NCBI RefSeq assembly: GCF_013407935.1
Contig: NZ_JACBZU010000001.1
Coordinates: forward strand, 496,001-560,000
From: Allomuricauda sp. ARW1Y1
GTDB taxonomy: Bacteria; Bacteroidota; Bacteroidia; Flavobacteriales; Flavobacteriaceae
Length of the DNA stretch: 64,000 bases
Reading direction: 5' to 3'
Below the pieces are notes generated by a model. That model ran no database searches, was not told where the DNA came from, and worked only from the letters and a program-made list of their open reading frames with translations. Position numbers and translations under genes: made by a program. Of the stretch, positions 1-64,000 are shown one piece after another (positions within the stretch are counted from its first letter, which is position 1; the number at the start of each line of letters is the position of its first letter).

Positions 1-261
1 CCGAGACCGCACATGGTAAAGCATACCAATGAATATGCCAGCAGTGTGGACAAATACATGGTTCGTCATTTTGTAAAGCCAGGTATTACGGGGTTGGCTC
101 AGGTAAGAGGCTATAGGGGAGAAGTGGAGACTGAATCTGATATCCAAAACCGTATTAAATTTGATATATTCTATATAGAAAACTGGTCCATTTTCTTGGA
201 TTTAAAGATTATTGTACAAACCATTCTAAATGCCTTTAAAGGCGAAGAGAAAGCTTATTAA
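1..261 (+). CDS. Sugar transferase, C-terminal part (cut by window start)
   Basis: The frame is open from the first base and begins with PRPHM, the conserved motif of bacterial sugar transferases (WcaJ/WbaP/PglC family) that move a sugar phosphate onto undecaprenyl phosphate. The following text (KPGITGLAQVRGYRGE, then FDIFYIENWS and LDLKIIVQT) is the usual C-terminal catalytic and membrane-associated part, so only about 86 residues are present. The first methionine in view, at 13, is internal. The enzyme starts exopolysaccharide or O-antigen unit assembly at the inner membrane. The next gene makes a UDP-sugar, so this looks like the tail of a surface-polysaccharide cluster lying outside the window. 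Confidence 0.88.
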   Translation, partial: PRPHMVKHTNEYASSVDKYMVRHFVKPGITGLAQVRGYRGEVETESDIQNRIKFDIFYIENWSIFLDLKIIVQTILNAFKGEEKAY

Positions 262-292
262 ACCTGAAATTTTGAATACTTGACGATAAAAC

Positions 293-323
293 TTTTATCC
301 CGTGTTTGTAAAGATTATGTTTG
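293..323 (+). promoter_or_regulatory. Promoter of the UDP-glucuronate decarboxylase gene
   Basis: TATGTTTG at 316-323 matches the Bacteroidota -7 element TAnnTTTG exactly. TTTT at 293-296 lies 19 bp upstream, where TTTG is expected. The start codon follows 32 bp later. Confidence 0.55.
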
Positions 324-354
324 TAAAATAAAGAACCGTATTCAATTAAGATAA

Positions 355-1341
355 ATGAAAAGAATCCTTATCACCGGTGCAGCAGGTTTTCTCGGCTCCC
401 ACCTTTGCGATCGATTTATTGCAGAGGGCTATGATGTTATCGCCATGGACAACCTTATCACCGGAGACCTCAAAAACATAGAACATCTGTTTCCGTTGGA
501 GCGGTTTACTTTCTATAATCACGATGTAACCAATTTCGTGCATGTTCCCGGGAAACTGGATTATATCCTGCATTTTGCCTCGCCAGCCAGCCCAATCGAC
601 TACCTCAAGATACCCATTCAGACCCTAAAAGTTGGCGCATTGGGAACGCACAACCTTTTGGGGCTTGCCAAAGAGAAGAATGCTCGTTTTATGATCGCTT
701 CCACCTCGGAAATATATGGCGATCCATTGGTACACCCACAAACGGAGGAATACTATGGGAATGTGAACACCATTGGCCCAAGGGGAGTGTACGATGAAGC
801 CAAGCGCTTTCAGGAATCCATCACTATGGCATATCACCGTTTTCATGGGTTGGATACGCGCATCGTCCGTATTTTCAACACCTACGGCCCCAGAATGCGA
901 CTGAATGATGGACGTGTGATTCCAGCTTTTATGGGACAGGCACTTCGCGGTGAAGACTTGACCGTTTTTGGTGATGGTTCACAGACACGCTCTTTTTGTT
1001 ATGTGGACGATGAGATAGAAGGTATTTACCGTTTGCTCATGAGCGATTATACCTTACCTGTCAATATCGGGAACCCGAACGAGATTACCATAAAGGATTT
1101 TGCCGAGGAAATCATCAAACTAACGGGAACCGATCAAAAAATTGTGTACAAACCTTTACCAAAGGACGACCCCATGCAGCGTCAACCTGATATTACCAAA
1201 GCCAAAGAGATTTTGGGATGGGAACCTAAAGTTGGTCGGGAAGAGGGTATGCGAAAGACCTTTGAATTCTTTAAAGGATTGTCCAAAGAAGATTTGGAAA
1301 AAACCGAGCACAGGGACTTTACCCATCACAACAAAAAGTAA
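355..1341 (+). CDS. UDP-glucuronate decarboxylase (UDP-xylose synthase), SDR family
   Basis: The 328-residue protein converts UDP-glucuronate to UDP-xylose, a cytoplasmic precursor for surface polysaccharide. The N terminus has the NAD-binding Rossmann motif [10 protein letters not shown] (about residues 7-16). Residues near 115-150 carry the UXS-type sequence STSEIYGDP followed by YDEAKR, which supplies the catalytic Tyr and Lys (YxxxK). [10 protein letters not shown] and [12 protein letters not shown] are typical of the extended SDR epimerase/decarboxylase group. Length is normal for bacterial UXS, which lacks the membrane anchor of eukaryotic forms. It follows the sugar transferase by 93 bp but has its own promoter. 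A related NAD-sugar epimerase is the alternative, but the SEIYGDP context favours the decarboxylase. Confidence 0.85.
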
Positions 1342-1361
1342 TTTCATTATCAAAAACATAA

Positions 1362-1385
1362 AAGGCCCGATAAACATCGGGCCTT
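1362..1385 (+). terminator. Hairpin after the decarboxylase gene
   Basis: A perfect 10-bp stem (AAGGCCCGAT/ATCGGGCCTT) with an AAAC loop lies 20 bp after the stop codon. The T tract behind it is poor (GGTAATTTT), so termination may be incomplete. Confidence 0.6.
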
Positions 1386-1512
1386 GGTAATTTTGTGTAT
1401 GATATATGGTATACTACCGCGCTGTAGTGACTTCGCAACAATTTGTGGGAACTGTTTCAGAAGTAAGCCTAAATCGCCCATAAATAAGACTTCAATTAAA
1501 TTTGAATTACAT

Positions 1513-1520
1513 TATTTTTG
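1513..1520 (+). promoter_or_regulatory. -7 promoter element of purD
   Basis: TATTTTTG is an exact TAnnTTTG match 16 bp before the purD ATG. It overlaps the in-frame TTG at 1518, which is therefore unlikely to be the start codon. No clear TTTG is seen at -33. Confidence 0.5.
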
Positions 1521-1535
1521 CCAAAACGACGAACC

Positions 1536-2807
1536 ATGAACATTCTTGTCCTAGGGTCCGGTGGTCGCGAGCACGCCATATCCCTTAAAATTTCCCAAAG
1601 TCCCAAAACATCCAAACTTTTTGTAGCGCCAGGCAATGCGGGCACTGCACAGATTGCCACAAATGTGGAGGTGGGTGTCAACGATTTTGAGGGCATCAAA
1701 GCATTGGTGTTACAGGAAAACATCGAATTGGTGGTAGTGGGACCGGAAGATCCTTTGGTCAATGGAGTGCACGATTTTTTTCTAAATGATGCCGAGTTGA
1801 AATCCGTTCCAGTAATCGGACCGCAAAAAGCAGCCGCCGAATTGGAAGGCAGCAAAGAGTTCGCCAAGGAGTTCATGATGCGCCACAACATTCCAACGGC
1901 AGACTACCAAAGTTTTACAAGGGAGACCCTACAGGAAGGCCAAGCCTTCTTGGAGACACTACAACCTCCCTACGTGCTAAAGGCCGATGGTTTGGCCGCA
2001 GGCAAGGGTGTTTTGATTTTGAAAGATTTACAAGAAGCCAAAGACGAGCTCAAATCGATGCTGCTCGACTCCAAATTTGGAAACGCCAGTGCCACCGTTG
2101 TGATCGAGGAGTTTTTGGACGGTATAGAATTGAGCTGTTTTGTGCTCACCGACGGTACCAACTATAAAATCCTACCAACTGCCAAAGACTATAAAAGAAT
2201 AGGTGAGGGCGATACCGGACTCAACACGGGCGGAATGGGGGCCATTTCCCCGGTTCCTTTTGCCGATACCGCCTTTACGGACAAGATAGAGCATCAAATA
2301 GTGAAACCGACCGTAGAAGGCCTAAAAATGGATAATTTGCCTTATGTGGGCTTTATCTTTATCGGTTTGATCAAAGTGGGAGACGAACCCAAGGTAATCG
2401 AGTACAACGTGCGCATGGGCGATCCGGAAACCGAGGTGGTCATCCCAAGGCTCCAGAGTGATTTGGTTGAAGTATTGCTAGCGATGGCCAAAGGAACACT
2501 GGACCAAATCGACCTAAATATTGATGAAAGAGCTGCAACCACCGTAATGGCGGTTTCTGGCGGATATCCCGAAGCCTATGAAAAAGGAAAGGAAATCACG
2601 GGAACGGAGAATATTAAAGATTCCCTCGTCTTTCACGCAGGAACCAAAATATCAGATGGAAAGGTTGTGACCAACGGCGGCCGTGTCATAGCTATTACTT
2701 CCTTCGGAAAAGATTTTAGGGAAGCGCTAAGAACATCCTATCAAAACATGGAAAAACTCCATTTTGATGGCATGTACTACCGAAAAGATCTAGGCTTCGA
2801 TCTATAG
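1536..2807 (+). CDS. purD: Phosphoribosylamine--glycine ligase
   Basis: This enzyme joins 5-phosphoribosylamine and glycine with ATP to give glycinamide ribonucleotide, step two of purine synthesis. The 423-residue protein starts with the PurD signature LVLGSGGREHA, followed by an ATP-grasp domain (PYVLKADGLAAGKGV near residue 135; GDPETEVVIPRL near 290) and the C-terminal PurD domain. The length is that of the monofunctional enzyme. I chose the ATG at 1536 over the TTG at 1518 because the latter sits in the -7 element and adds six residues not expected in the family. The 3' end overlaps the convergent gene by 6 bp. No other pur gene is nearby. Confidence 0.96.
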   Translation: MNILVLGSGGREHAISLKISQSPKTSKLFVAPGNAGTAQIATNVEVGVNDFEGIKALVLQENIELVVVGPEDPLVNGVHDFFLNDAELKSVPVIGPQKAAAELEGSKEFAKEFMMRHNIPTADYQSFTRETLQEGQAFLETLQPPYVLKADGLAAGKGVLILKDLQEAKDELKSMLLDSKFGNASATVVIEEFLDGIELSCFVLTDGTNYKILPTAKDYKRIGEGDTGLNTGGMGAISPVPFADTAFTDKIEHQIVKPTVEGLKMDNLPYVGFIFIGLIKVGDEPKVIEYNVRMGDPETEVVIPRLQSDLVEVLLAMAKGTLDQIDLNIDERAATTVMAVSGGYPEAYEKGKEITGTENIKDSLVFHAGTKISDGKVVTNGGRVIAITSFGKDFREALRTSYQNMEKLHFDGMYYRKDLGFDL

Positions 2808-3023
2808 ATAAGAGTGTGAGCTGATGCTCTTATCTTCCTCACCGCTTTCGTTGAAAATTTTCAACTGGCCCATCCAATAGACCATGGCCACAAAGCCAAT
2901 GATCATAAAGATCCAGTTAATGGTATTGGAGCCCCACCAGCTGTGCATAAAACGCAACGAATCCAGTGGTGCAAAAAGATAGTTTACAAATAAGTCCTCT
3001 ATACCGTAAAAAAACTTGCTCAT
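2802..3023 (-). CDS. Small conserved-type membrane protein
   Basis: This 73-residue protein has an aromatic-rich N-terminal stretch, then one confident transmembrane helix (NWIFMIIGFVAMVYWMG, about residues 36-52), then a charged, serine-rich tail. It resembles small proteins commonly found next to purD in Flavobacteriaceae, but I know no function. On the minus strand CAAAAGTA at 3043-3050 reads TACTTTTG, a good -7 element about 20 bp upstream of the start, which supports it being a real gene. Its last codons overlap the end of purD on the other strand. Confidence 0.7.
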   Translation of the reverse strand: MSKFFYGIEDLFVNYLFAPLDSLRFMHSWWGSNTINWIFMIIGFVAMVYWMGQLKIFNESGEEDKSISSHSYL

Positions 3024-3062
3024 CTTGGCTATATTTACTTTACAAAAGTAGCAAAAGATAGG

Positions 3063-3992
3063 ATGATTTCAAGCTTTTTCGGAAAAACTAAACCCATAAA
3101 CTACATTGTTCTCGCCATCGTCCTGTTCCTTTTCTATTTTACCCACCTATTTTTCGCGCTTGGCGAACAAAAGATCAGCCAAGTCATAGGACGCGAGCTG
3201 GTCTTGTTTATCGGACTTTTACTGGCTGTTTTTATCGTCAATCAAATCGTACGCACCGAGAAAGCAACGGAGTCCAACTCGTATGCCATGCTGTTTTTCC
3301 TATTGCTGATTATAAGTTTTTCCGACGAGCTCGTTCTTGACCAGGTCATTTTTGCCAACTTTTTTCTACTTCTGGCTTTTTGGAGAATATTGTCCGTAAA
3401 ATCAACTAGGAACGTAAAGCACAAAATATTCGATGCCTCATTGTTGATTTCATTGGCCAGTTTGTTCTACGATTGGGCGCTTGCCTTTATGCTGCTCGTT
3501 TTTTTTGTGATCGGAGTATATGACCGTAAAACGGTTAAAAACTGGTTGGTGCCTTTTTTGGGAATTTCCACCATATTTATGTTGACATTCACGGTGCTCA
3601 AAGTACATGGGTCTTTGGAGTTTTTTGAGGAGCACTACCAATTTTCCTTAGGGCTGTTTACTACCAAATCCTTTTTTCAGGTACTCAATGTAAAAACATT
3701 GATTTATTTAATTTTGACCATCTTGGTTTCCATGTTGGTTTTCGTAAGACTTCGAAACGTGAGTGGGGGAAAGCTGCTCCTACTACGGATTGTATTTCTC
3801 ATTTTCATTTTGTCCACTGGGATTATGCTGTTCACACCGGCCGATGCATCCCCTGTTCTGATTACCTTTTTTCCCGCTGCCGTGTTCTTTACCAATTATT
3901 TTGAAGGCATCAAAAAAGAGAAGTTTCAAGAGATTGCACTTATGGGCAGCATTGTCTTGGCCTTCGCTCTTTTTGTCTTCCACCTGAACTAA
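3063..3992 (+). CDS. Multi-pass inner-membrane protein of unknown function (DUF6427-like)
   Basis: The 309 residues form roughly nine to ten hydrophobic helices with short polar loops, starting with KPINYIVLAIVLFLFYF. No catalytic motif is visible. The MISSFFGKTKPINY opening is characteristic of a Flavobacteriia membrane family that I recall as DUF6427. It begins 40 bp from the divergent small membrane protein and precedes the DUF4254/GT9 pair by 39 bp. That order suggests a shared transcription unit, possibly for envelope polysaccharide, but a role is not evident from sequence. Confidence 0.65.
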   Translation: MISSFFGKTKPINYIVLAIVLFLFYFTHLFFALGEQKISQVIGRELVLFIGLLLAVFIVNQIVRTEKATESNSYAMLFFLLLIISFSDELVLDQVIFANFFLLLAFWRILSVKSTRNVKHKIFDASLLISLASLFYDWALAFMLLVFFVIGVYDRKTVKNWLVPFLGISTIFMLTFTVLKVHGSLEFFEEHYQFSLGLFTTKSFFQVLNVKTLIYLILTILVSMLVFVRLRNVSGGKLLLLRIVFLIFILSTGIMLFTPADASPVLITFFPAAVFFTNYFEGIKKEKFQEIALMGSIVLAFALFVFHLN

Positions 3993-4031
3993 ATACGCCA
4001 TAAAGCAATATCTTTGAACAAATTTTAGATT

Positions 4032-4637
4032 ATGTTCAGCGATTTTGCCTTCAATATCTTTCAAGAAAGTATAGACACCTATCACATTAAGGACGATGTG
4101 AACCAGACATTCACCAATCCGTACCCAAAAGATCAAATAGAACATTTGCTTTACCGGAAAAACTGGATAGATACTGTACAATGGCATTATGAAGACATTA
4201 TCCGAGACCCGGAGATTGAACCAAAAGCCGCTTTGGAGCTGAAACGGAAAATTGATGCGAGCAATCAGGATAGGACGGACTTGGTAGAGTATATTGATAG
4301 CTATTTTTTGAATAAATACCAATCAGTACAAGTAAAGGACAATGCAACCATCAACACGGAAAGTCCTGCTTGGGCCATAGACCGATTGTCCATTTTGGCA
4401 TTGAAGATCTATCACATGCAAGAGGAGGTGAACCGTACCGATGCCTCCGCAGAGCACACCCAAAAGTGCAGTGAAAAGCTAGCGGTACTTTTGGAACAAA
4501 GAAAAGATCTTTCTACGGCCATAGATCAATTGTTGGCCGATATCGAGGCTGGAAATAAGTACATGAAAGTCTACAAACAGATGAAAATGTACAACGACGA
4601 AGAGCTAAACCCAGTACTCCGTGGACAAAAAGGGTAA
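4032..4637 (+). CDS. DUF4254 family protein
   Basis: This 201-residue, largely helical, charged protein has no signal peptide or membrane segment. The N-terminal portion (NPYPKDQIEHLLYRKN, then TVQWHYEDIIRDPEI) matches my recollection of DUF4254, a Bacteroidota family usually encoded directly before a heptosyltransferase-like GT9 gene. That is the arrangement here: its last 17 bases overlap the start of the GT9 gene, suggesting translational coupling. The biochemical role is unknown. By association it may help a glycosyltransferase acting on lipopolysaccharide core or another surface glycan. Confidence 0.75.
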   Translation: MFSDFAFNIFQESIDTYHIKDDVNQTFTNPYPKDQIEHLLYRKNWIDTVQWHYEDIIRDPEIEPKAALELKRKIDASNQDRTDLVEYIDSYFLNKYQSVQVKDNATINTESPAWAIDRLSILALKIYHMQEEVNRTDASAEHTQKCSEKLAVLLEQRKDLSTAIDQLLADIEAGNKYMKVYKQMKMYNDEELNPVLRGQKG

Positions 4638-5676
4638 ATACACCCATATATTGATCATCCGCTTGTCGGCCATGGGCGATGTGGCCATGACGGTACCGGT
4701 AATCACAGCCCTCTTGCAACAATATCCCCATCTTAGGCTCACCTTGCTTACCAAAAGAACATTTGCCCCTATTTTTGATGGTCTGGATAACGTGCAAGTG
4801 TATGCAGCTGATGTGAAAAACAGACACAAAGGTCTAAAGGGCCTATGGCGATTGTACAAGGAACTGAAACCTTTGGAAATCGATGCCGTTGCAGATTTGC
4901 ACAATGTACTGCGAAGCAGGGTACTTAAAAAGTATTTTGGCCTGGAACGCATCCCTTTTGTTCAAATTGACAAAGGCAGAAAGGAGAAAAAAGCACTTAC
5001 AAGGACTAAAAACAAGGTTTTTGAGCAACTTAAAACCACTCATGAACGCTATGCCGAGGTGTTTTCAAAACTGGGTTATCCAATAGATTTAAGCTCCTCA
5101 CCACCACTTGAAAGACTTCCGCTTTCCCCGAAAGTACTCGATTTGGTACAGCAGGATACAAAGAAATGGGTGGGAATTGCCCCATTTGCTGCCCACGATG
5201 GGAAGATGTATCCTTTAGAATCAATGGAAACGGTAATTCAAGAATTAAATAACACCAATAAGTATAAAATATTGCTCTTTGGAGGAGGCGAGAAGGAAGT
5301 CACAGTATTGGAAGATATGGCCAACTCCTTCAATAATGCACTTTGCATGGCAGGCAAGCTCCAATTGTCCGAAGAGCTTCAGCTTATTTCCAATTTGGAT
5401 GTAATGTTGTCCATGGACAGTGGGAATGCGCATATGGCTGCGAATTATGGTATTCCTGTGGTGACGCTTTGGGGCGTTACCCACCCTTATGCAGGGTTTT
5501 ATCCCTTTGGGCAGCCGATGGACAATGCTTTGACGGCCGACCGGGAAACCTACCCCTTGATTCCAACTTCCGTATACGGAAACAAGGTGCCCCAAGGCTA
5601 TGAAAACGCTATGCAAACCATTGAACCCGCCGATGTGCTGAACAAGCTGTTTCAACTGTTGACAAAGGTTGATTAG
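4621..5676 (+). CDS. Glycosyltransferase family 9 (heptosyltransferase-like)
   Basis: The 351-residue protein has two Rossmann-like halves typical of GT-B heptosyltransferases. The N terminus reads ILIIRLSAMGDVAMTVPV, the family's acceptor-side motif. The C-terminal half has DVMLSMDSGNAHMAA and VTLWGVTHPYAGF, the donor-binding region. It probably transfers heptose or a similar sugar from a nucleotide donor onto lipid A-core at the inner membrane. The start is GTG at 4621, inside the end of the preceding DUF4254 gene. The acceptor specificity cannot be told from sequence. Confidence 0.85.
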   Translation: MDKKGKYTHILIIRLSAMGDVAMTVPVITALLQQYPHLRLTLLTKRTFAPIFDGLDNVQVYAADVKNRHKGLKGLWRLYKELKPLEIDAVADLHNVLRSRVLKKYFGLERIPFVQIDKGRKEKKALTRTKNKVFEQLKTTHERYAEVFSKLGYPIDLSSSPPLERLPLSPKVLDLVQQDTKKWVGIAPFAAHDGKMYPLESMETVIQELNNTNKYKILLFGGGEKEVTVLEDMANSFNNALCMAGKLQLSEELQLISNLDVMLSMDSGNAHMAANYGIPVVTLWGVTHPYAGFYPFGQPMDNALTADRETYPLIPTSVYGNKVPQGYENAMQTIEPADVLNKLFQLLTKVD

Positions 5677-5689
5677 AAATGAGATGCAA

Positions 5690-6400
5690 AGCATTGATTG
5701 AGAAATCCAGTGAAAAACTCAAGCATCAAGTTCATCAAAGGTCATTTCGAGATGAGGAGCGGAGTGACGATTGAGAAATCTGTTTGAAAACTCAAGTTCG
5801 AACTCAAAGGTCAAGTTCAAGTTTCAAGTTCAAAGTTTAAGGTTTAACCTCAAAAGGGTATTTCAAATGACAAAGAACCCTATTGGTGCTAATTCGTGAA
5901 ATTAGTGTCAACGCCCAATTGACTTCTGACTTCTTATTGTCGCTTCGACTCATTTCGACTACGCTCAATGACCGCCGCTCAGCGACCACTGCCGACTGAC
6001 TTCCGACTCCCGATTGATTTCTCACTTCGTTTCGAAATGACACCTTATCCAGCATTTTAGGTTTACTGCCCGCAGCCAATAACCAAGTCTATTTTCTATG
6101 GTCTTTTCTCCCCAGAGTCTTGATTCTTGGCTCTTGGCTCCTCACTGAACTAGGTTCTCGATACATTTTTTGTCTCTTTTTTGCAAAAACAGCCAAAAAA
6201 CACTCGAACTGACATCTTAAACCAAAACCCGAAACCCCTAACCCTAAACTTCCGACCTCGGACTTCGGACTCCCACAAAGATTTCTCGACTTCCCTCGAA
6301 ATGACATCATAACTCGCAACCTGAAACCCGAAACCCATAACTCGTAACTTACCACTCCCGACTCCCAAAATCCCATTCCCAACCCTTAAAATCCATCCCC
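5690..6400 (-). repeat. Heptanucleotide-based intergenic repeat, copy A
   Basis: This is a gene-free stretch of about 800 bp. Much of it parses into consecutive 7-base words, for example AACTCGC AACCTGA near 6310 continuing for about thirteen words to 6400, and CAAGTTT CAAGTTC near 5825. On the minus strand its order matches copies B (34960) and C (37580). A core of about 127 bp at 6087-6213 is nearly identical to 37720-37845. A TTCGACTACGCTCA palindrome-family motif lies at 5954-5967. Open frames in it look like translated repeats, not genes. Confidence 0.8.
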
Positions 6401-6407
6401 CAAAAAA

Positions 6408-6440
6408 ATCCGTCAGATCAAACAGGGCATCCGTCAGATC
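6408..6440 (+). promoter_or_regulatory. Direct repeats with 21-bp spacing, probable LytTR-type regulator site
   Basis: ATCCGTCAGATC occurs at 6408-6419 and again, identical, at 6429-6440. The 21-bp period places both copies on one DNA face two turns apart, as in AgrA/LytR-type sites. The site lies 67 bp before the ATG of the following gene and recurs at 37516 and 59665. Confidence 0.65.
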
Positions 6441-6507
6441 GCACCAAATTATTCTTCCCATTTGTGCCAACTTCTCCAAAATTCAGAAACAAAAGGAGGG
6501 TTTTCAT

Positions 6508-7354
6508 ATGGAAGAATTTCAACACATCATCATTACACGGTTCAATTTAAGGAACCATCAATGGACCAATCGAACCAAAAACGACACTCCCATTTTAACG
6601 GAGTCTTGGCTAGAGGATCGTTTTGATTTATTTGAGAACTTTTGTTTTCTCTCGGTCAGGAACCAAACCAACACCAATTTTCAATGGTGGGTGTTTTTTG
6701 ATACCGAAACACCAATGCGTTTTAGGGACCGCATAAGCGAATTCGAACGGAGATTCCACCGCTTCACAGCGCTATTTGTGGATGGGATGGACGCTTTTTT
6801 GCCTGCGGTTCAACACAGGTTGGCGTTGTGTAAAGCGCCATACATTATGACCAGCAGATTGGACAACGATGATTGTTTGCACAAAGATTATGTTCAAAGT
6901 GGTGCAGCAACAGTTTGCCCATCAAACGTACTTGGCTTTGGATATTATTGACGGGTTTACCTTGCAAGTGCAGCCCGAAGTGAGGCTAGGGTACCGAAGA
7001 CATTTGTACAATCCGTTCATTACGCTGATCGAGGAGAATGTGAATGCCAAATCGGTTTGGGATCGGACGCACAGTGACTGGAAAAAGGAAAAGCGCCTTA
7101 AACGTATCAAAGGGGAAAGGTTGTGGATGTCGGTAATCCATCATGACAATAAAGTGAACGAATATCATGGCTTTGGCACTCCCGATTTTGACGATACTTT
7201 AATGGATTTCGGCATTAGGGGCGCAAAGAAGAGCGAATTGCGAGAGCGCCTTACCCACTCCAAAAGGCTCAGTTTTAAATATTGGTGCGAGGCCATACTT
7301 TACAATGGATTCAAGGACTTCAAAAAAACAATAGGGCTATACTCTTACAAATAG
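6508..7354 (+). pseudogene. Putative rhamnosyltransferase-like glycosyltransferase, frameshifted
   Basis: Two frames join into one protein of about 281 residues. The first (6508 to about 6897) has HIIITRFNLR near the start, FDTETP, and SRLDNDDCLHKDYV, a DxD-like nucleotide-sugar site. The second continues with VQQQFAHQTYLALDIIDGF and ends at 7354 with KKTIGLYSYK. Dropping one A of the AAA at 6896-6898 restores DYVQVVQQQFAHQ, so there is a single +1 error. It may be a true inactivating mutation or a sequencing error. The arrangement resembles the family of putative rhamnosyl transferases (PF11316-like). AAAGGAGG ends 8 bp before the ATG, an unusually strong Shine-Dalgarno for this phylum. LytTR-like repeats lie upstream. 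Confidence 0.7.
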
Positions 7355-7397
7355 TTTCATCACTATAATCCAAAACGCAAAGTCAAAAACTTAGTTT

Positions 7398-8069
7398 ATG
7401 AATCCTAACAACCGTCAACGAATAACTAAAATTGGAAATATGCTCTTGGAAGGACCATCGTCCATCATCCACAAAACGAGTGGTGATTGGCTCAAAAAAG
7501 ATTTCCAATTGATACTGCACCAGCCGAAATCTGGCACATTGAAATCCTATTCGATTTGGAGCGATGATACCTGGAACAAGGAAGCTGATTTTTTACCTCC
7601 CATGATACGAACGGTGGTCTGGGACAGACAAAAGGACATGGAACACCTTAGAAAATCTGAAGATTTAAACTTTCCAAGTATCGATGTGGCTTTGGGAACC
7701 ATCAAAAGCGAAAAATTTAACGAGTTGAACAAAAAACTTGTCCAACTCCAGAACGCTATAGTAGATAATCACGGCTATCAGCCATTCAAAATAGCTACAG
7801 CAAGGGAAGCTGCTATCATTGATGTTGATTTTGACAAAGGATTTTTGGATTATGCCCTCTACCTCAACAATGGGAATCAAACTTTTGAACTGAAATCCAG
7901 TAGAAATTTAGACCAGCCTTTGGTGGTCGATTTGATGGACATAGCAACACAGCTGAGCGAATCCATGCAATTAATTGATCCTTCTCCTTGGAAAGAGCGA
8001 TATACTGGAATCACAAAAGCATCATTGGATGATGATGGCCTGGATTGGAACTATCAAAATCGATTTTGA
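7398..8069 (+). CDS. Hypothetical protein, orphan in accessory patch
   Basis: I do not recognise this 223-residue protein. It has no signal peptide or transmembrane segment and looks soluble, with a mixed helix/strand composition and many Asp, Lys and Asn residues. Features visible are a basic N terminus (NRQRITKIG), SYSIWSDDTWN, a long middle helix near residues 100-125, and a C-terminal LMDIATQLSESMQ helix. It lies 43 bp after the frameshifted glycosyltransferase on the same strand and 18 bp from the convergent arsS-like gene. Location beside a repeat region suggests accessory DNA. Confidence 0.6.
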   Translation: MNPNNRQRITKIGNMLLEGPSSIIHKTSGDWLKKDFQLILHQPKSGTLKSYSIWSDDTWNKEADFLPPMIRTVVWDRQKDMEHLRKSEDLNFPSIDVALGTIKSEKFNELNKKLVQLQNAIVDNHGYQPFKIATAREAAIIDVDFDKGFLDYALYLNNGNQTFELKSSRNLDQPLVVDLMDIATQLSESMQLIDPSPWKERYTGITKASLDDDGLDWNYQNRF

Positions 8070-8087
8070 GGTTAACACCCAAAGCAG

Positions 8088-9176
8088 CTACGCAACCGTA
8101 CCCTGACAACTGCTCCCAGCTCCAGCCGTACATCCATAGCAATGCTGTGAAATCACAATCTCACGGTCGTTCAACAGGTCATCGTTGTAATCTTTGATAT
8201 GTTTGACCTTGCTCGCCACTTTAAGGTCCAGCATCTGATTGAAATCACAATCGTACAACCAGCCGTCCCAACTTACGGAAATGGTGTTGGTACACATCAC
8301 ATTTTCCACGGCGGCAGGATTGTAGGCTTCTACCAATGAGTACATATAATCTTCGTAATTGTCCGACGCAATAAGGTAGTCCAAAAAGCGCGAAATGGGC
8401 AAGTTGGTAATGGCGAACAGGTTGTGGAAGTCGATATCAAAATCTTCTTTTAAAGCCTTTTTAAAATCCCGCTCCATCGCCGCTTGGTCGGACGGCAAAA
8501 ATGCCCCGGAAGGATTGTACACCAAGTCCAAACGCAAATCGCTATTAGGTTTGCCATAGCCCACCTCGTTGAGCATTTGGAGTGCTTTTATGGATTTGTC
8601 AAAAACCCCATCCCCCCGTTGCTTGTCGGTTTTTCCTCGGGTATAGTGCGGCATGGAAGAAACCACATGTACGTTGTGTTTTTTGAAGAACTCCGGCAAA
8701 TCATGGTATTTTTTGTTCGCCAAAATAATGGTGAGATTGGACCGAACGATAAAGTCTTGGATGCCTGCTTTGGACGCTTCCTCCACGAACCACCTAAAAT
8801 CGGGGTTCATTTCGGGGGCTCCTCCGGTCAAATCCAAGGTGTGTGCCCCAGTATTTCGAATCACCTCAAGACACTGTTCCATGGTTTCCCGGGTCATGAT
8901 TTCCTTTCGGTCTGGCCCCGCATCCACATGACAGTGGGCACAAACCTGATTGCACATATACCCCACATTGATCTGGAGTACTTCCAACTTTTTGGGTTTT
9001 AGGGGAAATTGGCCCGATTCGGCAATCTTATCCTTAAAATAGGGCAGTTCACCACTCGAAAACAACTCCCCATTCAGCACTTCCAATTGCTTTTGGGTGT
9101 TCGCGAGCTCGTCTTCCCTGGCTTTAAGGGACTTTTTGGCTGCTTTTTTTATATCTGTGAGTATGCTTTGCGTCAT
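8088..9176 (-). CDS. arsS: Arsenosugar biosynthesis-type radical SAM protein
   Basis: The 362-residue protein has the radical SAM cluster motif CNQVCAHCH (CxxxCxxC) near residues 75-83, then DLTGGAPEMNP, the GGxP-type SAM-contacting motif. The C-terminal DUF3641-like part ends in a cysteine-rich CYGCTAGAGSSC. This layout is that of ArsS, assigned to adenosylation of methylated arsenic in arsenosugar synthesis. The first 60 residues are a charged helical extension. The gene behind it in the same direction encodes the CxxC peroxidase-like partner commonly found with ArsS, which supports the call. No arsM methyltransferase is beside it. The arsenic link comes from the family, not direct evidence here. 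Confidence 0.88.
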   Translation of the reverse strand: MTQSILTDIKKAAKKSLKAREDELANTQKQLEVLNGELFSSGELPYFKDKIAESGQFPLKPKKLEVLQINVGYMCNQVCAHCHVDAGPDRKEIMTRETMEQCLEVIRNTGAHTLDLTGGAPEMNPDFRWFVEEASKAGIQDFIVRSNLTIILANKKYHDLPEFFKKHNVHVVSSMPHYTRGKTDKQRGDGVFDKSIKALQMLNEVGYGKPNSDLRLDLVYNPSGAFLPSDQAAMERDFKKALKEDFDIDFHNLFAITNLPISRFLDYLIASDNYEDYMYSLVEAYNPAAVENVMCTNTISVSWDGWLYDCDFNQMLDLKVASKVKHIKDYNDDLLNDREIVISQHCYGCTAGAGSSCQGTVA

Positions 9177-9277
9177 GCTATAGGTTATCTAATCATTTTA
9201 GGAAAAGTTCATTTTCCTTCCGATACATTGATGTTCAATACTAGGGGACGTTCAATTATAAGCGAAGTAAGCCGAAA

Positions 9278-9613
9278 CTACATCGAAAGCTTTTCGTACT
9301 TGTTCATCATTTGTACTCCATGAACGAGTGTCGCTCCGCTCTCAATGGCAGCCCCCGCATGAACGGCTTCCATCATTTCTTCTTTGGTAATGCCTCGCTG
9401 CAGCCCGTCTTTGGTGTAGGCATCAATGCAATATGGACATTTCACCACATGCGCTACCGCCAGGGCGATAAGTGATTTTTCGCGGGCACTCAATGCGCCT
9501 TCTTCAAAAACCTTTCCGTAGTAATCAAAAAACTTCTTGCCAAGTTCCTCGCTCCATTCTGTAATGTTTCCAAATTTTCTCAGGTCCGCTGGGTCATAAT
9601 AGGAGTTCGCCAT
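9278..9613 (-). CDS. Arsenosugar-associated peroxidase-like protein (AhpD/CMD family)
   Basis: The 111-residue protein is one carboxymuconolactone decarboxylase/AhpD-like domain. Near residues 57-62 it has KCPYCIDAY, where CxxC followed by His or Asp positions gives thiol peroxidase or disulfide reductase activity in AhpD. The opening NSYYDPADLRKFG matches the subgroup linked with arsenosugar genes. It is the upstream gene of an apparent two-gene unit with arsS, 101 bp apart on the minus strand. It probably protects the radical SAM chemistry from oxidants or handles a thiol-bound arsenical; that is inference. Confidence 0.85.
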   Translation of the reverse strand: MANSYYDPADLRKFGNITEWSEELGKKFFDYYGKVFEEGALSAREKSLIALAVAHVVKCPYCIDAYTKDGLQRGITKEEMMEAVHAGAAIESGATLVHGVQMMNKYEKLSM

Positions 9614-9767
9614 GTTTTTCTGGATTTGATGTTTTTACTTAAACATACAACAAATATCACTATTGAATTAGGTCGAAAGGATTTGCGAATGATTACACTT
9701 ATCGGCATAAAATTGCCTCTAAGTCCATAAACAATTGTTTTGTAGTCGGTTATAAGGAATCAGAAGC

Positions 9768-9793
9768 AAAAAGAGCGGCAAATGCCGCTCTTT
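9768..9793 (-). terminator. Rho-independent terminator after the fasciclin gene
   Basis: A stem of 11 bp (AAAAGAGCGGC on the minus strand) with a four-base loop is followed by a run of T. It lies 33 bp after the fasciclin stop. The symmetrical T/A flanks could let it act in both directions. Confidence 0.85.
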
Positions 9794-9825
9794 TCCTAAC
9801 TCAAAAAATTAACAAAGATCTTTAC

Positions 9826-10377
9826 TTACGGAAGCACAACAGTGTCCACAACATGGATCACACCATTAGATTGGTTGACATCTCCAATGGTCACGGTGGA
9901 AACATTTCCAGAACCGTCCTTGATCATGATCATGTCGTTTTCCATCATGGCAGTGAGCTTGGCTCCGTTTACTGTAGTAAGTTCGGCCATGCCTTTTCCT
10001 TTTTTGATCCATTTCATTAAATCCTTTGCACTGTATTTGCCAGCTACCACGTGATAGGTAAGCACTGCTTGCAATTTGGATTTGTTTTCTGGCTTCAACA
10101 GGGTGGCCACGGTTCCTTCGGGCAGTTTTTCAAAAGCGCTGTTGGTAGGGGCAAATACGGTAAAAGGCCCATCGCCTTGCAGGGTCTCCACCAATCCGGC
10201 CGCTTTAACGGCAGCGACCAAAGTTGTATGGTCTTTGGAGTTCACGGCATTGGAAACAATGTCCTTGCTCGGGTACATGGGCGCGCCACCAACCATTTTG
10301 GTCTGTGCGGATACATGGGTTACGGCCATCAAGCCAATACAAGAAAATAATAAGGTAATTGTTTTAAAAGATTTCAT
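9826..10377 (-). CDS. Secreted fasciclin (FAS1) domain protein
   Basis: The 183-residue precursor starts with a Sec signal peptide (MKSFKTITLLFSCIGLMAV, cleavage near THVSAQ). A single FAS1 domain fills residues about 40-183, with the hallmarks GPFTVFAPTNSAFEKLP, LTYHVVAGKYSA and GVIHVVDTVVLP. FAS1 proteins are periplasmic or surface adhesion modules with no enzymatic activity. The gene is monocistronic with a strong terminator. Its upstream region (10378-10544, shared with the divergent patatin gene) contains a G-rich and T-rich stretch but no clear -7 element on this strand. Confidence 0.93.
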   Translation of the reverse strand: MKSFKTITLLFSCIGLMAVTHVSAQTKMVGGAPMYPSKDIVSNAVNSKDHTTLVAAVKAAGLVETLQGDGPFTVFAPTNSAFEKLPEGTVATLLKPENKSKLQAVLTYHVVAGKYSAKDLMKWIKKGKGMAELTTVNGAKLTAMMENDMIMIKDGSGNVSTVTIGDVNQSNGVIHVVDTVVLP

Positions 10378-10544
10378 GTGATGTAATTTTTAGTTTATAC
10401 ACACACTTACGGAGTTTTGACGGGGGTGGTTTGGTTTTTTTTTGATGGGGATGTTGTTTTTAATCGAAATACAACGATAGGGCAACCTTGGCATTCCATC
10501 AAAATAGTACCTTTACACCTACAACCAATTGATTTAATAAACAG

Positions 10545-11321
10545 ATGCTCAAGGATAAATCCATAGGATTGGTACTTTCTGGCGGTGGCGTTCGTGGAAT
10601 GGCACATATTGGGCTTATCAAGGCCCTGCGGGAACACCAGATTGAAGCCAACGTAGTGGCCGGAACCAGTATTGGAGCCTTGGTTGGGGCGCTGTATGCC
10701 AATGATAACTCCGTGGAGGATATGCTCAAGTTCTTTAAGGAGACGCCGCTATTTCAGTACAGTTTTTTTGCCATCAACAAACCTGGTTTCATCGATACCG
10801 AACGATATTTCAGTATTTTCAAGGATTTTTTCCCCGATGATAGTTTCAAAAGTTTGAAATGCCCACTTTTTGTGGTGGCCACGGACCTGTTAAAAGGCAA
10901 CGAAAAGGTATTCTACGACGGAGAGCTCATCAAACCATTATTGGCGTCGGCAGCATTACCACCTGTATTCAGTCCGGTTACCATTGATGATGTGCTTTAT
11001 GCGGATGGTGGCATCATGAACAATTTCCCAAAGGAATATGTGGACAACCTTACGGATTTTATCATTGGAAGTAACGTTTCCATAACCGCTCCCTTGCAGA
11101 AAAAGGACCTCAGAAATTCATTTCAGCTTACGGCCAGGGTCACCAGTTTGATGATTCACGCCTCCAACCACGAAAAATTACGGCAATGCGACCTGTTTAT
11201 AGAACCCAAAGAATTGGATACCATTGGGGTGCTCGATAAAAAGGGTATTGAGAACGCCTTTAAAATTGGGTATGACCAAGGCAGCAGGGCATTGGAAAAA
11301 ATGATGTCCCAAACTTCTTAG
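10545..11321 (+). CDS. Patatin-like phospholipase
   Basis: The 258-residue protein is a bacterial patatin/RssA-type acyl hydrolase. It has the oxyanion-hole motif SGGGVRGMAH (residues 11-20), the nucleophile elbow GTSIG near residue 41, and the catalytic Asp in YADGGIMNN near residue 165, giving the Ser-Asp dyad. There is no signal peptide, so it acts in the cytoplasm or on the inner face of the membrane. A weak promoter (CTTG, 17 bp, TACCTTTA at 10508-10515) lies upstream. Its 3' end faces the reductase gene across 15 bp. Confidence 0.92.
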   Translation: MLKDKSIGLVLSGGGVRGMAHIGLIKALREHQIEANVVAGTSIGALVGALYANDNSVEDMLKFFKETPLFQYSFFAINKPGFIDTERYFSIFKDFFPDDSFKSLKCPLFVVATDLLKGNEKVFYDGELIKPLLASAALPPVFSPVTIDDVLYADGGIMNNFPKEYVDNLTDFIIGSNVSITAPLQKKDLRNSFQLTARVTSLMIHASNHEKLRQCDLFIEPKELDTIGVLDKKGIENAFKIGYDQGSRALEKMMSQTS

Positions 11322-11336
11322 TGTAATAATCCAGTT

Positions 11337-12383
11337 TTATACGTCGTCGTAATCGATTTTGATCTTGGCACTTATCGGGTGCGATTGACAGGTAAGCACA
11401 AACCCTTCTTCAATCTCGCTGTCCGTTAAGATCTGGTTTTTCACCATCTCCACTTTTCCTTCGGTAAGGCGAGCAATGCAGCTGCTACAAACACCACCTT
11501 GACATGAATACGGCGCATCGATATCCTGCTTTAATACCGCATCGAGTACCAGTTCCTTTTTGTCCATAACAAAGGTAAAGGTCTCATCGTCCACAAGTAC
11601 TTCTACCTGTGTTTTACCTTCCAGTTCTTCGGCCAACTCATCTTCCGTATCCGAGCTAGTGAACAGTTCAAAATGGATTTTGTTCTCGGAAATGCCATTC
11701 TCTTTTAAGGTGTTAGACACCTGATTGATCATCTCCTCGGGTCCGCACAAGTAAAAGGCATCGAATGCAGTTTCTTTGAATTTGTTCTTTAAAACAAAGT
11801 TTACCGTTGATTTTTCGATACGTCCAAAAAGGGCGCCTTCTTCGCTGGACCTACTGAATACATATTGCACAAAAAGTCGGTCACCATAACGCTCCTTTAG
11901 GGATTGGATGGTTTTGAAGTACATGGTCTCCTCAGGCGTCTGGTTTCCGAATACGAGCACAAAGCGATTATCTGGATGGCTCTCCAAAACGGTTTGCGCA
12001 ATGCTCATAATAGGAGTGATTCCGCTACCGGCAGCAAAGGCAGCTATGGTTTGTGGATCTTGGGAGTCGAACACAAAACGTCCCTCTGGCACCATGACTT
12101 CCAAGGTGTCCCCGGCCTTCAGTTGTTCGTTGGCATAAACAGAAAACGTTCCGCCTTCCATTTTTTTGATGCCGACCGTTAGTTTTCCCGATGAGGGCGC
12201 GGAAGAAATGGAGTAGGCCCTACGGAGTTCCTTTCCATTGACTTCGTGTTTTAGGGTAATATATTGTCCGGCTTTAAATGTAAATGCTTCTTTAAGGTGC
12301 TCCGGAATGTCAAAAGTGAGGGCTACGGCATTCGGGGTCAATTGGTCTACCGCAGTTATTTGTAAGGCATGAAATTGGCTCAT
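11337..12383 (-). CDS. Ferredoxin-NAD(P) reductase-like protein with C-terminal 2Fe-2S domain (PaaE-like)
   Basis: The 348 residues form three modules. An FAD-binding barrel has RRAYSISS near residue 54. An NAD(P)-binding part has AAGSGITPIMS near 117. A plant-type ferredoxin domain at the C terminus has YSCQGGVCSSC and a final LTCQS, the four cysteines of a [2Fe-2S] cluster. This is the order of PaaE and related oxygenase reductases. No other phenylacetate genes are nearby, so it may serve a different oxygenase or acyl-lipid desaturase. The minus-strand -7 element at 12400-12407 lies just upstream. Confidence 0.88.
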   Translation of the reverse strand: MSQFHALQITAVDQLTPNAVALTFDIPEHLKEAFTFKAGQYITLKHEVNGKELRRAYSISSAPSSGKLTVGIKKMEGGTFSVYANEQLKAGDTLEVMVPEGRFVFDSQDPQTIAAFAAGSGITPIMSIAQTVLESHPDNRFVLVFGNQTPEETMYFKTIQSLKERYGDRLFVQYVFSRSSEEGALFGRIEKSTVNFVLKNKFKETAFDAFYLCGPEEMINQVSNTLKENGISENKIHFELFTSSDTEDELAEELEGKTQVEVLVDDETFTFVMDKKELVLDAVLKQDIDAPYSCQGGVCSSCIARLTEGKVEMVKNQILTDSEIEEGFVLTCQSHPISAKIKIDYDDV

Positions 12384-12399
12384 GTATAAATTTTTGCTG

Positions 12400-12407
12400 C
12401 AAAATTA
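12400..12407 (-). promoter_or_regulatory. -7 promoter element of the reductase gene
   Basis: On the minus strand this reads TAATTTTG, an exact TAnnTTTG match 16 bp before the start codon. No good TTTG was found at -33. Confidence 0.45.
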
Positions 12408-12505
12408 AGCATTACACTCCTTTTGTACAGCTATTTTTACAAAAAGCATTTCCACTGTGTAACAAATCCGATAAATTAGATACCAACAAAAAAAATACAC
12501 CGACC

Positions 12506-13975
12506 ATGATCAAACATTTTATTGGGCTCCAGTGGAAGTCATTTTTTAGATCGGCAACCTTCAAGACCGAAATATGGTTCAAGATCTTGATGGCTTTGGG
12601 GGCATTGTACTTCATCGCTCTGTTCTTGGGAATGGGTGTTGGGGCCTTTTTTATCATCGAGAAAATGGGAATCGGCGATCCGTTAAGGGTCATCAACCGT
12701 TTTATGATCTATTATTTGGCATTCGACCTCGTATTCCGGTACATGCTGCAAAAAATGCCGGTCACGAACATCAAACCCTTGTTGTATTTGCCCATCAGCA
12801 AAAGTAAAGTGGTCCATTTTTCCCTCGGAAAAACGGCCATTTCTTTCTTCAATGTGGCCCATGCCTTTTTCTTTGTACCGTTCAGTATTGTTTTGATCGC
12901 CCAAGGATACCCTGCAATACAGGTCATAGGATGGCACTTGGCGATGATGGCGTTGCTCTATTGCAACAACTTTATCAATGTGATGGTGAACAACCAGAAC
13001 GTTGTTTTTTATGTGTTTGCGGCCCTCTTCATCCTGGCCGGTGCATCGCAATACTATCAATGGTTCGATATCACCTTCTACACCCAACCCATTTTCGACT
13101 TTTTCTACGATTTGCCATGGACGGCGATTATCCCTTGGATGGTTTTGGCAGGCTTGTACTATGGTGCCTTTGCCTATTTCAAAAAGCACATGTATTTGGA
13201 TGGCGGACTGGCCAAAAAACATACCGAGGCTAAGACCGAAAACTTGGAATGGTTGGACCGCTTCGGGAATTTGGGCACTTTCCTCAAGAACGACATCAAA
13301 CTGATCAAGCGGAACAAACGCTCACGCTCGGCGGTAATAGCAGGATTCTTCTTTATTTTTTACGGACTGCTCTTTTTTACCAATGCCATCGAAGTCTACG
13401 ACGGGCCTTTCTGGAAAATCTTCGCAGGTATTTTTGTTACGGGAGGGTTCCTGTTCAGTTTTGGGCAGTACGTGCCCAGTTGGGACAGTAGCTACTATCC
13501 GCTGATGATGAGCCAAAACATCAAGTATCGGGAATACCTTTCCTCTAAATGGTATTTGGTGGTTATTGCGACTATTATCTCCACTTTTCTTGCCACGTTT
13601 TACCTCTACTTTGGATGGGAAGCCTACGCCGCAGTACTTGTGGGGGGCATCTATAACATTGGGATAAACAGTTACCTGGTGCTTTGGGGAGGGGCTTATG
13701 TAAAAACGCCCATTGAGCTTACCTCGAACAAGAAAGCCTTTGGCGACAAGCAGGCCTTTAATGCCAAGACATTGTTGCTCACCTTGCCCAAATTGGTGCT
13801 GCCCATAGCTATTTATGCCATTGGCCACTTTTTGATCAACCCCACGGCAGGGTACATCTTTGTAGCCGTGTTCGGCATACTCGGATTTGCTTTCAAAAAC
13901 AAGGTATTTACCATGATCGAGGGCATTTACAAAAAGGAAAAGTACAAGACACTACAAGCATACAAACAGAAATAA
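12506..13975 (+). CDS. ABC exporter permease-like membrane protein (DUF5687 type)
   Basis: The 489-residue protein has about ten to twelve hydrophobic helices. The N-terminal pattern (HFIGLQWKSFFRS, then a helix pair and PLLYLPISKSKVVHF) fits the DUF5687 permease family of Bacteroidota. The ATPase encoded 22 bp downstream is its evident partner, forming a two-gene exporter. Substrate is unknown. The middle polar segment (about residues 235-275) holds charged linkers between two helical bundles, in keeping with two fused half-permeases, though this is only a reading of hydropathy. Confidence 0.8.
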   Translation: MIKHFIGLQWKSFFRSATFKTEIWFKILMALGALYFIALFLGMGVGAFFIIEKMGIGDPLRVINRFMIYYLAFDLVFRYMLQKMPVTNIKPLLYLPISKSKVVHFSLGKTAISFFNVAHAFFFVPFSIVLIAQGYPAIQVIGWHLAMMALLYCNNFINVMVNNQNVVFYVFAALFILAGASQYYQWFDITFYTQPIFDFFYDLPWTAIIPWMVLAGLYYGAFAYFKKHMYLDGGLAKKHTEAKTENLEWLDRFGNLGTFLKNDIKLIKRNKRSRSAVIAGFFFIFYGLLFFTNAIEVYDGPFWKIFAGIFVTGGFLFSFGQYVPSWDSSYYPLMMSQNIKYREYLSSKWYLVVIATIISTFLATFYLYFGWEAYAAVLVGGIYNIGINSYLVLWGGAYVKTPIELTSNKKAFGDKQAFNAKTLLLTLPKLVLPIAIYAIGHFLINPTAGYIFVAVFGILGFAFKNKVFTMIEGIYKKEKYKTLQAYKQK

Positions 13976-13997
13976 AAAACCATTAACAGAAAAATAC

Positions 13998-14693
13998 ATG
14001 ATCACAGTTCATAATTTGACCAAGACTTACGGAGACAAAACCGTTTTGAACATTGACCATTTAGAAATTCCCAAAGGACAGAGCTTTGGCCTTGTTGGCA
14101 ACAACGGCGCCGGAAAAACAACCCTGTTCAGTATTTTGTTGGATTTGATACAGCCTTCTACCGGTCATATCATCAATAAAGACATACGGGTGGACGAGAG
14201 CGAAGCATGGAAGCCCTTTACCTCTGCATTTGTTGATGAGACCTTCTTGATCGGGTACCTTACTCCCGAAGAGTACTTTTACTTTATCGGCGAACTACGC
14301 GGAAGGAACAAAGCAGATGTGGATGCGTTATTGGCCAATTTTGATGACTTCTTCCATGGAGAAATCCTCAACCAGAAAAAATATCTCAGGGACCTTTCCA
14401 AAGGAAACCAAAAAAAGGTGGGCATCGTGGCCAGCTTTATTGGCAACCCCGAAGTGGTGATTTTGGACGAACCTTTTGCCAATTTGGACCCGACCACCCA
14501 AATTCGATTAAAAGGAATTATCAAAGATTTGGCAGCAAAAGAGGGCGTTACCGTACTGGTTTCTAGTCACGATTTGATCCACGTAACCGAAGTTTGCCAG
14601 CGTATCGTGGTGCTTAACAAAGGTGAAATTGTGAAAGATCTTCATACCTCTGCGGAAACCATGAAGGAATTGGAAGCTTTCTTTGCAGGTTGA
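13998..14693 (+). CDS. ABC transporter ATP-binding protein
   Basis: This 231-residue nucleotide-binding domain shows Walker A GNNGAGKTT (residues 35-43), the signature region RDLSKGNQKK (LSKGN in place of LSGGQ), Walker B VVILDEPFANLDP, and the switch His in SSHDL. It couples ATP hydrolysis to the permease encoded directly upstream. The length and the LSKGN signature are common in exporters of the Bcr/CcmA type. An intergenic stretch of 100 bp separates it from sprE with no clear terminator. Confidence 0.93.
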   Translation: MITVHNLTKTYGDKTVLNIDHLEIPKGQSFGLVGNNGAGKTTLFSILLDLIQPSTGHIINKDIRVDESEAWKPFTSAFVDETFLIGYLTPEEYFYFIGELRGRNKADVDALLANFDDFFHGEILNQKKYLRDLSKGNQKKVGIVASFIGNPEVVILDEPFANLDPTTQIRLKGIIKDLAAKEGVTVLVSSHDLIHVTEVCQRIVVLNKGEIVKDLHTSAETMKELEAFFAG

Positions 14694-14793
14694 GGCAATA
14701 AACAGGTTCAGCAGAATTCTTGCATTTTATCGATAAGCCTTATAATAATCCGCTCATTTTTGAGTTTAAGGTTACACAAGATTATTGATAATT

Positions 14794-17325
14794 TTGAAGC
14801 TTCATCACACATTTTTGGGCCTATTGGTTTTGGGAGGACTTGCATTTAATGCCTGTTCCACCCAAAAGGACAAGTTCATCAACCGAAATTGGCACGCCCT
14901 CAACACCGAGTACAACACTTTGTACAACGGAAATTTGGCCTTTCAAAAAGGGCTGGATGAAATCAATTCGACCTATCGGGATGATTATTGGGAAATACTG
15001 CCCGTAGAACGCCTAAAAGTGACCGATGAGGTAAAACTGGACTCCGAGGACAACAACCCCAACTTTCTTATTGCGGAGGAAAAGGCTACCAAGGCTATCC
15101 AAAAGCACAGCATGGACATTAAAGACGAGGAGCGAAACCCGCAAATTGATGAGGCCTTTTTGCTTTTGGGAAAATCCCGCTACTTTGACCAGCGCTATAT
15201 CCCTGCTTTGGAATCCTTCAACTATATCCTGAGAAAATATAGCAAAAGCGACAAGCTGAACGAAGCGACCATCTGGCGAGAGAAAACAAATATGCGTTTG
15301 GATAATCCCGAGGTGGCCATCAAAAATCTAAAGCGACTTTTTAAGTACGAAAAACTCAAGGACCAGGAATATGCCGACGCCAACGCAGTTATGGCCCAAT
15401 GCTATATCAACCTGAACGCCCCCGACACCGCCATTCAAAAATTGAAAATATCCCAGGCCTACACCAAAAAGAATCCGGAAAAGGGAAGGTATTTGTTCAT
15501 CATAGGTCAGTTATACGACCAGTTGGGGCATAAGGACAGTGCCAACTACGCCTACAACAAAGTCATTGAACTCAACCGCAAATCCCCCAGGGTGTACATG
15601 ATCAATGCGCATCTCAAAAAAATACAGAACATAGAACTTACCGAGGGCAACCGAGAGGAAATGTTGGAATACCTTACCGAACTCGAAGAGAATCGGGAGA
15701 ATCGCCCCTTTTTGGACAAGATTTATCGCCAAGTGGCCGAATTTCATATGGCTTACGAAGAGGATAGTCTTGGATTGGCCTATTATAACAAATCCATTCA
15801 GGCAACCCAAGGCGAACGCAAGTTGAATGCCCTCAACTATCAAAGTCTGGCCGATTATTATTTTGACAAGGATGAATACCGAATGGCGGGTTCGTACTAC
15901 GACAGCACTTTGACCAACTTGAACGAGAACACCCGCAAGCACCGAAACATTAAAAAGAAGCTGGACAACCTTGAGGATGTGATCAAATATGAGGACATTG
16001 TGCAGCATGCCGATAGCGTGATCACCTTATATCAAATGCCGATAGCTGACCGTACAGCTTATTTTGAGGACTACATAGCCGAAATGAAGCGAAAGGAAGA
16101 AGCGGCTGCCGAAAAAGAAAGAGAGCGCACCACCGCCGGCTTCGCTACTTTTGCCAACAGCAAAGGGGGCAAGGAGAACCAAGGCAAGTTCTACTTTTAC
16201 AATATTACCAGTTTGGGCAATGGCAGAAACGATTTTAGGACACGATGGGGCACCCGGACTTTGGAAGACGATTGGCGATGGAGCAATAAAACCAAAATCT
16301 CCATTTCGGAGGCTACCGGGGAGGTGGTTGCCGCGAATGATGAGGTACTGACCGAAGACCAAAAATATTCTGTTGACTTTTACTTGGAGCAAGTTCCTAC
16401 GGATGTTGCCGTAATAGATAGTTTAAAAGGCGAGCGCAACTTTGCCAACTATCAATTGGGTTTGATTTATAAGGAAAAGTTCAAGGACAACATGTTGGCC
16501 GCCGCCAAATTGGAGCGGGTGTTGTCGTCAAATCCCGAAGAGCGGTTGATTTTACCCTCCAAATACAATTTGTACAAGATTTATGAGGAAACGGGTAGTC
16601 CGCTGGCAGTGAACATGAAACAGAACATCATTGCCAATCATCCCGATACGCGCTACGCGGAAATTTTGTTGAACCCACAGGCGGTACTGGACGGGGATAC
16701 GGACAGCCCCGATGCCCGATATGCAGCACTGTTCAAAAAGTACCAAGAACAGGAATTTTTGAACGTGATCACCCAGTCGGAGGAATACATCAATAAATTT
16801 ACCGGCGATCCCATTGTACCCAAGTTTGAAATGCTGAAAGCGAACGCCATTGGACGTTTGCAAGGTTTTGAGCCGTTTAAGGAAGCCTTGAACTATGTGG
16901 CACTGACCTACCCCAACAACCCCGAAGGCAAAAAGGCCGAGCAGATGGTGGAGGAGCAGCTGCCCAAATTGGAAAACAAGGAGTTTTCCCCAGAAACCGG
17001 TTCTACGGGCGCGGGCAACTGGAAAGTAGTTTTTCCGTTCAAAATAAGAAATGATGAAAATGCCATCAAGCTCAAAAACCGTTTGGAAAAAGCCATCAAG
17101 GAGCTGAACTATAAAAACATTGTTTCCAAGGACATCTATAATTTGGAAGATGAATTTGTAGTGGTACACGGTTTCCCTTCGCAAGACTTTGCCTTGGGCT
17201 TCGCGGAGCTCATAAAAAACAATAGGGACTATCTGATTAAAGATGAGAATTTTGTAGTTTTATCGGATAATTATAAAATCATACAGGTCCACAAGAACTT
17301 AGAATCATACAAAGCGCAATTTTAA
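14794..17325 (+). CDS. sprE: Type IX secretion / gliding motility lipoprotein SprE (PorW)
   Basis: The protein of 843 residues begins with a lipoprotein signal (MKLHHTFLGLLVLGG, lipobox ending FNAC at residue 21). The mature part is rich in TPR-like helix pairs over residues about 30-450, then a long charged region, and ends in a compact C-terminal domain. The motif FINRNWHALNTEYNTLYN just after the lipid anchor is typical of SprE/PorW, a periplasmic component of the type IX secretion system needed for gliding in Flavobacteriia. The start is a TTG: 14794 gives the better signal peptide, but TTG 14785 is also possible. A TAATTTTG sequence overlaps this start. Confidence 0.88.
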   Translation: MKLHHTFLGLLVLGGLAFNACSTQKDKFINRNWHALNTEYNTLYNGNLAFQKGLDEINSTYRDDYWEILPVERLKVTDEVKLDSEDNNPNFLIAEEKATKAIQKHSMDIKDEERNPQIDEAFLLLGKSRYFDQRYIPALESFNYILRKYSKSDKLNEATIWREKTNMRLDNPEVAIKNLKRLFKYEKLKDQEYADANAVMAQCYINLNAPDTAIQKLKISQAYTKKNPEKGRYLFIIGQLYDQLGHKDSANYAYNKVIELNRKSPRVYMINAHLKKIQNIELTEGNREEMLEYLTELEENRENRPFLDKIYRQVAEFHMAYEEDSLGLAYYNKSIQATQGERKLNALNYQSLADYYFDKDEYRMAGSYYDSTLTNLNENTRKHRNIKKKLDNLEDVIKYEDIVQHADSVITLYQMPIADRTAYFEDYIAEMKRKEEAAAEKERERTTAGFATFANSKGGKENQGKFYFYNITSLGNGRNDFRTRWGTRTLEDDWRWSNKTKISISEATGEVVAANDEVLTEDQKYSVDFYLEQVPTDVAVIDSLKGERNFANYQLGLIYKEKFKDNMLAAAKLERVLSSNPEERLILPSKYNLYKIYEETGSPLAVNMKQNIIANHPDTRYAEILLNPQAVLDGDTDSPDARYAALFKKYQEQEFLNVITQSEEYINKFTGDPIVPKFEMLKANAIGRLQGFEPFKEALNYVALTYPNNPEGKKAEQMVEEQLPKLENKEFSPETGSTGAGNWKVVFPFKIRNDENAIKLKNRLEKAIKELNYKNIVSKDIYNLEDEFVVVHGFPSQDFALGFAELIKNNRDYLIKDENFVVLSDNYKIIQVHKNLESYKAQF

Positions 17326-17345
17326 CCCCAAAACCCTAGAACACA

Positions 17346-17765
17346 ATGTTTTCTGACAACAAAAAACCCCGGCCTATGAATGAATTTGGCGGACAGCCCA
17401 ACAGAATCGAGAAGAACACTAAAATTAAGGGTGACATCACCTCCGAGGCCGACTTCAGGATAGACGGTAAGTTGGAAGGCAATGTGACCACCTCTGGTAA
17501 AGTGGTCATTGGAAAGGATGGCTACATTAACGGTAAGGTAGAGTGCGTGAACGCAGATATCGAAGGAAGGTTTAACGGAGAACTTATGGTTAAGGACCTA
17601 TTGTCGTTGAAATCCTCCGCAACGATTGAGGGTACGGTAACGGTAGCCAAATTGGCGGTAGAACCCGGTGCCACCTTTAATGCGGCGTGCACCATGGGCA
17701 AAGGTGCTTCGGCTACGCCCAAAATGCAGTCAACCAGCAAAAATGAGCCAGCAAAAGCCTCCTAA
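17346..17765 (+). CDS. Bactofilin (polymer-forming cytoskeletal protein)
   Basis: The 139-residue protein has the bactofilin core at about residues 18-112, built of short beta-helix turns such as ITSEADFRIDGKLEGNV, KVVIGKDGYINGKVE and LLSLKSSATIEGTV. Flexible polar ends surround the core. Bactofilins assemble without nucleotide into filaments that help place cell-wall enzymes. It follows sprE by 20 bp and overlaps the AtpI-like gene by 23 bp, so the block from sprE to the ATP synthase genes may be co-transcribed in part. Confidence 0.92.
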   Translation: MFSDNKKPRPMNEFGGQPNRIEKNTKIKGDITSEADFRIDGKLEGNVTTSGKVVIGKDGYINGKVECVNADIEGRFNGELMVKDLLSLKSSATIEGTVTVAKLAVEPGATFNAACTMGKGASATPKMQSTSKNEPAKAS

Positions 17766-17976
17766 GAAAGACTACAACAAAACACTCAATACAGCCGCCC
17801 GTTTGTCTGGTTCCGCCATTCAAATGGGCGTTGTTATTTATTTGGGCGTTTGGGGCGGCAAATGGTTGGACGGGCATTTTGGGACTGAAAAAGTATTCTT
17901 GCCCATTTGTACCATTTTGGCCGTGGCGATTTCTATATATTTGGTCCTCCAACAAATCAAAAAAATCAACGATTGA
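17743..17976 (+). CDS. AtpI/AtpZ-like membrane protein
   Basis: This 77-residue protein starts at the ATG at 17743 inside the end of the bactofilin gene. After a polar, lysine-rich N terminus come two transmembrane helices (about residues 25-43 and 50-70). IQMGVVIYLGVWGGKWLD is the conserved first helix of AtpZ/AtpI proteins, which assist assembly of the ATP synthase rotor or bring Mg or Ca ions. A longer upstream frame exists but would lie almost wholly within the bactofilin gene. Its stop overlaps the next start (TTGA). Confidence 0.85.
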   Translation: MSQQKPPKKDYNKTLNTAARLSGSAIQMGVVIYLGVWGGKWLDGHFGTEKVFLPICTILAVAISIYLVLQQIKKIND

Positions 17977-18362
17977 CGCAAAGGGCTTATCCAATTCTTT
18001 TTACCTTCATCCTCCTTTTGGGCCTATGGGGACTGTTCTTTCTCCAATCATGGGTTTTGGAAGACCGGGGATATGAGCTTTCGTCCCTACAGCTCACAAA
18101 AAGCTACGTGCTCAATGCCATTATGGCGCTCATTGTTTTTTTTGCGATTTACTTTTTCCGCAATAAATATCGCGACTTGTTGGGATTCTTTTTTCTAGGG
18201 GGAAGCCTTGTAAAGTTTACGCTTTTCTTCATTTTTCTATATCCCGCATTCCATCAAGATGGTGTCTTGGAGCAATTGGAGTTCCTTGTCTTTTTTGTCC
18301 CATATGGATTTGCACTGATATTGGAAACCTTCTTTTTGGTGAAACTGCTTAATACTGTGTGA
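17973..18362 (+). CDS. Four-helix membrane protein upstream of atpB (DUF6168-like)
   Basis: The 129-residue product has four hydrophobic helices and resembles the small membrane proteins that lie between AtpZ/AtpI and atpB in Flavobacteriia (DUF6168, as I recall). I placed the start at TTG 17973, which overlaps the previous stop. An earlier in-frame ATG would overlap the AtpI-like gene by about 70 bp and add a polar stretch before the first helix. It may act like AtpI as an assembly factor. The reading is from context and hydropathy only. Confidence 0.72.
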   Translation: MTQRAYPILFTFILLLGLWGLFFLQSWVLEDRGYELSSLQLTKSYVLNAIMALIVFFAIYFFRNKYRDLLGFFFLGGSLVKFTLFFIFLYPAFHQDGVLEQLEFLVFFVPYGFALILETFFLVKLLNTV

Positions 18363-18440
18363 CAAAGCCCCAAAACAGACCTGAAAAATTCAATAAAAAA
18401 ATAATACTGGAAAAAGCTTTTTTCTTTTGAAGGAGGAATG

Positions 18441-18448
18441 TATTTTTG
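18441..18448 (+). promoter_or_regulatory. -7 promoter element upstream of atpB
   Basis: TATTTTTG matches TAnnTTTG exactly and lies 32 bp before the atpB ATG, with a run of T about 19 bp upstream in place of TTTG. It would drive the atpB-E-F-H-A-G operon separately from the genes upstream. Confidence 0.55.
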
Positions 18449-18480
18449 CACCAATTTTTGAGGACCCATAGTTGGATCAT

Positions 18481-19620
18481 ATGCGATATTCTTTTTTCAG
18501 TAAAAAACTAGTTGCCGTAATTTTTTTGATTGCGGGATTTGTATCGGCCCAAAACCAAGAGGGAGAAGAAGTTGAAACCGGTGCCCATGATTTAAAGACA
18601 CAGATTAAGGAATACATCGACCACCACCTTTTGGATTCGCATGATTTCAATCTTTTTTCCTATACCACCGAAGAGGGCGAGCACAAATATTTTGGGTTTC
18701 CACTTCCTGTGATTCTTTGGGACAATGGATTGAAGGTTTTTCTTTCTTCCGAGTTGGAGCATGGAGAGTCCGTGGCAGAAGTAGACGGTAATTACTACGC
18801 ACTTTATCACAATAAAATATATAAGACGGATGCCGAAGGAACCATCAATTTTGGTGGACATCATGGCGAAGAAACCCATACCGAAGATGCTTTTGGGGAG
18901 AATTTGGTGGTAGATGATGCACATCCCACCAACGAAAAGCCCTTGGACTTTTCCATAACCAAGAATGTGGTCTTTATTATGGCCGTAGCCCTTTTAATGT
19001 TCTTGGTGTTCCGTTCCATGGCCAAGAGGTACCAAAAAAGCACCATGCCACGAGGTTTGGGAAGATTTTTGGAGCCATTGGTACTTTTTGTGCGTGACGA
19101 AATTGCCATACCAAACATTGGTGAGCATAAATACAAAAGGTATATGAGCTATCTGCTTACTGTATTCTTCTTTGTATGGGTCATCAACCTTTTGGGGTTG
19201 ACACCGCTAGGAGTGAATGTCACCAACAACATTGCAGTGACTTTTGCCTTGGCCATGATCACCTATCTTATTACAACATTTACTGGGAACAAGAACTACT
19301 GGAAGCACATCTTTTGGATGCCAGGCGTGCCGGTTCCCATGAAAATTATATTGGCGCCCATTGAATTGTTGGGGACATTCATCAAACCATTTTCGTTGAT
19401 GATCCGTTTGTATGCCAACATCACTGCGGGTCACGTAGTGTTAATGAGTATTATCGGGTTGATGTTCATATTTAAAAACTGGATCGGAAGCCCATTGTCC
19501 TTCTTGTTGGCATTTGCACTTTCTTTATTGGAATTGTTGGTGGCCGCATTGCAGGCATATATTTTCACCATGTTGTCCGCCCTGTATTTTGGTATGGCGG
19601 TAGAAGAAGATCATCATTAA
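18481..19620 (+). CDS. atpB: F0F1 ATP synthase subunit a, with signal peptide and long N-terminal domain
   Basis: Subunit a forms the proton half-channels next to the c-ring. Residues about 165-379 hold the helices, with the essential Arg in the SLMIRLYANITAGH helix. Unlike the short proteobacterial protein, this one has a cleavable-looking signal (RYSFFSKKLVAVIFLIAGF, ending SAQ) and about 130 polar residues rich in Glu and His before the first helix. The enlarged periplasmic portion is usual for Bacteroidota. I chose ATG 18481 over TTG 18472 because it gives the cleaner signal. First gene of the atp unit. Confidence 0.95.
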   Translation: MRYSFFSKKLVAVIFLIAGFVSAQNQEGEEVETGAHDLKTQIKEYIDHHLLDSHDFNLFSYTTEEGEHKYFGFPLPVILWDNGLKVFLSSELEHGESVAEVDGNYYALYHNKIYKTDAEGTINFGGHHGEETHTEDAFGENLVVDDAHPTNEKPLDFSITKNVVFIMAVALLMFLVFRSMAKRYQKSTMPRGLGRFLEPLVLFVRDEIAIPNIGEHKYKRYMSYLLTVFFFVWVINLLGLTPLGVNVTNNIAVTFALAMITYLITTFTGNKNYWKHIFWMPGVPVPMKIILAPIELLGTFIKPFSLMIRLYANITAGHVVLMSIIGLMFIFKNWIGSPLSFLLAFALSLLELLVAALQAYIFTMLSALYFGMAVEEDHH

Positions 19621-19657
19621 TTAAGAGTAGAACGTTTAATATTTAAATTCATATATC

Positions 19658-19849
19658 ATGACAATTCCAAACATCGTAGGTGCTGGTTTGATCGTAATCG
19701 GAGCAGGATTGGGTATCGGTAGAATCGGTGGTCAGGCAATGGAAGCCATTGCTCGTCAACCTGAAGCTTCTGGTAAGATCCAAACAGCAATGTTGATTGC
19801 AGCAGCCCTTATTGAAGGTATCGGTTTCGCCGCTCTTTTTGCAGCTTAA
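19658..19849 (+). CDS. atpE: F0F1 ATP synthase subunit c
   Basis: The 63-residue hairpin of two helices makes the rotor ring. Helix one is glycine-rich (IVIGAGLGIGRIGG), the loop is ARQPEASGK, and helix two carries the ion-binding Glu in LIEGIGFAA. The residue after that Glu is Gly rather than Ser/Thr and the loop lacks the Gln of sodium-coupled rings, so proton coupling is expected. A strong hairpin follows in the 97-bp gap to atpF. Confidence 0.95.
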   Translation: MTIPNIVGAGLIVIGAGLGIGRIGGQAMEAIARQPEASGKIQTAMLIAAALIEGIGFAALFAA

Positions 19850-19866
19850 TAACCGTAACAGTATTG

Positions 19867-19900
19867 ATGAAGGCCATGGCGGTTGGCTATGGCCCTTCAT
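19867..19900 (+). other. Stem-loop between atpE and atpF
   Basis: The sequence folds into a long stem (about ATGAAGGCCATGGC with GCTATGGCCCTTCAT, one wobble pair and one bulged C, loop GGTTG). No T tract follows, so it may stabilise the upstream mRNA or reduce read-through rather than terminate. Confidence 0.6.
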
Positions 19901-19946
19901 TGATTTTAAAGTGATATAGTTTAAAAGCATTAATATTTTAAGATAA

Positions 19947-20447
19947 ATGGAAAAGTTAATAGAGGAATTTTCCTTTGGCTTGTTTTTCTGGCAGTTGCTC
20001 CTTTTCGTGGGCCTATTGTTGTTGTTGAGAAAATATGCCTGGAAGCCCATTCTTGGAGCGGTAGAAAAGCGCGAAGAAGGAATCAAAGATGCCCTTGAAG
20101 CTGCTGAGGCCGCGAAAAAGGAAATGCAGAACGTAACTGCCGATAGCGAAAGATTGTTACAAGAGGCCAGGGCAGAACGGGACGCGCTGTTAAAAGAAGC
20201 CCGCGACATCAAAGCCAACATTATCTCCGAAGCCAAAGAACAGGCTCAGGCTGAAGGCGACAAGATGATCAAGCAGGCCCAAGCTACTATTGAAAGTGAA
20301 AAGAAAGCTGCTGTGGCAGACATCAAGGCACAAGTAGCTAACCTTTCCGTGGAAATTGCGGAAAAGGTAATCAAGGAAGAACTGTCCGACAAAGGCAAAC
20401 AACAGAAGTTGGTCGAGGACATGTTGGGAGATATTAAACTGAACTAA
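19947..20447 (+). CDS. atpF: F0F1 ATP synthase subunit b
   Basis: The 166-residue stator protein has one N-terminal transmembrane helix (FGLFFWQLLLFVGLLLLL, residues 10-27). A long right-handed coiled-coil-type helix rich in Ala, Glu and Lys runs from residue 35 to the end. This is the standard form of subunit b, which links the membrane sector to delta and the alpha/beta head. It lies 7 bp before atpH. Confidence 0.95.
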   Translation: MEKLIEEFSFGLFFWQLLLFVGLLLLLRKYAWKPILGAVEKREEGIKDALEAAEAAKKEMQNVTADSERLLQEARAERDALLKEARDIKANIISEAKEQAQAEGDKMIKQAQATIESEKKAAVADIKAQVANLSVEIAEKVIKEELSDKGKQQKLVEDMLGDIKLN

Positions 20448-20454
20448 ACGGACC

Positions 20455-20994
20455 ATGAACCAAAATAGGGCAGCCATACGCTACGCAAAAGCAACCTTGG
20501 ATTTCGCAGTCGAAAAGAAAGCGGCAGATGCCGTGGAAAAAGACATGCGGGGGATAGCTGCTACCATTTCCGAGAACGTGGAGCTTCAACGCATGTTGGA
20601 GAGCCCTATCATCAAATCGGAGGTAAAAAAAAGCAGTTTGTTGGAAATTTTTAAGGATGCCAACGAAATCACCAAAGGTCTTCTTCAAACCTTGATCAGT
20701 AATAAAAGAATTGCGATGTTGCAGGAAGTGGCCTTCAAATACATCATCCTTCACGAAAAATTGAAGGGCGAAGAAGTAGCTTACGTGACAACCGCCGTTC
20801 CATTGACTTCCGATTTGGAGAAGAAGATATTGGAAACGGTCACCAAGGCAACAGGAAACAAGGTAACCCTTGAGAATAAAATCGATGAGAGCATCATCGG
20901 AGGATTTGTACTACGGGTAGGAGATACCCAATACGATGCAAGCATCGCAAACAAATTGAACGGATTAAAAAGAGAATTTACAAATAGTCTATAA
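20455..20994 (+). CDS. atpH: F0F1 ATP synthase subunit delta
   Basis: The 179-residue protein has the N-terminal helical OSCP/delta domain ([17 protein letters not shown]) and ends with [18 protein letters not shown], the conserved C-terminal delta motif. It joins subunit b to the top of the F1 head. Its stop is 2 bp before the atpA start, implying tight coupling. Confidence 0.95.
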
Positions 20995-20996
20995 AA

Positions 20997-22577
20997 ATGG
21001 CAGGAGTAAAAGCCGCTGAGGTATCAGCAATTTTGAAAAAACAGTTATCAGGTTTCGAAGCATCCGCTTCCTTGGATGAAGTAGGTACCGTATTGCAAGT
21101 GGGTGATGGTATTGCCCGTGTGTATGGACTTTCCAATGCCCAGTACGGGGAGTTGGTCGAGTTCGACGGCGGTATGCAAGGAATCGTTCTTAACCTGGAA
21201 GAAGACAACGTAGGTGTTGTATTGTTGGGCCCATCCAAAGAGGTTGTAGAAGGTGCAACCGTAAAAAGGACCGAGCGTATCGCTTCTATCAACGTTGGTG
21301 AAGGAATTGTTGGCCGGGTTATCGACACCTTGGGCAAGCCTATCGACGGTAAAGGTCCTATTTCGGGCGAAACCTATGAGATGCCTTTGGAACGTAAAGC
21401 TCCTGGTGTAATTTTTAGACAACCTGTAAATGAGCCATTGCAAACTGGTATCAAGGCTATCGACGCCATGATTCCCGTAGGACGTGGACAAAGGGAGTTG
21501 GTGATCGGTGATAAGCAGACTGGTAAAACAACCGTTTGTATCGACACCATCCTGAACCAGAAAGAATTTTACGATGCCGGTGAGCCCGTTTACTGTATCT
21601 ACGTTGCCGTAGGTCAGAAAGCATCAACGGTGGCCGCTATCGCCAAAACTTTGGAAGAAAGAGGTGCATTGGCCTATACAACCATTGTTGCCGCCAACGC
21701 TTCCGATCCTGCACCGATGCAGGTATATGCACCTTTCGCTGGTGCCGCCATTGGAGAGTACTTTAGGGATACAGGGCGTCCGGCCTTGATTATCTATGAT
21801 GACTTGTCCAAGCAAGCTGTAGCTTACCGTGAGGTGTCCTTGTTGTTGAGAAGACCTCCAGGACGTGAAGCATATCCTGGTGACGTTTTCTTCTTGCACT
21901 CCAGATTGTTGGAGCGTGCGGCTAAAGTGATTGCCGATGACGAGATTGCAAAGAACATGAACGACCTTCCAGAGTCCTTGAAGCCGATGGTAAAAGGAGG
22001 AGGATCGTTGACTGCACTTCCTATTATTGAAACACAAGCAGGTGACGTTTCTGCCTATATCCCAACCAACGTAATTTCCATTACCGATGGTCAGATATTC
22101 TTGGAGCAAGACTTGTTCAACCAAGGGGTGCGTCCTGCGATCAACGTAGGTATCTCCGTATCGCGTGTGGGTGGTTCCGCTCAGATCAAATCCATGAAAA
22201 AAGTAGCCGGTACCTTGAAATTGGACCAAGCCCAGTTCCGTGAACTGGAAGCTTTTGCCAAGTTCGGTTCCGATTTGGATGCCGCTACCTTGAACGTTAT
22301 CGAGAAAGGACGTAGAAACGTAGAGATCTTAAAACAAGGTCAGAACGATCCATTTACTGTTGAAGACCAAGTAGCTATCATCTTTGCAGGTTCCAAGAAC
22401 TTGTTGAGAAATGTGCCAGTGGACAAAGTAAAAGAATTCGAAAAAGATTACTTGGAGTTCTTGAACGCCAAGCACAGAGATGTTTTGGACACCCTTAAAG
22501 CGGGTAAATTGACCGATGAGGTTACCGAGACCTTGACTGCTGTTTGTAAAGATCTTTCAAGCAAGTACAAAGCATAA
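20997..22577 (+). CDS. atpA: F0F1 ATP synthase subunit alpha
   Basis: The 526-residue subunit has the P-loop GDKQTGKTT near residue 172, the [20 protein letters not shown] stretch near 270-290, and the catalytic Arg region [10 protein letters not shown] near 385. It forms the non-catalytic sites of the F1 hexamer. The beta and epsilon genes (atpD, atpC) are not in this cluster and must be elsewhere, a split common in Flavobacteriia. An 89-bp palindromic element separates it from atpG. Confidence 0.97.
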
Positions 22578-22580
22578 CAA

Positions 22581-22669
22581 TTGTCATTTCCAAGGTGCCC
22601 TTCGACTACGCTCAGGGCACTGTAGGAATCCATAACCAAAAAGATTTCGCATCAAGTGCGGAATGACAA
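22581..22669. repeat. Palindromic intergenic element inside the atp operon
   Basis: The element begins TTGTCATTTCC and ends GGAATGACAA, near-perfect inverted termini. It contains a 7-bp perfect stem GTGCCCT/AGGGCAC (22595-22620) around CTTCGACTACGCTCAG, and a second stem TTCGCA/TGCGGAA. The same CTTCGACTACGCTCAG word and a GTGCGGAATG end recur at 35604-35700. Confidence 0.75.
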
Positions 22670-22677
22670 AGTAGAAT

Positions 22678-23538
22678 ATGGCGAATCTAAAGGAAATACG
22701 TAACAGAATATCATCCATCTCATCAACGATGCAGATTACCAGTGCCATGAAAATGGTATCTGCCGCAAAGTTGAAGAAAGCTCAGGATGCTATTACGGCA
22801 ATGCGTCCCTATTCCGATAAATTGACCGAGCTCCTGCAAGGGCTTAGCGCCAGTTTGGAAGGAGATGGTGGAAGCGAGTACGCCGACAAAAGGCCCGTAA
22901 ACAAGGTTTTGGTGGTTGCCATAACGTCCAACAGGGGACTATGCGGTGGTTTCAACTCCAACATCATCAAGCAGAGCAACCATTTGGTCTCCAATATGTA
23001 TCCGGGAAAGCAGGTGGATTTCTATACCATCGGTAAAAAGGGGCACGACATCCTTAGAAAAAGGCATACTATTTTGGGCGACCAAAGCAAGGTATACGAT
23101 GATTTGACCTTTGACAATGTTGCAGAAATCGCTGAATTGTTGATGCGTTTGTTTACCAAGGGCGATTACGATAAAATCGAATTGGTATACAACAAGTTCA
23201 AAAATGCCGCTACCCAGATTGTGATGACCGAGCAGTTTCTGCCGATAGTAGGAACTGAAGGGGACAAAGCTATCGCTGCTGACTACATTTTTGAACCTTC
23301 CAAAGTGGAAATTGTAAAGGAGCTGATTCCAAAATCCTTGAAGACACAGTTGTTCAAGGCCGTTCGGGATTCCTTTGCCAGTGAGCACGGAGCGCGTATG
23401 ACCGCAATGCATAAAGCGACGGATAATGCTGCCGAATTAAGAAACGAGTTAAAATTGACTTACAACAAAGCCCGTCAAGCAGCGATTACCAACGAAATCC
23501 TCGAGATTGTTGGTGGTGCAGAAGCGTTGAACAATTAA
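22678..23538 (+). CDS. atpG: F0F1 ATP synthase subunit gamma
   Basis: The 286-residue central stalk begins with the long N-terminal helix (LKEIRNRISSISSTMQIT, then MKMVSAAKLKKAQDA) and ends with the complementary helix (ARQAAITNEILEIVGGAEAL). The Rossmann-like middle part begins SNRGLCGGFN. It transmits rotation of the c-ring to the catalytic head. The gene ends the unit, followed by a strong terminator. Confidence 0.96.
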   Translation: MANLKEIRNRISSISSTMQITSAMKMVSAAKLKKAQDAITAMRPYSDKLTELLQGLSASLEGDGGSEYADKRPVNKVLVVAITSNRGLCGGFNSNIIKQSNHLVSNMYPGKQVDFYTIGKKGHDILRKRHTILGDQSKVYDDLTFDNVAEIAELLMRLFTKGDYDKIELVYNKFKNAATQIVMTEQFLPIVGTEGDKAIAADYIFEPSKVEIVKELIPKSLKTQLFKAVRDSFASEHGARMTAMHKATDNAAELRNELKLTYNKARQAAITNEILEIVGGAEALNN

Positions 23539-23558
23539 GGTTCCATAATAATACTATC

Positions 23559-23586
23559 AAAAGGCCACCGAATGGGTGGCCTTTTT
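23559..23586 (+). terminator. Rho-independent terminator of the atp operon
   Basis: An 11-bp perfect stem AAAAGGCCACC/GGTGGCCTTTT with a 5-base loop is followed by T-rich sequence, 20 bp after the atpG stop. Confidence 0.9.
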
Positions 23587-23675
23587 GTTTTTCTTAGGAT
23601 AATAAGGTTTAGGTAATTACGGCTTTTGCGTAACTTGTAGCCACCTAACTTGGGTCTTTAAAGAAGCAACACCTA

Positions 23676-25145
23676 TTGAATCCACTAAAGCGGCTTTTTA
23701 AACAAACATTTATCTACGGTCTGGCCACGGTAATGCCAAGGGTCATCTCTTTCTTTTTGTTACCGTTGTATACCGCTGTATTTGAGAATGCTTCAGGTTA
23801 CGGACAGTACACGAACATCTATGCCTGGATAGCTATTTTTAATGTGTTTTTGGCCTATGGTATGGAAACGGCATTTTTTCGGTTTTACCATAAAAGCGGG
23901 GATAAGGCCAAAGTGATATCTACTTCACTGATATCCTTACTGAGTTCTTCCATACTGTTTCTGATTCTTGCCCTGTCGCTTAGGGAATGGTTGTCCAGCG
24001 TAACCAATATCAACGCGGATTACCTTAAGTTCACCACCTATATTTTGGTTCTTGATGCCGTGGTCATTATTCCGTTTGCGCTGCTAAGAGCGAATGAAAA
24101 ACCAATGCGCTATGCGGTCCTAAAGACCATTAATGTGGCCATAAACTTGGCTTTTAACATATTTTTTCTGTTGGTACTCCCAAAAATGGCACAGGAGGCG
24201 GACACTGGATTTTTCGTATCCCTTTACAAACCCAATTGGGAAATCCATTATGTTTTGATCTCTAATGTAATCGCCAGCGGAGTAACCTTATTGATTTTGT
24301 TGCCCACCTACCTAAAGGCATCGTACACGTTCGATTTGGGTGTTTGGAAACAAATGATGAAGTATGCAGGACCCATTCTTGTAGCTGGAATCGCTTTTAC
24401 CATCAACGAGGTATTGGATAAAATTTTGCTTACCGAACTCCTTCCATCCAAAATTGCCGAAAGTGAAGTGGGCAAATATGGTGCCTGCTACAAACTGGCC
24501 CTGTTTATGACGCTGTTCGGGACCGCTTTTAGAATGGGGGTGGAACCCTTTTTCTTTAGTCATGCCAAGAGCGAAAAACCCCAGAAAACGTATGCGCAAA
24601 TCACCAATTACTTTGTAATCCTTGGAAGCATAATCTTATTGGGAGTTATTGCTTTTATCGATGTACTGGGCAGACTGTTATTGCACAACCCTGTGTATTG
24701 GGAGGCTTTGGATGTGGTTCCTATAATTCTATTGGCAAGCTTCTGTCTGGGAATTTACCACAACCTCTCTGTTTGGTATAAAGTAACGGACAGAACCAAA
24801 TTTGGCGCTTATATTTCTTCAGTTGGGGCCATCATCACTTTGGTCATTAATATAAGCTTGATTCCAAAAATAGGATACATGGCTTCGGCCTTGGCCACCT
24901 TGGCCGCCTATGGTAGTATGATGCTCCTCTCCTATCACTTTGGAAAAAAATACTACCCTGTACCCTACAATATGCGAAAGATTGTGTTTTACCTATCTGT
25001 ATCGCTGGTGTTTTCCATACTTTCGTTCTATGTTTTTAATAGAAATTTAATAGCGGGCAGCCTACTGTTTTTGTTATTTTTGGGGCTGGTGTACAAGATG
25101 GAAGGAGATAAATTACGAAGCATATTTATAAAACGTGAAGATTAA
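23676..25145 (+). CDS. Polysaccharide flippase-like membrane protein (Wzx/MATE superfamily)
   Basis: The 489-residue protein has about 14 hydrophobic helices and the usual opening of oligosaccharide flippases ([18 protein letters not shown], then LLPLYTAVF). It probably moves lipid-linked glycan units across the inner membrane. The start is TTG at 23676. It overlaps dut by 11 bp. The next envelope-related genes (nucleotidyltransferase, TPR, lipoprotein, EnvC-like) follow in the same direction. It is not next to polymerase or transferase genes, so the glycan is unknown. Confidence 0.85.
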
Positions 25146-25569
25146 GATCATCAACAAATCAGGCCATAAGCTGCCACATTACGAAACCCTTGCCTCCGCA
25201 GGAATGGATTTAAGGGCGGATTTGGAATCCCCCATTACCTTAAAACCACTGGAAAGGGCCATTGTCCCCACTGGACTATACATGGAGCTCCCTGTGGGCT
25301 ATGAGGCCCAAGTACGGCCACGTAGCGGGTTGGCGGCCAAAAAAGGAATCACCGTGTTAAACGCCCCTGGAACGATTGACGCCGATTATCGTGGAAACGT
25401 TGGGGTAATACTGGTAAATCTTTCCAATGAAGATTTTACTGTGGAAAATGGTGAACGTATTGCCCAGATGGTCATCGCAAAGCACGAACGTGCCGAGTGG
25501 GTAGAAGTTGAGGCCCTTTCTGAAACGGACAGGGGCGGGGGCGGATTTGGGAGTACTGGAACTAAGTAA
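25135..25569 (+). CDS. dut: dUTP diphosphatase
   Basis: The enzyme hydrolyses dUTP to dUMP and pyrophosphate, keeping uracil out of DNA and feeding thymidylate synthesis. All five motifs of the trimeric family are present in 144 residues: ASAGMDLRA (1), [11 protein letters not shown] (2), [13 protein letters not shown] (3, catalytic Asp), NGERIAQMV (4) and GGGGFGSTG (5, closing the active site). The start is GTG at 25135, 11 bp inside the flippase gene, implying coupling. A hairpin repeat begins 2 bp after the stop. Confidence 0.96.
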
Positions 25570-25570
25570 A

Positions 25571-25590
25571 ATTCCTGCGAAGGCAGGAAT
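25571..25590 (+). repeat. Hairpin element, left of the GIY-YIG gene
   Basis: ATTCCTGC-GAAG-GCAGGAAT forms a perfect 8-bp stem with a GAAG loop. Its central CCTGCGAAGGCAGG is the exact reverse complement of the core at 26011-26024. Confidence 0.8.
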
Positions 25591-25652
25591 CTCTTAGGGA
25601 AGGACACCTACAAAACCTTTTTAAGAAGGTTCGTCCAAATACTATTGAAATT

Positions 25653-25964
25653 ATGAAATTTTGGAATGTTTACATAATGACTAATAGACCTGATGGAGTA
25701 CTTTATGTAGGCGTTACCGATAATCTGGACGAAAGAGTAAAAGAACATAAATTAAAAGCTTTTCCACAGTCCTTTACCGCAAAATACAATTGTGACAAGT
25801 TGGTCTATTTTGAACAGTTTGAAAATGGAGAAGAAGCTGTAAAACGAGAAAAGCAAATGAAAAAGTGGAAGAGAGCGTGGAAAATCAATTTAATAAAAGA
25901 GTTTAACCCAAACTGGGTTGACATCAGTCTTAACTGGAAATTGAATTATAATAAACTAAGATAA
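25653..25964 (+). CDS. Small GIY-YIG nuclease-family protein
   Basis: The 103-residue protein is one GIY-YIG domain: VYIMTNRPDGVLYVGVT supplies the two short strands with the Tyr residues, the Arg helix is NLDERVKEHK, and the catalytic Glu is probably in KREKQMKKWKR. It matches the small stand-alone group often annotated as endonuclease or excinuclease subunit C-like, whose role is unknown. It is flanked by inverted hairpins at 25571 and 26008, unlike ordinary housekeeping genes in this stretch, and splits dut from the nucleotidyltransferase. Composition is more A-rich than its neighbours, in keeping with recent insertion. Confidence 0.88.
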   Translation: MKFWNVYIMTNRPDGVLYVGVTDNLDERVKEHKLKAFPQSFTAKYNCDKLVYFEQFENGEEAVKREKQMKKWKRAWKINLIKEFNPNWVDISLNWKLNYNKLR

Positions 25965-26007
25965 ACCTTGTTGAATCAAGGAGAAAGTATTAACTGCTAA
26001 AAAGGAG

Positions 26008-26027
26008 ACACCTGCCTTCGCAGGTGT
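26008..26027 (-). repeat. Hairpin element, right of the GIY-YIG gene
   Basis: ACACCTGC-CTTC-GCAGGTGT forms a perfect 8-bp stem with a CTTC loop. The core CCTGCCTTCGCAGG is the inverted copy of the one at 25574-25587. The next gene starts 8 bp later. Confidence 0.8.
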
Positions 26028-26034
26028 GTAACAT

Positions 26035-27051
26035 ATGAAAATAATCGTACCCATGGCAGGGAGGGGATCCCGCTTAAGACCACACACACTTACCGTTCCA
26101 AAACCGTTGATTCCTGTTGCAGGAAAACCCATAGTGCACCGTTTGGTCACCGATATTGCTAAAGTATTGGGCGAACCAATCGAGGAAGTTGCCTTTATTT
26201 TGGGTGATCCTGCCTTTTTTGGGGATGATGTGGTGGAAAGCTTAATGGCATTGGCGGACGAATTGGGCGCTAAAGGGTCCATTTATCGACAAGATCAACC
26301 GCTTGGAACTGGGCACGCCATCATGAGCGCCAAGGAATCCTTGAGCGGTCCTGCGGTAATCGCATACGCCGATACATTGATACGAGCCGATTTTGATTTG
26401 GATAAATCGGCCGATAGCGTGATTTGGGTGAAGCAAGTGGAGCGCCCCGAAGCGTACGGAGTGGTCCAGTTGAACGATGACCATCAAATCGTGGAATTGG
26501 TTGAAAAACCTCAAGAATATGTATCTGACCTCGCTGTAATCGGTATTTATTATTTCAAGGATGTTGGAGTGCTCAAAAATGAGCTGCAGCATGTTTTGGA
26601 TCATGATATCACCCATGGTGGGGAATACCAAATCAATGACGGTATCAAAAGGATGATGGAAAAGGGCATGAAATTTGTTCCGGGTAAGGTGGATGAATGG
26701 ATGGATTGCGGCAACAAAAACGTGACCGTGGAAACCAATCAGCGCATGTTGGCCTTCTTGGAAAAGGAGGGCGAAAACATGATTGCCGATTCCGTGACAC
26801 AAGAAAATGCCAATATAGTCGAACCCTGTTTTATTGGAGAGAACGTAGTGCTCAAAAATACCACGATAGGGCCATATGTTTCGGTTGGCGCGAATACCGT
26901 TGTGGAGAATTCGACCATAAAAAACAGCCTCATCCAGAGCCATAGCAGGATTACCAATGCCAATTTGGATAATGCCATGATCGGGAACCATGTATTTTAT
27001 AATGGTAATTTTGAGACCATTAGCATTGGAGATTATTCTGTTTTGGAATAA
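26035..27051 (+). CDS. Sugar-phosphate nucleotidyltransferase
   Basis: The 338-residue enzyme joins a sugar 1-phosphate with an NTP to give an NDP-sugar. The N-terminal Rossmann-like part has the family signature GRGSRLRPHT and VPKPLIPVAGKPI. The catalytic/metal Asp lies in VIAYADTLIRADFD. After about residue 235 come hexapeptide turns of a left-handed beta helix (NIVEPCFIGENVVL, TTIGPYVSVGANTVV). It resembles RmlA or GlmU-like glucose-1-phosphate thymidylyltransferases; the exact sugar cannot be read. The nearest partners are the flippase upstream and EPS-type genes at the window start. Confidence 0.87.
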   Translation: MKIIVPMAGRGSRLRPHTLTVPKPLIPVAGKPIVHRLVTDIAKVLGEPIEEVAFILGDPAFFGDDVVESLMALADELGAKGSIYRQDQPLGTGHAIMSAKESLSGPAVIAYADTLIRADFDLDKSADSVIWVKQVERPEAYGVVQLNDDHQIVELVEKPQEYVSDLAVIGIYYFKDVGVLKNELQHVLDHDITHGGEYQINDGIKRMMEKGMKFVPGKVDEWMDCGNKNVTVETNQRMLAFLEKEGENMIADSVTQENANIVEPCFIGENVVLKNTTIGPYVSVGANTVVENSTIKNSLIQSHSRITNANLDNAMIGNHVFYNGNFETISIGDYSVLE

Positions 27052-27095
27052 CTTTAGAACACATTTTTGGTGGGATGGGGACTTAGGACGTTACT

Positions 27096-28019
27096 ATGAA
27101 AAGGAAACTGCTGGTTTGGTTGATTGCGGGAGCATCAGTACTGATGCATAATCATACCTATGCCCAAGAAGAACAAGAAGGTGCCGATGTCTACCTCGAA
27201 GAATATACCGATGAGTTTCAAGAAAATTTCTTTGAAGCCCTCAAACAGAAAGGCATCCAAAACTACGATAGGGCGGTCGACCTTTTCTTGAAATGCAAGC
27301 AACTGGAACCCAACAACAGCGTAGTGGATTACGAATTGGGCAAAGCCTATATGCTCGATAAAAAGTACGTGCAGGCGCAAGATTATGCGATTGAGGCTCT
27401 ACTATCGGAACCAGAGGACTATTGGTATTTGGACAATTTGCTCACCATTTTGGAGAAACAAGGAAGTCCCTTGGAGACTATCAAAGAACGAATTCCTTAC
27501 AGTAATACAAAGCTTAGACAGAACATGGGGCTGTTCTACTTCAAAATGAAGCAGTACAAGGAAGCCACCGAGGTTTTGGAGGGCTTGCCAAGTTCTTCCC
27601 TAAAATCGGAGCTAAGCCGGAAGATTAAGGATTCACTCCAAAAAAGGGAAAGTATAGAAGAAGTCACGCCCATAGTGCAGAACGTTGAGGAAACCAAAAG
27701 TGACCCTATATCCCAATTGAAAAAAACAATGGAGGAATACATCGCAGCTTCCAATTATACTGCCTTGTTAACGGAATCCAAGGAGGCATTGGATACGTAT
27801 CCTTTGCAGCCCTATTTTTATTATGCCTATGGAACAGCGTTGAACAACACCGGCAATGCCAGCAAGGGCGTTGAAGTGTTGGAGAGTGGACTTGATTATA
27901 TATTGGATGACAGTACGCTTCAAAATAAGATGTACAAGCAATTATCCGAAGGGTATTCCAAGATTGGGAATGCACAAAAAGCCAATGAATATTTGAACAA
28001 GATCAATTCAGGATTGTAA
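27096..28019 (+). CDS. Secreted tetratricopeptide repeat protein
   Basis: The 307-residue precursor has a signal peptide (KRKLLVWLIAGASVLM, cleavage near HTYAQ). The mature part holds TPR-like helix pairs, for example NYDRAVDLFLKCKQLEPNN, YELGKAYMLDKKYVQAQDY and YAYGTALNNTGNASKGVEV. It is probably periplasmic and a protein-interaction scaffold. The stop codon overlaps the next start as TAATG, so it is translated with the lipoprotein and EnvC-like genes downstream. That suggests an envelope assembly role. Confidence 0.85.
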   Translation: MKRKLLVWLIAGASVLMHNHTYAQEEQEGADVYLEEYTDEFQENFFEALKQKGIQNYDRAVDLFLKCKQLEPNNSVVDYELGKAYMLDKKYVQAQDYAIEALLSEPEDYWYLDNLLTILEKQGSPLETIKERIPYSNTKLRQNMGLFYFKMKQYKEATEVLEGLPSSSLKSELSRKIKDSLQKRESIEEVTPIVQNVEETKSDPISQLKKTMEEYIAASNYTALLTESKEALDTYPLQPYFYYAYGTALNNTGNASKGVEVLESGLDYILDDSTLQNKMYKQLSEGYSKIGNAQKANEYLNKINSGL

Positions 28020-28798
28020 TGAACCTACATAAATATATATACAAAGCAAGCGTTGCCATTTTGATGTTGGCCACCCTAGGTTCTTGTAAAAGTACCAAGT
28101 CGATTACGGGGGGAGAGGCCAATTCAAGACTTTCCGCAAAAAACATCGTCAATGCCCATTACTCCAACCAACCCAAATTCCGAACCCTGAGGGGACGCGT
28201 TAAAATCGACTACACCAACGGGGACGATTCGCAAGGTGTCAACGTAAGCTTACGCATGGAAAAGGACAAAGTGATTTGGATGAGTGCACCACTCGGTGTT
28301 GTAAAGGCGCACATTACCCCCAAAAAAGTATCGTTTTACAACAAGCTGCAAAATGAGTATTTTGATGGAGACTTTAGCTATTTAAGCGAGTTGTTGGGTA
28401 CAGAACTGGATTTTGAAAAAGTACAGAACCTACTTTTGGGAAACGCAGTGCTCGACCTCAGAAAAGAAAAACTCAATTCGGAAGTATACAACGGGAACTA
28501 CCAATTAAAACCTAAGAAAGCCCAAGAACTTTTTAAGATTCTCTTTCAATTGGAACCCAAAAACTTTAAAATAGCCAGTCAGGAAATATCACAGCCCGTA
28601 AGCGCAAGACATTTATTGGCAAAATATACCTATCAAGATGTTTCTGGAAATGTGCTTCCGGAGGATATACAAATCGTGGCCGAAGAAAAAGGTGAATTGA
28701 CTACGATTGACTTGAGTTTTCGTAACTTGGAGCTTAACAAACCCATGAGTTTTCCGTACAAAGTCCCCAAAGGCTATGATAAAATTACATTAAAGTAA
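28019..28798 (+). CDS. Lipoprotein of the DUF4292 type
   Basis: The 259-residue precursor has a lipoprotein signal with lipobox LGSC (Cys near residue 23). The mature protein is mainly beta, with the pattern FRTLRGRVKIDY, VSLRMEKDKVIWMSAP and LSYKVPKG-like strands that I associate with DUF4292, a LolA/LolB-like fold family of Bacteroidota. It could bind lipid or lipoprotein at the outer membrane. It lies between the TPR and EnvC-like genes, overlapping the former by one base and leaving 1 bp before the latter. Confidence 0.75.
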   Translation: MNLHKYIYKASVAILMLATLGSCKSTKSITGGEANSRLSAKNIVNAHYSNQPKFRTLRGRVKIDYTNGDDSQGVNVSLRMEKDKVIWMSAPLGVVKAHITPKKVSFYNKLQNEYFDGDFSYLSELLGTELDFEKVQNLLLGNAVLDLRKEKLNSEVYNGNYQLKPKKAQELFKILFQLEPKNFKIASQEISQPVSARHLLAKYTYQDVSGNVLPEDIQIVAEEKGELTTIDLSFRNLELNKPMSFPYKVPKGYDKITLK

Positions 28799-28799
28799 T

Positions 28800-30026
28800 A
28801 TGAAAGGTAAAATTTCATATCTTATTTATTATACGATACTTACAGTGCTTACTTCGGTAACTTCATTTGCTCAAACCGGGGAACAGAAGGTGCTGGAGGC
28901 CAAACGGGAACGCTTGCAAGAGGAAATCAAGGAAATTAACCGTCTGCTGTTCGCCGAGCGCAAAGAAAAGGGTACCGTTTTGGACCAAATGGAAGCCTTG
29001 GACAATAAAATAAATGTTCGGCAAGAGCTGATTCGGGTTACCAATCAACAATCGAATTTGCTGAGTAGGCAAATCAACGTCAATATTAGAAGCATCAGCA
29101 AGCTTCGGGAAGATTTGGAAGTTCTTAAGGAAGATTATGCAGAACTAATCCAGAAAACCTATCAGAACAAGTCGCAGAACAATCGATTGATGTTCCTGTT
29201 GTCCGCAGAAAACTTTTTTCAGGCCTTAAAAAGGCTTCAGTACATGAAACAATATGCCAAATACAGAAAGAAGCAAGGGGAAGGCATCGTTCAAAAAACC
29301 GAGGAACTCAAAACCTTGAACCAAGACTTGGTGCGTCAACGAAAGGAAAAGGACCAATTGGTCGCGGAAAATCAGAAAGCGAAAGAAGAACTTAGCAAAG
29401 AAATTGAAGCGCAGCGCAGTCTTTTAACGAGCATTAAGCAGAACGAGGCCAAATACACGGCCGCCATTGCGGAAAAGCAGAAAGAGGCCCGTAGAATAGA
29501 CAATGAAATTGAACGGATGATCAAAAGTGCGATTGCCAGCTCCAACAAAAGCTCGGGCAAATCCACAAGCAGTGCCACGTTTGCCCTTACTCCAGAAGCC
29601 AAGTTGTTGGCAGACAATTTCTCTTCCAACAAGGGAAGATTAATATGGCCGGTGGAAAAGGGAATTAAAAGTCAGGGCTATGGAGTTTATGCGGACAAGT
29701 TGTACCCCGGCATCAAGCACCGGAACAATGGCGTAACCATCACCACGGACAAAGGGAGCAAGGCGAGGGCCATTTTTGAGGGCGAGGTCATTGCCATTCT
29801 ATCCGTTCCCGGAGGGAACAAAGGCGTTCAGATCAAACATGGAAATTACATCAGCACCTATTATAACCTTTCCAATCTCTATGTAAAAAAAGGGGATAAA
29901 GTCGCCGCCAAAGAAGTGCTGGGCGAAATAAATACCAATCGGTTGGACGGCACCACAAAGTTGAAATTTTACCTGTACAAGGATTCCGACCGCTTGAACC
30001 CCGAGGATTGGATCTATCAACTTTAA
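28800..30026 (+). CDS. EnvC-like murein hydrolase activator with degenerate LytM domain
   Basis: The 408-residue protein has a signal peptide (ending SFAQ), a long coiled coil over residues about 25-250, and a C-terminal LytM/M23 fold (about 285-405). Active M23 enzymes use HxxxD and HxH zinc ligands. Here the first site reads KHRNNGVTI and the second TYYNLSNL, so metal ligands are missing, as in E. coli EnvC. It is therefore expected to activate amidases at the division site rather than cut peptidoglycan. It is the last gene of the TPR-lipoprotein-EnvC unit. Confidence 0.88.
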
Positions 30027-30030
30027 CACT

Positions 30031-30867
30031 ATGAAGAAAATAACTGATTTACAAGGCTTTTTTGAACTACACAATGGGGTCCAGATGCCCTATTTTGGAT
30101 TGGGAGTGTATCAATCCGAAGATGGAAGCGAAGTCATAAATGCCGTAAAAGCAGCACTTGATCATGGCTACCGCCATATCGATACCGCTGCCATTTATCA
30201 CAATGAAGAAGGCGTGGGTACTGGAATCCGCGAAAGCAGCGTAAGCCGTGAGGATGTTTTTTTGACCAGCAAGGTGTGGAACACCGATCAAGGCTATGAC
30301 AGCACAATCAAGGCATTTGAGGCCAGTTTGGAGCGCTTGGGAACGGATTACCTGGATTTGTATTTGATTCATTGGCCCAAAGGGGACCTATCCAAAGAAA
30401 CATGGAAAGCTTTGGAAAAACTCTACAAGGAAGAACGGGTTCGTGCCATTGGGGTCAGCAACTTTTTACAACACCATCTGGAGGATTTGTTGCCCTCGGT
30501 AGAGATTGTGCCCATGGTGAACCAAATGGAGTTCCACCCCTACTTGGTGCAGCAGGATTTGATTGATTTCTGTGCGTCCAAGGGCATTCAGTATGAGGCA
30601 TGGTCACCTTTGATGCAGGGCCATATTTTTGAATTGGATGTGATGAAGGACTTGGCGGCGAAATACAACAAGACCATTGCACAGGTAGTACTGCGGTGGG
30701 ATTTGCAAAAAGGGGTGATTACTATTCCAAAATCATCCAAACCAGAACGAATCAAGGCCAATGCTGACCTTTTTGATTTTGAATTGTTAGATGAAGACGT
30801 GCAATTATTGGATAGCTTGGAAAAGGACAAACGATTTGGACCAGACCCCAATAATTTTGATTTTTAA
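30031..30867 (+). CDS. Aldo/keto reductase
   Basis: The 278-residue NADPH-dependent reductase has the complete tetrad: Asp and Tyr in [15 protein letters not shown], Lys in FLTSKVWN, and His in YLIHWPKG. The cofactor region [14 protein letters not shown] is near the C terminus. The length and IGVSNF motif place it with 2,5-diketo-D-gluconate reductase-like enzymes, though substrates vary widely. It starts 4 bp after the EnvC-like gene, probably part of the same transcript. Confidence 0.92.
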
Positions 30868-30914
30868 TCAAATAATTGATGTAACTTTCAGCCAACCAAA
30901 TCTTTACTTAAGTA

Positions 30915-31619
30915 ATGAGAAGAAACCTACTTGTTTTCATTATAGGCATAATTATATGCTCATGTGAGTTGACCTATGAGGACAATACCCGCCTTTTGGT
31001 TGATGGCCAAGTGATTTCCTTTGAAAGTACAGTAATTCCGGAACTTCCCGTAGATGTTTATGCCTTAGGAACTTTCACTTCTTTTCCCTCAAGGAGGGAG
31101 CAAGTAGCTTTGATAGGCGAATCAAAATTAAGGTCAGATGGCCAATACCAAGTCATTACCATCTCACCGGAAAACAGTGATTTTATTTCAGTGGCAATCA
31201 ATGATATCGGTAAAAATGGGCACAATGCATTCTGGCCAACATTAGAAATTAATGGGCTGCAACCATTTTCATTAGAAAACTTCAAATACCAAGTTCCTGA
31301 CATTGCTATTGGACCTTTGGAAAATACAAGCGTATTAATCAATCGGGTGGCCAATATGCAAGACACGCTGTCCTATGGCATATCTTACAATTCTACCCTA
31401 AAAGAGGTCAATTTAAATTTCGGTGAGTTCGACGACGAAGTGTTCCAAAGGCAACTATTTGGGGAATTATACCCATCGGATATGACGAGGGAAATCCCAT
31501 TAAGGATCATACAGGGAGACTCCATCAAAATCAGTTATTCATTGATCAATAACGGAATAGTTGGGCGAGGAGAAATCAAAATTCAATACAATACTGATGG
31601 GTATACTTTTGATTTTTAA
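30915..31619 (+). CDS. Putative lipoprotein of unknown function
   Basis: The 234-residue precursor has a short lipoprotein signal (RRNLLVFIIGIIICSC, Cys at residue 17). The mature protein is mostly beta, with a carboxypeptidase-regulatory or transthyretin-like look early on (LLVDGQVISFES, then LPVDVYALG). No catalytic motif is visible and I do not recognise a family. It overlaps the next gene by 23 bp, which encodes a probable outer-membrane barrel, so the two likely work together at the outer membrane. Confidence 0.7.
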   Translation: MRRNLLVFIIGIIICSCELTYEDNTRLLVDGQVISFESTVIPELPVDVYALGTFTSFPSRREQVALIGESKLRSDGQYQVITISPENSDFISVAINDIGKNGHNAFWPTLEINGLQPFSLENFKYQVPDIAIGPLENTSVLINRVANMQDTLSYGISYNSTLKEVNLNFGEFDDEVFQRQLFGELYPSDMTREIPLRIIQGDSIKISYSLINNGIVGRGEIKIQYNTDGYTFDF

Positions 31620-32220
31620 AAGGATTGCATTGATTTCAATGCTCTTTCTGCCGCTATCCTTATTATTCGGGCAAGAAGAGCAAAAAGAATTGCAATGGGA
31701 TATCTTAGGCGAGCTAAGTATTGCATATGGTATACCCTCCAGTTATGGGAATAATTTTTTGGCCGAAGGATATGACCTCAGAAATGCCACAAACATCACA
31801 GCAAATGTTTTGGAATCGCCAAAATGGTTGATTGGAGGGCAATGGAGCTTTTTTAAAGGAGATGTTGTTGATATTAGCAAAGTTGGAGGTATAGATAACT
31901 CTAGAATAACGCATTTGTATGTTACAGGTAGCTACTCCATATTGGAACACAAAAAAAGAATCATCCTAAGAACAGGTTTGGGCATAGGTTATGCCCTTTA
32001 TAGACATGAGAAAGATGCTGCCAAGTTCAGGGATGATGGGTTTTCCATACTGGCCAAAATCGACCTTGGGTATAGAATAAGCAATTCGTTTGGCGTATTT
32101 CTTAAACTGGACCATTACTTGGATTTTTTAAGTATAGATACCGCTCCAGAAATAGAGAATTCCTTGAAACGAACCCAAACTTTTGTTCCCTTTGTGGGAA
32201 TAAGACTCTACACTTTCTAG
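31597..32220 (+). CDS. Probable outer-membrane beta-barrel protein
   Basis: From the ATG at 31597 the product is 207 residues with a signal peptide (ending LLFGQ) and alternating amphipathic strands such as LIGGQWSFFKGD, THLYVTGSYSIL and ILRTGLGIGYALYRH. It closes with a terminal strand VGIRLYTF ending in Phe, the usual outer-membrane assembly signal. An earlier start at 31561 is possible but would put a charged segment before the signal. No family recognised. It overlaps the lipoprotein gene upstream. Confidence 0.7.
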   Translation: MGILLIFKRIALISMLFLPLSLLFGQEEQKELQWDILGELSIAYGIPSSYGNNFLAEGYDLRNATNITANVLESPKWLIGGQWSFFKGDVVDISKVGGIDNSRITHLYVTGSYSILEHKKRIILRTGLGIGYALYRHEKDAAKFRDDGFSILAKIDLGYRISNSFGVFLKLDHYLDFLSIDTAPEIENSLKRTQTFVPFVGIRLYTF

Positions 32221-32732
32221 TTGTTCAAGAAAAGTGCCTTAAGCTCGGTGGCATCGGCAGGCTTCATTTTACCAGCCAGTACCAAGCTCAACTGTTTTCT
32301 TCGTAGGGCAGCAGCGTAGCGCTCCTTTTCCAGTTCCGTTTCAGGCTCCAAAGGCGGTACCTCGGTTGGTTTTCCTGTATCATCTACGGCAACAAAGGTA
32401 TAAATGGCCTCATTGGCCTTGGTGCGCTCCCCAGTAAAACGATCCTCTATCCATACATCCAAGAAAATCTCCATCGAAGTGTTGAACGCCCGCGAAACCG
32501 ATGCCTCTACGGTAACCACGCTCCCCAAAGGAACAGCACTATTGAATGCCACATGGTTCACCGAAGCGGTCACTGTAATACGGCGGCTGTGCCTCCGTGC
32601 CGAAATACTGGCCGCTCGATCCATTCTGGCCAAGAGCTCGCCTCCAAACAGGTTGTTCAAGGGGTTGGTTTCACTGGGCAATACCAAATCGGTCATTACC
32701 GTGCGGGATTCACTGGGTTTTTTAGCGCGCAT
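32217..32732 (-). CDS. Acyl-CoA thioesterase, hotdog fold
   Basis: The 171-residue protein shows the YciA/ACOT pattern: TNPLNNLFGGELLARMDRAA carries the active-site Asn/Gly-rich loop and Asp helix, followed by VNHVAFNSAVPLGSVVTVEA. It hydrolyses acyl-CoA to free acid and CoA in the cytoplasm. Single domain, normal length. It is convergent with the barrel gene, sharing its last 4 bases, and stands alone on its strand apart from the SPOR protein gene upstream of it. Confidence 0.9.
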   Translation of the reverse strand: MRAKKPSESRTVMTDLVLPSETNPLNNLFGGELLARMDRAASISARRHSRRITVTASVNHVAFNSAVPLGSVVTVEASVSRAFNTSMEIFLDVWIEDRFTGERTKANEAIYTFVAVDDTGKPTEVPPLEPETELEKERYAAALRRKQLSLVLAGKMKPADATELKALFLNN

Positions 32733-32793
32733 ACCTCTTTACATTTTGCGCAAAGATATTGAAGTAAGAAATGCTTTTTAAAGGAAAGTGGGA

Positions 32794-33738
32794 TTATTTC
32801 TCAGAAAGCAACCAAGCATCTCGGGAATCCTCGGCTTTTACCTTTCTCAAAAATACTAGGGCCTCCTTGGGGTCCTCAAAGCTATCGTAAGCTACTTGGT
32901 GAAGACCATAGGCATTGGTGCCCAAATAAAAGGCATTGTACCCTTTTTCTTTGAGCTGGCTCACACGTTTTTCAGCGTTTTTTTCTTCCCTAAAGGCGCC
33001 AGCGATTACGTGATGTTTGCCTAATTGCTTTTTGGTCACCTTTATGTTGATGGCTGGGAGTTCCAAGGGTGCACTTTCAAAAAAAGTAGCCTCTTGGATA
33101 AGGCGGGAAACCTCTTGCTGGGCATCTTGTTGGGCGGCTACCTCCCTTTCCTGAAGGTCACCATAGGTTTTGTACGACGTAGCTCCCAAAGAAACGGCCA
33201 ACAGAATCACGGCGGCGTACTTGAGCCAAGGTCGGAACGAGCTCTGCTCCCGTTTTTCCGGAGTGATCATAAACGGAATGCGCTCTTCCAACTCCTCCAC
33301 TTCTTCCTTGATCACTTCACGCTGAATCGGAGTAGCGGTAAAAGCAGAGAGTCCAAAAGAAGCTGTCAAAAAATTGACTTTTTCTTCCGGTTGAAATTGG
33401 ATACGTTGCTCGGAGTTATGCCACAAGGTCCCGATGCCAAAAAGCTCGATGCGCTCGCCTTGGGCCAATCTTTCTTTCCAATCTTGGGCCACGTTCTCCA
33501 CTTCTTTCAACAGTTCTTCATATCCTAATTGCTTTTCTTTGGCAATATGGGATACCAAAAGACCGTCATTTTTGGAAAGTTGGGCATTAAAGGAGATGAC
33601 TTTGCTGGGCGGTACCAAAGTGTTGGTGGCCCTATCGATTGCTGCGGATGTACCATGGGCCAAGAATGCCCCGAAACCGGGTACTACAACACAATTATAA
33701 TCAAACAACAATTTTTCTATGTGTGCATCTATCCGCAT
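32794..33738 (-). CDS. SPOR-domain protein with N-terminal HU/CCDC81-like domains
   Basis: I take ATG 33738 as the start because upstream codons run through the promoter and into the dprA region. The 314-residue protein has an N-terminal part (IEKLLFDYNCVVVPGFGAFLA) found in Bacteroidota SPOR proteins with HU-CCDC81-type domains. It has one transmembrane helix (LKYAAVILLAVSLGATSY, about residues 178-195) and a C-terminal SPOR domain (HHVIAGAFREEKNAEKRV). SPOR domains bind denuded peptidoglycan at the division septum. Cytosolic N terminus, periplasmic C terminus. Confidence 0.88.
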   Translation of the reverse strand: MRIDAHIEKLLFDYNCVVVPGFGAFLAHGTSAAIDRATNTLVPPSKVISFNAQLSKNDGLLVSHIAKEKQLGYEELLKEVENVAQDWKERLAQGERIELFGIGTLWHNSEQRIQFQPEEKVNFLTASFGLSAFTATPIQREVIKEEVEELEERIPFMITPEKREQSSFRPWLKYAAVILLAVSLGATSYKTYGDLQEREVAAQQDAQQEVSRLIQEATFFESAPLELPAINIKVTKKQLGKHHVIAGAFREEKNAEKRVSQLKEKGYNAFYLGTNAYGLHQVAYDSFEDPKEALVFLRKVKAEDSRDAWLLSEK

Positions 33739-33743
33739 AGCCA

Positions 33744-33773
33744 CAAATATTGTAAAAAATGGGGGAGTACAAA
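33744..33773 (-). promoter_or_regulatory. Promoter of the SPOR-domain gene
   Basis: On the minus strand TTTG (33773-33770) is followed after 18 bp by AATATTTG (33751-33744), one mismatch from TAnnTTTG. The start codon is 5 bp further on, so a leaderless or very short leader mRNA is likely if this is the promoter. Confidence 0.4.
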
Positions 33774-33843
33774 ATAAGCCGGATAACTTTTTATTAACAT
33801 TTGAAAAGCTGTATTTTGTGGACAACTTTGACGCCCAAATCAA

Positions 33844-34950
33844 ATGACTGAACCTGAAATTATTGCGGCTTTGCGGCTGCAAAACATTCCCAATATCGGG
33901 GATGTGACCGCAAAAAAATTAATTGCGCACTGCGGAAGTCCATCGGCCATTTTTGAGGACAAACCGCACCATCTCCTCAAAATTGACGGCATTGGTAAAG
34001 TGACCTTAAAAGGACTTCACGATACCCTATATTTGGATGAAGCCCAACAGGAGTTCGAATTTTTGTCCAAAGAGAACATTGAGGTTTCCTATTTTATGGA
34101 GGATACCTATCCTGAACGCCTTAAGCATTGCTTGGATGGTCCCATTCTTTTGTTTCAAAGGGGCAATATCGATTTGAAGCAGCAAAAAATTATCAGCGTG
34201 GTGGGCACGCGGAATGTGACCAGTTACGGGAGCTCCTTTGCCCAACAGTTTATAGCCGAATTGGCCCCGTTGAACCCCATTATCGTGAGTGGATTGGCTT
34301 ATGGTGTCGACATAAAGGTGCAAAAAGCGGCGATGGACCACGGATTGCAGACGATTGCTTGTATGGCGCATGGCCTGAATCAGATTTACCCCAAAGCACA
34401 CGCCAAATATCAATCCAAAATCGAGGCCAATGGTGGTTTTTTAACCGAATTCTGGAGCAGTAGTCAACCCAATCGAGAGAATTTCCTAAAGCGAAACCGA
34501 ATCATTGCAGGAATCAGTGAAGCAACCATTGTCATAGAGTCTGCCGAAAAAGGGGGTAGTTTGGTGACCGCTGATTTGGCCCATGGCTATAATCGTGAGG
34601 TGTTTGCCGTTCCGGGCCGGGCCACCGACAAATGGAGCAAGGGCTGCAACGACCTTATCAAATACCAAAAGGCGCATTTATTGACCTCTGCCGCGGAGCT
34701 GATTTATCTCCTGGGATGGCAAATCGAGGAAGAAAAGCAGGAAAAAACGGTACAAAAACAGCTGTTCGTCGAGTTGGACGAAACAGAACAGTCAATCTAC
34801 TCTTACCTGCAATTGAACGGGAAACAGTTGCTGGACACCGTGGCTTTGGAGTGTAAATTGCCCATTTTTAAGGTTTCGTCCACTTTGGTGCAAATGGAAA
34901 TGAAAGGGGTCGTCCGTCCATTGCCCGGTAAACTGTTCGAAGCAGTGTAG
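33844..34950 (+). CDS. dprA: DNA-processing protein DprA
   Basis: DprA loads RecA onto incoming single-stranded DNA during natural transformation. The 368-residue protein has an N-terminal helical part (NIPNIGDVTAKKLIAH, helix-hairpin-helix-like), the Rossmann DprA core with VVGTRNVTSYG, VSGLAYGVDIKVQKAA and GRATDKWSKGCNDLI, and a C-terminal winged-helix domain. This is the complete three-part form. It diverges from the SPOR gene and is followed by repeat region B. No other competence genes are here. Confidence 0.95.
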   Translation: MTEPEIIAALRLQNIPNIGDVTAKKLIAHCGSPSAIFEDKPHHLLKIDGIGKVTLKGLHDTLYLDEAQQEFEFLSKENIEVSYFMEDTYPERLKHCLDGPILLFQRGNIDLKQQKIISVVGTRNVTSYGSSFAQQFIAELAPLNPIIVSGLAYGVDIKVQKAAMDHGLQTIACMAHGLNQIYPKAHAKYQSKIEANGGFLTEFWSSSQPNRENFLKRNRIIAGISEATIVIESAEKGGSLVTADLAHGYNREVFAVPGRATDKWSKGCNDLIKYQKAHLLTSAAELIYLLGWQIEEEKQEKTVQKQLFVELDETEQSIYSYLQLNGKQLLDTVALECKLPIFKVSSTLVQMEMKGVVRPLPGKLFEAV

Positions 34951-34959
34951 GTTTAGTTG

Positions 34960-35545
34960 GTGTGAAGGAGTTAGGAGTCCGAAGTCCGAAGTCGGAAGTT
35001 TAGAGTTAGGGGTTTCAGGTTTCAGGTTAAGACGTCAGTTCGAGTGTTTTTTGATGAGTTTTTGAAAAAAGTAGACAAAAAATGTATCGAGAACCTTGTT
35101 CAGTGAGGAGCCAAGAGGCAGGAATCAAGAATCAGGAGAGGAAAGGCGATAGAAAATAGACTTGGTTTGGTGGGCAGTTGGAAGACCGAAGACCGAAAAC
35201 CGAAGTCGGAAGTCGGGAGTTGTGAGCTTAGAGTTGCGTGTTTCGTGTTGCGAGTTAGGATGTCATTTCGAGCGCAGTCGAGAAATCTGTCGGAAGTCAG
35301 TCAGCAGTGGGCAGTCAGCAGTCGGCAGTTGGCAGTGGGCATCGGGCAGTTGAACTAATATCAGGAATTAACACGAATAAGGTTCTTTGTCATTTGAAAT
35401 GACCTTTTGAAGTTAAACCGCAAACATTAAACCCTAAACCATTGAACCTTTAACCCTAAACCTTAAACTTTGAACTTGAAACTTGTACTTGCGTTTTCCC
35501 ATTTGATTTCTCCATCGTTACTTCGTTCCTCATGTCGAAATGACC
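34960..35545 (+). repeat. Heptanucleotide-based intergenic repeat, copy B
   Basis: This is non-coding. Around 35185-35270 twelve consecutive seven-base words run in one register (GAAGACC GAAGACC, GAAGTCG, CGTGTTT and so on). AGTNGGC-type words follow at 35295-35350, and TTAAACY/TTGAACT-type words at 35405-35495. The core 35034-35161 matches 37720-37845 (copy C) and the reverse complement of 6087-6213 (copy A). Short open frames here are translated repeats. Confidence 0.8.
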
Positions 35546-35555
35546 TCTTACCGTC

Positions 35556-35699
35556 ACGCTGAACTTGTTTCAGCGTCTCACTCAGATGGGATTCCGTATC
35601 ATGCTTCGACTACGCTCAGCAACCGCACGGAATGACATCCCGCCCGAAAGGATGAGATTCCGCATCATGCTTCGACTACGCTCAGCAACTGTGCGGAAT
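35556..35699 (+). repeat. Cluster of three palindromic units
   Basis: The first unit is ACGCTGAA/TTCAGCGT (35556-35576). Two tandem units of about 66 bp follow (ATTCCG at 35591 and 35657), each with CTTCGACTACGCTCAG (35604-35619, 35670-35685) and ending CGGAAT to close a stem. They belong to the same family as the element at 22581-22669. Confidence 0.75.
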
Positions 35700-35701
35700 G
35701 C

Positions 35702-35734
35702 AAAAACCACCGGAAACCCGAAGGCCGCCGGTGG
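35702..35734 (-). terminator. Rho-independent terminator of the BspA-like gene
   Basis: On the minus strand CCACCGG pairs with CCGGTGG around a 14-base interior that may pair further, followed by five T residues. It lies 49 bp after the stop codon. Confidence 0.8.
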
Positions 35735-35782
35735 CTCTGTTTGCCCTGTATGGGACGAGGGCTAATGTATAAAAAAGGTGTA

Positions 35783-37453
35783 TTATGGGCAATTGGGGTC
35801 TACACCAGCGTCTTGGATGACCCATCCATTTTCTCCAATGAGAAAAGTGTTGCGCGCAAGTAAAGTTCCAATGTTACCACAATACGTGAGCTCAGTAGCT
35901 CCCAAGGTAATATTATTCGGAATGTTATCGGCACCCTTATTGCCCCATCCTGATAAAGTGGCACTATAGTTTTCCGGGCTCATCCCACAATTGTAGAGCA
36001 TGTCAGTCATATTGGTGACACTACTGATGTCCCAAGCTCCCAAACTTTGGTCGAAAGCATGGGTTCCTCCCTCATTGTAGAACATAAAGGACATATCCGT
36101 TACATTACTGGTATCCCATGAACTTAAGTCTTGGTTAAAAGTATGAATTCCTCCTCCCTCATTGTAGAAAATAAAGGACATATCCGTTACATTACTCGTA
36201 TCCCATGAACTTAGGTCTTGGTTGAAAGCATATTCTGCTCCCCCATTGTAGAACATAGAGGACATATCCGTTACATTACTGGTATTCCATCCGCCTTCGG
36301 TTTGGAACAAAGGTTGGTTAAAGGCATGGGCATCTTCAAACATTCCAGACATATTGGTTACATTGCCAGTATCCCAACCACCAATATCTCCGTTGAATAT
36401 GTTGGAACCATGAAACATATCGTGCATATTTTTAGTCTCTGACAAATCAGGACTGTCAGTAGCGCTGAATTCAACCAGTTTTGTGCAAAATTTAAACGCA
36501 TATTCCATATTCTGCCATTTTTGAGTGCCCCATTGAACCACGTCAATTATAAAAAGTCTTCCTGAAATCACGGGAAAATCGGGATCCCACATTTTAAATG
36601 CAGGAAAATTCCCTTTTATGGCCACAGTGTAGGTTCCAGCATTTTGATAAACGTGGGTTGGATAAAGATCATCCTGGGTCAACCCAGCTTCAACTGTTCC
36701 ATCTCCCCAGTCTATGGTATAATTATATTCATAGGTATATGGATAGGTACCAATGTTCAATTCTTCTCCCGGAGTATCTATATCAAACTTTAGTATTAAG
36801 GAAGCAGGGTCCTCAAACAGGGTATCGATGACATTGGTCACTTTTACGGTCACTGTAAACTCCACGGGCTCGTTGGTGCCGTCGCTCACAGTAAGCGTTA
36901 ACGTATGCTCGGTGGCGGTCTCAAAGTCAAGGTTCTTGCCCTCGGCCAAGGTAATTTCACCGTTCTCGGCCACTTGGAAGAGTTCGCTCTCGTCGGTCAC
37001 CAGGGCAAAGGTCAGTTCGTCGTCCTCGGGGTCACTGCCTTCTACGGTGCCTACCACGGTCTGGTCCTCGGCCACTTCAATGCTCTGGTCTGCCGCGGTG
37101 GGCGCTTCGTTTACATCGGTCACGGTAAAGTCCTTGGCGCTTATGGCGGTATTCCCGCCTACGGTCACGGTCACCTTGGCCGTGATGGCACCTGTGGGCA
37201 CGGTGGCCTTGAGCTGGGTGGCCGTAGCAGCGGTTACGGTAGCCGTAGCGGTGCCAATCTTTACGGTGTTGCTCGCCACCGTGGTGCTAAAGTTGGTACC
37301 GTTAATGGTAATTTCAGTGCCCACTGGCCCGGATTCGGGGGTGAAGTTGGCAATGGTCGGCGCAGCTGCCGGAGGTGCTGGGTCGTCGTCCTTTCCACAG
37401 GACCACATTACGGTAATGGCCAAAAGCGACCATAACAATTTTCTCAATGTCAT
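35783..37453 (-). CDS. BspA-like surface lipoprotein with TIG, cadherin-like and DUF285 repeats
   Basis: The 556-residue precursor has a lipoprotein signal (RKLLWSLLAITVMWSC, Cys at 19). Then come an IPT/TIG domain (PTIANFTPESGPVGTEITI, about 33-110), a cadherin-like domain (EAPTAADQSIEVAEDQTVV, about 117-205), a PKD-like part with YTIDWGDGTV, and DUF285 leucine-rich repeats (FNQDLSSWDTSNVTDMS, about 330-500). BspA-type proteins are surface adhesins. The middle repeats are near-identical at DNA level. The gene lies between direct copies of repeats B and C, has LytTR-like sites 63 bp upstream, and its 5' half is more GC-rich than the 3' half, suggesting a mosaic, horizontally assembled gene. 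Confidence 0.88.
   Translation of the reverse strand: MTLRKLLWSLLAITVMWSCGKDDDPAPPAAAPTIANFTPESGPVGTEITINGTNFSTTVASNTVKIGTATATVTAATATQLKATVPTGAITAKVTVTVGGNTAISAKDFTVTDVNEAPTAADQSIEVAEDQTVVGTVEGSDPEDDELTFALVTDESELFQVAENGEITLAEGKNLDFETATEHTLTLTVSDGTNEPVEFTVTVKVTNVIDTLFEDPASLILKFDIDTPGEELNIGTYPYTYEYNYTIDWGDGTVEAGLTQDDLYPTHVYQNAGTYTVAIKGNFPAFKMWDPDFPVISGRLFIIDVVQWGTQKWQNMEYAFKFCTKLVEFSATDSPDLSETKNMHDMFHGSNIFNGDIGGWDTGNVTNMSGMFEDAHAFNQPLFQTEGGWNTSNVTDMSSMFYNGGAEYAFNQDLSSWDTSNVTDMSFIFYNEGGGIHTFNQDLSSWDTSNVTDMSFMFYNEGGTHAFDQSLGAWDISSVTNMTDMLYNCGMSPENYSATLSGWGNKGADNIPNNITLGATELTYCGNIGTLLARNTFLIGENGWVIQDAGVDPNCP
36071..36328 (-). repeat. In-frame tandem repeats in the BspA-like gene
   Basis: Three units begin near 36071, 36158 and 36242, with periods of 87 and 84 bp, and differ at only a few bases between the first two. 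Each encodes about 28-29 residues around SSWDTSNVTDMSF. The periods are multiples of three, so unit gain or loss would keep the frame. Confidence 0.8.
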
Positions 37454-37515
37454 AATACTAGATTTTTAGATAAATAAGGAGCAATATGCTTCATTTTGGG
37501 TTTACAAAAGGGTAC

Positions 37516-37548
37516 GATCTGACGGATGGTGCTTCTGATCTGACGGAT
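37516..37548 (-). promoter_or_regulatory. Direct repeats with 21-bp spacing, probable LytTR-type regulator site
   Basis: GATCTGACGGAT occurs at 37516-37527 and again at 37537-37548 (on the minus strand ATCCGTCAGATC twice). The repeats are identical to those at 6408-6440, in the same orientation relative to the downstream start, here 63 bp away. Confidence 0.65.
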
Positions 37549-37579
37549 TTTTTTGGGAGGGTAGATTTTTGGGGTTGGA

Positions 37580-38280
37580 AATGAGATTTTAGAAGTTGGG
37601 AGTTAGGAGTTTAGAGTTACGTGTTTCGTGTTTCGTGTTGCGAGTTATGGGTAAAAAATCGGGAATCAGTGTGCAGTTTGCAGTACGCAGTTGAAATTGT
37701 TGGTTTTGTAAGAGGGTTTGTCAGTTCGAGTGTTTTTTGGCGGTTTTTGAAAAAAAGAGACAAAAAATGTATCGAGAACCTAGTTCAGTGAGGAGCCAAG
37801 AACCAAGAGCCAAGACCCAGGAGAGAAAAGACGATAGAAAATAGACGGGAATAGATGAGGAGTTATGGGATACGTGTTTCGGGTTGCACGATGTGATTCA
37901 AAGAGCAGTTGGCACTAATTTCACGAATTGGCACGAATAGGCTTCTTTGTCATTTCGAACGAATGTAAGAAATCTGTCGGGAGTCCGAAGACCGAAGTCG
38001 GGAGTTTTGAGTTGCGTGTTTCGTGTTGCGAGTTAGGATGTCATTTCGAGCGCAGTCGAGAAATCTATCGGGAGTCAGTCGGCAGTGGGCAGTTGGCAGT
38101 TGACACGAATTTCACGAATTGGTTCTTTGTCATTTGAAATACCCTTTTGACGTTAACCCTTAAACTTTGAACTTGAAACTTGAACTTGAAACTTGCACTT
38201 GACCTTTGAGTTTGAACTTGAGTTTTGCAAAGAGATTTCTCCATCGTCACTGCGTTCCTCATGTCGAAATGACAAGAAAC
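37580..38280 (+). repeat. Heptanucleotide-based intergenic repeat, copy C
   Basis: The 1028-bp gene-free stretch 37454-38481 is mostly this repeat. Words such as CGTGTTT CGTGTTT CGTGTTG CGAGTTA near 37620 and GAGCCAA GAACCAA GAGCCAA near 37795 keep 7-bp register. The core 37720-37845 differs from copy A at roughly a dozen positions. It ends with CTCATGTCGAAATGAC, as does B. From 38281 to 38481 I see no recognisable feature. Confidence 0.8.
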
Positions 38281-38481
38281 AGCGCAGTTTTGAACTATTT
38301 CGAGGCCAGTTCAACCATAAAGACACAAACAGAACAGTCGCCCTGATTTTGGTTGTTGTTCATCGAAACTTTACCACGGTAAATCGAGGTTTAATCGGTC
38401 TTGGAAGAAAAATCAAGGGGTTTACAAGTATTTGTAGGGTTGCTGGTTTCCCCGTCGACGGCTCTAATTTAGGATGAACTG

Positions 38482-39450
38482 CTAATACCCCAACTTTTCA
38501 CGTACCCTTGCCAGTACCCCATCGGCCACTTTACGTGCTTTTTCGGCGCCAAAGGCCAAGGCTTCGTCCACTTCGTTGGTGTGGGTCATGTAATACTCGA
38601 ACTTTTCGCGGGGTTCTTCAAATTTTTCCAAGATCAGTTCGTACAAGGCTTGCTTGGCATGGCCATAACCGTAGTTTCCGGCCAAATAGTTGGCACTCAT
38701 TTCTTCGATTTGCTCGGGAGCTGCCAAAAGCTTGTAGAGGGCAAAAACATTGTCCGTGCTAGGGTCCTTGGGGTCTTCCATGGGTGTACTATCGGTAACG
38801 ATGCCCATGATCTGCTTGCGCAATTTTTTGTCGGGTTGGAACAGATTGATGAGGTTACCGCGGCTTTTGCTCATTTTTTCACCATCGGTCCCGGGAACGT
38901 ACATGGTTTGTTCGTGCACCTTGGCTTCGGGCATCACAAAGGTTTCGCCCATTTGGTTGTGGAAGCGGGCAGCCACATCGCGGGTCATTTCCAGGTGCTG
39001 CAATTGGTCTTTCCCTACGGGAACTATGTCGGCATCGTACAGTAAGATATCGGCTGCCATCAACATCGGATAGGTAAACAGGCCTGCGTTTACATCTTCC
39101 AATCGATCGGCCTTATCTTTAAAGGAGTGTGCCAGCGTCAATCTTTGATACGGAAAAAAACAGCTCAGGTACCAGGCCAGTTCTGCGGTCTGTGGAATAT
39201 CGCTCTGTCGGTAAAAAACGGTTTTTTCAATATCAAGGCCAAAAGCGAGCCATGCGGCGGCAATGGCGTAGGTGTTGTTGCGCAAAAGTTCCCCGTCCTT
39301 GATTTGGGTAAGGGAGTGCATATCGGCAATAAAGAGAAAGGAATCGTTCTTGGGGTCTTGGGCCATGTCAATAGCAGGCATAATGGCCCCTAAAATATTC
39401 CCCAAATGGGGTGTTCCTGTACTTTGTATCCCGGTCAGAATTCGCGCCAT
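38482..39450 (-). CDS. trpS: Tryptophan--tRNA ligase
   Basis: The enzyme charges tRNA-Trp with tryptophan. From ATG 39450 it is 322 residues with ARILTGIQSTGTPHLGN, where the HIGH motif appears as TPHLGN, and the KMSKS loop in DGEKMSKSRGN near residue 190. The length matches bacterial TrpRS-I. An upstream in-frame methionine at 39480 adds ten residues not expected in the family, and AAAGGA lies just before 39450. Class I synthetase acting as a dimer. It stands alone on its strand. Confidence 0.95.
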   Translation of the reverse strand: MARILTGIQSTGTPHLGNILGAIMPAIDMAQDPKNDSFLFIADMHSLTQIKDGELLRNNTYAIAAAWLAFGLDIEKTVFYRQSDIPQTAELAWYLSCFFPYQRLTLAHSFKDKADRLEDVNAGLFTYPMLMAADILLYDADIVPVGKDQLQHLEMTRDVAARFHNQMGETFVMPEAKVHEQTMYVPGTDGEKMSKSRGNLINLFQPDKKLRKQIMGIVTDSTPMEDPKDPSTDNVFALYKLLAAPEQIEEMSANYLAGNYGYGHAKQALYELILEKFEEPREKFEYYMTHTNEVDEALAFGAEKARKVADGVLARVREKLGY

Positions 39451-39524
39451 GCTTCCTTTTTTGCGCGTAAAAGTAAGCATCCCCTGCGTATTAAAAAAGT
39501 AGTAGTTTGTCTAAAAGATAGGCT

Positions 39525-40298
39525 ATGTGCCGAATGAAAATTCCGAAATACTTTACATTTGGCCCCATGTTAGGTGTGGTGAGAAATGTGGGGCATGTTT
39601 TGTACCGGGTATGGTTCTATATCCTGGTTACCGTACCTATACTGTTGTTTTTTCCATTATTGCTGCTTTTTACGATTTCCGAAAAGACCTATCATCAATT
39701 TTTTTGGCTGGCACGTAACTTTTGGGCCGTGCCTATTTTGTACGGGATGGGCTGTTTTCCCAAAATTGAACGGCAACAGCGTATGGAACAGGGCAAAAGT
39801 TATATGTTGGTGGCCAACCACACCAGTATGCTCGATATTATGCTGATGCTCATCGTTAGCCGCAATCCCTTTGTGTTCGTGGGCAAAAAAGAACTGGTAA
39901 GTATTCCCATCTTCGGATTTTTCTATAAAAGGGTCTGTATTTTGGTGGACAGGGACAGCGTAAAGAGTAGAACGGGCGTGTACCGAAGGGCCCAAAAACG
40001 ACTGAACCAAGGCTTGAGCATCTGTATTTTTCCCGAAGGCGGTGTCCCGGAAGAAGAAATTGTTCTGGACCAATTTAAGGATGGCGCTTTTAAAATGGCG
40101 ATTGCCCATAAAATCCCAGTGGTACCCATCACCTTTCTGGACAATAAAAAGCGGTTCTCCTTTACCTTTTTGAGCGGTGGACCAGGAAGGATAAGGGCAA
40201 AGGTGCATCCATTCTTCGAAACGGGCATTTTGAGCGCGGAGGATACTTCCACGTTGCGCGAAGAGGTAAGAACCGTAATTTTGAAGGATTTGGCCTAA
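39525..40298 (+). CDS. plsC: 1-acyl-sn-glycerol-3-phosphate acyltransferase
   Basis: The 257-residue membrane enzyme acylates lysophosphatidic acid to phosphatidic acid. It has an N-terminal membrane helix (FYILVTVPILLFFPLLLL), the catalytic motif NHTSMLD (NHx4D, near residue 101), and the substrate-binding FPEGG near residue 168, followed by KIPVVPITF. These are the PlsC family blocks in the right order. Starts at ATG 39525 or 39534; both are close. Its last 4 bases overlap the convergent LytS-like gene. A lyso-ornithine lipid or related acyltransferase is possible. Confidence 0.88.
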   Translation: MCRMKIPKYFTFGPMLGVVRNVGHVLYRVWFYILVTVPILLFFPLLLLFTISEKTYHQFFWLARNFWAVPILYGMGCFPKIERQQRMEQGKSYMLVANHTSMLDIMLMLIVSRNPFVFVGKKELVSIPIFGFFYKRVCILVDRDSVKSRTGVYRRAQKRLNQGLSICIFPEGGVPEEEIVLDQFKDGAFKMAIAHKIPVVPITFLDNKKRFSFTFLSGGPGRIRAKVHPFFETGILSAEDTSTLREEVRTVILKDLA

Positions 40299-41458
40299 AC
40301 CAAATTCGGGAGTTGTAACAAGATGCTTTTCTTGTACATTCCCTTGGCCTGCACACTGGATGTTTGGTGGGCGATGCTGTAGCCTTTGACCGTATTCAAA
40401 AGTCGAACTTGGTCTTTCCACTTTAGGATATCTTCCCGGTAATCCAGATTTTTTGGAACATGGGGATCCAAATTTTTACAATGATACTCCACCTTCAGGA
40501 TCACGGATGTTGAGGTTGATTTAATATCGATATGGAAATGTTGGTCAATTTCTTGGTTGATGGATGATTGTTCCACAATGTTCTCAAAGAGCATCAAGAT
40601 GATGAAAGATGGAATAATGGCCTCCTCGATATTGTGATTGTCCTTTTCTATGGAAATGGTGTAGGCAAAAGAGTCATCATACCTCAGCTTTTGAAGCTTT
40701 AGGTACCAGTGCAGCATATCGATTTCGTGATACAATGGCGTGGTGTCCTCTCCCAATTGTTTAAGGTAATATCGGACCAAACGGCTAAAGGTGGAAAAGT
40801 AATCCAAGGCCAGCTTGGTTTTTTGTGCAGTTATAAAATACTGGATGGCATTGAGCGAGTTGAAAATAAAATGGGGGTTCAACTGTGAATTCAGGGCTTT
40901 CAACTTTAGCTCCATCATTTCCTCCCGTATCTGAAAAAGCTTGTCCTGCTTTTCCAAAAGCTCCAGATTGGCGCGCACACTCTTAATTTTTATGGCGCAA
41001 ATGGAGGCAATGGCGGATAACATCTTGAGGTGGCGCTCCGTAAAAAATCCTTTTTCGGGGTGCTCACAATCGATAACGCCGTAGAGTTGGTCCTCATAGG
41101 TAATGGGGACACAGATTTCGGAAAGCCGGTTGTCATCATCCTCGATATATCGGGGGTCTTGGGAAGTGTCCACAATCAATTCCGCTTGACGTGTTTTGGC
41201 CACCGCCCCAGTGATTCCGTGCCCAACGGGGATTTCCACCGGGTTGTGCAAGGTACGGTCTTTTGGGTTCTTGGGACCGTAGGCTGCCTTTTGAATAAGG
41301 ACATTGTTGTGGTCGACCAAGTAGACCACGCAGTCCACAAAGCCCAGTTTGGCGATACAATTCTTGGCGACATCCCAAAGAATATCCTCTTCGTTTTCCT
41401 TTCCCATCAACGATTTGGAAAAGTACACAAGGATGTCCTCAAAATTCTCAGCGGTCAC
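40295..41458 (-). CDS. GAF-domain LytS-type sensor kinase-like protein, degenerate ATPase region
   Basis: The 387-residue protein has a GAF domain (about residues 20-155), a coiled helix, and the His_kinase (LytS/YehU type) phospho-acceptor motif LNPHFIFNSLNAI with His196. In active relatives an HATPase follows with N box and G boxes. Here the N-box region reads PSFIILMLFENIVEQSS, keeping Glu-Asn but not the usual lysine/histidine-glycine end, and I see no clear GxG box after it. It has no transmembrane segment, so it senses a cytosolic signal. No LytTR regulator gene is adjacent. Confidence 0.8.
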   Translation of the reverse strand: MTAENFEDILVYFSKSLMGKENEEDILWDVAKNCIAKLGFVDCVVYLVDHNNVLIQKAAYGPKNPKDRTLHNPVEIPVGHGITGAVAKTRQAELIVDTSQDPRYIEDDDNRLSEICVPITYEDQLYGVIDCEHPEKGFFTERHLKMLSAIASICAIKIKSVRANLELLEKQDKLFQIREEMMELKLKALNSQLNPHFIFNSLNAIQYFITAQKTKLALDYFSTFSRLVRYYLKQLGEDTTPLYHEIDMLHWYLKLQKLRYDDSFAYTISIEKDNHNIEEAIIPSFIILMLFENIVEQSSINQEIDQHFHIDIKSTSTSVILKVEYHCKNLDPHVPKNLDYREDILKWKDQVRLLNTVKGYSIAHQTSSVQAKGMYKKSILLQLPNLV

Positions 41459-41526
41459 AGTATCAATCCTTTGGTTAGTGTTGATGTGGAAAAAGTAAGA
41501 AAAATATGCGAATGTTTTATAAAAAA

Positions 41527-41548
41527 AAGCGCCCTAAGGATAGAGCGC
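41527..41548 (-). terminator. Terminator of the sigma factor operon
   Basis: On the minus strand AGCGCTCTA pairs with TAGGGCGCT (one mismatch) around a TCCT loop and is followed by eight T residues. A second perfect hairpin GATTGCT/AGCAATC lies at 41554-41573. Confidence 0.85.
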
Positions 41549-41596
41549 TCGAATGATTGCTTAAAGGAGCAATCTTCCTAACCAACGTCTTAGATG

Positions 41597-43039
41597 CTAG
41601 AACCTGAAACTAAATCCGCTGTACACACCAATGGAATATGGCCTAAAGTTGCCGGAAACATTGGAAAAGGTGTTCAATTGGTATTTGAACACAGGTTCTA
41701 CATTGATCTGTATTTTGGGCGAAAACTTGTAGTTGAGCCCCATACCAAAATTGGCACTAAAATTCATCGAATTAATGTTGTTGGCTTCGCCCACTTCGGT
41801 GATGAGTTCATTGGATTCCAGCAATACGGCATTGTCTACCAAAAACAGGGAGCTTACCCCACCGATAAGATCAACTCCAAATCTTTTATCCACAACTGCG
41901 TAATTCAACTCCAAGGGAACTTCAATATAGCCCAGTTGTTGTACCATGGAACCATCAAAGGCGGCTGCTTCGTTCAGGGCAATTTCCTTGGAATTGACGG
42001 CCAGTGCATCTTTTGCATTGTTTTTACTCTCTACAACGATGGATAGGGCGTTTGGATCGTAATTGATGTTTTCGATCCTGTCGTTGGAGGCGGATCTCAA
42101 GGTAGAGGAAAACACAACATCATTGGTGTTGTATCCAAAGTTGACCCGATGCACCCCTGATCGTATTTTTAGCTTTTTTCCCACCTCGTAGGCCACGTTA
42201 ACACCATAACTCAAGTTAACCTTTCCTGATTTGGAGTTGGATGCAAAACTGGGGTCTATGGGCGAGCCATCGCCTGAGGCGTCAAAGTATACAGTCGCCA
42301 CCGAGGGCCCAACGGACCATTTGCCAGACTTGTTTTGGACGACGGCCTCCTCAATTTCGTTCTGCTCGGCTATGGCATCATAAATGGACTGCTTTTCAGT
42401 CACCTGCTGTTCCTCGTCAATCGCTGCCATTTCGGCTGCGGCTGAAGCCGTTTCATTGTTGGACTGATTTTTAGGACTTTCAGAAGACACAATACCTTCA
42501 TTACCGTCCATAGCAGTTCCCTTAGTGGTCTGCCCATCATTTTCGCCCAAAGCATACCGATTGGTTTTATTATTGGCCTTTAAACGGTTTTCAAGCGTGT
42601 TCTGCTCGGCGTTCTGGGCCAAGGAGGCCTGGTTTTTATTTAAATTGTTGTTGGGCAGCGGCTTTTCTTTGTTGATAGTGGTTCCATCATCAGTATTGCT
42701 CACCAAACCCTCTTGATTTTCAGGAGTTGCTTTCGTGTTTGTCCCATCTTTGGTAATATCGGATTCCGACTTGTCCATGGTTTTGGGCGATGCAACGTTT
42801 TCCTTTTCAGAAATCACCTGTGGTTCTATGGTGTCTTCCGTAAAAGGGTTTGCTACCAGTAGCAACAAAACCAATGCAGCAGCAACGCCGCCAAGGCTCC
42901 ACCAAATGGGAAAGGCGCGTTTCTTTCTTTTTTTCTGGTCCAAGGAAGCTTCGATGGAGGCCCAGACCTTCGGGTCGGGCGCCTCATGGAAATCGCTAAA
43001 GCGTTCCTTGAACAATTGCTCTAAATTCTTTTTCCCCAT
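41597..43039 (-). CDS. Envelope-spanning protein: anti-sigma-like N terminus, one membrane helix, C-terminal beta-barrel
   Basis: From the second ATG (43039) the protein has 480 residues. Residues 1-45 are cytosolic and charged (LEQLFKERFSDFHEAPDPKVW), followed by a transmembrane helix (IWWSLGGVAAALVLLLLVA, about 44-62). A long Asn/Glu/Lys-rich linker runs to about residue 240, then an outer-membrane barrel-like domain ends in YSGFSFRF. This layout follows ECF sigma genes in many Bacteroidota and suggests the N terminus holds the sigma factor, but that is inference. It is 11 bp downstream of the sigma gene, the third gene of the operon. Confidence 0.75.
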   Translation of the reverse strand: MGKKNLEQLFKERFSDFHEAPDPKVWASIEASLDQKKRKKRAFPIWWSLGGVAAALVLLLLVANPFTEDTIEPQVISEKENVASPKTMDKSESDITKDGTNTKATPENQEGLVSNTDDGTTINKEKPLPNNNLNKNQASLAQNAEQNTLENRLKANNKTNRYALGENDGQTTKGTAMDGNEGIVSSESPKNQSNNETASAAAEMAAIDEEQQVTEKQSIYDAIAEQNEIEEAVVQNKSGKWSVGPSVATVYFDASGDGSPIDPSFASNSKSGKVNLSYGVNVAYEVGKKLKIRSGVHRVNFGYNTNDVVFSSTLRSASNDRIENINYDPNALSIVVESKNNAKDALAVNSKEIALNEAAAFDGSMVQQLGYIEVPLELNYAVVDKRFGVDLIGGVSSLFLVDNAVLLESNELITEVGEANNINSMNFSANFGMGLNYKFSPKIQINVEPVFKYQLNTFSNVSGNFRPYSIGVYSGFSFRF

Positions 43040-43050
43040 TGTCATTTCGT

Positions 43051-43581
43051 TTAAGCAATGTTTATTTTGGTTTTTTCTATTTTTTCCCTCAAAATCGCCT
43101 TGGCCCGAGCCAAATTTGATTTGGAAGTTCCGGTGGATGTCCCTAACATCTCACTTATTTCCTTGTGGCTATAACCGTCCAGCACATAAAGGTTGAAGGT
43201 GAGCCGATATTTGTGCGGCAGTTCCTGAATGTATCCCAGTAAAGTGGAGAGACTGATGTCGGTACCATCGGTGTCCACATCTTCCTCATCTTCGGTATTC
43301 TCGGAAACTACATTTAGGTGTTGGTCCTTTCTGTATTTTTGAAGAACGGTGTTTACCGTAATCCGTTTAATCCAGCCTTCAAAAGATCCTTTGAAACCGT
43401 ATTGATCGATCTTGTCAAAAATGGTCATAAAACTATCGTGCAGATTGTCTTCTGCCTCCGTTTTGTTCCGAGAATACTTGAGGCACATCCCGAAAAGAAT
43501 ACCGGAATATCTCCGGTATAGTTCAGCTTGTGCCTGTCGGTTTCCCTTTTGACAATGATATATCAGTTCTTCAAGATCCAA
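43051..43581 (-). CDS. ECF-type RNA polymerase sigma factor
   Basis: The 176-residue protein has sigma region 2 (YRRYSGILFGMCLKYSRN, then AEDNLHDSFMTIFDKIDQY and GWIKRITVNTVLQ) and region 4 with the HTH (LDGYSHKEISEMLGTS, SNLARAKAILREKI). Between them is an acidic linker rich in Glu and Asp. It directs polymerase to a stress or envelope regulon. The start codon is TTG at 43581; no better ATG is seen upstream. It is the second gene of a three-gene unit. Confidence 0.93.
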   Translation of the reverse strand: MDLEELIYHCQKGNRQAQAELYRRYSGILFGMCLKYSRNKTEAEDNLHDSFMTIFDKIDQYGFKGSFEGWIKRITVNTVLQKYRKDQHLNVVSENTEDEEDVDTDGTDISLSTLLGYIQELPHKYRLTFNLYVLDGYSHKEISEMLGTSTGTSKSNLARAKAILREKIEKTKINIA

Positions 43582-43608
43582 ATGTTGGTCAATGTTGGAT
43601 TTTTGTTG

Positions 43609-44052
43609 TTATTGATTTGTGTTCTCCGTTTCTGCAATCGGGACGGTGTACTCCAAAAAGGTCGGGTTGCCGTCTTCATCATCGCCCGCATAAAATCGGA
43701 AGACATAGTCTTTGGTGTAAATTACATTAAATTTTAAGGTGGCCACAACTTCTTCTACAGCTTGCGTACATACAGTGTCCTCATCGGTGAGCACGGAGCC
43801 TACCACGACAACATCGCGACCGGTTTCTGCCGTTTGTGACACATTAAAGCCTTCAAAAAAGGTACAGCCATTTGGCCTTAGGTAGGTTACTTCAATATCG
43901 TAGGTTTCCCCAAACTCGAACGATTCGGGCATTTGGGCCTCGACCGTGGTCAGCGAGGTAAAGTAAAAATTGGGGGAATCATCGTCCACCTCACAGGAGA
44001 TGAACCATGAGCATGCCACAATCAATAAGAAGGGCATCAGCACTTTTTTCAT
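43609..44052 (-). CDS. Putative lipoprotein, first gene of the sigma operon
   Basis: From ATG 44052 the precursor has 147 residues with a lipoprotein signal (KKVLMPFLLIVACSWF, lipobox FISC). The mature part is acidic with beta-strand character (FEFGETYDIEVTYLRPNG, DYVFRFYAGDD). I do not recognise a family. It is 27 bp before the sigma factor gene. In this position it could be a target or sensor of the sigma pathway, which is inference from gene order. Confidence 0.75.
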   Translation of the reverse strand: MKKVLMPFLLIVACSWFISCEVDDDSPNFYFTSLTTVEAQMPESFEFGETYDIEVTYLRPNGCTFFEGFNVSQTAETGRDVVVVGSVLTDEDTVCTQAVEEVVATLKFNVIYTKDYVFRFYAGDDEDGNPTFLEYTVPIAETENTNQ

Positions 44053-44148
44053 AATTAATCCTTTTTCCCTAAGATGTATGGTATACACAAGGGTTGCGTA
44101 GGATTTGAAAAGGCCAATGTCAATCTGCCAGAAAAATCGATAAAAAGA

Positions 44149-45156
44149 TTACTGGTTTACTGCGGCAATGGCTTCCTTGATCTTGGCTTCCAATTCTTCT
44201 GCAAGCTCTGGATTGTCCAGCAAGAGCGATTTTACGGCATCCCGGCCTTGTCCAAGTTTTGTATCGCCATAACTGAACCAAGAACCGCTTTTCTTCACGA
44301 TTTCGTAAGCTACTCCCAAATCGAGTATTTCCCCAATCTTGGAAATTCCTTCTCCGTACATGATGTCGAATTCAGCCGTTTTGAAGGGAGGTGCCACTTT
44401 GTTTTTGACCACCTTTACCCTAGTCTTGTTTCCTTGGACTTCGCCGTGCGTATCCTTAATCTGGGTAGACCTTCTAATATCCAATCGCACCGAAGCATAA
44501 AACTTTAGGGCGTTACCACCCGTGGTCGTTTCAGGGTTACCGAACATGACCCCGATTTTTTCCCGTAACTGGTTGATGAATATTACGGTACATTTTGTTT
44601 TGCTGATAGTGGAGGTAAGTTTTCTCAAAGCTTGCGACATGAGCCTCGCATGCAATCCCATTTTGGAATCCCCCATTTCCCCTTCGATTTCACTTTTTGG
44701 GGTCAAGGCAGCCACGGAATCCACAATAACAATGTCGATGGCCCCAGAACGGATCAGGTTGTCGGCAATTTCCAAAGCTTGTTCCCCATGATCGGGTTGG
44801 GATATGATCAAGTTGTCGATATCCACCCCTAATTTTTTGGCATAAAAACGGTCGAAAGCGTGTTCAGCATCAATAAAAGCGGCAATACCTCCTGCTTTTT
44901 GTGCTTCGGCAATGGCGTGTAAAGTCAGCGTAGTTTTACCCGAGGATTCAGGACCGTAGATTTCCACTACCCTTCCTTTGGGGTAACCGCCCACACCTAG
45001 GGCAATATCCAGTCCCAATGAGCCGGAAGGAATCACTTCAACATCTTCCACAACACTGTCCCCCATTTTCATGACAGCACCTTTACCGTAGGTTTTGTCC
45101 AACTTGTCCAGGGTTAGTTTAAGGGCTTTTAATTTTGCTTCTTTCTCGTTGCTCAT
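44149..45156 (-). CDS. recA: Recombinase A
   Basis: RecA coats single-stranded DNA, drives strand exchange and triggers LexA-type cleavage. From ATG 45156 the protein has 335 residues, with Walker [10 protein letters not shown] near 67, Walker [13 protein letters not shown], and the DNA-binding loop regions [11 protein letters not shown] and [18 protein letters not shown] preferred this start to the upstream in-frame one, which adds fourteen hydrophobic residues not found in RecA. It is monocistronic as far as I see. The region between recA and trhO carries structured sequence on the other strand. Confidence 0.97.
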
Positions 45157-45260
45157 GGTAAAAAATATTAGGAAGGCTAAAATACCATTTCTTTCCACAT
45201 GAAAAAAAGGGCACGCAACCTTTTTAATAACATTACATCCTTAAAGTACTAACTCATCTC

Positions 45261-45351
45261 CATAGAGCCTTTTGGCTCGCAATTGCTATGAGAAAGAGAA
45301 CGCTGCTATGAGAAAGTAGTAATGGATTAAAGGGGCCTTCGCGGCCCTTTT
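45261..45351 (+). other. Structured region between recA and trhO
   Basis: GAGCC-TTTT-GGCTC (45265-45278) lies inside an outer CATAG/CTATG pairing. It is followed by a direct repeat GCTATGAGAAAG at 45285 and 45305 (20-bp period) and by the hairpin at 45329-45351. Tiny overlapping frames start at each repeat (ATG AGA AAG). It could be a small RNA or a leader; no promoter is clear. Confidence 0.35.
45329..45351 (+). terminator. Terminator-like hairpin upstream of trhO
   Basis: AAAGGGGCC pairs with GGCCCTTTT (one G-T pair) around TTCGC, ending in four T residues. It lies upstream of the trhO promoter, so it would end transcription that starts to its left on this strand. Confidence 0.65.
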
Positions 45352-45373
45352 AGTTTGCTCTCCCTTAATTTTC

Positions 45374-45381
45374 TATCTTTG
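45374..45381 (+). promoter_or_regulatory. -7 promoter element of trhO
   Basis: TATCTTTG matches TAnnTTTG exactly, 45 bp before the start. TTTG at 45354-45357 lies 16 bp upstream, a little closer than the usual 19-21 bp. Confidence 0.55.
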
Positions 45382-45426
45382 CCGCACATTTAAAAGAACC
45401 ATTCTTAAAACTTAATCCGGTATAGC

Positions 45427-46458
45427 ATGCAACTGTACAACACATTAAGTGCAAAGGAAAGGGAGGCGCTTATTGAGGAGGCCGGGAAAGATCGGCTTAC
45501 CATCTCTTTCTACAAATATGCACACATAGGCAATCCACAGATTTTACGAAACCATCTTTTTTTGGCTTGGGACCAAATGGAAGTTCTCGGGCGCATTTAT
45601 GTGGCCCACGAAGGAATCAATGCACAACTTTCGGTGCCAGCAGATAATTTCAATAGCTTCAAGGAGCATTTGGACAGCATCACCTTTTTGGAAAATGTAA
45701 GATTAAACATTGCCATTGAGCAGGACAACAAGTCCTTTTTGAAATTAAAGGTTAAGGTACGCGATAAAATCGTGGCCGATGGATTGAACGATGATACCTT
45801 TGACGTCACCAATAAGGGCATACACGTAGGTGCGGAACAGTTTAATCAGCTTATCGAAGATGAAAATACCGTTCTGGTAGATATGCGCAACCACTACGAA
45901 AGCGAGATAGGGCACTTTAAAAATGCCATTACCCCAGATGTGGATACCTTCCGCGATTCGTTGGACATCATCGAAAAGGATTTGGCCGCACACAAAGAGG
46001 ACAAGAACCTCGTGATGTACTGCACCGGAGGCATCCGTTGCGAGAAGGCCAGTGCCTACTACAAGCACAAAGGCTTCAAAAACGTTTTTCAACTGGAAGG
46101 CGGCATTATCGAATATACCCGACAAGTGCGCGAAAAGCAATTGGAAAACAAATTCTTGGGCAAAAACTTTGTTTTTGACCATAGGCGCGGTGAACGCATC
46201 TCCGAAGATGTGATCGCACATTGCCATCAATGCGGAAAGCCTTGTGATACCCATGTCAACTGTGCAAACGAAGCATGCCATTTGTTGTTTATCCAATGTG
46301 ATGATTGTGCCAAGGAAATGAACAATTGTTGTTCGGTGGATTGTATGGAAGTGCATGCACTGCCCTACGAGGAACAAAAACGTTTGCGTAAGGGCAAGGG
46401 AGCCAGCAACAAAATATTCAAAAAAGGACGCTCTCCCGTGTTGAAATACAAGAAGTAG
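45427..46458 (+). CDS. trhO: Oxygen-dependent tRNA uridine(34) hydroxylase (rhodanese family)
   Basis: TrhO (YceA) makes 5-hydroxyuridine at tRNA position 34 using oxygen. The 343-residue protein has an N-terminal ferredoxin-like part (TISFYKYAHIGNPQ, VAHEGINAQLSVP), the rhodanese domain with catalytic Cys in YCTGGIRCEKA near residue 198, and a C-terminal cysteine-rich domain (CHQCGKPC, CANEACH, CDDCAKEMNNCC) likely binding zinc. This is the full family architecture. It is preceded by a good promoter and is not in an obvious operon. Confidence 0.93.
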   Translation: MQLYNTLSAKEREALIEEAGKDRLTISFYKYAHIGNPQILRNHLFLAWDQMEVLGRIYVAHEGINAQLSVPADNFNSFKEHLDSITFLENVRLNIAIEQDNKSFLKLKVKVRDKIVADGLNDDTFDVTNKGIHVGAEQFNQLIEDENTVLVDMRNHYESEIGHFKNAITPDVDTFRDSLDIIEKDLAAHKEDKNLVMYCTGGIRCEKASAYYKHKGFKNVFQLEGGIIEYTRQVREKQLENKFLGKNFVFDHRRGERISEDVIAHCHQCGKPCDTHVNCANEACHLLFIQCDDCAKEMNNCCSVDCMEVHALPYEEQKRLRKGKGASNKIFKKGRSPVLKYKK

Positions 46459-46665
46459 CATTTCACTACTGCCACAAATTGTACTATATTTACATCAAGT
46501 AATTTTTTATGAACCCTATTGGGGCTGCTCAAACAGTGTAGCAAAACAGGTTCTTTCATCGGCGTGGTGGATGTATGGTTTGGATTTCCCTATGTAAGAT
46601 GGACTTCCGGTCCGCGCTAGAACAGACAGTTTGCTTTTTTTGGCTCCCCAATCAAGATATTAAAT

Positions 46666-47826
46666 ATGGCGTGTAGCAGTTGTTCAACCGGCAAGGATGG
46701 ACAACCGCGTGGGTGCAAGAACAATGGTACTTGCGGCACTGATGGTTGTAACAAGCTCACAGTCTTTGACTGGCTTTCCAATATGTCGTTGCCCAACGGT
46801 CAAAAACCTTTTGATTGCGTTGAGGTACGTTTTAAAAACAGCAGAAAGGAATTTTTCAGGAATACGGAGAACCTCACCTTGTCCATTGGTGATGTGGTGG
46901 CCACCCAGGCCAAATCCGGCCACGATGTTGGGGTAGTAACCCTTACCGGAGAGCTGGTTCGCATCCAGATGAAACGAAAAAAAGTTTCTCCGGACGATAA
47001 GAACCTTCCAAAAGTTTACAGAAAGGCCAGTCAACGGGACATTGATATTTGGCAAAAATGTAGGGACCGCGAAGAGGAAATCAAAAAGCGTTCGCGGGAG
47101 ATTGCCATTTCCCTAAAACTTGAAATGAAACTGAGCGATGTGGAATTCCAAGGAGATGGTTCCAAGGCCACCTTTTACTATACTGCTGAGGACCGTGTGG
47201 ATTTTCGACAATTGATCAAGGATATGGCGAAAGCCTTCGGTATCCGGATTGAAATGCGCCAGATAGGATATAGGCAAGAAGCCCAACGTTTGGGAGGCAT
47301 CGGGTCCTGCGGTCGGGAGCTTTGCTGTTCCACTTGGTTGACCGATTTTAGGTCGGTGAGCACGGCATCCGCCCGGTACCAACAACTGGCCCTCAACCCA
47401 CAGAAATTAGCGGGCCAATGCGGTAAATTAAAGTGCTGCCTCAATTACGAGCTCGATATGTATTTGGAAGCGCTCAAAAACTTCCCGCCGTCCGATTGTA
47501 AGTTAAAAACACAGAAGGGCATCGCATTTTGCCAAAAAGCCGATATTTTTAAAGAAACACTTTGGTTCTCTTACAAGGATGAACCTGCTACTTGGCATAC
47601 GCTTTCCAAAGATCAGGTACTGGAGATTTTGGAACTCAACAAAAAGAACCAAAAAGTGGCCAGTCTCGAAGAATATGCCGCGGACAATGTTACCGAGGAT
47701 AAAACCACTTTCGAAAATGTGGTCGGGCAAGACAGCCTTACCCGATTTGATCGGCCAAACAGAAAAAAGCGTAGAAAAAAGAAGCGCAGAAAACCAAAAT
47801 CTAAAGCATCTCCAAATGCGAAATAA
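46666..47826 (+). CDS. ricT: RicT-like PSP1-domain protein
   Basis: The 386-residue protein opens with a Cys-rich stretch (CSSCSTGKDGQPRGC, CGTDGC). A PSP1 C-terminal domain sits at about residues 130-215 and contains KATFYYTAEDRVDFRQL, followed by the cysteine-rich GIGSCGRELCCSTW and KCCLNYELDMY. It ends in a lysine/arginine-rich tail. In Bacillus RicT is part of the RicA-F-T complex that binds Fe-S and aids mRNA maturation. In Bacteroidota it is encoded just before gldH, as here, overlapping by 11 bp. The role here is by homology only. The upstream gap 46459-46665 has no recognised feature. Confidence 0.85.
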   Translation: MACSSCSTGKDGQPRGCKNNGTCGTDGCNKLTVFDWLSNMSLPNGQKPFDCVEVRFKNSRKEFFRNTENLTLSIGDVVATQAKSGHDVGVVTLTGELVRIQMKRKKVSPDDKNLPKVYRKASQRDIDIWQKCRDREEEIKKRSREIAISLKLEMKLSDVEFQGDGSKATFYYTAEDRVDFRQLIKDMAKAFGIRIEMRQIGYRQEAQRLGGIGSCGRELCCSTWLTDFRSVSTASARYQQLALNPQKLAGQCGKLKCCLNYELDMYLEALKNFPPSDCKLKTQKGIAFCQKADIFKETLWFSYKDEPATWHTLSKDQVLEILELNKKNQKVASLEEYAADNVTEDKTTFENVVGQDSLTRFDRPNRKKRRKKKRRKPKSKASPNAK

Positions 47827-48307
47827 ATTGCTGTTGCCACTGGTGCTGGTTCTTGCATTATCATCCTGCAATGAACTATTGGTCTACTCGGATTACCAAC
47901 CCATCACCGACGGTAAATGGCAGATGGATCAAGGAGTTGATTTTCAATTCTCTGGACTGGACTCCACCCAAACCTATAATGTGTTCATCAATATTAGAAA
48001 TGATGACACTTTTGCCTTTAGCAACCTATTTTTGATTACCGAACTGGAATATCCTAGCGGAAACACCGTTAAAGATACATTGGAGTACCGCATGGCCGAG
48101 CCGAGCGGCGAATGGCTGGGAAAAGGAATGGGAAGTATCAAGGAAAACAAACTTTGGTACAAGGAAAAGATCGATTTTCCGGATTCTGGCGTATATAAGG
48201 TGAGCATTTCCCACGCCATGCGCAAAAACGGCGATGTGGAAGGCCTTCACATTTTGGAAGGCGTAACAGATGTTGGTTTGGAAATAGAAAAAGCACCCAA
48301 ATTATAA
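47816..48307 (+). CDS. gldH: Gliding motility lipoprotein GldH
   Basis: The 163-residue precursor starts at ATG 47816 inside the end of ricT. It has a lipoprotein signal with lipobox ALSSC (Cys 18). The mature domain is mainly beta and contains YNVFINIRNDDTFAFSNLF and GVYKVSISHAMRKN, typical of GldH, a lipoprotein required for gliding in Flavobacteriia. Together with sprE it supports gliding and type IX secretion. It ends one base inside the PBP1A start codon (TAATG), so the three genes ricT-gldH-PBP form a tight unit. Confidence 0.9.
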   Translation: MRNKLLLPLVLVLALSSCNELLVYSDYQPITDGKWQMDQGVDFQFSGLDSTQTYNVFINIRNDDTFAFSNLFLITELEYPSGNTVKDTLEYRMAEPSGEWLGKGMGSIKENKLWYKEKIDFPDSGVYKVSISHAMRKNGDVEGLHILEGVTDVGLEIEKAPKL

Positions 48308-50637
48308 TGGCAAAAAAGCGTCAAAAAAAACAGCAGCAAAACTTTCTCCCCTTTATCAAATGGTTTTGGATTTTGTTCGGATCAGGAGTATTGGCCGTGG
48401 TCCTTATCTTTTTATTGGCCTCATGGGGGGTGTTTGGCGAAATGCCAACCTTTGAGCGTTTGGAAAACCCGGAGACCAATTTGGCCACCGAGTTTATTTC
48501 TTCCGATGGCGAAACCTTGGGAAAACTCTATTTGGACGACAACCGTACGTGGGTGGATTATGAGACCCTGCCCCAAAATATAGTCGATGCTCTAGTAGCT
48601 ACCGAAGATGCCCGTTATTATGACCATTCCGGAATAGATGCCAGAGGATTTGCCAGAGCTTTGGTGTATTTGGGAACCAAAGGAGGCGCCAGTACCATTT
48701 CCCAGCAGCTGGCCAGACAGCTTTTTGTTGGGGTCAGATCACGAAACTTATTTGAGGCAGTTACCCAGAAAATCAAGGAATGGGTGATAGCCACACGCTT
48801 GGAACGGAATTATACCAAGGAGGAAATCATAGCGATGTACTTGAACATTTATGATTTCAATTACAATGCCGATGGTATCCGTTCCGCTGCAAGAATTTAT
48901 TTTGGAAAGGAACCCGCCGACCTAAGAACCGAAGAATCTGCGGTATTGGTGGGCATGCTGAAGAACTCATCCCTTTACAATCCCATCCGTAGAGAAGAAC
49001 TTGTATTGAACCGCAGGAATACGGTATTGGGGCAAATGGCCAAATACGGTTATATCTCCGAAAAAGAAAAAGATTCCCTTCAAAGTTTGGAGATGAAAAT
49101 CAATTTTAACCCTGAATCCCACAGGGAAGGTCTTGCCACCTATTTTAGGATGTACATGCAACGCTTCCTAAACCAATGGGTGGAAGAAAACCCCAAACCG
49201 GATGGTGAGAAATACAATATTTACCTCGATGGGTTAAAGGTCTACACTACCATAGATTCCAGAATGCAACGCAATGCGGAAGAAGCGGTTCAGGAGCACA
49301 TGAAAAACCTTCAGGCCGAGTTTTTCCACCAAAATACCCCCGACCGAAATCCCACCGCACCCTTCTTGGATGTGAGTAGAGGAGCCATTGATACGATTAT
49401 GCGCAGCGCCATGAGACGTTCTGCGAGATGGCGCCACCTTAAACGCGAAGGACTGTCCGAAAAAGATATCGAAGCCACCTTCCGGGAAAAAACGGAAATG
49501 ACCGTTTTTGATTGGAACAGCGATTCTTTTGAAAAGGACACCATCATGACCCCAATGGATTCCATCCGATACTATAAAACTTTTCTACGTACCGCCATGA
49601 TGTCAATGGAACCACAAACAGGTCACGTAAAGGCATGGGTAGGAGGAATCGATTACAAGCACTTTCAGTACGACAACGTAATTCAAGGATCTAGACAAGC
49701 GGGTTCATTATTTAAGCCCTTCGTCTACGCTGCGGCCATAGACCAATTACGCTATTCGCCATGTTATACCCTGCCCGATAACCAATATTGCATTGAACCC
49801 GGGAAACATGGGAATATGGCTGCGTGGTGCCCAAAAAATTCGGACGGAAAGTACTCCGGTGAGGATATGACCCTTAAAAGTGCATTGGCCAATTCTGTCA
49901 ATACCATTACAGCCCAGCTTATTGATCGGGTTGGACCTGGGTCGGTGGCGTCCATCGCAAAAAGTATGGGGGTTACCAAAGAAATTCCCGAAGTGCCTTC
50001 CATCGCATTGGGTACGCCCGATGTGAGCGTCTATGAAATGGTCGGCGCATTTGGAACCTATGCCAATCAAGGCGTTTACGTGAAGCCTGTCATGGTGACC
50101 CGTATTGAGGACAAAAACGGAACGGTACTTTTTGAGTACACACCAGAGACGAAGGATGTATTGAGCAAAGATGTCGCTTACGCCATGGTGAACCTATTGG
50201 AAGGAGTTACCGAATATGGTTCGGGCGGAAGATTACGGCACACCTACGGAAAAAATCAAACCGTATACAAAGAGATTATCACTGGATATCCGTACGAACT
50301 CACCAATCCCATTGCAGGTAAAACCGGAACCACACAAAACCAGAGTGATGGCTGGTTTATGGGGATGGTGCCGAATCTGGTCACAGGTGTTTGGGTCGGC
50401 GGAGAAGACAGATCTATACACTTTAACCGTCTTTTGTACGGACAAGGGGCATCTATGGCATTGCCTATTTGGGCACTCTATATGAAGAAGAACTACGCCA
50501 ACGAAGAACTGAATGTATCCAAGGAGGAGTTTGAAGCACCCGAAGAGCTGTCCATCAACATTGATTGCACAAAACAACAGGACGAAGAAGAAGATTTAAT
50601 CGATACAGAAGACGATCTGGACGACTTGGATTTTTAA
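48307..50637 (+). CDS. Bifunctional penicillin-binding protein 1A
   Basis: The 776-residue inner-membrane protein polymerises and crosslinks peptidoglycan. After a Lys-rich cytosolic start and one membrane helix (FWILFGSGVLAVVLIFLL, about 18-35) comes the glycosyltransferase domain, with EDARYYDHSGIDARG carrying the catalytic Glu, GGASTISQQLARQLF, and RNYTKEEIIAMYLN. The transpeptidase domain has the SxxK Ser in SRQAGSLFKPF, SxN in ALANSVNT and KTG in AGKTGTT. The C-terminal 60 residues are acidic and low-complexity. A strong terminator follows. Confidence 0.95.
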   Translation: MAKKRQKKQQQNFLPFIKWFWILFGSGVLAVVLIFLLASWGVFGEMPTFERLENPETNLATEFISSDGETLGKLYLDDNRTWVDYETLPQNIVDALVATEDARYYDHSGIDARGFARALVYLGTKGGASTISQQLARQLFVGVRSRNLFEAVTQKIKEWVIATRLERNYTKEEIIAMYLNIYDFNYNADGIRSAARIYFGKEPADLRTEESAVLVGMLKNSSLYNPIRREELVLNRRNTVLGQMAKYGYISEKEKDSLQSLEMKINFNPESHREGLATYFRMYMQRFLNQWVEENPKPDGEKYNIYLDGLKVYTTIDSRMQRNAEEAVQEHMKNLQAEFFHQNTPDRNPTAPFLDVSRGAIDTIMRSAMRRSARWRHLKREGLSEKDIEATFREKTEMTVFDWNSDSFEKDTIMTPMDSIRYYKTFLRTAMMSMEPQTGHVKAWVGGIDYKHFQYDNVIQGSRQAGSLFKPFVYAAAIDQLRYSPCYTLPDNQYCIEPGKHGNMAAWCPKNSDGKYSGEDMTLKSALANSVNTITAQLIDRVGPGSVASIAKSMGVTKEIPEVPSIALGTPDVSVYEMVGAFGTYANQGVYVKPVMVTRIEDKNGTVLFEYTPETKDVLSKDVAYAMVNLLEGVTEYGSGGRLRHTYGKNQTVYKEIITGYPYELTNPIAGKTGTTQNQSDGWFMGMVPNLVTGVWVGGEDRSIHFNRLLYGQGASMALPIWALYMKKNYANEELNVSKEEFEAPEELSINIDCTKQQDEEEDLIDTEDDLDDLDF

Positions 50638-50657
50638 ACAAGAACTTATTTCTTAAC

Positions 50658-50696
50658 AAAGCCTCAAGCATATCTTAATTTGCTTGGGGCTTTTTT
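50658..50696 (+). terminator. Rho-independent terminator after PBP1A
   Basis: AAAGCC(T)CAAGCA pairs with TGCTTG(G)GGCTTT, and six T residues follow. It lies 21 bp after the stop codon. Confidence 0.9.
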
Positions 50697-50735
50697 ATTT
50701 AAATCGTAATTTCAGGGCAAATAAATACGAATTCT

Positions 50736-51437
50736 ATGATCAATAAAACAGTTGCCAACGTTTCTGAGGCTTTGAAGGGGGTAGAAGATGGAATGACCTT
50801 CATGCTGGGGGGGTTTGGCCTATGTGGAATACCGGAAAATGCCATTGACGAATTGGTCCGTTTGGGCATCAAGGACATCACCTGCATCTCCAACAACGCA
50901 GGAGTGGATGATTTTGGCCTTGGACTCTTGTTGCAAAAGCGTCAGATCAAAAAAATGATATCATCCTATGTGGGCGAGAATGATGAGTTTGAACGACAAA
51001 TGTTGAGCGGTGAACTGGAAGTGGAACTGACCCCACAGGGGACCTTGGCCGAAAAATGTAGGGCCGCCCAAGCTGGCTTCCCTGCTTTTTACACTCCTGC
51101 AGGCTACGGTACCGAAGTGGCCGAGGGCAAAGAGACAAGGGAGTTCGATGGAAAAATGTATGTACTGGAACCCGCCTTCAAAGCGGATTTTGCCTTTGTG
51201 AAAGCGTGGAAGGGCGATGAGGCCGGAAACTTGATCTTTAAGGGAACAGCAAGGAACTTTAACCCGTGCATGTGTGGCGCAGCGACCATTACCGTGGCTG
51301 AGGTGGAAGAACTGCTGCCCGCGGGGAGCTTGGACCCCAACCAGATCCATATTCCAGGAATATTTGTGCAGCGTATCTTCCAAGGTAAAAACTATGAGAA
51401 ACGCATTGAGCAGCGAACCGTCCGTGAACGGAAATAG
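50736..51437 (+). CDS. scoA: 3-oxoacid CoA-transferase subunit A
   Basis: With the next gene this subunit moves CoA between succinyl-CoA and acetoacetate (ketone body and branched-chain catabolism). The 233-residue protein has [20 protein letters not shown] near residue 20 and the [20 protein letters not shown] block, both typical of the alpha subunit of class I CoA-transferases. It is followed by 50 bp and then the beta subunit, so the two are one unit. Confidence 0.94.
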
Positions 51438-51487
51438 CAATTGTCCCTTTGAGAGGACTTTAGGGGTGTTTTACAAAAGAAAATAAT

Positions 51488-52141
51488 ATGTTAGATAAAA
51501 ACGGAATAGCAAAACGAATTGCAAAAGAGGTCAAGGATGGTTACTACGTCAACCTCGGTATCGGAATACCCACCTTGGTGGCCAATTTTGTCAGGGACGA
51601 CATCAGTGTGGAGTTCCAAAGTGAGAATGGGGTTTTGGGCATGGGTCCATTCCCGTTTGAAGGAGAGGAAGATGCCGATATTATCAATGCCGGAAAACAG
51701 ACCATAACCACCTTGCCGGGAGCGTCCTTTTTTGACTCTGCCTTGAGTTTTGGCATGATTCGCGGGCAACATGTCCACCTCACCATTTTAGGGGCCATGG
51801 AAGTAGCGGAAAATGGTGATATCGCCAACTGGAAGATTCCCGGGAAGATGGTCAAGGGAATGGGAGGCGCCATGGACTTGGTAGCTTCGGCAGAAAACAT
51901 TATCGTGGCCATGATGCATACCAACAGAGCGGGAGAATCCAAATTGTTGAAGCGCTGTACCTTGCCCTTGACAGGGGTCGGTTGCGTAACCAAGATAGTG
52001 ACCAATCTGGCCGTGTTGGAGGTAACACCGGAGGGCTTTAAACTATTGGAGCGGGCACCGGGAGTTTCCATTGAAGAAATTCAAGCAGCTACCGAAGGTA
52101 AACTGGTCGTGGAAGGTGAAATTCCAGAAATGCAAATTTGA
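51488..52141 (+). CDS. scoB: 3-oxoacid CoA-transferase subunit B
   Basis: The 217-residue beta subunit has the catalytic Glu in FQSENGVLGMGPFP near residue 45, the oxyanion-type region GGAMDLV, and GCVTKIVTNLAV toward the end. Class I CoA-transferases form a glutamyl-CoA thioester on that Glu. No terminator is seen within the first 60 bp; the following 323-bp gap holds a 34-codon ORF unit. Confidence 0.94.
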   Translation: MLDKNGIAKRIAKEVKDGYYVNLGIGIPTLVANFVRDDISVEFQSENGVLGMGPFPFEGEEDADIINAGKQTITTLPGASFFDSALSFGMIRGQHVHLTILGAMEVAENGDIANWKIPGKMVKGMGGAMDLVASAENIIVAMMHTNRAGESKLLKRCTLPLTGVGCVTKIVTNLAVLEVTPEGFKLLERAPGVSIEEIQAATEGKLVVEGEIPEMQI

Positions 52142-52216
52142 TACTAAACGGCTTAATTTATACAACATAATATTGCCATTACACAACAATAGTTTTATAT
52201 TGCCATTCAACGATTA

Positions 52217-52224
52217 TATATTTG
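52217..52224 (+). promoter_or_regulatory. -7 promoter element of the 34-codon ORF
   Basis: TATATTTG is an exact TAnnTTTG match 46 bp before the ATG. A direct repeat ATATTGCCATT occurs upstream at 52169 and 52197 (28-bp period), possibly a regulator site. -33 TTTG is not evident. Confidence 0.5.
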
Positions 52225-52270
52225 GTTATAACGAAATTGTTACCCAAATTAACCACAAACCGATTGAACC

Positions 52271-52375
52271 ATGGCACTAAAATCTAACACTACGATGAAC
52301 GAGAATGTTCAAGTTTACAGAAACGATTTTTTCACAGGTTTTATGCTTTTGATCAAAAAGCTGTTCATGCTTTAG
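52271..52375 (+). CDS. Small 34-residue protein in its own transcription unit
   Basis: This frame is short but has an exact -7 element 46 bp upstream and a rho-independent terminator 33 bp downstream, so the stretch looks like a complete transcription unit. The product begins MALKSNTTMNENVQVY and ends with an amphipathic hydrophobic stretch (NDFFTGFMLLIKKLFML). That end could insert in a membrane or form an amphipathic helix. The second Met (52295) could be the real start, giving 26 residues. I do not recognise it; a non-coding RNA overlapping this frame is the alternative. Confidence 0.45.
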   Translation: MALKSNTTMNENVQVYRNDFFTGFMLLIKKLFML

Positions 52376-52407
52376 GTCATCCAGTTTAAATCCCCCTGAA
52401 AAATATG

Positions 52408-52437
52408 GAGCCAACGTATTGTTCGGCTCTTTTTTTT
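52408..52437 (+). terminator. Rho-independent terminator of the small ORF
   Basis: GAGCC-AAC pairs with GTT-(C)-GGCTC (one bulged C) around GTATT, followed by eight T residues. Confidence 0.85.
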
Positions 52438-52464
52438 GCGATAATTTTAGGCAAAACCAACCCT

Positions 52465-52983
52465 ATGCACCTATCGCTTCGCAAATGTACCTTGACCGAT
52501 CTGGATGATCTGGTGGAAATGTCCAAAACTACCTTTGCCGAAGCATTTGAAAAAGACAATAATCCAGAGGACTTTAAGGCATATCTTCAAAAAGCCTTCC
52601 ACCCCCGGAAACTTGCCAAGGAATTGTCCAATATCTACACCCATTTTTATTTTGTACACAACTCATCCAAACGGGTAGCCTACATGAAACTCAATGTAGC
52701 TTCCGCCCAAACGGACGTGCATCATCCGCGAGCGATGGAAATAGAGCGCATTTACGTGGCCCGGGAATATCAAGGCATGCAAATTGGTGCCTGGATGTTA
52801 AATGAAATCGAGTCCATTGCAAAAAAATTCCATAAAGAATTCATTTGGCTAGGGGTTTGGGAGCATAATCCAAAGGCCATAGCCTTTTACAAACGCCATG
52901 GGTTTGTCAAATTTGGTGAGCATCCCTATTACATTGGAAACGACAAACAGACCGATTGGCTCCTGCGCTTAGACCTTAAGTAA
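52465..52983 (+). CDS. GNAT family N-acetyltransferase
   Basis: From ATG 52465 the 172-residue protein is a single GNAT domain: the acetyl-CoA-binding motif A is REYQGMQIGAWMLNE (about 100-114), and motif B is WLGVWEHNPKAIAFYKRHGF. The upstream in-frame start at 52405 lies in the terminator and is unlikely. The substrate is unknown; the layout resembles protein or polyamine acetyltransferases such as PaiA. The 3' end overlaps the convergent HTH gene by 15 bp. Confidence 0.88.
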   Translation: MHLSLRKCTLTDLDDLVEMSKTTFAEAFEKDNNPEDFKAYLQKAFHPRKLAKELSNIYTHFYFVHNSSKRVAYMKLNVASAQTDVHHPRAMEIERIYVAREYQGMQIGAWMLNEIESIAKKFHKEFIWLGVWEHNPKAIAFYKRHGFVKFGEHPYYIGNDKQTDWLLRLDLK

Positions 52984-53289
52984 GTTGCTCAAGAACATAA
53001 TGTCCCCTTCGGCCTGCAATTTGTAGGCAAAGGAATTTTCAAAAGCCGCATGGATGAGCAAGGAAATCGCCATTGCGTTCACTTTGGTCAAGCTGTTGGT
53101 ACGGTACACCACATCCCGAATGGTTGAAAAGCTTACATTGCTCTGAATAGCAATATTGGCAAAATCGTTTTTGGTTGCATTACGGCGGAGCACTTGGGAC
53201 AGTCGCTCGCTGATCGGTTTTCCGTAATCCTCTTCCGTAAAAATGGAATCTTTTTCTAGAAATGGCCCTAGGCCTTTAATGGAACCCAT
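52969..53289 (-). CDS. Small helix-turn-helix protein, divergent from the S24 regulator
   Basis: The 106-residue protein carries a segment (FANIAIQSNVSFSTIRDVVY, about residues 43-62) that reads as a DNA-binding helix-turn-helix like those in XRE or LacI proteins. The N terminus is polar (PISERLSQVLRRNATKND), and the C terminus is helical and hydrophobic, possibly for dimerisation. It is transcribed away from the S24-type regulator at 53430 with two matched operators in the gap. This pairing recalls a CI/Cro switch, but there are no phage genes around. I do not recognise a named family. Confidence 0.6.
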   Translation of the reverse strand: MGSIKGLGPFLEKDSIFTEEDYGKPISERLSQVLRRNATKNDFANIAIQSNVSFSTIRDVVYRTNSLTKVNAMAISLLIHAAFENSFAYKLQAEGDIMFLSNLLKV

Positions 53290-53348
53290 ATATAATTCGA
53301 GTTTAAATAATTATATGTTGGGGTCAAATCCTATTTTCTATATTTGGC

Positions 53349-53414
53349 CTGTAACCCAATTACAGAAAACTAGAGAAATTGCTGCGTTGAGCGCTTATTG
53401 CGTAACAATATTAC
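53349..53414. promoter_or_regulatory. Two GTAA-N5-TTAC operators between divergent regulators
   Basis: GTAACCCAATTAC at 53351-53363 (extended to CTGTAA...TTACAG, perfect 6-bp arms) and GTAACAATATTAC at 53402-53414 share GTAA-N5-TTAC. They lie 51 bp apart centre to centre, in a 140-bp divergent gap. Confidence 0.6.
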
Positions 53415-53429
53415 ACAATATAGAAATAA

Positions 53430-54134
53430 ATGTATATAATTAAGCAATTAAGACGAAAAAATAATATTAGTCAATCGCAATTGGGTGAGGAAATTGGCGT
53501 GAGTTTACGCACGATTCAGCTCTACGAAAGAAAGGATGCCAACATTCCTATAAAAAATTTGACCAAGATTGCCGAATATTTTGGTCTTACCATCGCCGAG
53601 CTCTACATGCACGAGGTGAACGATATGGGAGAGGCCTATACCCGACGACAACCGTTTACCAAACATGGTAGTGTATTCTACCCCTTGGAGCATGGAAAAT
53701 ATTTGGTAATGGCTCCTTTGGTGCTGGTGGAGTGGCATCAAAAGTATATCAAATCATTAAAGACGGACAAATTCACCAATCCATTCCAAGGAGGGTTCAT
53801 TATTGATTTCTTGACCGAGGAACCCCATCGTATTTTTGAAGTCTCCGGCGACTCCATGAACGACTCCAGCGCTGCATCCATTCCCAACAAGTCGTATGTC
53901 CTTGGATTGGAAGTGAAAAAAGAGTCCTTGGCCCGGAACAAGGAGACCTTTTGGAACGAATCTTACATACTTGTTTGTTTGGACCGGATTATCTGTAAGC
54001 GGCTTACAGGGTATAACAAGGACAAAAGGGCCTTGCTTTGCCATAACCTAAACACTTCGCCGGAATTTCAGGATTTTGAGTTGCCGTTGGACGATGTGTT
54101 GCAGGTGTTCAGGATTGTGAAAAAGCAGCTTTGA
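53430..54134 (+). CDS. XRE-family regulator with C-terminal S24 peptidase-like domain
   Basis: The 234-residue protein has an N-terminal XRE helix-turn-helix (ISQSQLGEEIGVSLRTIQLYER, about 13-34). The S24/LexA-like C-terminal part has IFEVSGDSMND, the catalytic Ser at residue 142, and Lys near 190 (DRIICKRL). Unlike LexA and CI, no Ala-Gly cleavage site is evident in the linker, so self-cleavage is uncertain. Such proteins usually repress a divergent neighbour and sometimes respond to DNA damage. The 3' end overlaps vsr by 26 bp on the other strand. Confidence 0.87.
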   Translation: MYIIKQLRRKNNISQSQLGEEIGVSLRTIQLYERKDANIPIKNLTKIAEYFGLTIAELYMHEVNDMGEAYTRRQPFTKHGSVFYPLEHGKYLVMAPLVLVEWHQKYIKSLKTDKFTNPFQGGFIIDFLTEEPHRIFEVSGDSMNDSSAASIPNKSYVLGLEVKKESLARNKETFWNESYILVCLDRIICKRLTGYNKDKRALLCHNLNTSPEFQDFELPLDDVLQVFRIVKKQL

Positions 54135-54597
54135 CTTGATTGAGGTGGGTAAGCACCTCTTCGAGGCAATCGTCCAAGTTTTTCTTTACTTCCGTTTCCC
54201 AAAACCGAAACACCGTGTAACCCTTTTCTTTTAAGGCTTGATTTACCTCATGGTCACGCTGCATGTTCCGTTCGATTTTTGGAATCCAGAACTCCCGATT
54301 CGTTTTGATTTTCTCCCTGCGCTTCTCCCAATTATGGCCGTGCCAGTATTCCCCATCAATGAAAATGACGGTTTTATACTTTTTAAGGGCAATATCTGGC
54401 TTACCGATAAGCTTTTTATAATCGATGCGGTATCGGTAGCCCGATTGCCACAATGCTTTCCTAAAGGCGAGCTCCGGCTTGGTATTTTTACCACGAATTT
54501 TTCCCATAATCTTGGAGCGCTGAGGAGTGGTGTAAAAACCTGATTCCTCGTTGAAACGGGGTACTTTAATGCGTTCTTTTGGATACTCTTTGGACAT
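54109..54597 (-). CDS. vsr: Very short patch repair endonuclease
   Basis: Vsr nicks next to T:G mismatches made by deamination of 5-methylcytosine. From ATG 54597 the 162-residue protein shows RSKIMGKIRGKNTKPELAFR, the catalytic Asp in VIFIDGEYWHGHNW with following His residues, and FWETEVKKNLDDC. These are the Vsr blocks in order. Its usual partner, a cytosine-5 methyltransferase (Dcm type), is not in the window. The gene runs against the S24 regulator. Confidence 0.93.
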   Translation of the reverse strand: MSKEYPKERIKVPRFNEESGFYTTPQRSKIMGKIRGKNTKPELAFRKALWQSGYRYRIDYKKLIGKPDIALKKYKTVIFIDGEYWHGHNWEKRREKIKTNREFWIPKIERNMQRDHEVNQALKEKGYTVFRFWETEVKKNLDDCLEEVLTHLNQVKAAFSQS

Positions 54598-54610
54598 ACC
54601 ATAATATAAC

Positions 54611-54642
54611 AAAAAACCCAAACTCCTTTTGGAATTTGGGTT
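54611..54642 (-). terminator. Rho-independent terminator of sdhCAB
   Basis: On the minus strand AACCCAAATTCC pairs with GGAGTTTGGGTT around AAAA, with one mismatch, followed by six T residues. It is 25 bp after the sdhB stop. Confidence 0.88.
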
Positions 54643-54666
54643 CTCTATAATAAAATATGATACGAT

Positions 54667-55413
54667 TTATCCTTTCAACGTAGCGGATAAGTATTCGCGG
54701 TTCATACGTGCAATGTTCTCCAAAGAAATACCTTTAGGGCACTCTACTTCGCAAGCACCAGTATTGGTGCAGTTACCGAATCCTTCCAAATCCATTTGGC
54801 GCACCATGTTCTGAACGCGCTCTGCAGCTTCTACCTGTCCCTGTGGCAATAGGGCAAACTGGGATACTTTGGCTGAGGTAAACAACATGGCACTCGCATT
54901 TTTACAAGCGGCCACACAGGCACCACAACCAATACAAGTAGCGGCATTAAAGGAATCATCGGCATGCTCCTTTTCAATAGGAATGGCGTTGGCATCCACT
55001 GGTCGTCCCGAAGTGTTTACGGAAATATAACCACCAGCCTGTTGGATGCGGTCGAAAGCACTGCGATCTGTAATCAAATCCTTGATCACAGGAAACGCTT
55101 TGGCCCTCCAAGGTTCAATTACGATTTCGTCCCCATCATTAAAACTTCGCATGTGCAGCTGACAGGCCGTAATCAAAGAATCTGGACCGTGGGGACGTCC
55201 GTTGATCATCAACGAACATGTACCACAGATACCTTCGCGGCAATCGTGGTCGAATTCCACAGGCTCTTCACCCTTGGCGATCAAATCCTCGTTTAAAATA
55301 TCCAACATCTCCAAGAAGGACATGTCCTTTTCTACCCCATCAAGGGTGTAGTCGACCATCGCTCCTTTGGAGTTCGCATCTTTTTGACGCCATATTTTTA
55401 AATATAATTTCAT
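54667..55413 (-). CDS. sdhB: Succinate dehydrogenase / fumarate reductase iron-sulfur subunit
   Basis: The 248-residue subunit passes electrons from FAD to the membrane haems. It has the [2Fe-2S] site CREGICGTC, the [4Fe-4S] site [11 protein letters not shown] and the [3Fe-4S] site with [12 protein letters not shown]. The type B enzyme couples with menaquinone. It is the last gene of the sdhC-A-B operon, 7 bp after sdhA, and followed by a terminator. Confidence 0.95.
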
Positions 55414-55420
55414 AGCAATT

Positions 55421-57424
55421 TTATTTATATGAACGTGTCTTTACTTTGATATTCTCGTATTCCAAATCTTCTTTGTGCAATTTGGCATCTTTGGGCTCGC
55501 CTGCGTATTCCCAAGCGGCCACGTATTTAAAGTTTTCGTCATCACGAAGGGCCTCGCCTTCTTCTGTTTGATACTCTTCACGGAAATGTCCTCCACAGGA
55601 TTCATTTCTATGCAGGGCATCCTTCGCGAACAACTCGCCCAGTTCCAAGAAATCGGCCACACGACCTGCTTTTTCCAATTCTTGGTTCTTGGAATCCGGT
55701 GTTCCGGGAACTTTTACGTTTTCCCAGAAATCCTTGCGCAAGGCGGCGATTTCTTCAATGGCCTCTTTGAGCTCTTTTTCGTTTCGGGACATTCCACATT
55801 TGTTCCACATGATTTTACCCAATTTCTTATGGTAATAATCCACCGTGTGGATACCGCTACCCGACATCAATTTTTTGATGCGCTCACGAACATCGTTTTC
55901 CGCTGCATCAAATTCAGGAGAGTCCGTAGGAATGGGTCCAGTTCTAATATCATCAGACAAATAATCCCCGATGGTGTATGGAAGCACGAAATATCCATCG
56001 GCCAGACCTTGCATCAAAGCCGATGCACCCAAACGGTTGGCACCGTGGTCGCTAAAGTTGGCCTCTCCTGCGGCATAACACCCAGGAATGGTGGTTTGCA
56101 GGTTGTAATCCACCCAAAGACCTCCCATGGTGTAGTGCACCGCTGGATAGATCTTCATAGGAGTTTTGTATGGGTTTTCGTCCACAATCTTTTCGTACAT
56201 CTGGAAGAGGTTACCATATTTCGCCTCCACTATTTTTTCACCGAGCTCGCGAATGGTTTTGTCGTCTGCATCCTTCATTCCAGAGGTCATTGCTTTTTCC
56301 CTTCCATAACGCATTATGGCCGAATCAAAATCGAGGTATACTGCCTCGCCAGTTTTGTTCACGCCGAATCCAGCATCGCATCGTTCCTTGGCAGCTCTTG
56401 AGGCAACGTCCCGTGGCACCAAGTTACCGAAGGCAGGATAACGTCTTTCCAAATAGTAATCCCTATCCTCTTCCGCCAATTCGGTAGGCTTTAGACGACC
56501 CTCGCGAATGGCTTGGGCATCTTCCAATTTTTTGGGCACCCAAATACGACCGTCGTTTCGCAGTGATTCGGACATCAAGGTCAATTTGGATTGATGGTCT
56601 CCCGAAACCGGAATACAGGTCGGGTGGATTTGTGTGTAACACGGGTTGGCGAAGAAAGCACCTTTTTTGTGTGTTCTCCAGGCAGCCATAACGTTGGCGC
56701 CCATACAATAGGTGGAAAGGTAAAACAAGTTTCCATATCCTCCGGAAGCGATGACAACGGCATGCGCAGAATGTCTTTCGATTTCACCGGTCACCAAGTT
56801 CCTGGCAATGATGCCTCGGGCCTTACCATCTACTAAAACCAAGTCCAACATCTCATGACGCGTGTACGATTTGATTTTACCTCGTTGGATTTGACGGTTC
56901 ATGGCGGCGTAGGCACCCAACAATAACTGTTGACCGGTTTGCCCTTTGGCGTAGAAGGTCCTGGAAACCAAAACCCCTCCAAAGGAACGGTTGTCCAATA
57001 ATCCCCCATATTCCCTTGCAAAGGGAACTCCTTGGGCAACACATTGGTCAATAATGTTGGTGGATACTTCCGCTAAACGGTACACGTTGGCCTCTCGGGA
57101 ACGGTAGTCACCTCCTTTGATGGTGTCGTAGAAAAGACGGTAAACACTGTCGCCATCCCCTTGATAGTTCTTGGCTGCGTTCACGCCTCCTTGGGCCGCA
57201 ATGGAGTGCGCCCTTCTAGGCGAATCTTGATAACAGAATGTTTTTACATTGTAGCCCAGCTCTGCCAAAGTGGCTGCAGCGGAGCCCCCGGCCAATCCAG
57301 TACCAACGACAATAATATCAATGTTTCGCTTGTTGGCGGGGTTGACTAGGTCAATTTCATTTTTATGCTTGGTCCATTTGTCCGCTAAGGGTCCAGATGG
57401 AACTTTGGAATTCAATATGCCCAT
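55421..57424 (-). CDS. sdhA: Succinate dehydrogenase / fumarate reductase flavoprotein subunit
   Basis: The 667-residue subunit holds covalent FAD and the succinate site. The FAD-binding Rossmann motif is [19 protein letters not shown] (about 38-56), the FAD-linking His region is [11 protein letters not shown], and the active site has [12 protein letters not shown]. The length is that of the longer type B SdhA. It lies 2 bp after sdhC. Confidence 0.96.
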
Positions 57425-57426
57425 AC

Positions 57427-58092
57427 TTAATGTGTTATTGGGTTAAGGTGGTGGTAAACGGCGATGAATGCAAAGGCCAAGGGTACCACGACCGCGAATA
57501 TTTTAGCAAATTTTTTAAATCCAGCAGTGTACTTGTTGTTTACACCCATGGATTGGAAAGAGGAGGCGAAGCCATGCCATAAATGAAGGGCCAGCAGCAC
57601 AAAGGATACCGCATAAAGCACGGTTCTCCAAACTGGAGCGAACTTTTCAACGGTTTCGGCGTAGTAACGCGTTGGGTCCTGTGGGTTGGCCTCGATGTAC
57701 TTGTAGGCCATCTCGTGCACCCAAAAATCGTAGAAGTGCAACGCCAAAAAGGCCAATACCACCAAACCTGAGTAAATCATGTTACGGGAAGCCCATGGTG
57801 CATTGGCAGCGCCATTATACTTTACATAGCCCACATCCCTAGCTTTTCTGTTCTGGATTTCCAACACAAAACCCATCACAAAGTGGATGATTACCCCAGC
57901 AATCAAAATGGGTTGAAGTACAAATTGCACCAATGGATTGTAGCCCATAAAATGGGACCAGGAGTTAAAGGTTTCCGGGTCAATGACCGAAGTAATGTTG
58001 ATAGTAAGATGTTGCGTGAGAAAAACAACCAAAAAAAGACCCGATAGAGCCATTACGTACTTTCGGGCCAACGAAGATTTTATCAAACTCAT
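57427..58092 (-). CDS. sdhC: Succinate dehydrogenase cytochrome b subunit
   Basis: The 221-residue membrane anchor has five hydrophobic helices, as in the cytochrome b558 family of type B enzymes: one polypeptide with two haems binding menaquinone. Likely haem-ligand His residues occur in FLTQHLTIN and [12 protein letters not shown]. It is the first gene of the operon and has a matching promoter at 58111-58142. Confidence 0.94.
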
Positions 58093-58110
58093 TAGAAGTC
58101 AGTTTTTACA

Positions 58111-58142
58111 CAAATTTACGGCACGAAGGAGTTTTTAACAAG
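58111..58142 (-). promoter_or_regulatory. Promoter of sdhCAB
   Basis: On the minus strand CTTG is followed after 20 bp by TAAATTTG, an exact TAnnTTTG. It ends 18 bp before the sdhC start. Confidence 0.65.
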
Positions 58143-58265
58143 CTTTCAACATCGTAAAGCAGGTTATTTAGATTCATTTTAAGCTAATGTGATTTAAACC
58201 CTCGATATCGCCATCCCGGAAATTTGACCGATATTACCAATGAATCCAAAATCAAACAAAAAAAC

Positions 58266-59156
58266 ATGGATGTTGCCATTTTATCCGTAAGCCTTAACGT
58301 GTATTCCACGGCTAGGATTGCTGAGGAGTTTGAGCGGGCCGGGCATTATGTGGAGCACGTGGACCATACCAAATGTTCGGTGCAGTTGGGCGGGGACCGT
58401 CCCGAGATTTATATAGGAACAGAGAACATCACCGACGAGTTTGATGCCATTGTACCACGAATTGGGACTACGGTAACTCGGCACGGATCGGCTATCGTAA
58501 AGCAGTTTGAGCTGAACCATGTGTTCACCACCGCCAAATCATTGGGCATTACCCGAGCACGGAACAAAGTCGCTACCCTACAGATGATGTCCCAAAAAGG
58601 CATTCCTGTCCCCAAAACGGTGTTTTCCATCAATCCCTACAATGTAGAGGACCAGATTGAGCTTTTGGGCGGAGCGCCGGTCATTATAAAACTGCAAGAG
58701 GGCACCCAAGGCAAGGGTGTTATTTTGGCGGAAAGCAAAAAGTCGGCAAAATCGGTAATCGATACCCTCTACAACATGAACACGAGTATTTTACTCCAAG
58801 AATATATTGCCGAGGCCAATGGGGAAGACCTTCGGATTATTGTAGTGGGCAAAAAAATTGTCGCCAGCATGAAACGTACCAGCGGCTTGGACGACTTTAG
58901 GTCCAATGTGCACCGAGGAGCCGCAGTGGAAGCCGTACAATTAACACCACGCGAAAAGTTCATAGCCATTAATGCAACCAAACACTTGGGATTGGGCGTA
59001 GCAGGTGTGGATTTGATTCGATCAAAAAATGGCCCTTTATTGATTGAGGTAAACGCGTCTCCGGGTCTTCAAGGGATAGAGGCCGCCACGGGTATCAACG
59101 TGGCTAAGCACATTGTACGTTATGTAGAAAAGCACGGAAGAAACAGTCGCAAATAA
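58266..59156 (+). CDS. rimK: RimK-type alpha-L-glutamate ligase
   Basis: From ATG 58266 the 296-residue protein is an ATP-grasp enzyme that adds glutamate to C termini, as RimK does for ribosomal protein S6. It shows VIIKLQEGTQGKGVILAE near residue 140 (ATP lysine), IVASMKRTSGLDDFRSNVHR, and the metal-binding NASPGLQGIEAATG at the C-terminal end. The earlier TTG-type start at 58224 is less likely. It diverges from sdhC across 173 bp. Confidence 0.9.
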   Translation: MDVAILSVSLNVYSTARIAEEFERAGHYVEHVDHTKCSVQLGGDRPEIYIGTENITDEFDAIVPRIGTTVTRHGSAIVKQFELNHVFTTAKSLGITRARNKVATLQMMSQKGIPVPKTVFSINPYNVEDQIELLGGAPVIIKLQEGTQGKGVILAESKKSAKSVIDTLYNMNTSILLQEYIAEANGEDLRIIVVGKKIVASMKRTSGLDDFRSNVHRGAAVEAVQLTPREKFIAINATKHLGLGVAGVDLIRSKNGPLLIEVNASPGLQGIEAATGINVAKHIVRYVEKHGRNSRK

Positions 59157-59164
59157 TTTTAGAT

Positions 59165-59593
59165 TCAGGCCGACATGTTCATTTTTTCACTGACCTTGGC
59201 CAAGCTCCATTGTACGGCATCTTCCAAATCGGAAAACTGCTTGATTTTGTTTCTGAAGAACATCTTTTCCAAAATAACACTGGCCAAACCGCTTTTATTA
59301 TAGGCCACAATGGAGTAGAACTCTAGATGATGTCGGTTTTTGTAGAACTTGAGCCAGTCCGTGGGCACCACGGAGTAGTCATGGATTCGATTGCTGATGT
59401 AAGCCACAGGTTTATCCTTTCCTAAAATTTCGTAGGCCACGCTGATTATTTTTTCGGCCTTGTCCCAATCGAAAGTGGCACCTTCACTCATTTCGGAGAT
59501 GACCAATCCATCAAAAAAGTAAAAGACACCGAATTCGTACTCCCGGACCTCCTTTATTTTTTTAAAAATTGCCAAATCCCTTACCTTTTGCAT
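59165..59593 (-). CDS. Hypothetical protein with SpoIIAA/STAS-like features, under a LytTR-like site
   Basis: I do not recognise a named family in this 142-residue protein. The alternating strand-helix pattern (FGVFYFFDGLVISEMSEG, KPVAYISNRIHDYSV, FYSIVAYNKSGLAS) resembles small SpoIIAA-like proteins seen in Flavobacteriia. No signal peptide or membrane helix. Upstream it has an exact -7 element (59629-59636) and three 21-bp spaced direct repeats, so its expression is probably activator-dependent. It lies 8 bp from the convergent rimK gene. Confidence 0.65.
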   Translation of the reverse strand: MQKVRDLAIFKKIKEVREYEFGVFYFFDGLVISEMSEGATFDWDKAEKIISVAYEILGKDKPVAYISNRIHDYSVVPTDWLKFYKNRHHLEFYSIVAYNKSGLASVILEKMFFRNKIKQFSDLEDAVQWSLAKVSEKMNMSA

Positions 59594-59628
59594 AATTGTT
59601 TACGTCTGATACATCTATAATGATGGAT

Positions 59629-59636
59629 CAAAGGTA
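59629..59636 (-). promoter_or_regulatory. -7 promoter element
   Basis: On the minus strand this reads TACCTTTG, an exact TAnnTTTG match 35 bp before the start. No TTTG is present at -33; instead the direct-repeat site begins 29 bp upstream, the position expected for an activator that replaces -33 contacts. Confidence 0.6.
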
Positions 59637-59664
59637 CATGGGGCTAAAGGTATTTTTGGGCACC

Positions 59665-59717
59665 GATTGACCGATGCGCCTTCCGAATTGACGTATGGGC
59701 CTTTTCAATTGACGGAT
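59665..59717 (-). promoter_or_regulatory. Three direct repeats with 21-bp spacing, probable LytTR-type regulator site
   Basis: GATTGACCGAT (59665), AATTGACGTAT (59686) and AATTGACGGAT (59707) are spaced exactly 21 bp. On the minus strand they read ATMSGTCAATY, akin to the LytTR half-site and to the repeats at 6408 and 37516. Orientation relative to the gene is the same at all three loci. Confidence 0.6.
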
Positions 59718-59775
59718 GCTATTTTGGGAGAAATGAAATACGTAAAATTCCTACACATCTGGTTGGAATCCCGTA

Positions 59776-60165
59776 TTATTTCTCCATGTTTTTGAGCTGA
59801 ATCCCCAAGGCTTTAGTGGAAAGTTGTACTTCTAGAAGGGAAAGGATCAAAGAAATCATCAAAAAAACCAGACTGATGCCAAAAATTACATTGGCCCAGA
59901 CCCGCATTTCCACATAGATCAAGAACATGGTAACGGCGGCCAACAAAAAACTCACGATGGCAGTGGCCTGCATGTTCTTGATGATGCCCAATCGCGTCCG
60001 CAATTGGTTGATTTGTTGTTTTAGAGGTGGCGCCGAAGTTTCCTCAAACTGCTTGTGCAACTGGCGGATCAATGCAGCAATGGCCAAGTAACGTGCGTTG
60101 TAAGCCAACATGGTCAACGAAATGGCGGGAAAAAGCAGTGCGGGAATACTAAGGTTGAGCTCCAT
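59776..60165 (-). CDS. DUF2721 family membrane protein
   Basis: The 129-residue protein has an N-terminal helix (LSIPALLFPAISLTMLAYNARYL-type segment, about 5-27), a polar middle with EETSAPPLKQQINQL, and two further helices (about 68-85 and 92-112). This is the DUF2721 layout of small integral membrane proteins of unknown function. It diverges from pepP, whose promoter lies in the gap, and is 182 bp upstream of the STAS-like gene with the LytTR-like site between. Confidence 0.8.
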   Translation of the reverse strand: MELNLSIPALLFPAISLTMLAYNARYLAIAALIRQLHKQFEETSAPPLKQQINQLRTRLGIIKNMQATAIVSFLLAAVTMFLIYVEMRVWANVIFGISLVFLMISLILSLLEVQLSTKALGIQLKNMEK

Positions 60166-60193
60166 TTTTTCAATTTGATTGGGAAGGTAAGGA

Positions 60194-60225
60194 TTTGTCT
60201 TCGGTAACGCAATTACCTACATTTG
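60194..60225 (+). promoter_or_regulatory. Promoter of pepP, complete consensus
   Basis: TTTG at 60194-60197, then 20 bp, then TACATTTG at 60218-60225. Both Bacteroidota sigma-A elements are exact matches, 19 bp before the start codon. Confidence 0.75.
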
Positions 60226-60244
60226 AGCAAATCAAATCACAACT

Positions 60245-61537
60245 ATGAAATACACTCAGATAGACAGCAACCTTTTTATAAAGAACCGTAAAAAATTCGT
60301 GGCACAAATGCGGCCAAAGAGCATTGCGGTCTTCAATTCCAACGATATTTATCCCATTGGTGCGGATAGCACCTTGCCTTTTGAGCAGGACCGGGACCTT
60401 TTTTATCTGAGCGGTGCTGATCAAGAGGAAACGATTTTGCTGCTTTTTCCCGATGCCATGGATGCCAAGCACAGGGAAATTCTGTTTGTGCGGGAAACCA
60501 ACGACCATATTGCCGTTTGGGAAGGAGCAAAACTCACCAAGGAAAAAGCAACGGAGGTTTCAGGCATTGAAACAGTGTATTGGCTTACCGAATTTGACAA
60601 GATATTTTTTGATTTGATGACGGAGGCGGATACCATCTACTTCAACACCAATGAACATTACCGCCAAGCAGTGGAGACCCAGACTAGGGAAGACCGCTTC
60701 ATCGAAAAAGTAAAAAAGGAATACCCTGCCCACCAATGGGCCAAAAGCAATCCCATTTTGCAAAATATTCGCGGGGTAAAGGAACCAGAGGAAATCGAAT
60801 TGATGCAAAGGGCCTGCGACATTACCGAAAAAGGGTTTAGAAGAGTGCTGGAATTTGTGAAGCCTGGCGTATGGGAACACGAAATTGAGGCCGAATATCT
60901 GCACGAATTTATTCGGAACCGCTCCAAAGGGTTTGCCTACAGTCCCATCATTGCATCGGGCAACAATGCGAACGTGCTCCACTATTTGGAAAACAACAAA
61001 CAGGTGAAGGACGGCGATATGATCTTGATGGACCTTGCAGCTGAATACGCCAACTATTCCAGCGACATGACCCGTACCATTCCTGTGAACGGAAGATTCA
61101 CGGCCAGACAGAAGGAAGTGTATAGCGCAGTACTTCGTGTAAAGGAGGAGGCAACCAAAATGTTGGTGCCCGGAACCCTGTGGGCCGAATATCATAAAGA
61201 GGTGGGAAAACTCATGACCTCCGAATTGATAGGACTTGGATTGTTGGACAAGGCCGATGTGCAAAATGAAAATCCAGACTGGCCTGCCTATAAAAAGTAC
61301 TTCATGCACGGTACCAGCCACCACATCGGATTGAACACCCACGATTACGGGGAGTTGAAAAAACCGATGAAAGCCAATATGGTGTTCACCGTGGAGCCCG
61401 GTATTTACATTCCCGCCGAGGGAATGGGAATCCGTTTGGAAGATGATGTGGTCATCCAAGAAAAGGGAGAGCCCTTTAATTTGATGCGCAACATCCCCAT
61501 AGAAATCGAGGAAATCGAGGAATTGATGAACAAATAG
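60245..61537 (+). CDS. pepP: Aminopeptidase P family protein (Xaa-Pro aminopeptidase)
   Basis: The 430-residue enzyme removes the residue before proline. The N-terminal domain covers about 1-160. The catalytic pita-bread domain has the two-metal ligands Asp in MDLAAEYANYSSDMTRT, His in HGTSHHIGLNTHD, Glu in TVEPGIYIP and Glu in RLEDDVVIQ. This is the usual size for PepP. It has a consensus promoter. A 59-residue membrane protein follows after 39 bp. Confidence 0.95.
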   Translation: MKYTQIDSNLFIKNRKKFVAQMRPKSIAVFNSNDIYPIGADSTLPFEQDRDLFYLSGADQEETILLLFPDAMDAKHREILFVRETNDHIAVWEGAKLTKEKATEVSGIETVYWLTEFDKIFFDLMTEADTIYFNTNEHYRQAVETQTREDRFIEKVKKEYPAHQWAKSNPILQNIRGVKEPEEIELMQRACDITEKGFRRVLEFVKPGVWEHEIEAEYLHEFIRNRSKGFAYSPIIASGNNANVLHYLENNKQVKDGDMILMDLAAEYANYSSDMTRTIPVNGRFTARQKEVYSAVLRVKEEATKMLVPGTLWAEYHKEVGKLMTSELIGLGLLDKADVQNENPDWPAYKKYFMHGTSHHIGLNTHDYGELKKPMKANMVFTVEPGIYIPAEGMGIRLEDDVVIQEKGEPFNLMRNIPIEIEEIEELMNK

Positions 61538-61576
61538 TCAGATTCTGATTTTAGAATTTAGAGAGACAAAAGAAGA

Positions 61577-61756
61577 ATGCGAACGAGCCTAGTGTGGTTG
61601 ATGCAACAATCGACCATCGAAAAAAAGATGGAAGAAGCCCCAGATAGTGCCTATGAAATCGGGGTGGTTATTGGGAGTTACCTGCCCTTTGTGGTACTGG
61701 CTGGCATTGCGTATGCCATTTATTACTACAATAAAAAGAAGCGAGACTCGGAGTAA
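61577..61756 (+). CDS. Small membrane protein
   Basis: The 59-residue frame starts ATG 61577 after an AAAGAAGA purine stretch. The product has a polar N-terminal half (QQSTIEKKMEEAPDSAYE) and one transmembrane helix (VVIGSYLPFVVLAGIAYAIY), ending in KKKRD, consistent with the positive-inside rule and a cytosolic C terminus. It is probably co-transcribed with pepP. No family recognised. Confidence 0.6.
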   Translation: MRTSLVWLMQQSTIEKKMEEAPDSAYEIGVVIGSYLPFVVLAGIAYAIYYYNKKKRDSE

Positions 61757-61819
61757 GTTAGTCAGTTTGGTCGATCACCAAAAAGAAATGTTCCATCAAA
61801 TGGCTTAATGTAACGGAAT

Positions 61820-62449
61820 ATGTCAAATCAGTACAAACTATACCGAACCGCCTTTGCGCTTGCCCTTTTTACCATTTTTTACAATGTGGCGGAAGGGATT
61901 ATCTCTACCTATCTTGGGTTTGAGGATGAAAGTCTTGCGCTTTTTGGTTTTGGTACGGATAGTTTTATCGAGGTCATTTCAGGATTGGGTATTGCCCACA
62001 TGATCCTGCGCATCCAACGAAACCCCGATAGCAACCGTGATAATTTTGAACGAACCGCCCTTCGAATCACAGGCGTAGCATTTTATTTGTTGGTCGTTGG
62101 ATTGGTGGTTTCCAGTGTTTACAATATTTGGACAGGCCACAAACCCTTGACTACCTTTTGGGGCGTTGTCATTTCAACCATTTCCATACTGGTGATGTGG
62201 ATTTTGGTCTGGTGGAAGCGAAAGGTGGGGCGCCAACTCAATTCAGCTCCTATTTTGGCCGATGCCAACTGTACCTTGGTTTGTGTGTACATGTCGATCA
62301 TTTTATTGGTCAGTAGCGGTATCTATGAACTTTTTAAGATTCCATATATAGATAGTATAGGTACCTTGGGCTTGGCCTATTTCGCTTTTTCCGAAGGAAA
62401 GGAATGCTTTGAAAAGGCAAGGAGCAACAAACATTGTGCTTGCGATTAA
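61820..62449 (+). CDS. CDF-like cation transporter with altered metal site
   Basis: The 209-residue protein has five to six hydrophobic helices in the arrangement of cation diffusion facilitators but lacks the long cytosolic domain. In YiiP-type proteins the site is DxxxD in helix 2 and HxxxD in helix 5. Here helix 2 has D47xxxE51 (GTDSFIEV) and helix 5 has C151xxxC155 (ANCTLVC), with a Cys-rich end HCAC. This suggests a soft metal such as Cu, Cd or Hg, or loss of transport; it is inference. The stop lies just before the methyltransferase gene. Confidence 0.78.
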   Translation: MSNQYKLYRTAFALALFTIFYNVAEGIISTYLGFEDESLALFGFGTDSFIEVISGLGIAHMILRIQRNPDSNRDNFERTALRITGVAFYLLVVGLVVSSVYNIWTGHKPLTTFWGVVISTISILVMWILVWWKRKVGRQLNSAPILADANCTLVCVYMSIILLVSSGIYELFKIPYIDSIGTLGLAYFAFSEGKECFEKARSNKHCACD

Positions 62450-62466
62450 ACCTTAAAAATCACGTA

Positions 62467-63072
62467 TTGAATAAAAAAGAACATTGGGAAACAGTTTATG
62501 GCACCAAAACGCCGGAGGAGGTCAGTTGGACACAAGAAGTGCCGAAAATTTCGTTGGACCTTATCCATTCCCTGTCCCTGAAAAAGAATTCAAAAATCAT
62601 AGACGTGGGCGGAGGCGATAGCAAGTTGGTCGATTTTTTGCTGGATGAAGGTTTTGAGGATATTACCGTGTTGGACATTTCTGGAAAGGCATTGGAGCGC
62701 GCCAAAGAACGATTGGGCGAACACGCTAAAAAGGTAACATGGATAGAGGCCGATATCATCTCATTTCAACCAAAAGAGAACTACGATGTGTGGCATGACC
62801 GTGCTGCTTTTCATTTTTTGACAGAGCCAGAACAGATTCAATCCTATGTAGATTTAGTGAACGAATCGGTACAGGGTCATTTGATTATCGGTACCTTTTC
62901 TGAAAATGGCCCTGAAAAATGTAGTGGTCTTCCTATCAAACAATATAATGTGGGTCAAATGGAAGCTACTTTCCAAGAATTTGAAAAGGTGGAATGCCAA
63001 ACCGAACATCACCAAACACCATTTGGGACAACACAGCATTTTCTCTTCTGCAGTTTTAAAAGAAGGTTGTAA
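62467..63072 (+). CDS. Class I SAM-dependent methyltransferase
   Basis: From TTG 62467 the product has 201 residues with motif I IIDVGGGDSKLVDFLL, the acidic VLDISGKALERAKERL (motif II) and WHDRAAFHFL (catalytic loop). This matches small methyltransferases of the thiopurine or UbiE/tellurite-resistance type. An earlier TTG at 62434 would overlap the transporter gene and add eleven residues unlike the family. It directly follows the CDF-like gene, 17 bp away, so a shared metal or metalloid detoxification role is possible but unproven. Confidence 0.85.
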   Translation: MNKKEHWETVYGTKTPEEVSWTQEVPKISLDLIHSLSLKKNSKIIDVGGGDSKLVDFLLDEGFEDITVLDISGKALERAKERLGEHAKKVTWIEADIISFQPKENYDVWHDRAAFHFLTEPEQIQSYVDLVNESVQGHLIIGTFSENGPEKCSGLPIKQYNVGQMEATFQEFEKVECQTEHHQTPFGTTQHFLFCSFKRRL

Positions 63073-64000
63073 TTATTCTTGGACTATTGGTTTATTTCCA
63101 AAAATCAAGTTTGCCACTACAAAAGCAACCAAGGCGGGCAAAACCCATCCCATTTGATGTTCGCTTAGCGGAATCCAATCGACAACGGGAGCTATTTGTT
63201 CTCCCCATCCCAAACTTCCCAGAAAGTCGGGAACACTAAAAATGGCCGTGACCAGAACAACACTTCGAAACACCCTGGTCGAACTCCAGGCCGAAGGAGC
63301 GGCGTTCAACAAAATCAGCACAATGGTGATGGGATAGATGAACATGAGCGAGGGAACCGCCACCAATATGATGTACCCCACATTAAACTGACCAATGAGC
63401 ACCCCAAGCACACAGCCTAAGAAGGCCGTAATGCGGTAGGCCCAGATGGAATCGTTAAACCGACCTTTTATAAAATCTGAGGTACCCGTAACAATACCGA
63501 CGGCGGTGGTAAAGCAGGCCAAACTCACCAAAATACTCAGGAAAAGATTGGCAGTGCTTCCCAAGGTTGCCATACTAATGCTCCTTAAAAGCGTGGTTCT
63601 AGAGATATCGGCATCAAACGTATTTCCAAAAACGGATCCCGTAAGAATAAGTCCGCCGTAAACCAAAAACAGCCCAATGCCCGCCCAAAGTCCAGCTCTG
63701 CCAATGAGTCTTCGCTTTTCCTCGAACGATGCGGTTTTTTCCTTCAGGTTGATGGAAATAATGATTACCGCGCCTACCACTACGGCCCCAATGGCATCAA
63801 AGGTTTGATAGCCTTCCAATATGCCCGAACTAAATGGACGGTCCATCGTGGACGGGACCATTTCAAAATCAAAACCAAAGACGGCAGTGGCTATCATCAG
63901 CACCAAAATGATGAGGATTGCCGGCGTCAATAATTTGCCCAAGGCATCCAGCATTTTACTGCGATTGATGGCAAACACGAACACCAACAAAAAATATACC
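63073..64000 (-). CDS. brnQ: Branched-chain amino acid transporter BrnQ, partial (cut by window end)
   Basis: The frame runs past the window end; codons to 63999 continue the same reading. About 308 residues are seen, with seven or more helices and BrnQ features (GYQTFDAIGAVVVGAVIII, GLFLVYGGLILTGSVFG, AITAFLG-type helix and IGQFNVGYIILVAVP). BrnQ imports Leu, Ile and Val with sodium. The C terminus (IFGNKPIVQE) is near the stop. The start lies outside the window, and no promoter can be judged. It is convergent with the methyltransferase gene, their stops abutting. Confidence 0.9.
   Translation of the reverse strand, partial: VYFLLVFVFAINRSKMLDALGKLLTPAILIILVLMIATAVFGFDFEMVPSTMDRPFSSGILEGYQTFDAIGAVVVGAVIIISINLKEKTASFEEKRRLIGRAGLWAGIGLFLVYGGLILTGSVFGNTFDADISRTTLLRSISMATLGSTANLFLSILVSLACFTTAVGIVTGTSDFIKGRFNDSIWAYRITAFLGCVLGVLIGQFNVGYIILVAVPSLMFIYPITIVLILLNAAPSAWSSTRVFRSVVLVTAIFSVPDFLGSLGWGEQIAPVVDWIPLSEHQMGWVLPALVAFVVANLIFGNKPIVQE

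Follow-up and report, generated by a model that had tools for sequence, protein, structure and literature searches.

In Allomuricauda sp. ARW1Y1 (G000, 3.53 Mb), head-to-tail arrays of 21-bp direct repeats very probably form the operator part of a single, genus-wide class of activator-dependent promoters that together constitute a regulon; this judgement concerns the promoter class and not the protein that binds it. About 33 such arrays lie upstream of genes in this genome, mostly in the orientation of the gene that follows. They stand at a fixed distance from a -7 element, recur throughout the genus, and precede genes of which many encode surface lipoproteins.

Three of the arrays fall within the window, i.e. 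the whole 64,000-nt stretch of this genome that was analysed. The arrays, their -7-like elements and their target ORFs are as follows.

6408..6440, + strand: two-unit 21-bp array, two identical ATCCGTCAGATC words
6468..6475, + strand: weak -7-like element CAACTTCT, at the class offset from the array at 6408-6440
6508..6951, + strand: target ORF, N-terminal part of a putative rhamnosyl transferase (PF11316)
35783..37453, - strand: target ORF, BspA-like lipoprotein with TIG, cadherin-like and DUF285 domains
37481..37488, - strand: -7-like element CATATTGC, at the class offset from the array at 37516-37548
37516..37548, - strand: two-unit 21-bp array, two identical ATCCGTCAGATC words
59165..59593, - strand: target ORF of 142 aa, without a Pfam match
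59629..59636, - strand: exact -7 element TACCTTTG, at the class offset from the array at 59665-59717
59665..59717, - strand: three-unit 21-bp array of the related words ATCCGTCAATTG, ATACGTCAATTC and ATCGGTCAATCG

Positions, words, period and gene orientation all agree with the initial annotation, which had described three 21-bp direct-repeat sites placed 58-75 bp upstream of start codons. At each site the array and its gene share a strand, and the distances to the ATG are 67 bp (ORF 6508-6951), 62 bp (ORF 35783-37453) and 71 bp (ORF 59165-59593). The exact -7 element that had been noted beside the repeats at 59665 was recovered as TACCTTTG; CAACTTCT and CATATTGC are NAnnTT forms weaker than this, and the offset is the same at all three sites. 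The predicted functions of the targets held for the glycosyltransferase (rhamnosyltransferase-like, with an apparent frame break) and for the BspA-like protein, while the supposed STAS-like protein gave no Pfam match even at E<=10. The rhamnosyltransferase-like target (6508-7354) seems to be split by the frame break: PF11316 matches the first half only, in ORF 6508-6951, and ORF 6869-7354 continues in another frame. Degenerate 7- and 14-bp word repeats (e.g. GTTTCGT, GAGTTACGTGTTTC) are also present in the intergenic DNA at about 6200-6400 and 37590-37650, adjoining two of the arrays.

A lone 12-mer is unremarkable in the window, and it is the paired 21-bp design that stands out. Exact ATCCGTCAGATC 12-mers occur four times, as the two pairs at 6408-6440 and 37516-37548, and single 12-mers with up to two mismatches number 16, compared with a shuffle mean of 9.1 (a count of 16 was reached in 1 of 100 shuffles). 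A 69-position profile of the promoter class, trained with nine other arrays of the same genome and without the window's own sites, matched the three sites alone at E<=1 (4 rows). An Rfam scan of the window at gathering thresholds gave no match.

Across G000 the unit reads ATCCGTCA-AYYC or GATC-AAA-nn-GGGC. The pattern TCCGTCA-N14-TCCGTCA, with up to two mismatches, gave 86 matches (43+43), 30 of them exact, while the reversed pattern gave 20 (7+13). By eye, 52 of the 86 were grouped by their common 21-bp unit into 31 arrays, the other 34 (5 with one mismatch, 29 with two) being left out as chance-like; a profile search added two further arrays, at C6:50193 and C7:20260. A strict pair, ATCCGTCA-N13-ATCCGTCA with at most one mismatch, was found 22+22 times in this genome against 0+0 for its reversed control.

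Promoter architecture was read from an alignment of 160 arrays from 30 Flagellimonas genomes, 31 belonging to G000 and 129 to 29 others. The latter comprise 29 plus 100 taken among the matches listed (G007 is absent, and G018 and G034 contribute one array each), and all 160 were retained, including a few that resemble chance matches in coding sequence. Two units are present in 109 arrays, three in 48 and four in 3. Aligned on the last TCCGTCA, the inner unit has the consensus ATCCGTCAAyycAAAnngggC and the last unit ATCCGTCAATT, followed by A39 nn T42 T43; the spacer CAAA..GGGC is conserved in the inner units, whereas its CAAA, the second box, is not conserved in the last unit. Counted over all 160 arrays rather than profile-selected ones, NAnnTT occurs at offset 38 from the last unit in 101 and at offset 37 in 25, where the median over offsets 12-109 is 5; among G000 arrays it is at the class offset in 22 of 31. 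The sigma-ABfr -7 element is thus represented in the reduced form NAnnTT. Its full form TAnnTTTG, the -7 consensus in Bacteroides and Flavobacterium johnsoniae (PMC7366714), is seen at the class offset or one base earlier in 19 of the 160.

A -33 word (TTTG) was sought at offsets 9-30 of the 160 arrays and is not enriched there; in F. johnsoniae a -33 motif could not be identified (PMC7366714). The support for an activator that would work at these promoters without a -33 element comes from geometry: an upstream array, a fixed -7 and no enrichment of TTTG. It is improbable that the arrays are the operators of a repressor instead. LytTR proteins can act in that way, as PlnD represses on the same repeats that the activator PlnC uses (PMC2714321), but the arrays leave the core promoter uncovered, lying before it at a fixed distance, and this position, together with the unenriched TTTG, indicates activation rather than repression.

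The arrays are also tied to start codons. For 138 arrays the sequence extends at least 590 bp to the front and 600 bp beyond; 109 of these are followed within 20-150 bp by the start of an ORF of at least 100 aa on the same strand and 22 by one on the opposite strand, so a motif unrelated to starts is not what was found. The median distance from array to ATG is 69 bp (150 of 160 arrays); 10 of the 160 lack an ORF by the rule used, ORFs having been called by simple rules and not by a gene finder.

Both this orientation bias and the base-exact -7 offset would be unexpected for a neutral repeat element spreading between genes with no regulatory role, a reading that appears barely tenable. It draws on the identical 21-mers that precede unrelated genes in G000, where two 21-mers each occur in 5 arrays of 4 target families, and on spacers being more alike within than between genomes. 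Before non-homologous targets, spacer likeness is 0.67 within a genome and 0.59 between genomes (0 of 1000 label shuffles reach this, kinship uncorrected); without G000 the values are 0.63 and 0.59 (3 of 1000 shuffles, kinship again uncorrected). Either the units spread or are homogenised, or the binder of each species has its own taste.

In the window's genome and its relatives, paired words 21 bp apart were in total far above the reversed control and mostly upstream of genes. The strict pair was found in 44 of 60 genomes of the genus (320 matches in total), and its reversed control in 9 of 60 (37 matches), exceeding the real pattern in G025, G029 and G050. In each of the 16 genomes without a strict pair (strict-zero genomes), the sequence-only profile R1 finds 6-27 matches at E<=0.05, while the same search of 24 outgroup genomes of other genera gave 0 matches in 18 and 1-2 in 6. 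Of the 81 sequences in R1, 8 come from six of the strict-zero genomes (G002, G021, G028, G043, G048, G058); the other ten supplied no training sequence, yet also hold 6-27 matches. The remaining 73 training arrays were picked for carrying at least two of A39, T42 and T43, so that the profile contains the -7 by construction, and the drifted arrays L311 and L319, having been aligned one base out of register, were left out of it. The strict pattern is therefore the wrong measure of array absence. Before BspA-like genes of the strict-zero genomes, ten drifted arrays were recognised by eye; 9 of 10 genomes searched have such genes, though an array was not seen in every one, and A39 and T42 T43 are kept in 7 of the 8 that were aligned in register.

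Outside the genus, just 3 of 148 genomes of other genera hold a strict-pattern match, one apiece, and one of these lies inside a simple repeat. A profile search over 149 genera of the family gave 39 matches in G000 (several per array) and a single weak match in each of 11 of the 148 others (E 0.0016-0.0082, with stricter filters and rough E-values), some of which could be real. As profile matches fill the strict-zero genomes and are near-absent elsewhere, the presence of the regulon throughout Flagellimonas/(Allo)muricauda is strongly supported, and in its present form, judged from these searches, it seems to be confined to that genus.

Individual memberships of the regulon turn over. Conservation of the array upstream of orthologues proved poor for ORF 59165-59593, with a profile match at 2 of 16 loci, strong at L420 (F. 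marinaquae) and weak at L428; 11 of the 16 loci are in Flagellimonas, and several of these 11 keep just one unit-like stretch.

The largest group of targets by BLAST linkage comprises 46 arrays in 14 genomes. A Pfam scan of two members showed both to be lipoproteins of the BspA-like (DUF285) type that carry cadherin or TIG domains, and the remaining members are assigned as BspA-like from linkage and sequence. Other targets are collagen-like lipoproteins, small outer-membrane barrels, a ComM-like Mg-chelatase protein, a Kelch protein, the putative rhamnosyltransferase and AraC-type regulators. By the pattern used, a lipobox-like start is found in 96 of 144 targets of at least 80 aa (15 of 29 for G000 targets alone) compared with 9 of 61 window genes; as related paralogues are counted, the contrast is weaker than its Fisher p of 4e-12 suggests. 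At one locus (L186; G005 C1:1024730) an array precedes a short ORF that resembles a YefM-type antitoxin.

As to the binder, one of the conserved LytTR regulators is the most likely of the candidates considered, a tentative assignment falling slightly short of an even chance. The initial annotation had proposed a LytTR-type regulon, and its regulon part stands: the arrays are genome-wide, gene-oriented, at a fixed distance from the -7 and found across the genus; its naming of LytTR was premature. A LytTR site has two direct repeats, each 9-11 nt long and separated by a spacer of 11-13 nt, and the family shares no single consensus (PMC4847170); the 21-bp period and 9-bp core of the 160 arrays fit a LytTR half-site with a 12-bp spacer. 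The closest likeness is to PlnC/PlnD of Lactobacillus plantarum, which read TACGTTAAT repeats spaced by 12 bp just before the -35; in both systems tandem 9-bp cores with 12-bp spacers directly precede the core promoter, and TCCGTCAAT of the arrays has 7 of 9 bases in common with the PlnC/PlnD LytTR consensus (PMC2714321). PlnC/PlnD act at a single bacteriocin locus, on five promoters that have -35 and -10 boxes (PMC2714321), whereas the Flagellimonas arrays serve dozens of scattered promoters with a Bacteroidota -7, often have three units, and have a conserved spacer. Among other LytTR proteins, YpdB reads two GGCATTTCAT words (PMC4847170), and the proximal repeats of AgrA, centred near -60 (PMC4227749), lie further upstream than the arrays as far as that source describes them. 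The conserved CAAA..GGGC spacer counts against a plain LytTR site, because the 9+12 design does not require it.

The 21-bp period is not specific to LytTR, as AraC-type sites share it, and on sequence grounds the repeat geometry cannot decide between the two families. A less probable reading is that the same promoter class is served by an AraC-family activator (an orphan AraC or a hybrid two-component protein) which would recognise the two-box unit ATCCGTCA ... CAAA on direct repeats two turns apart. The HTCS (AraC-domain) operators of Bacteroides thetaiotaomicron, of the same phylum, are predictions by comparative genomics in which, like the arrays, direct repeats are about 21 bp apart (21 bp on average), one consisting of two 12-bp sites and a 9-bp spacer (PMC3878776). 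These lie, in the account cited, in sugar-utilisation loci beside their own regulator gene (PMC3878776), while the arrays precede scattered surface lipoprotein genes and have no regulator gene tied to them genus-wide. XylS at Pm offers a second likeness: this activator recognises a pair of 15-bp direct repeats that lie upstream of the core promoter and each contain a box A and a box B, and it works with RNA polymerase (PMC5481539). In the arrays, the core of the inner units spans 15 bp and includes a second conserved box, and AraC-type genes are among the targets. But the promoter-proximal unit lacks the second box, contrary to the XylS pattern of both boxes in both repeats (a pattern that may not hold for every AraC-type site), and LytTR is thereby mildly favoured over AraC. 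Further points against an AraC-type binder are that none of the 20 other AraC loci scanned carries an upstream array (a single hit falls downstream of its gene), and that a non-exhaustive search found no AraC gene both present in all 60 genomes and tied to arrays.

One AraC-type target, the small membrane-AraC gene behind array A27, is a very improbable binder regulating its own promoter. A profile match lies directly upstream, on the same strand, at 19 of 20 loci of this gene (none at L355; the arrays of L341 and L358 were in the training set), and strict matches per genome have a median of 3.5 in the 30 genomes with the gene and 1.0 in the 30 without (Mann-Whitney p 0.004, kinship uncorrected). 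Against this, the gene is not found wherever arrays are: it is absent from 30 of 60 genomes (cut-off >=52% over >=185 aa), including the array-rich G007 (18 strict matches), G034 (17), G052 (15), G051 (9) and G056 (8), and in G052 it and the two next genes are missing between conserved neighbours while the next array remains. These absences, and the loss in G052, led to its rejection as sole binder, and for that reason it is read as a conserved target that would pass the signal on. In G000 the genes that come after the small membrane-AraC gene are SusC- and SusD-like, again between conserved neighbours (L037, 2702-9535; compared with L456).

Returning to LytTR regulators as the preferred candidates, 70 loci were scanned for arrays, 10 from G000 and 60 drawn from the 134 LytTR matches that six other genomes contain. 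A single locus, L095, has arrays above noise, while L279 and L309 show weak partial hits (E 0.04 and 0.12); no ordinary LytTR gene with an array was found among the 70, which counts against a LytTR binder. At L095 in G000 (1489-2808; C1 about 823.6-824.9 kb) two arrays lie upstream of a gene in which DUF5723, of an outer-membrane-type protein (residues 47-338), is fused in frame to LytTR (343-436). Its orthologue in the same-species genome G018 is a whole, ordinary response regulator of 250 aa, and the fusion in G000 would be either a real rearrangement or an assembly join. As a general binder this protein was rejected: it stands under two arrays in G000, but there as a DUF5723-LytTR fusion; its best match in G035, a genome with 8 strict matches, reaches 43% identity, and no match appears in G022 or G049 at E<=1e-20. 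In G057 the LytTR end of the orthologue is joined to another N-terminal part (L248, 1498-2664), which resembles an aminotransferase class IV protein.

Presence and absence of LytTR orthologues were no route to the binder. The regulators L086, L087, L088 and L090 are present alike in array-rich and strict-zero genomes, and the contrast is empty because the strict-zero genomes carry drifted arrays. All four have counterparts in all six genomes, those of L090 being 97.8-99.6% identical and those of L086, L087 and L088 76-95%. L090 (1081-1773; G000 C2, about 223.8-224.5 kb) is a LytTR response regulator encoded between arrays A16/A17 and A18, and its high conservation is a lead toward a candidate binder.

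For the activator-dependent promoter class, the following mechanism can be proposed, in which activation, binding as a dimer or oligomer and co-expression of the targets are inferred. Two to four protomers of one activator would line one face of the double helix at intervals of two helical turns. The final half-site, ATCCGTCAATT, ends 28 bp before the TAnnTT of the -7 and, if TA corresponds to -12/-11, covers about -51 to -41. From there the bound activator would replace the missing -33 contact and recruit the primary RNA polymerase. The result would be the joint switching on of mostly surface genes, i.e. BspA-like/cadherin and collagen-like lipoproteins and small barrels, and the local AraC regulator beside the SusC/SusD-like pair would be switched on as well.

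The regulon is new, and its design is of a known kind, an activator docked just upstream of RNA polymerase. Nothing on this motif, and no text with two of the three motif strings together, was found in the open-access literature, outside which most subscription papers lie. A bolder and rather doubtful extension is that this is a genus-private, genome-wide surface-display regulon, in which units would be added, lost and homogenised among unrelated promoters and new surface lipoproteins would come to join one switch. Its binder may be an orphan LytTR protein; if so, it would represent a global LytTR regulon in Bacteroidota, of which no description was found in the open-access literature.

To our knowledge, an operator has been defined for few Bacteroidota regulons other than those of sugar utilisation. 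Here a rigid promoter definition (repeat, spacing and -7 offset) can be read from many genomes of one genus; it names the surface proteins that are seemingly controlled, and with it a small experiment is enough to look for the activator. The resemblance among units of one genome further provides a natural example of a regulon whose growth may proceed through the spreading of operators.
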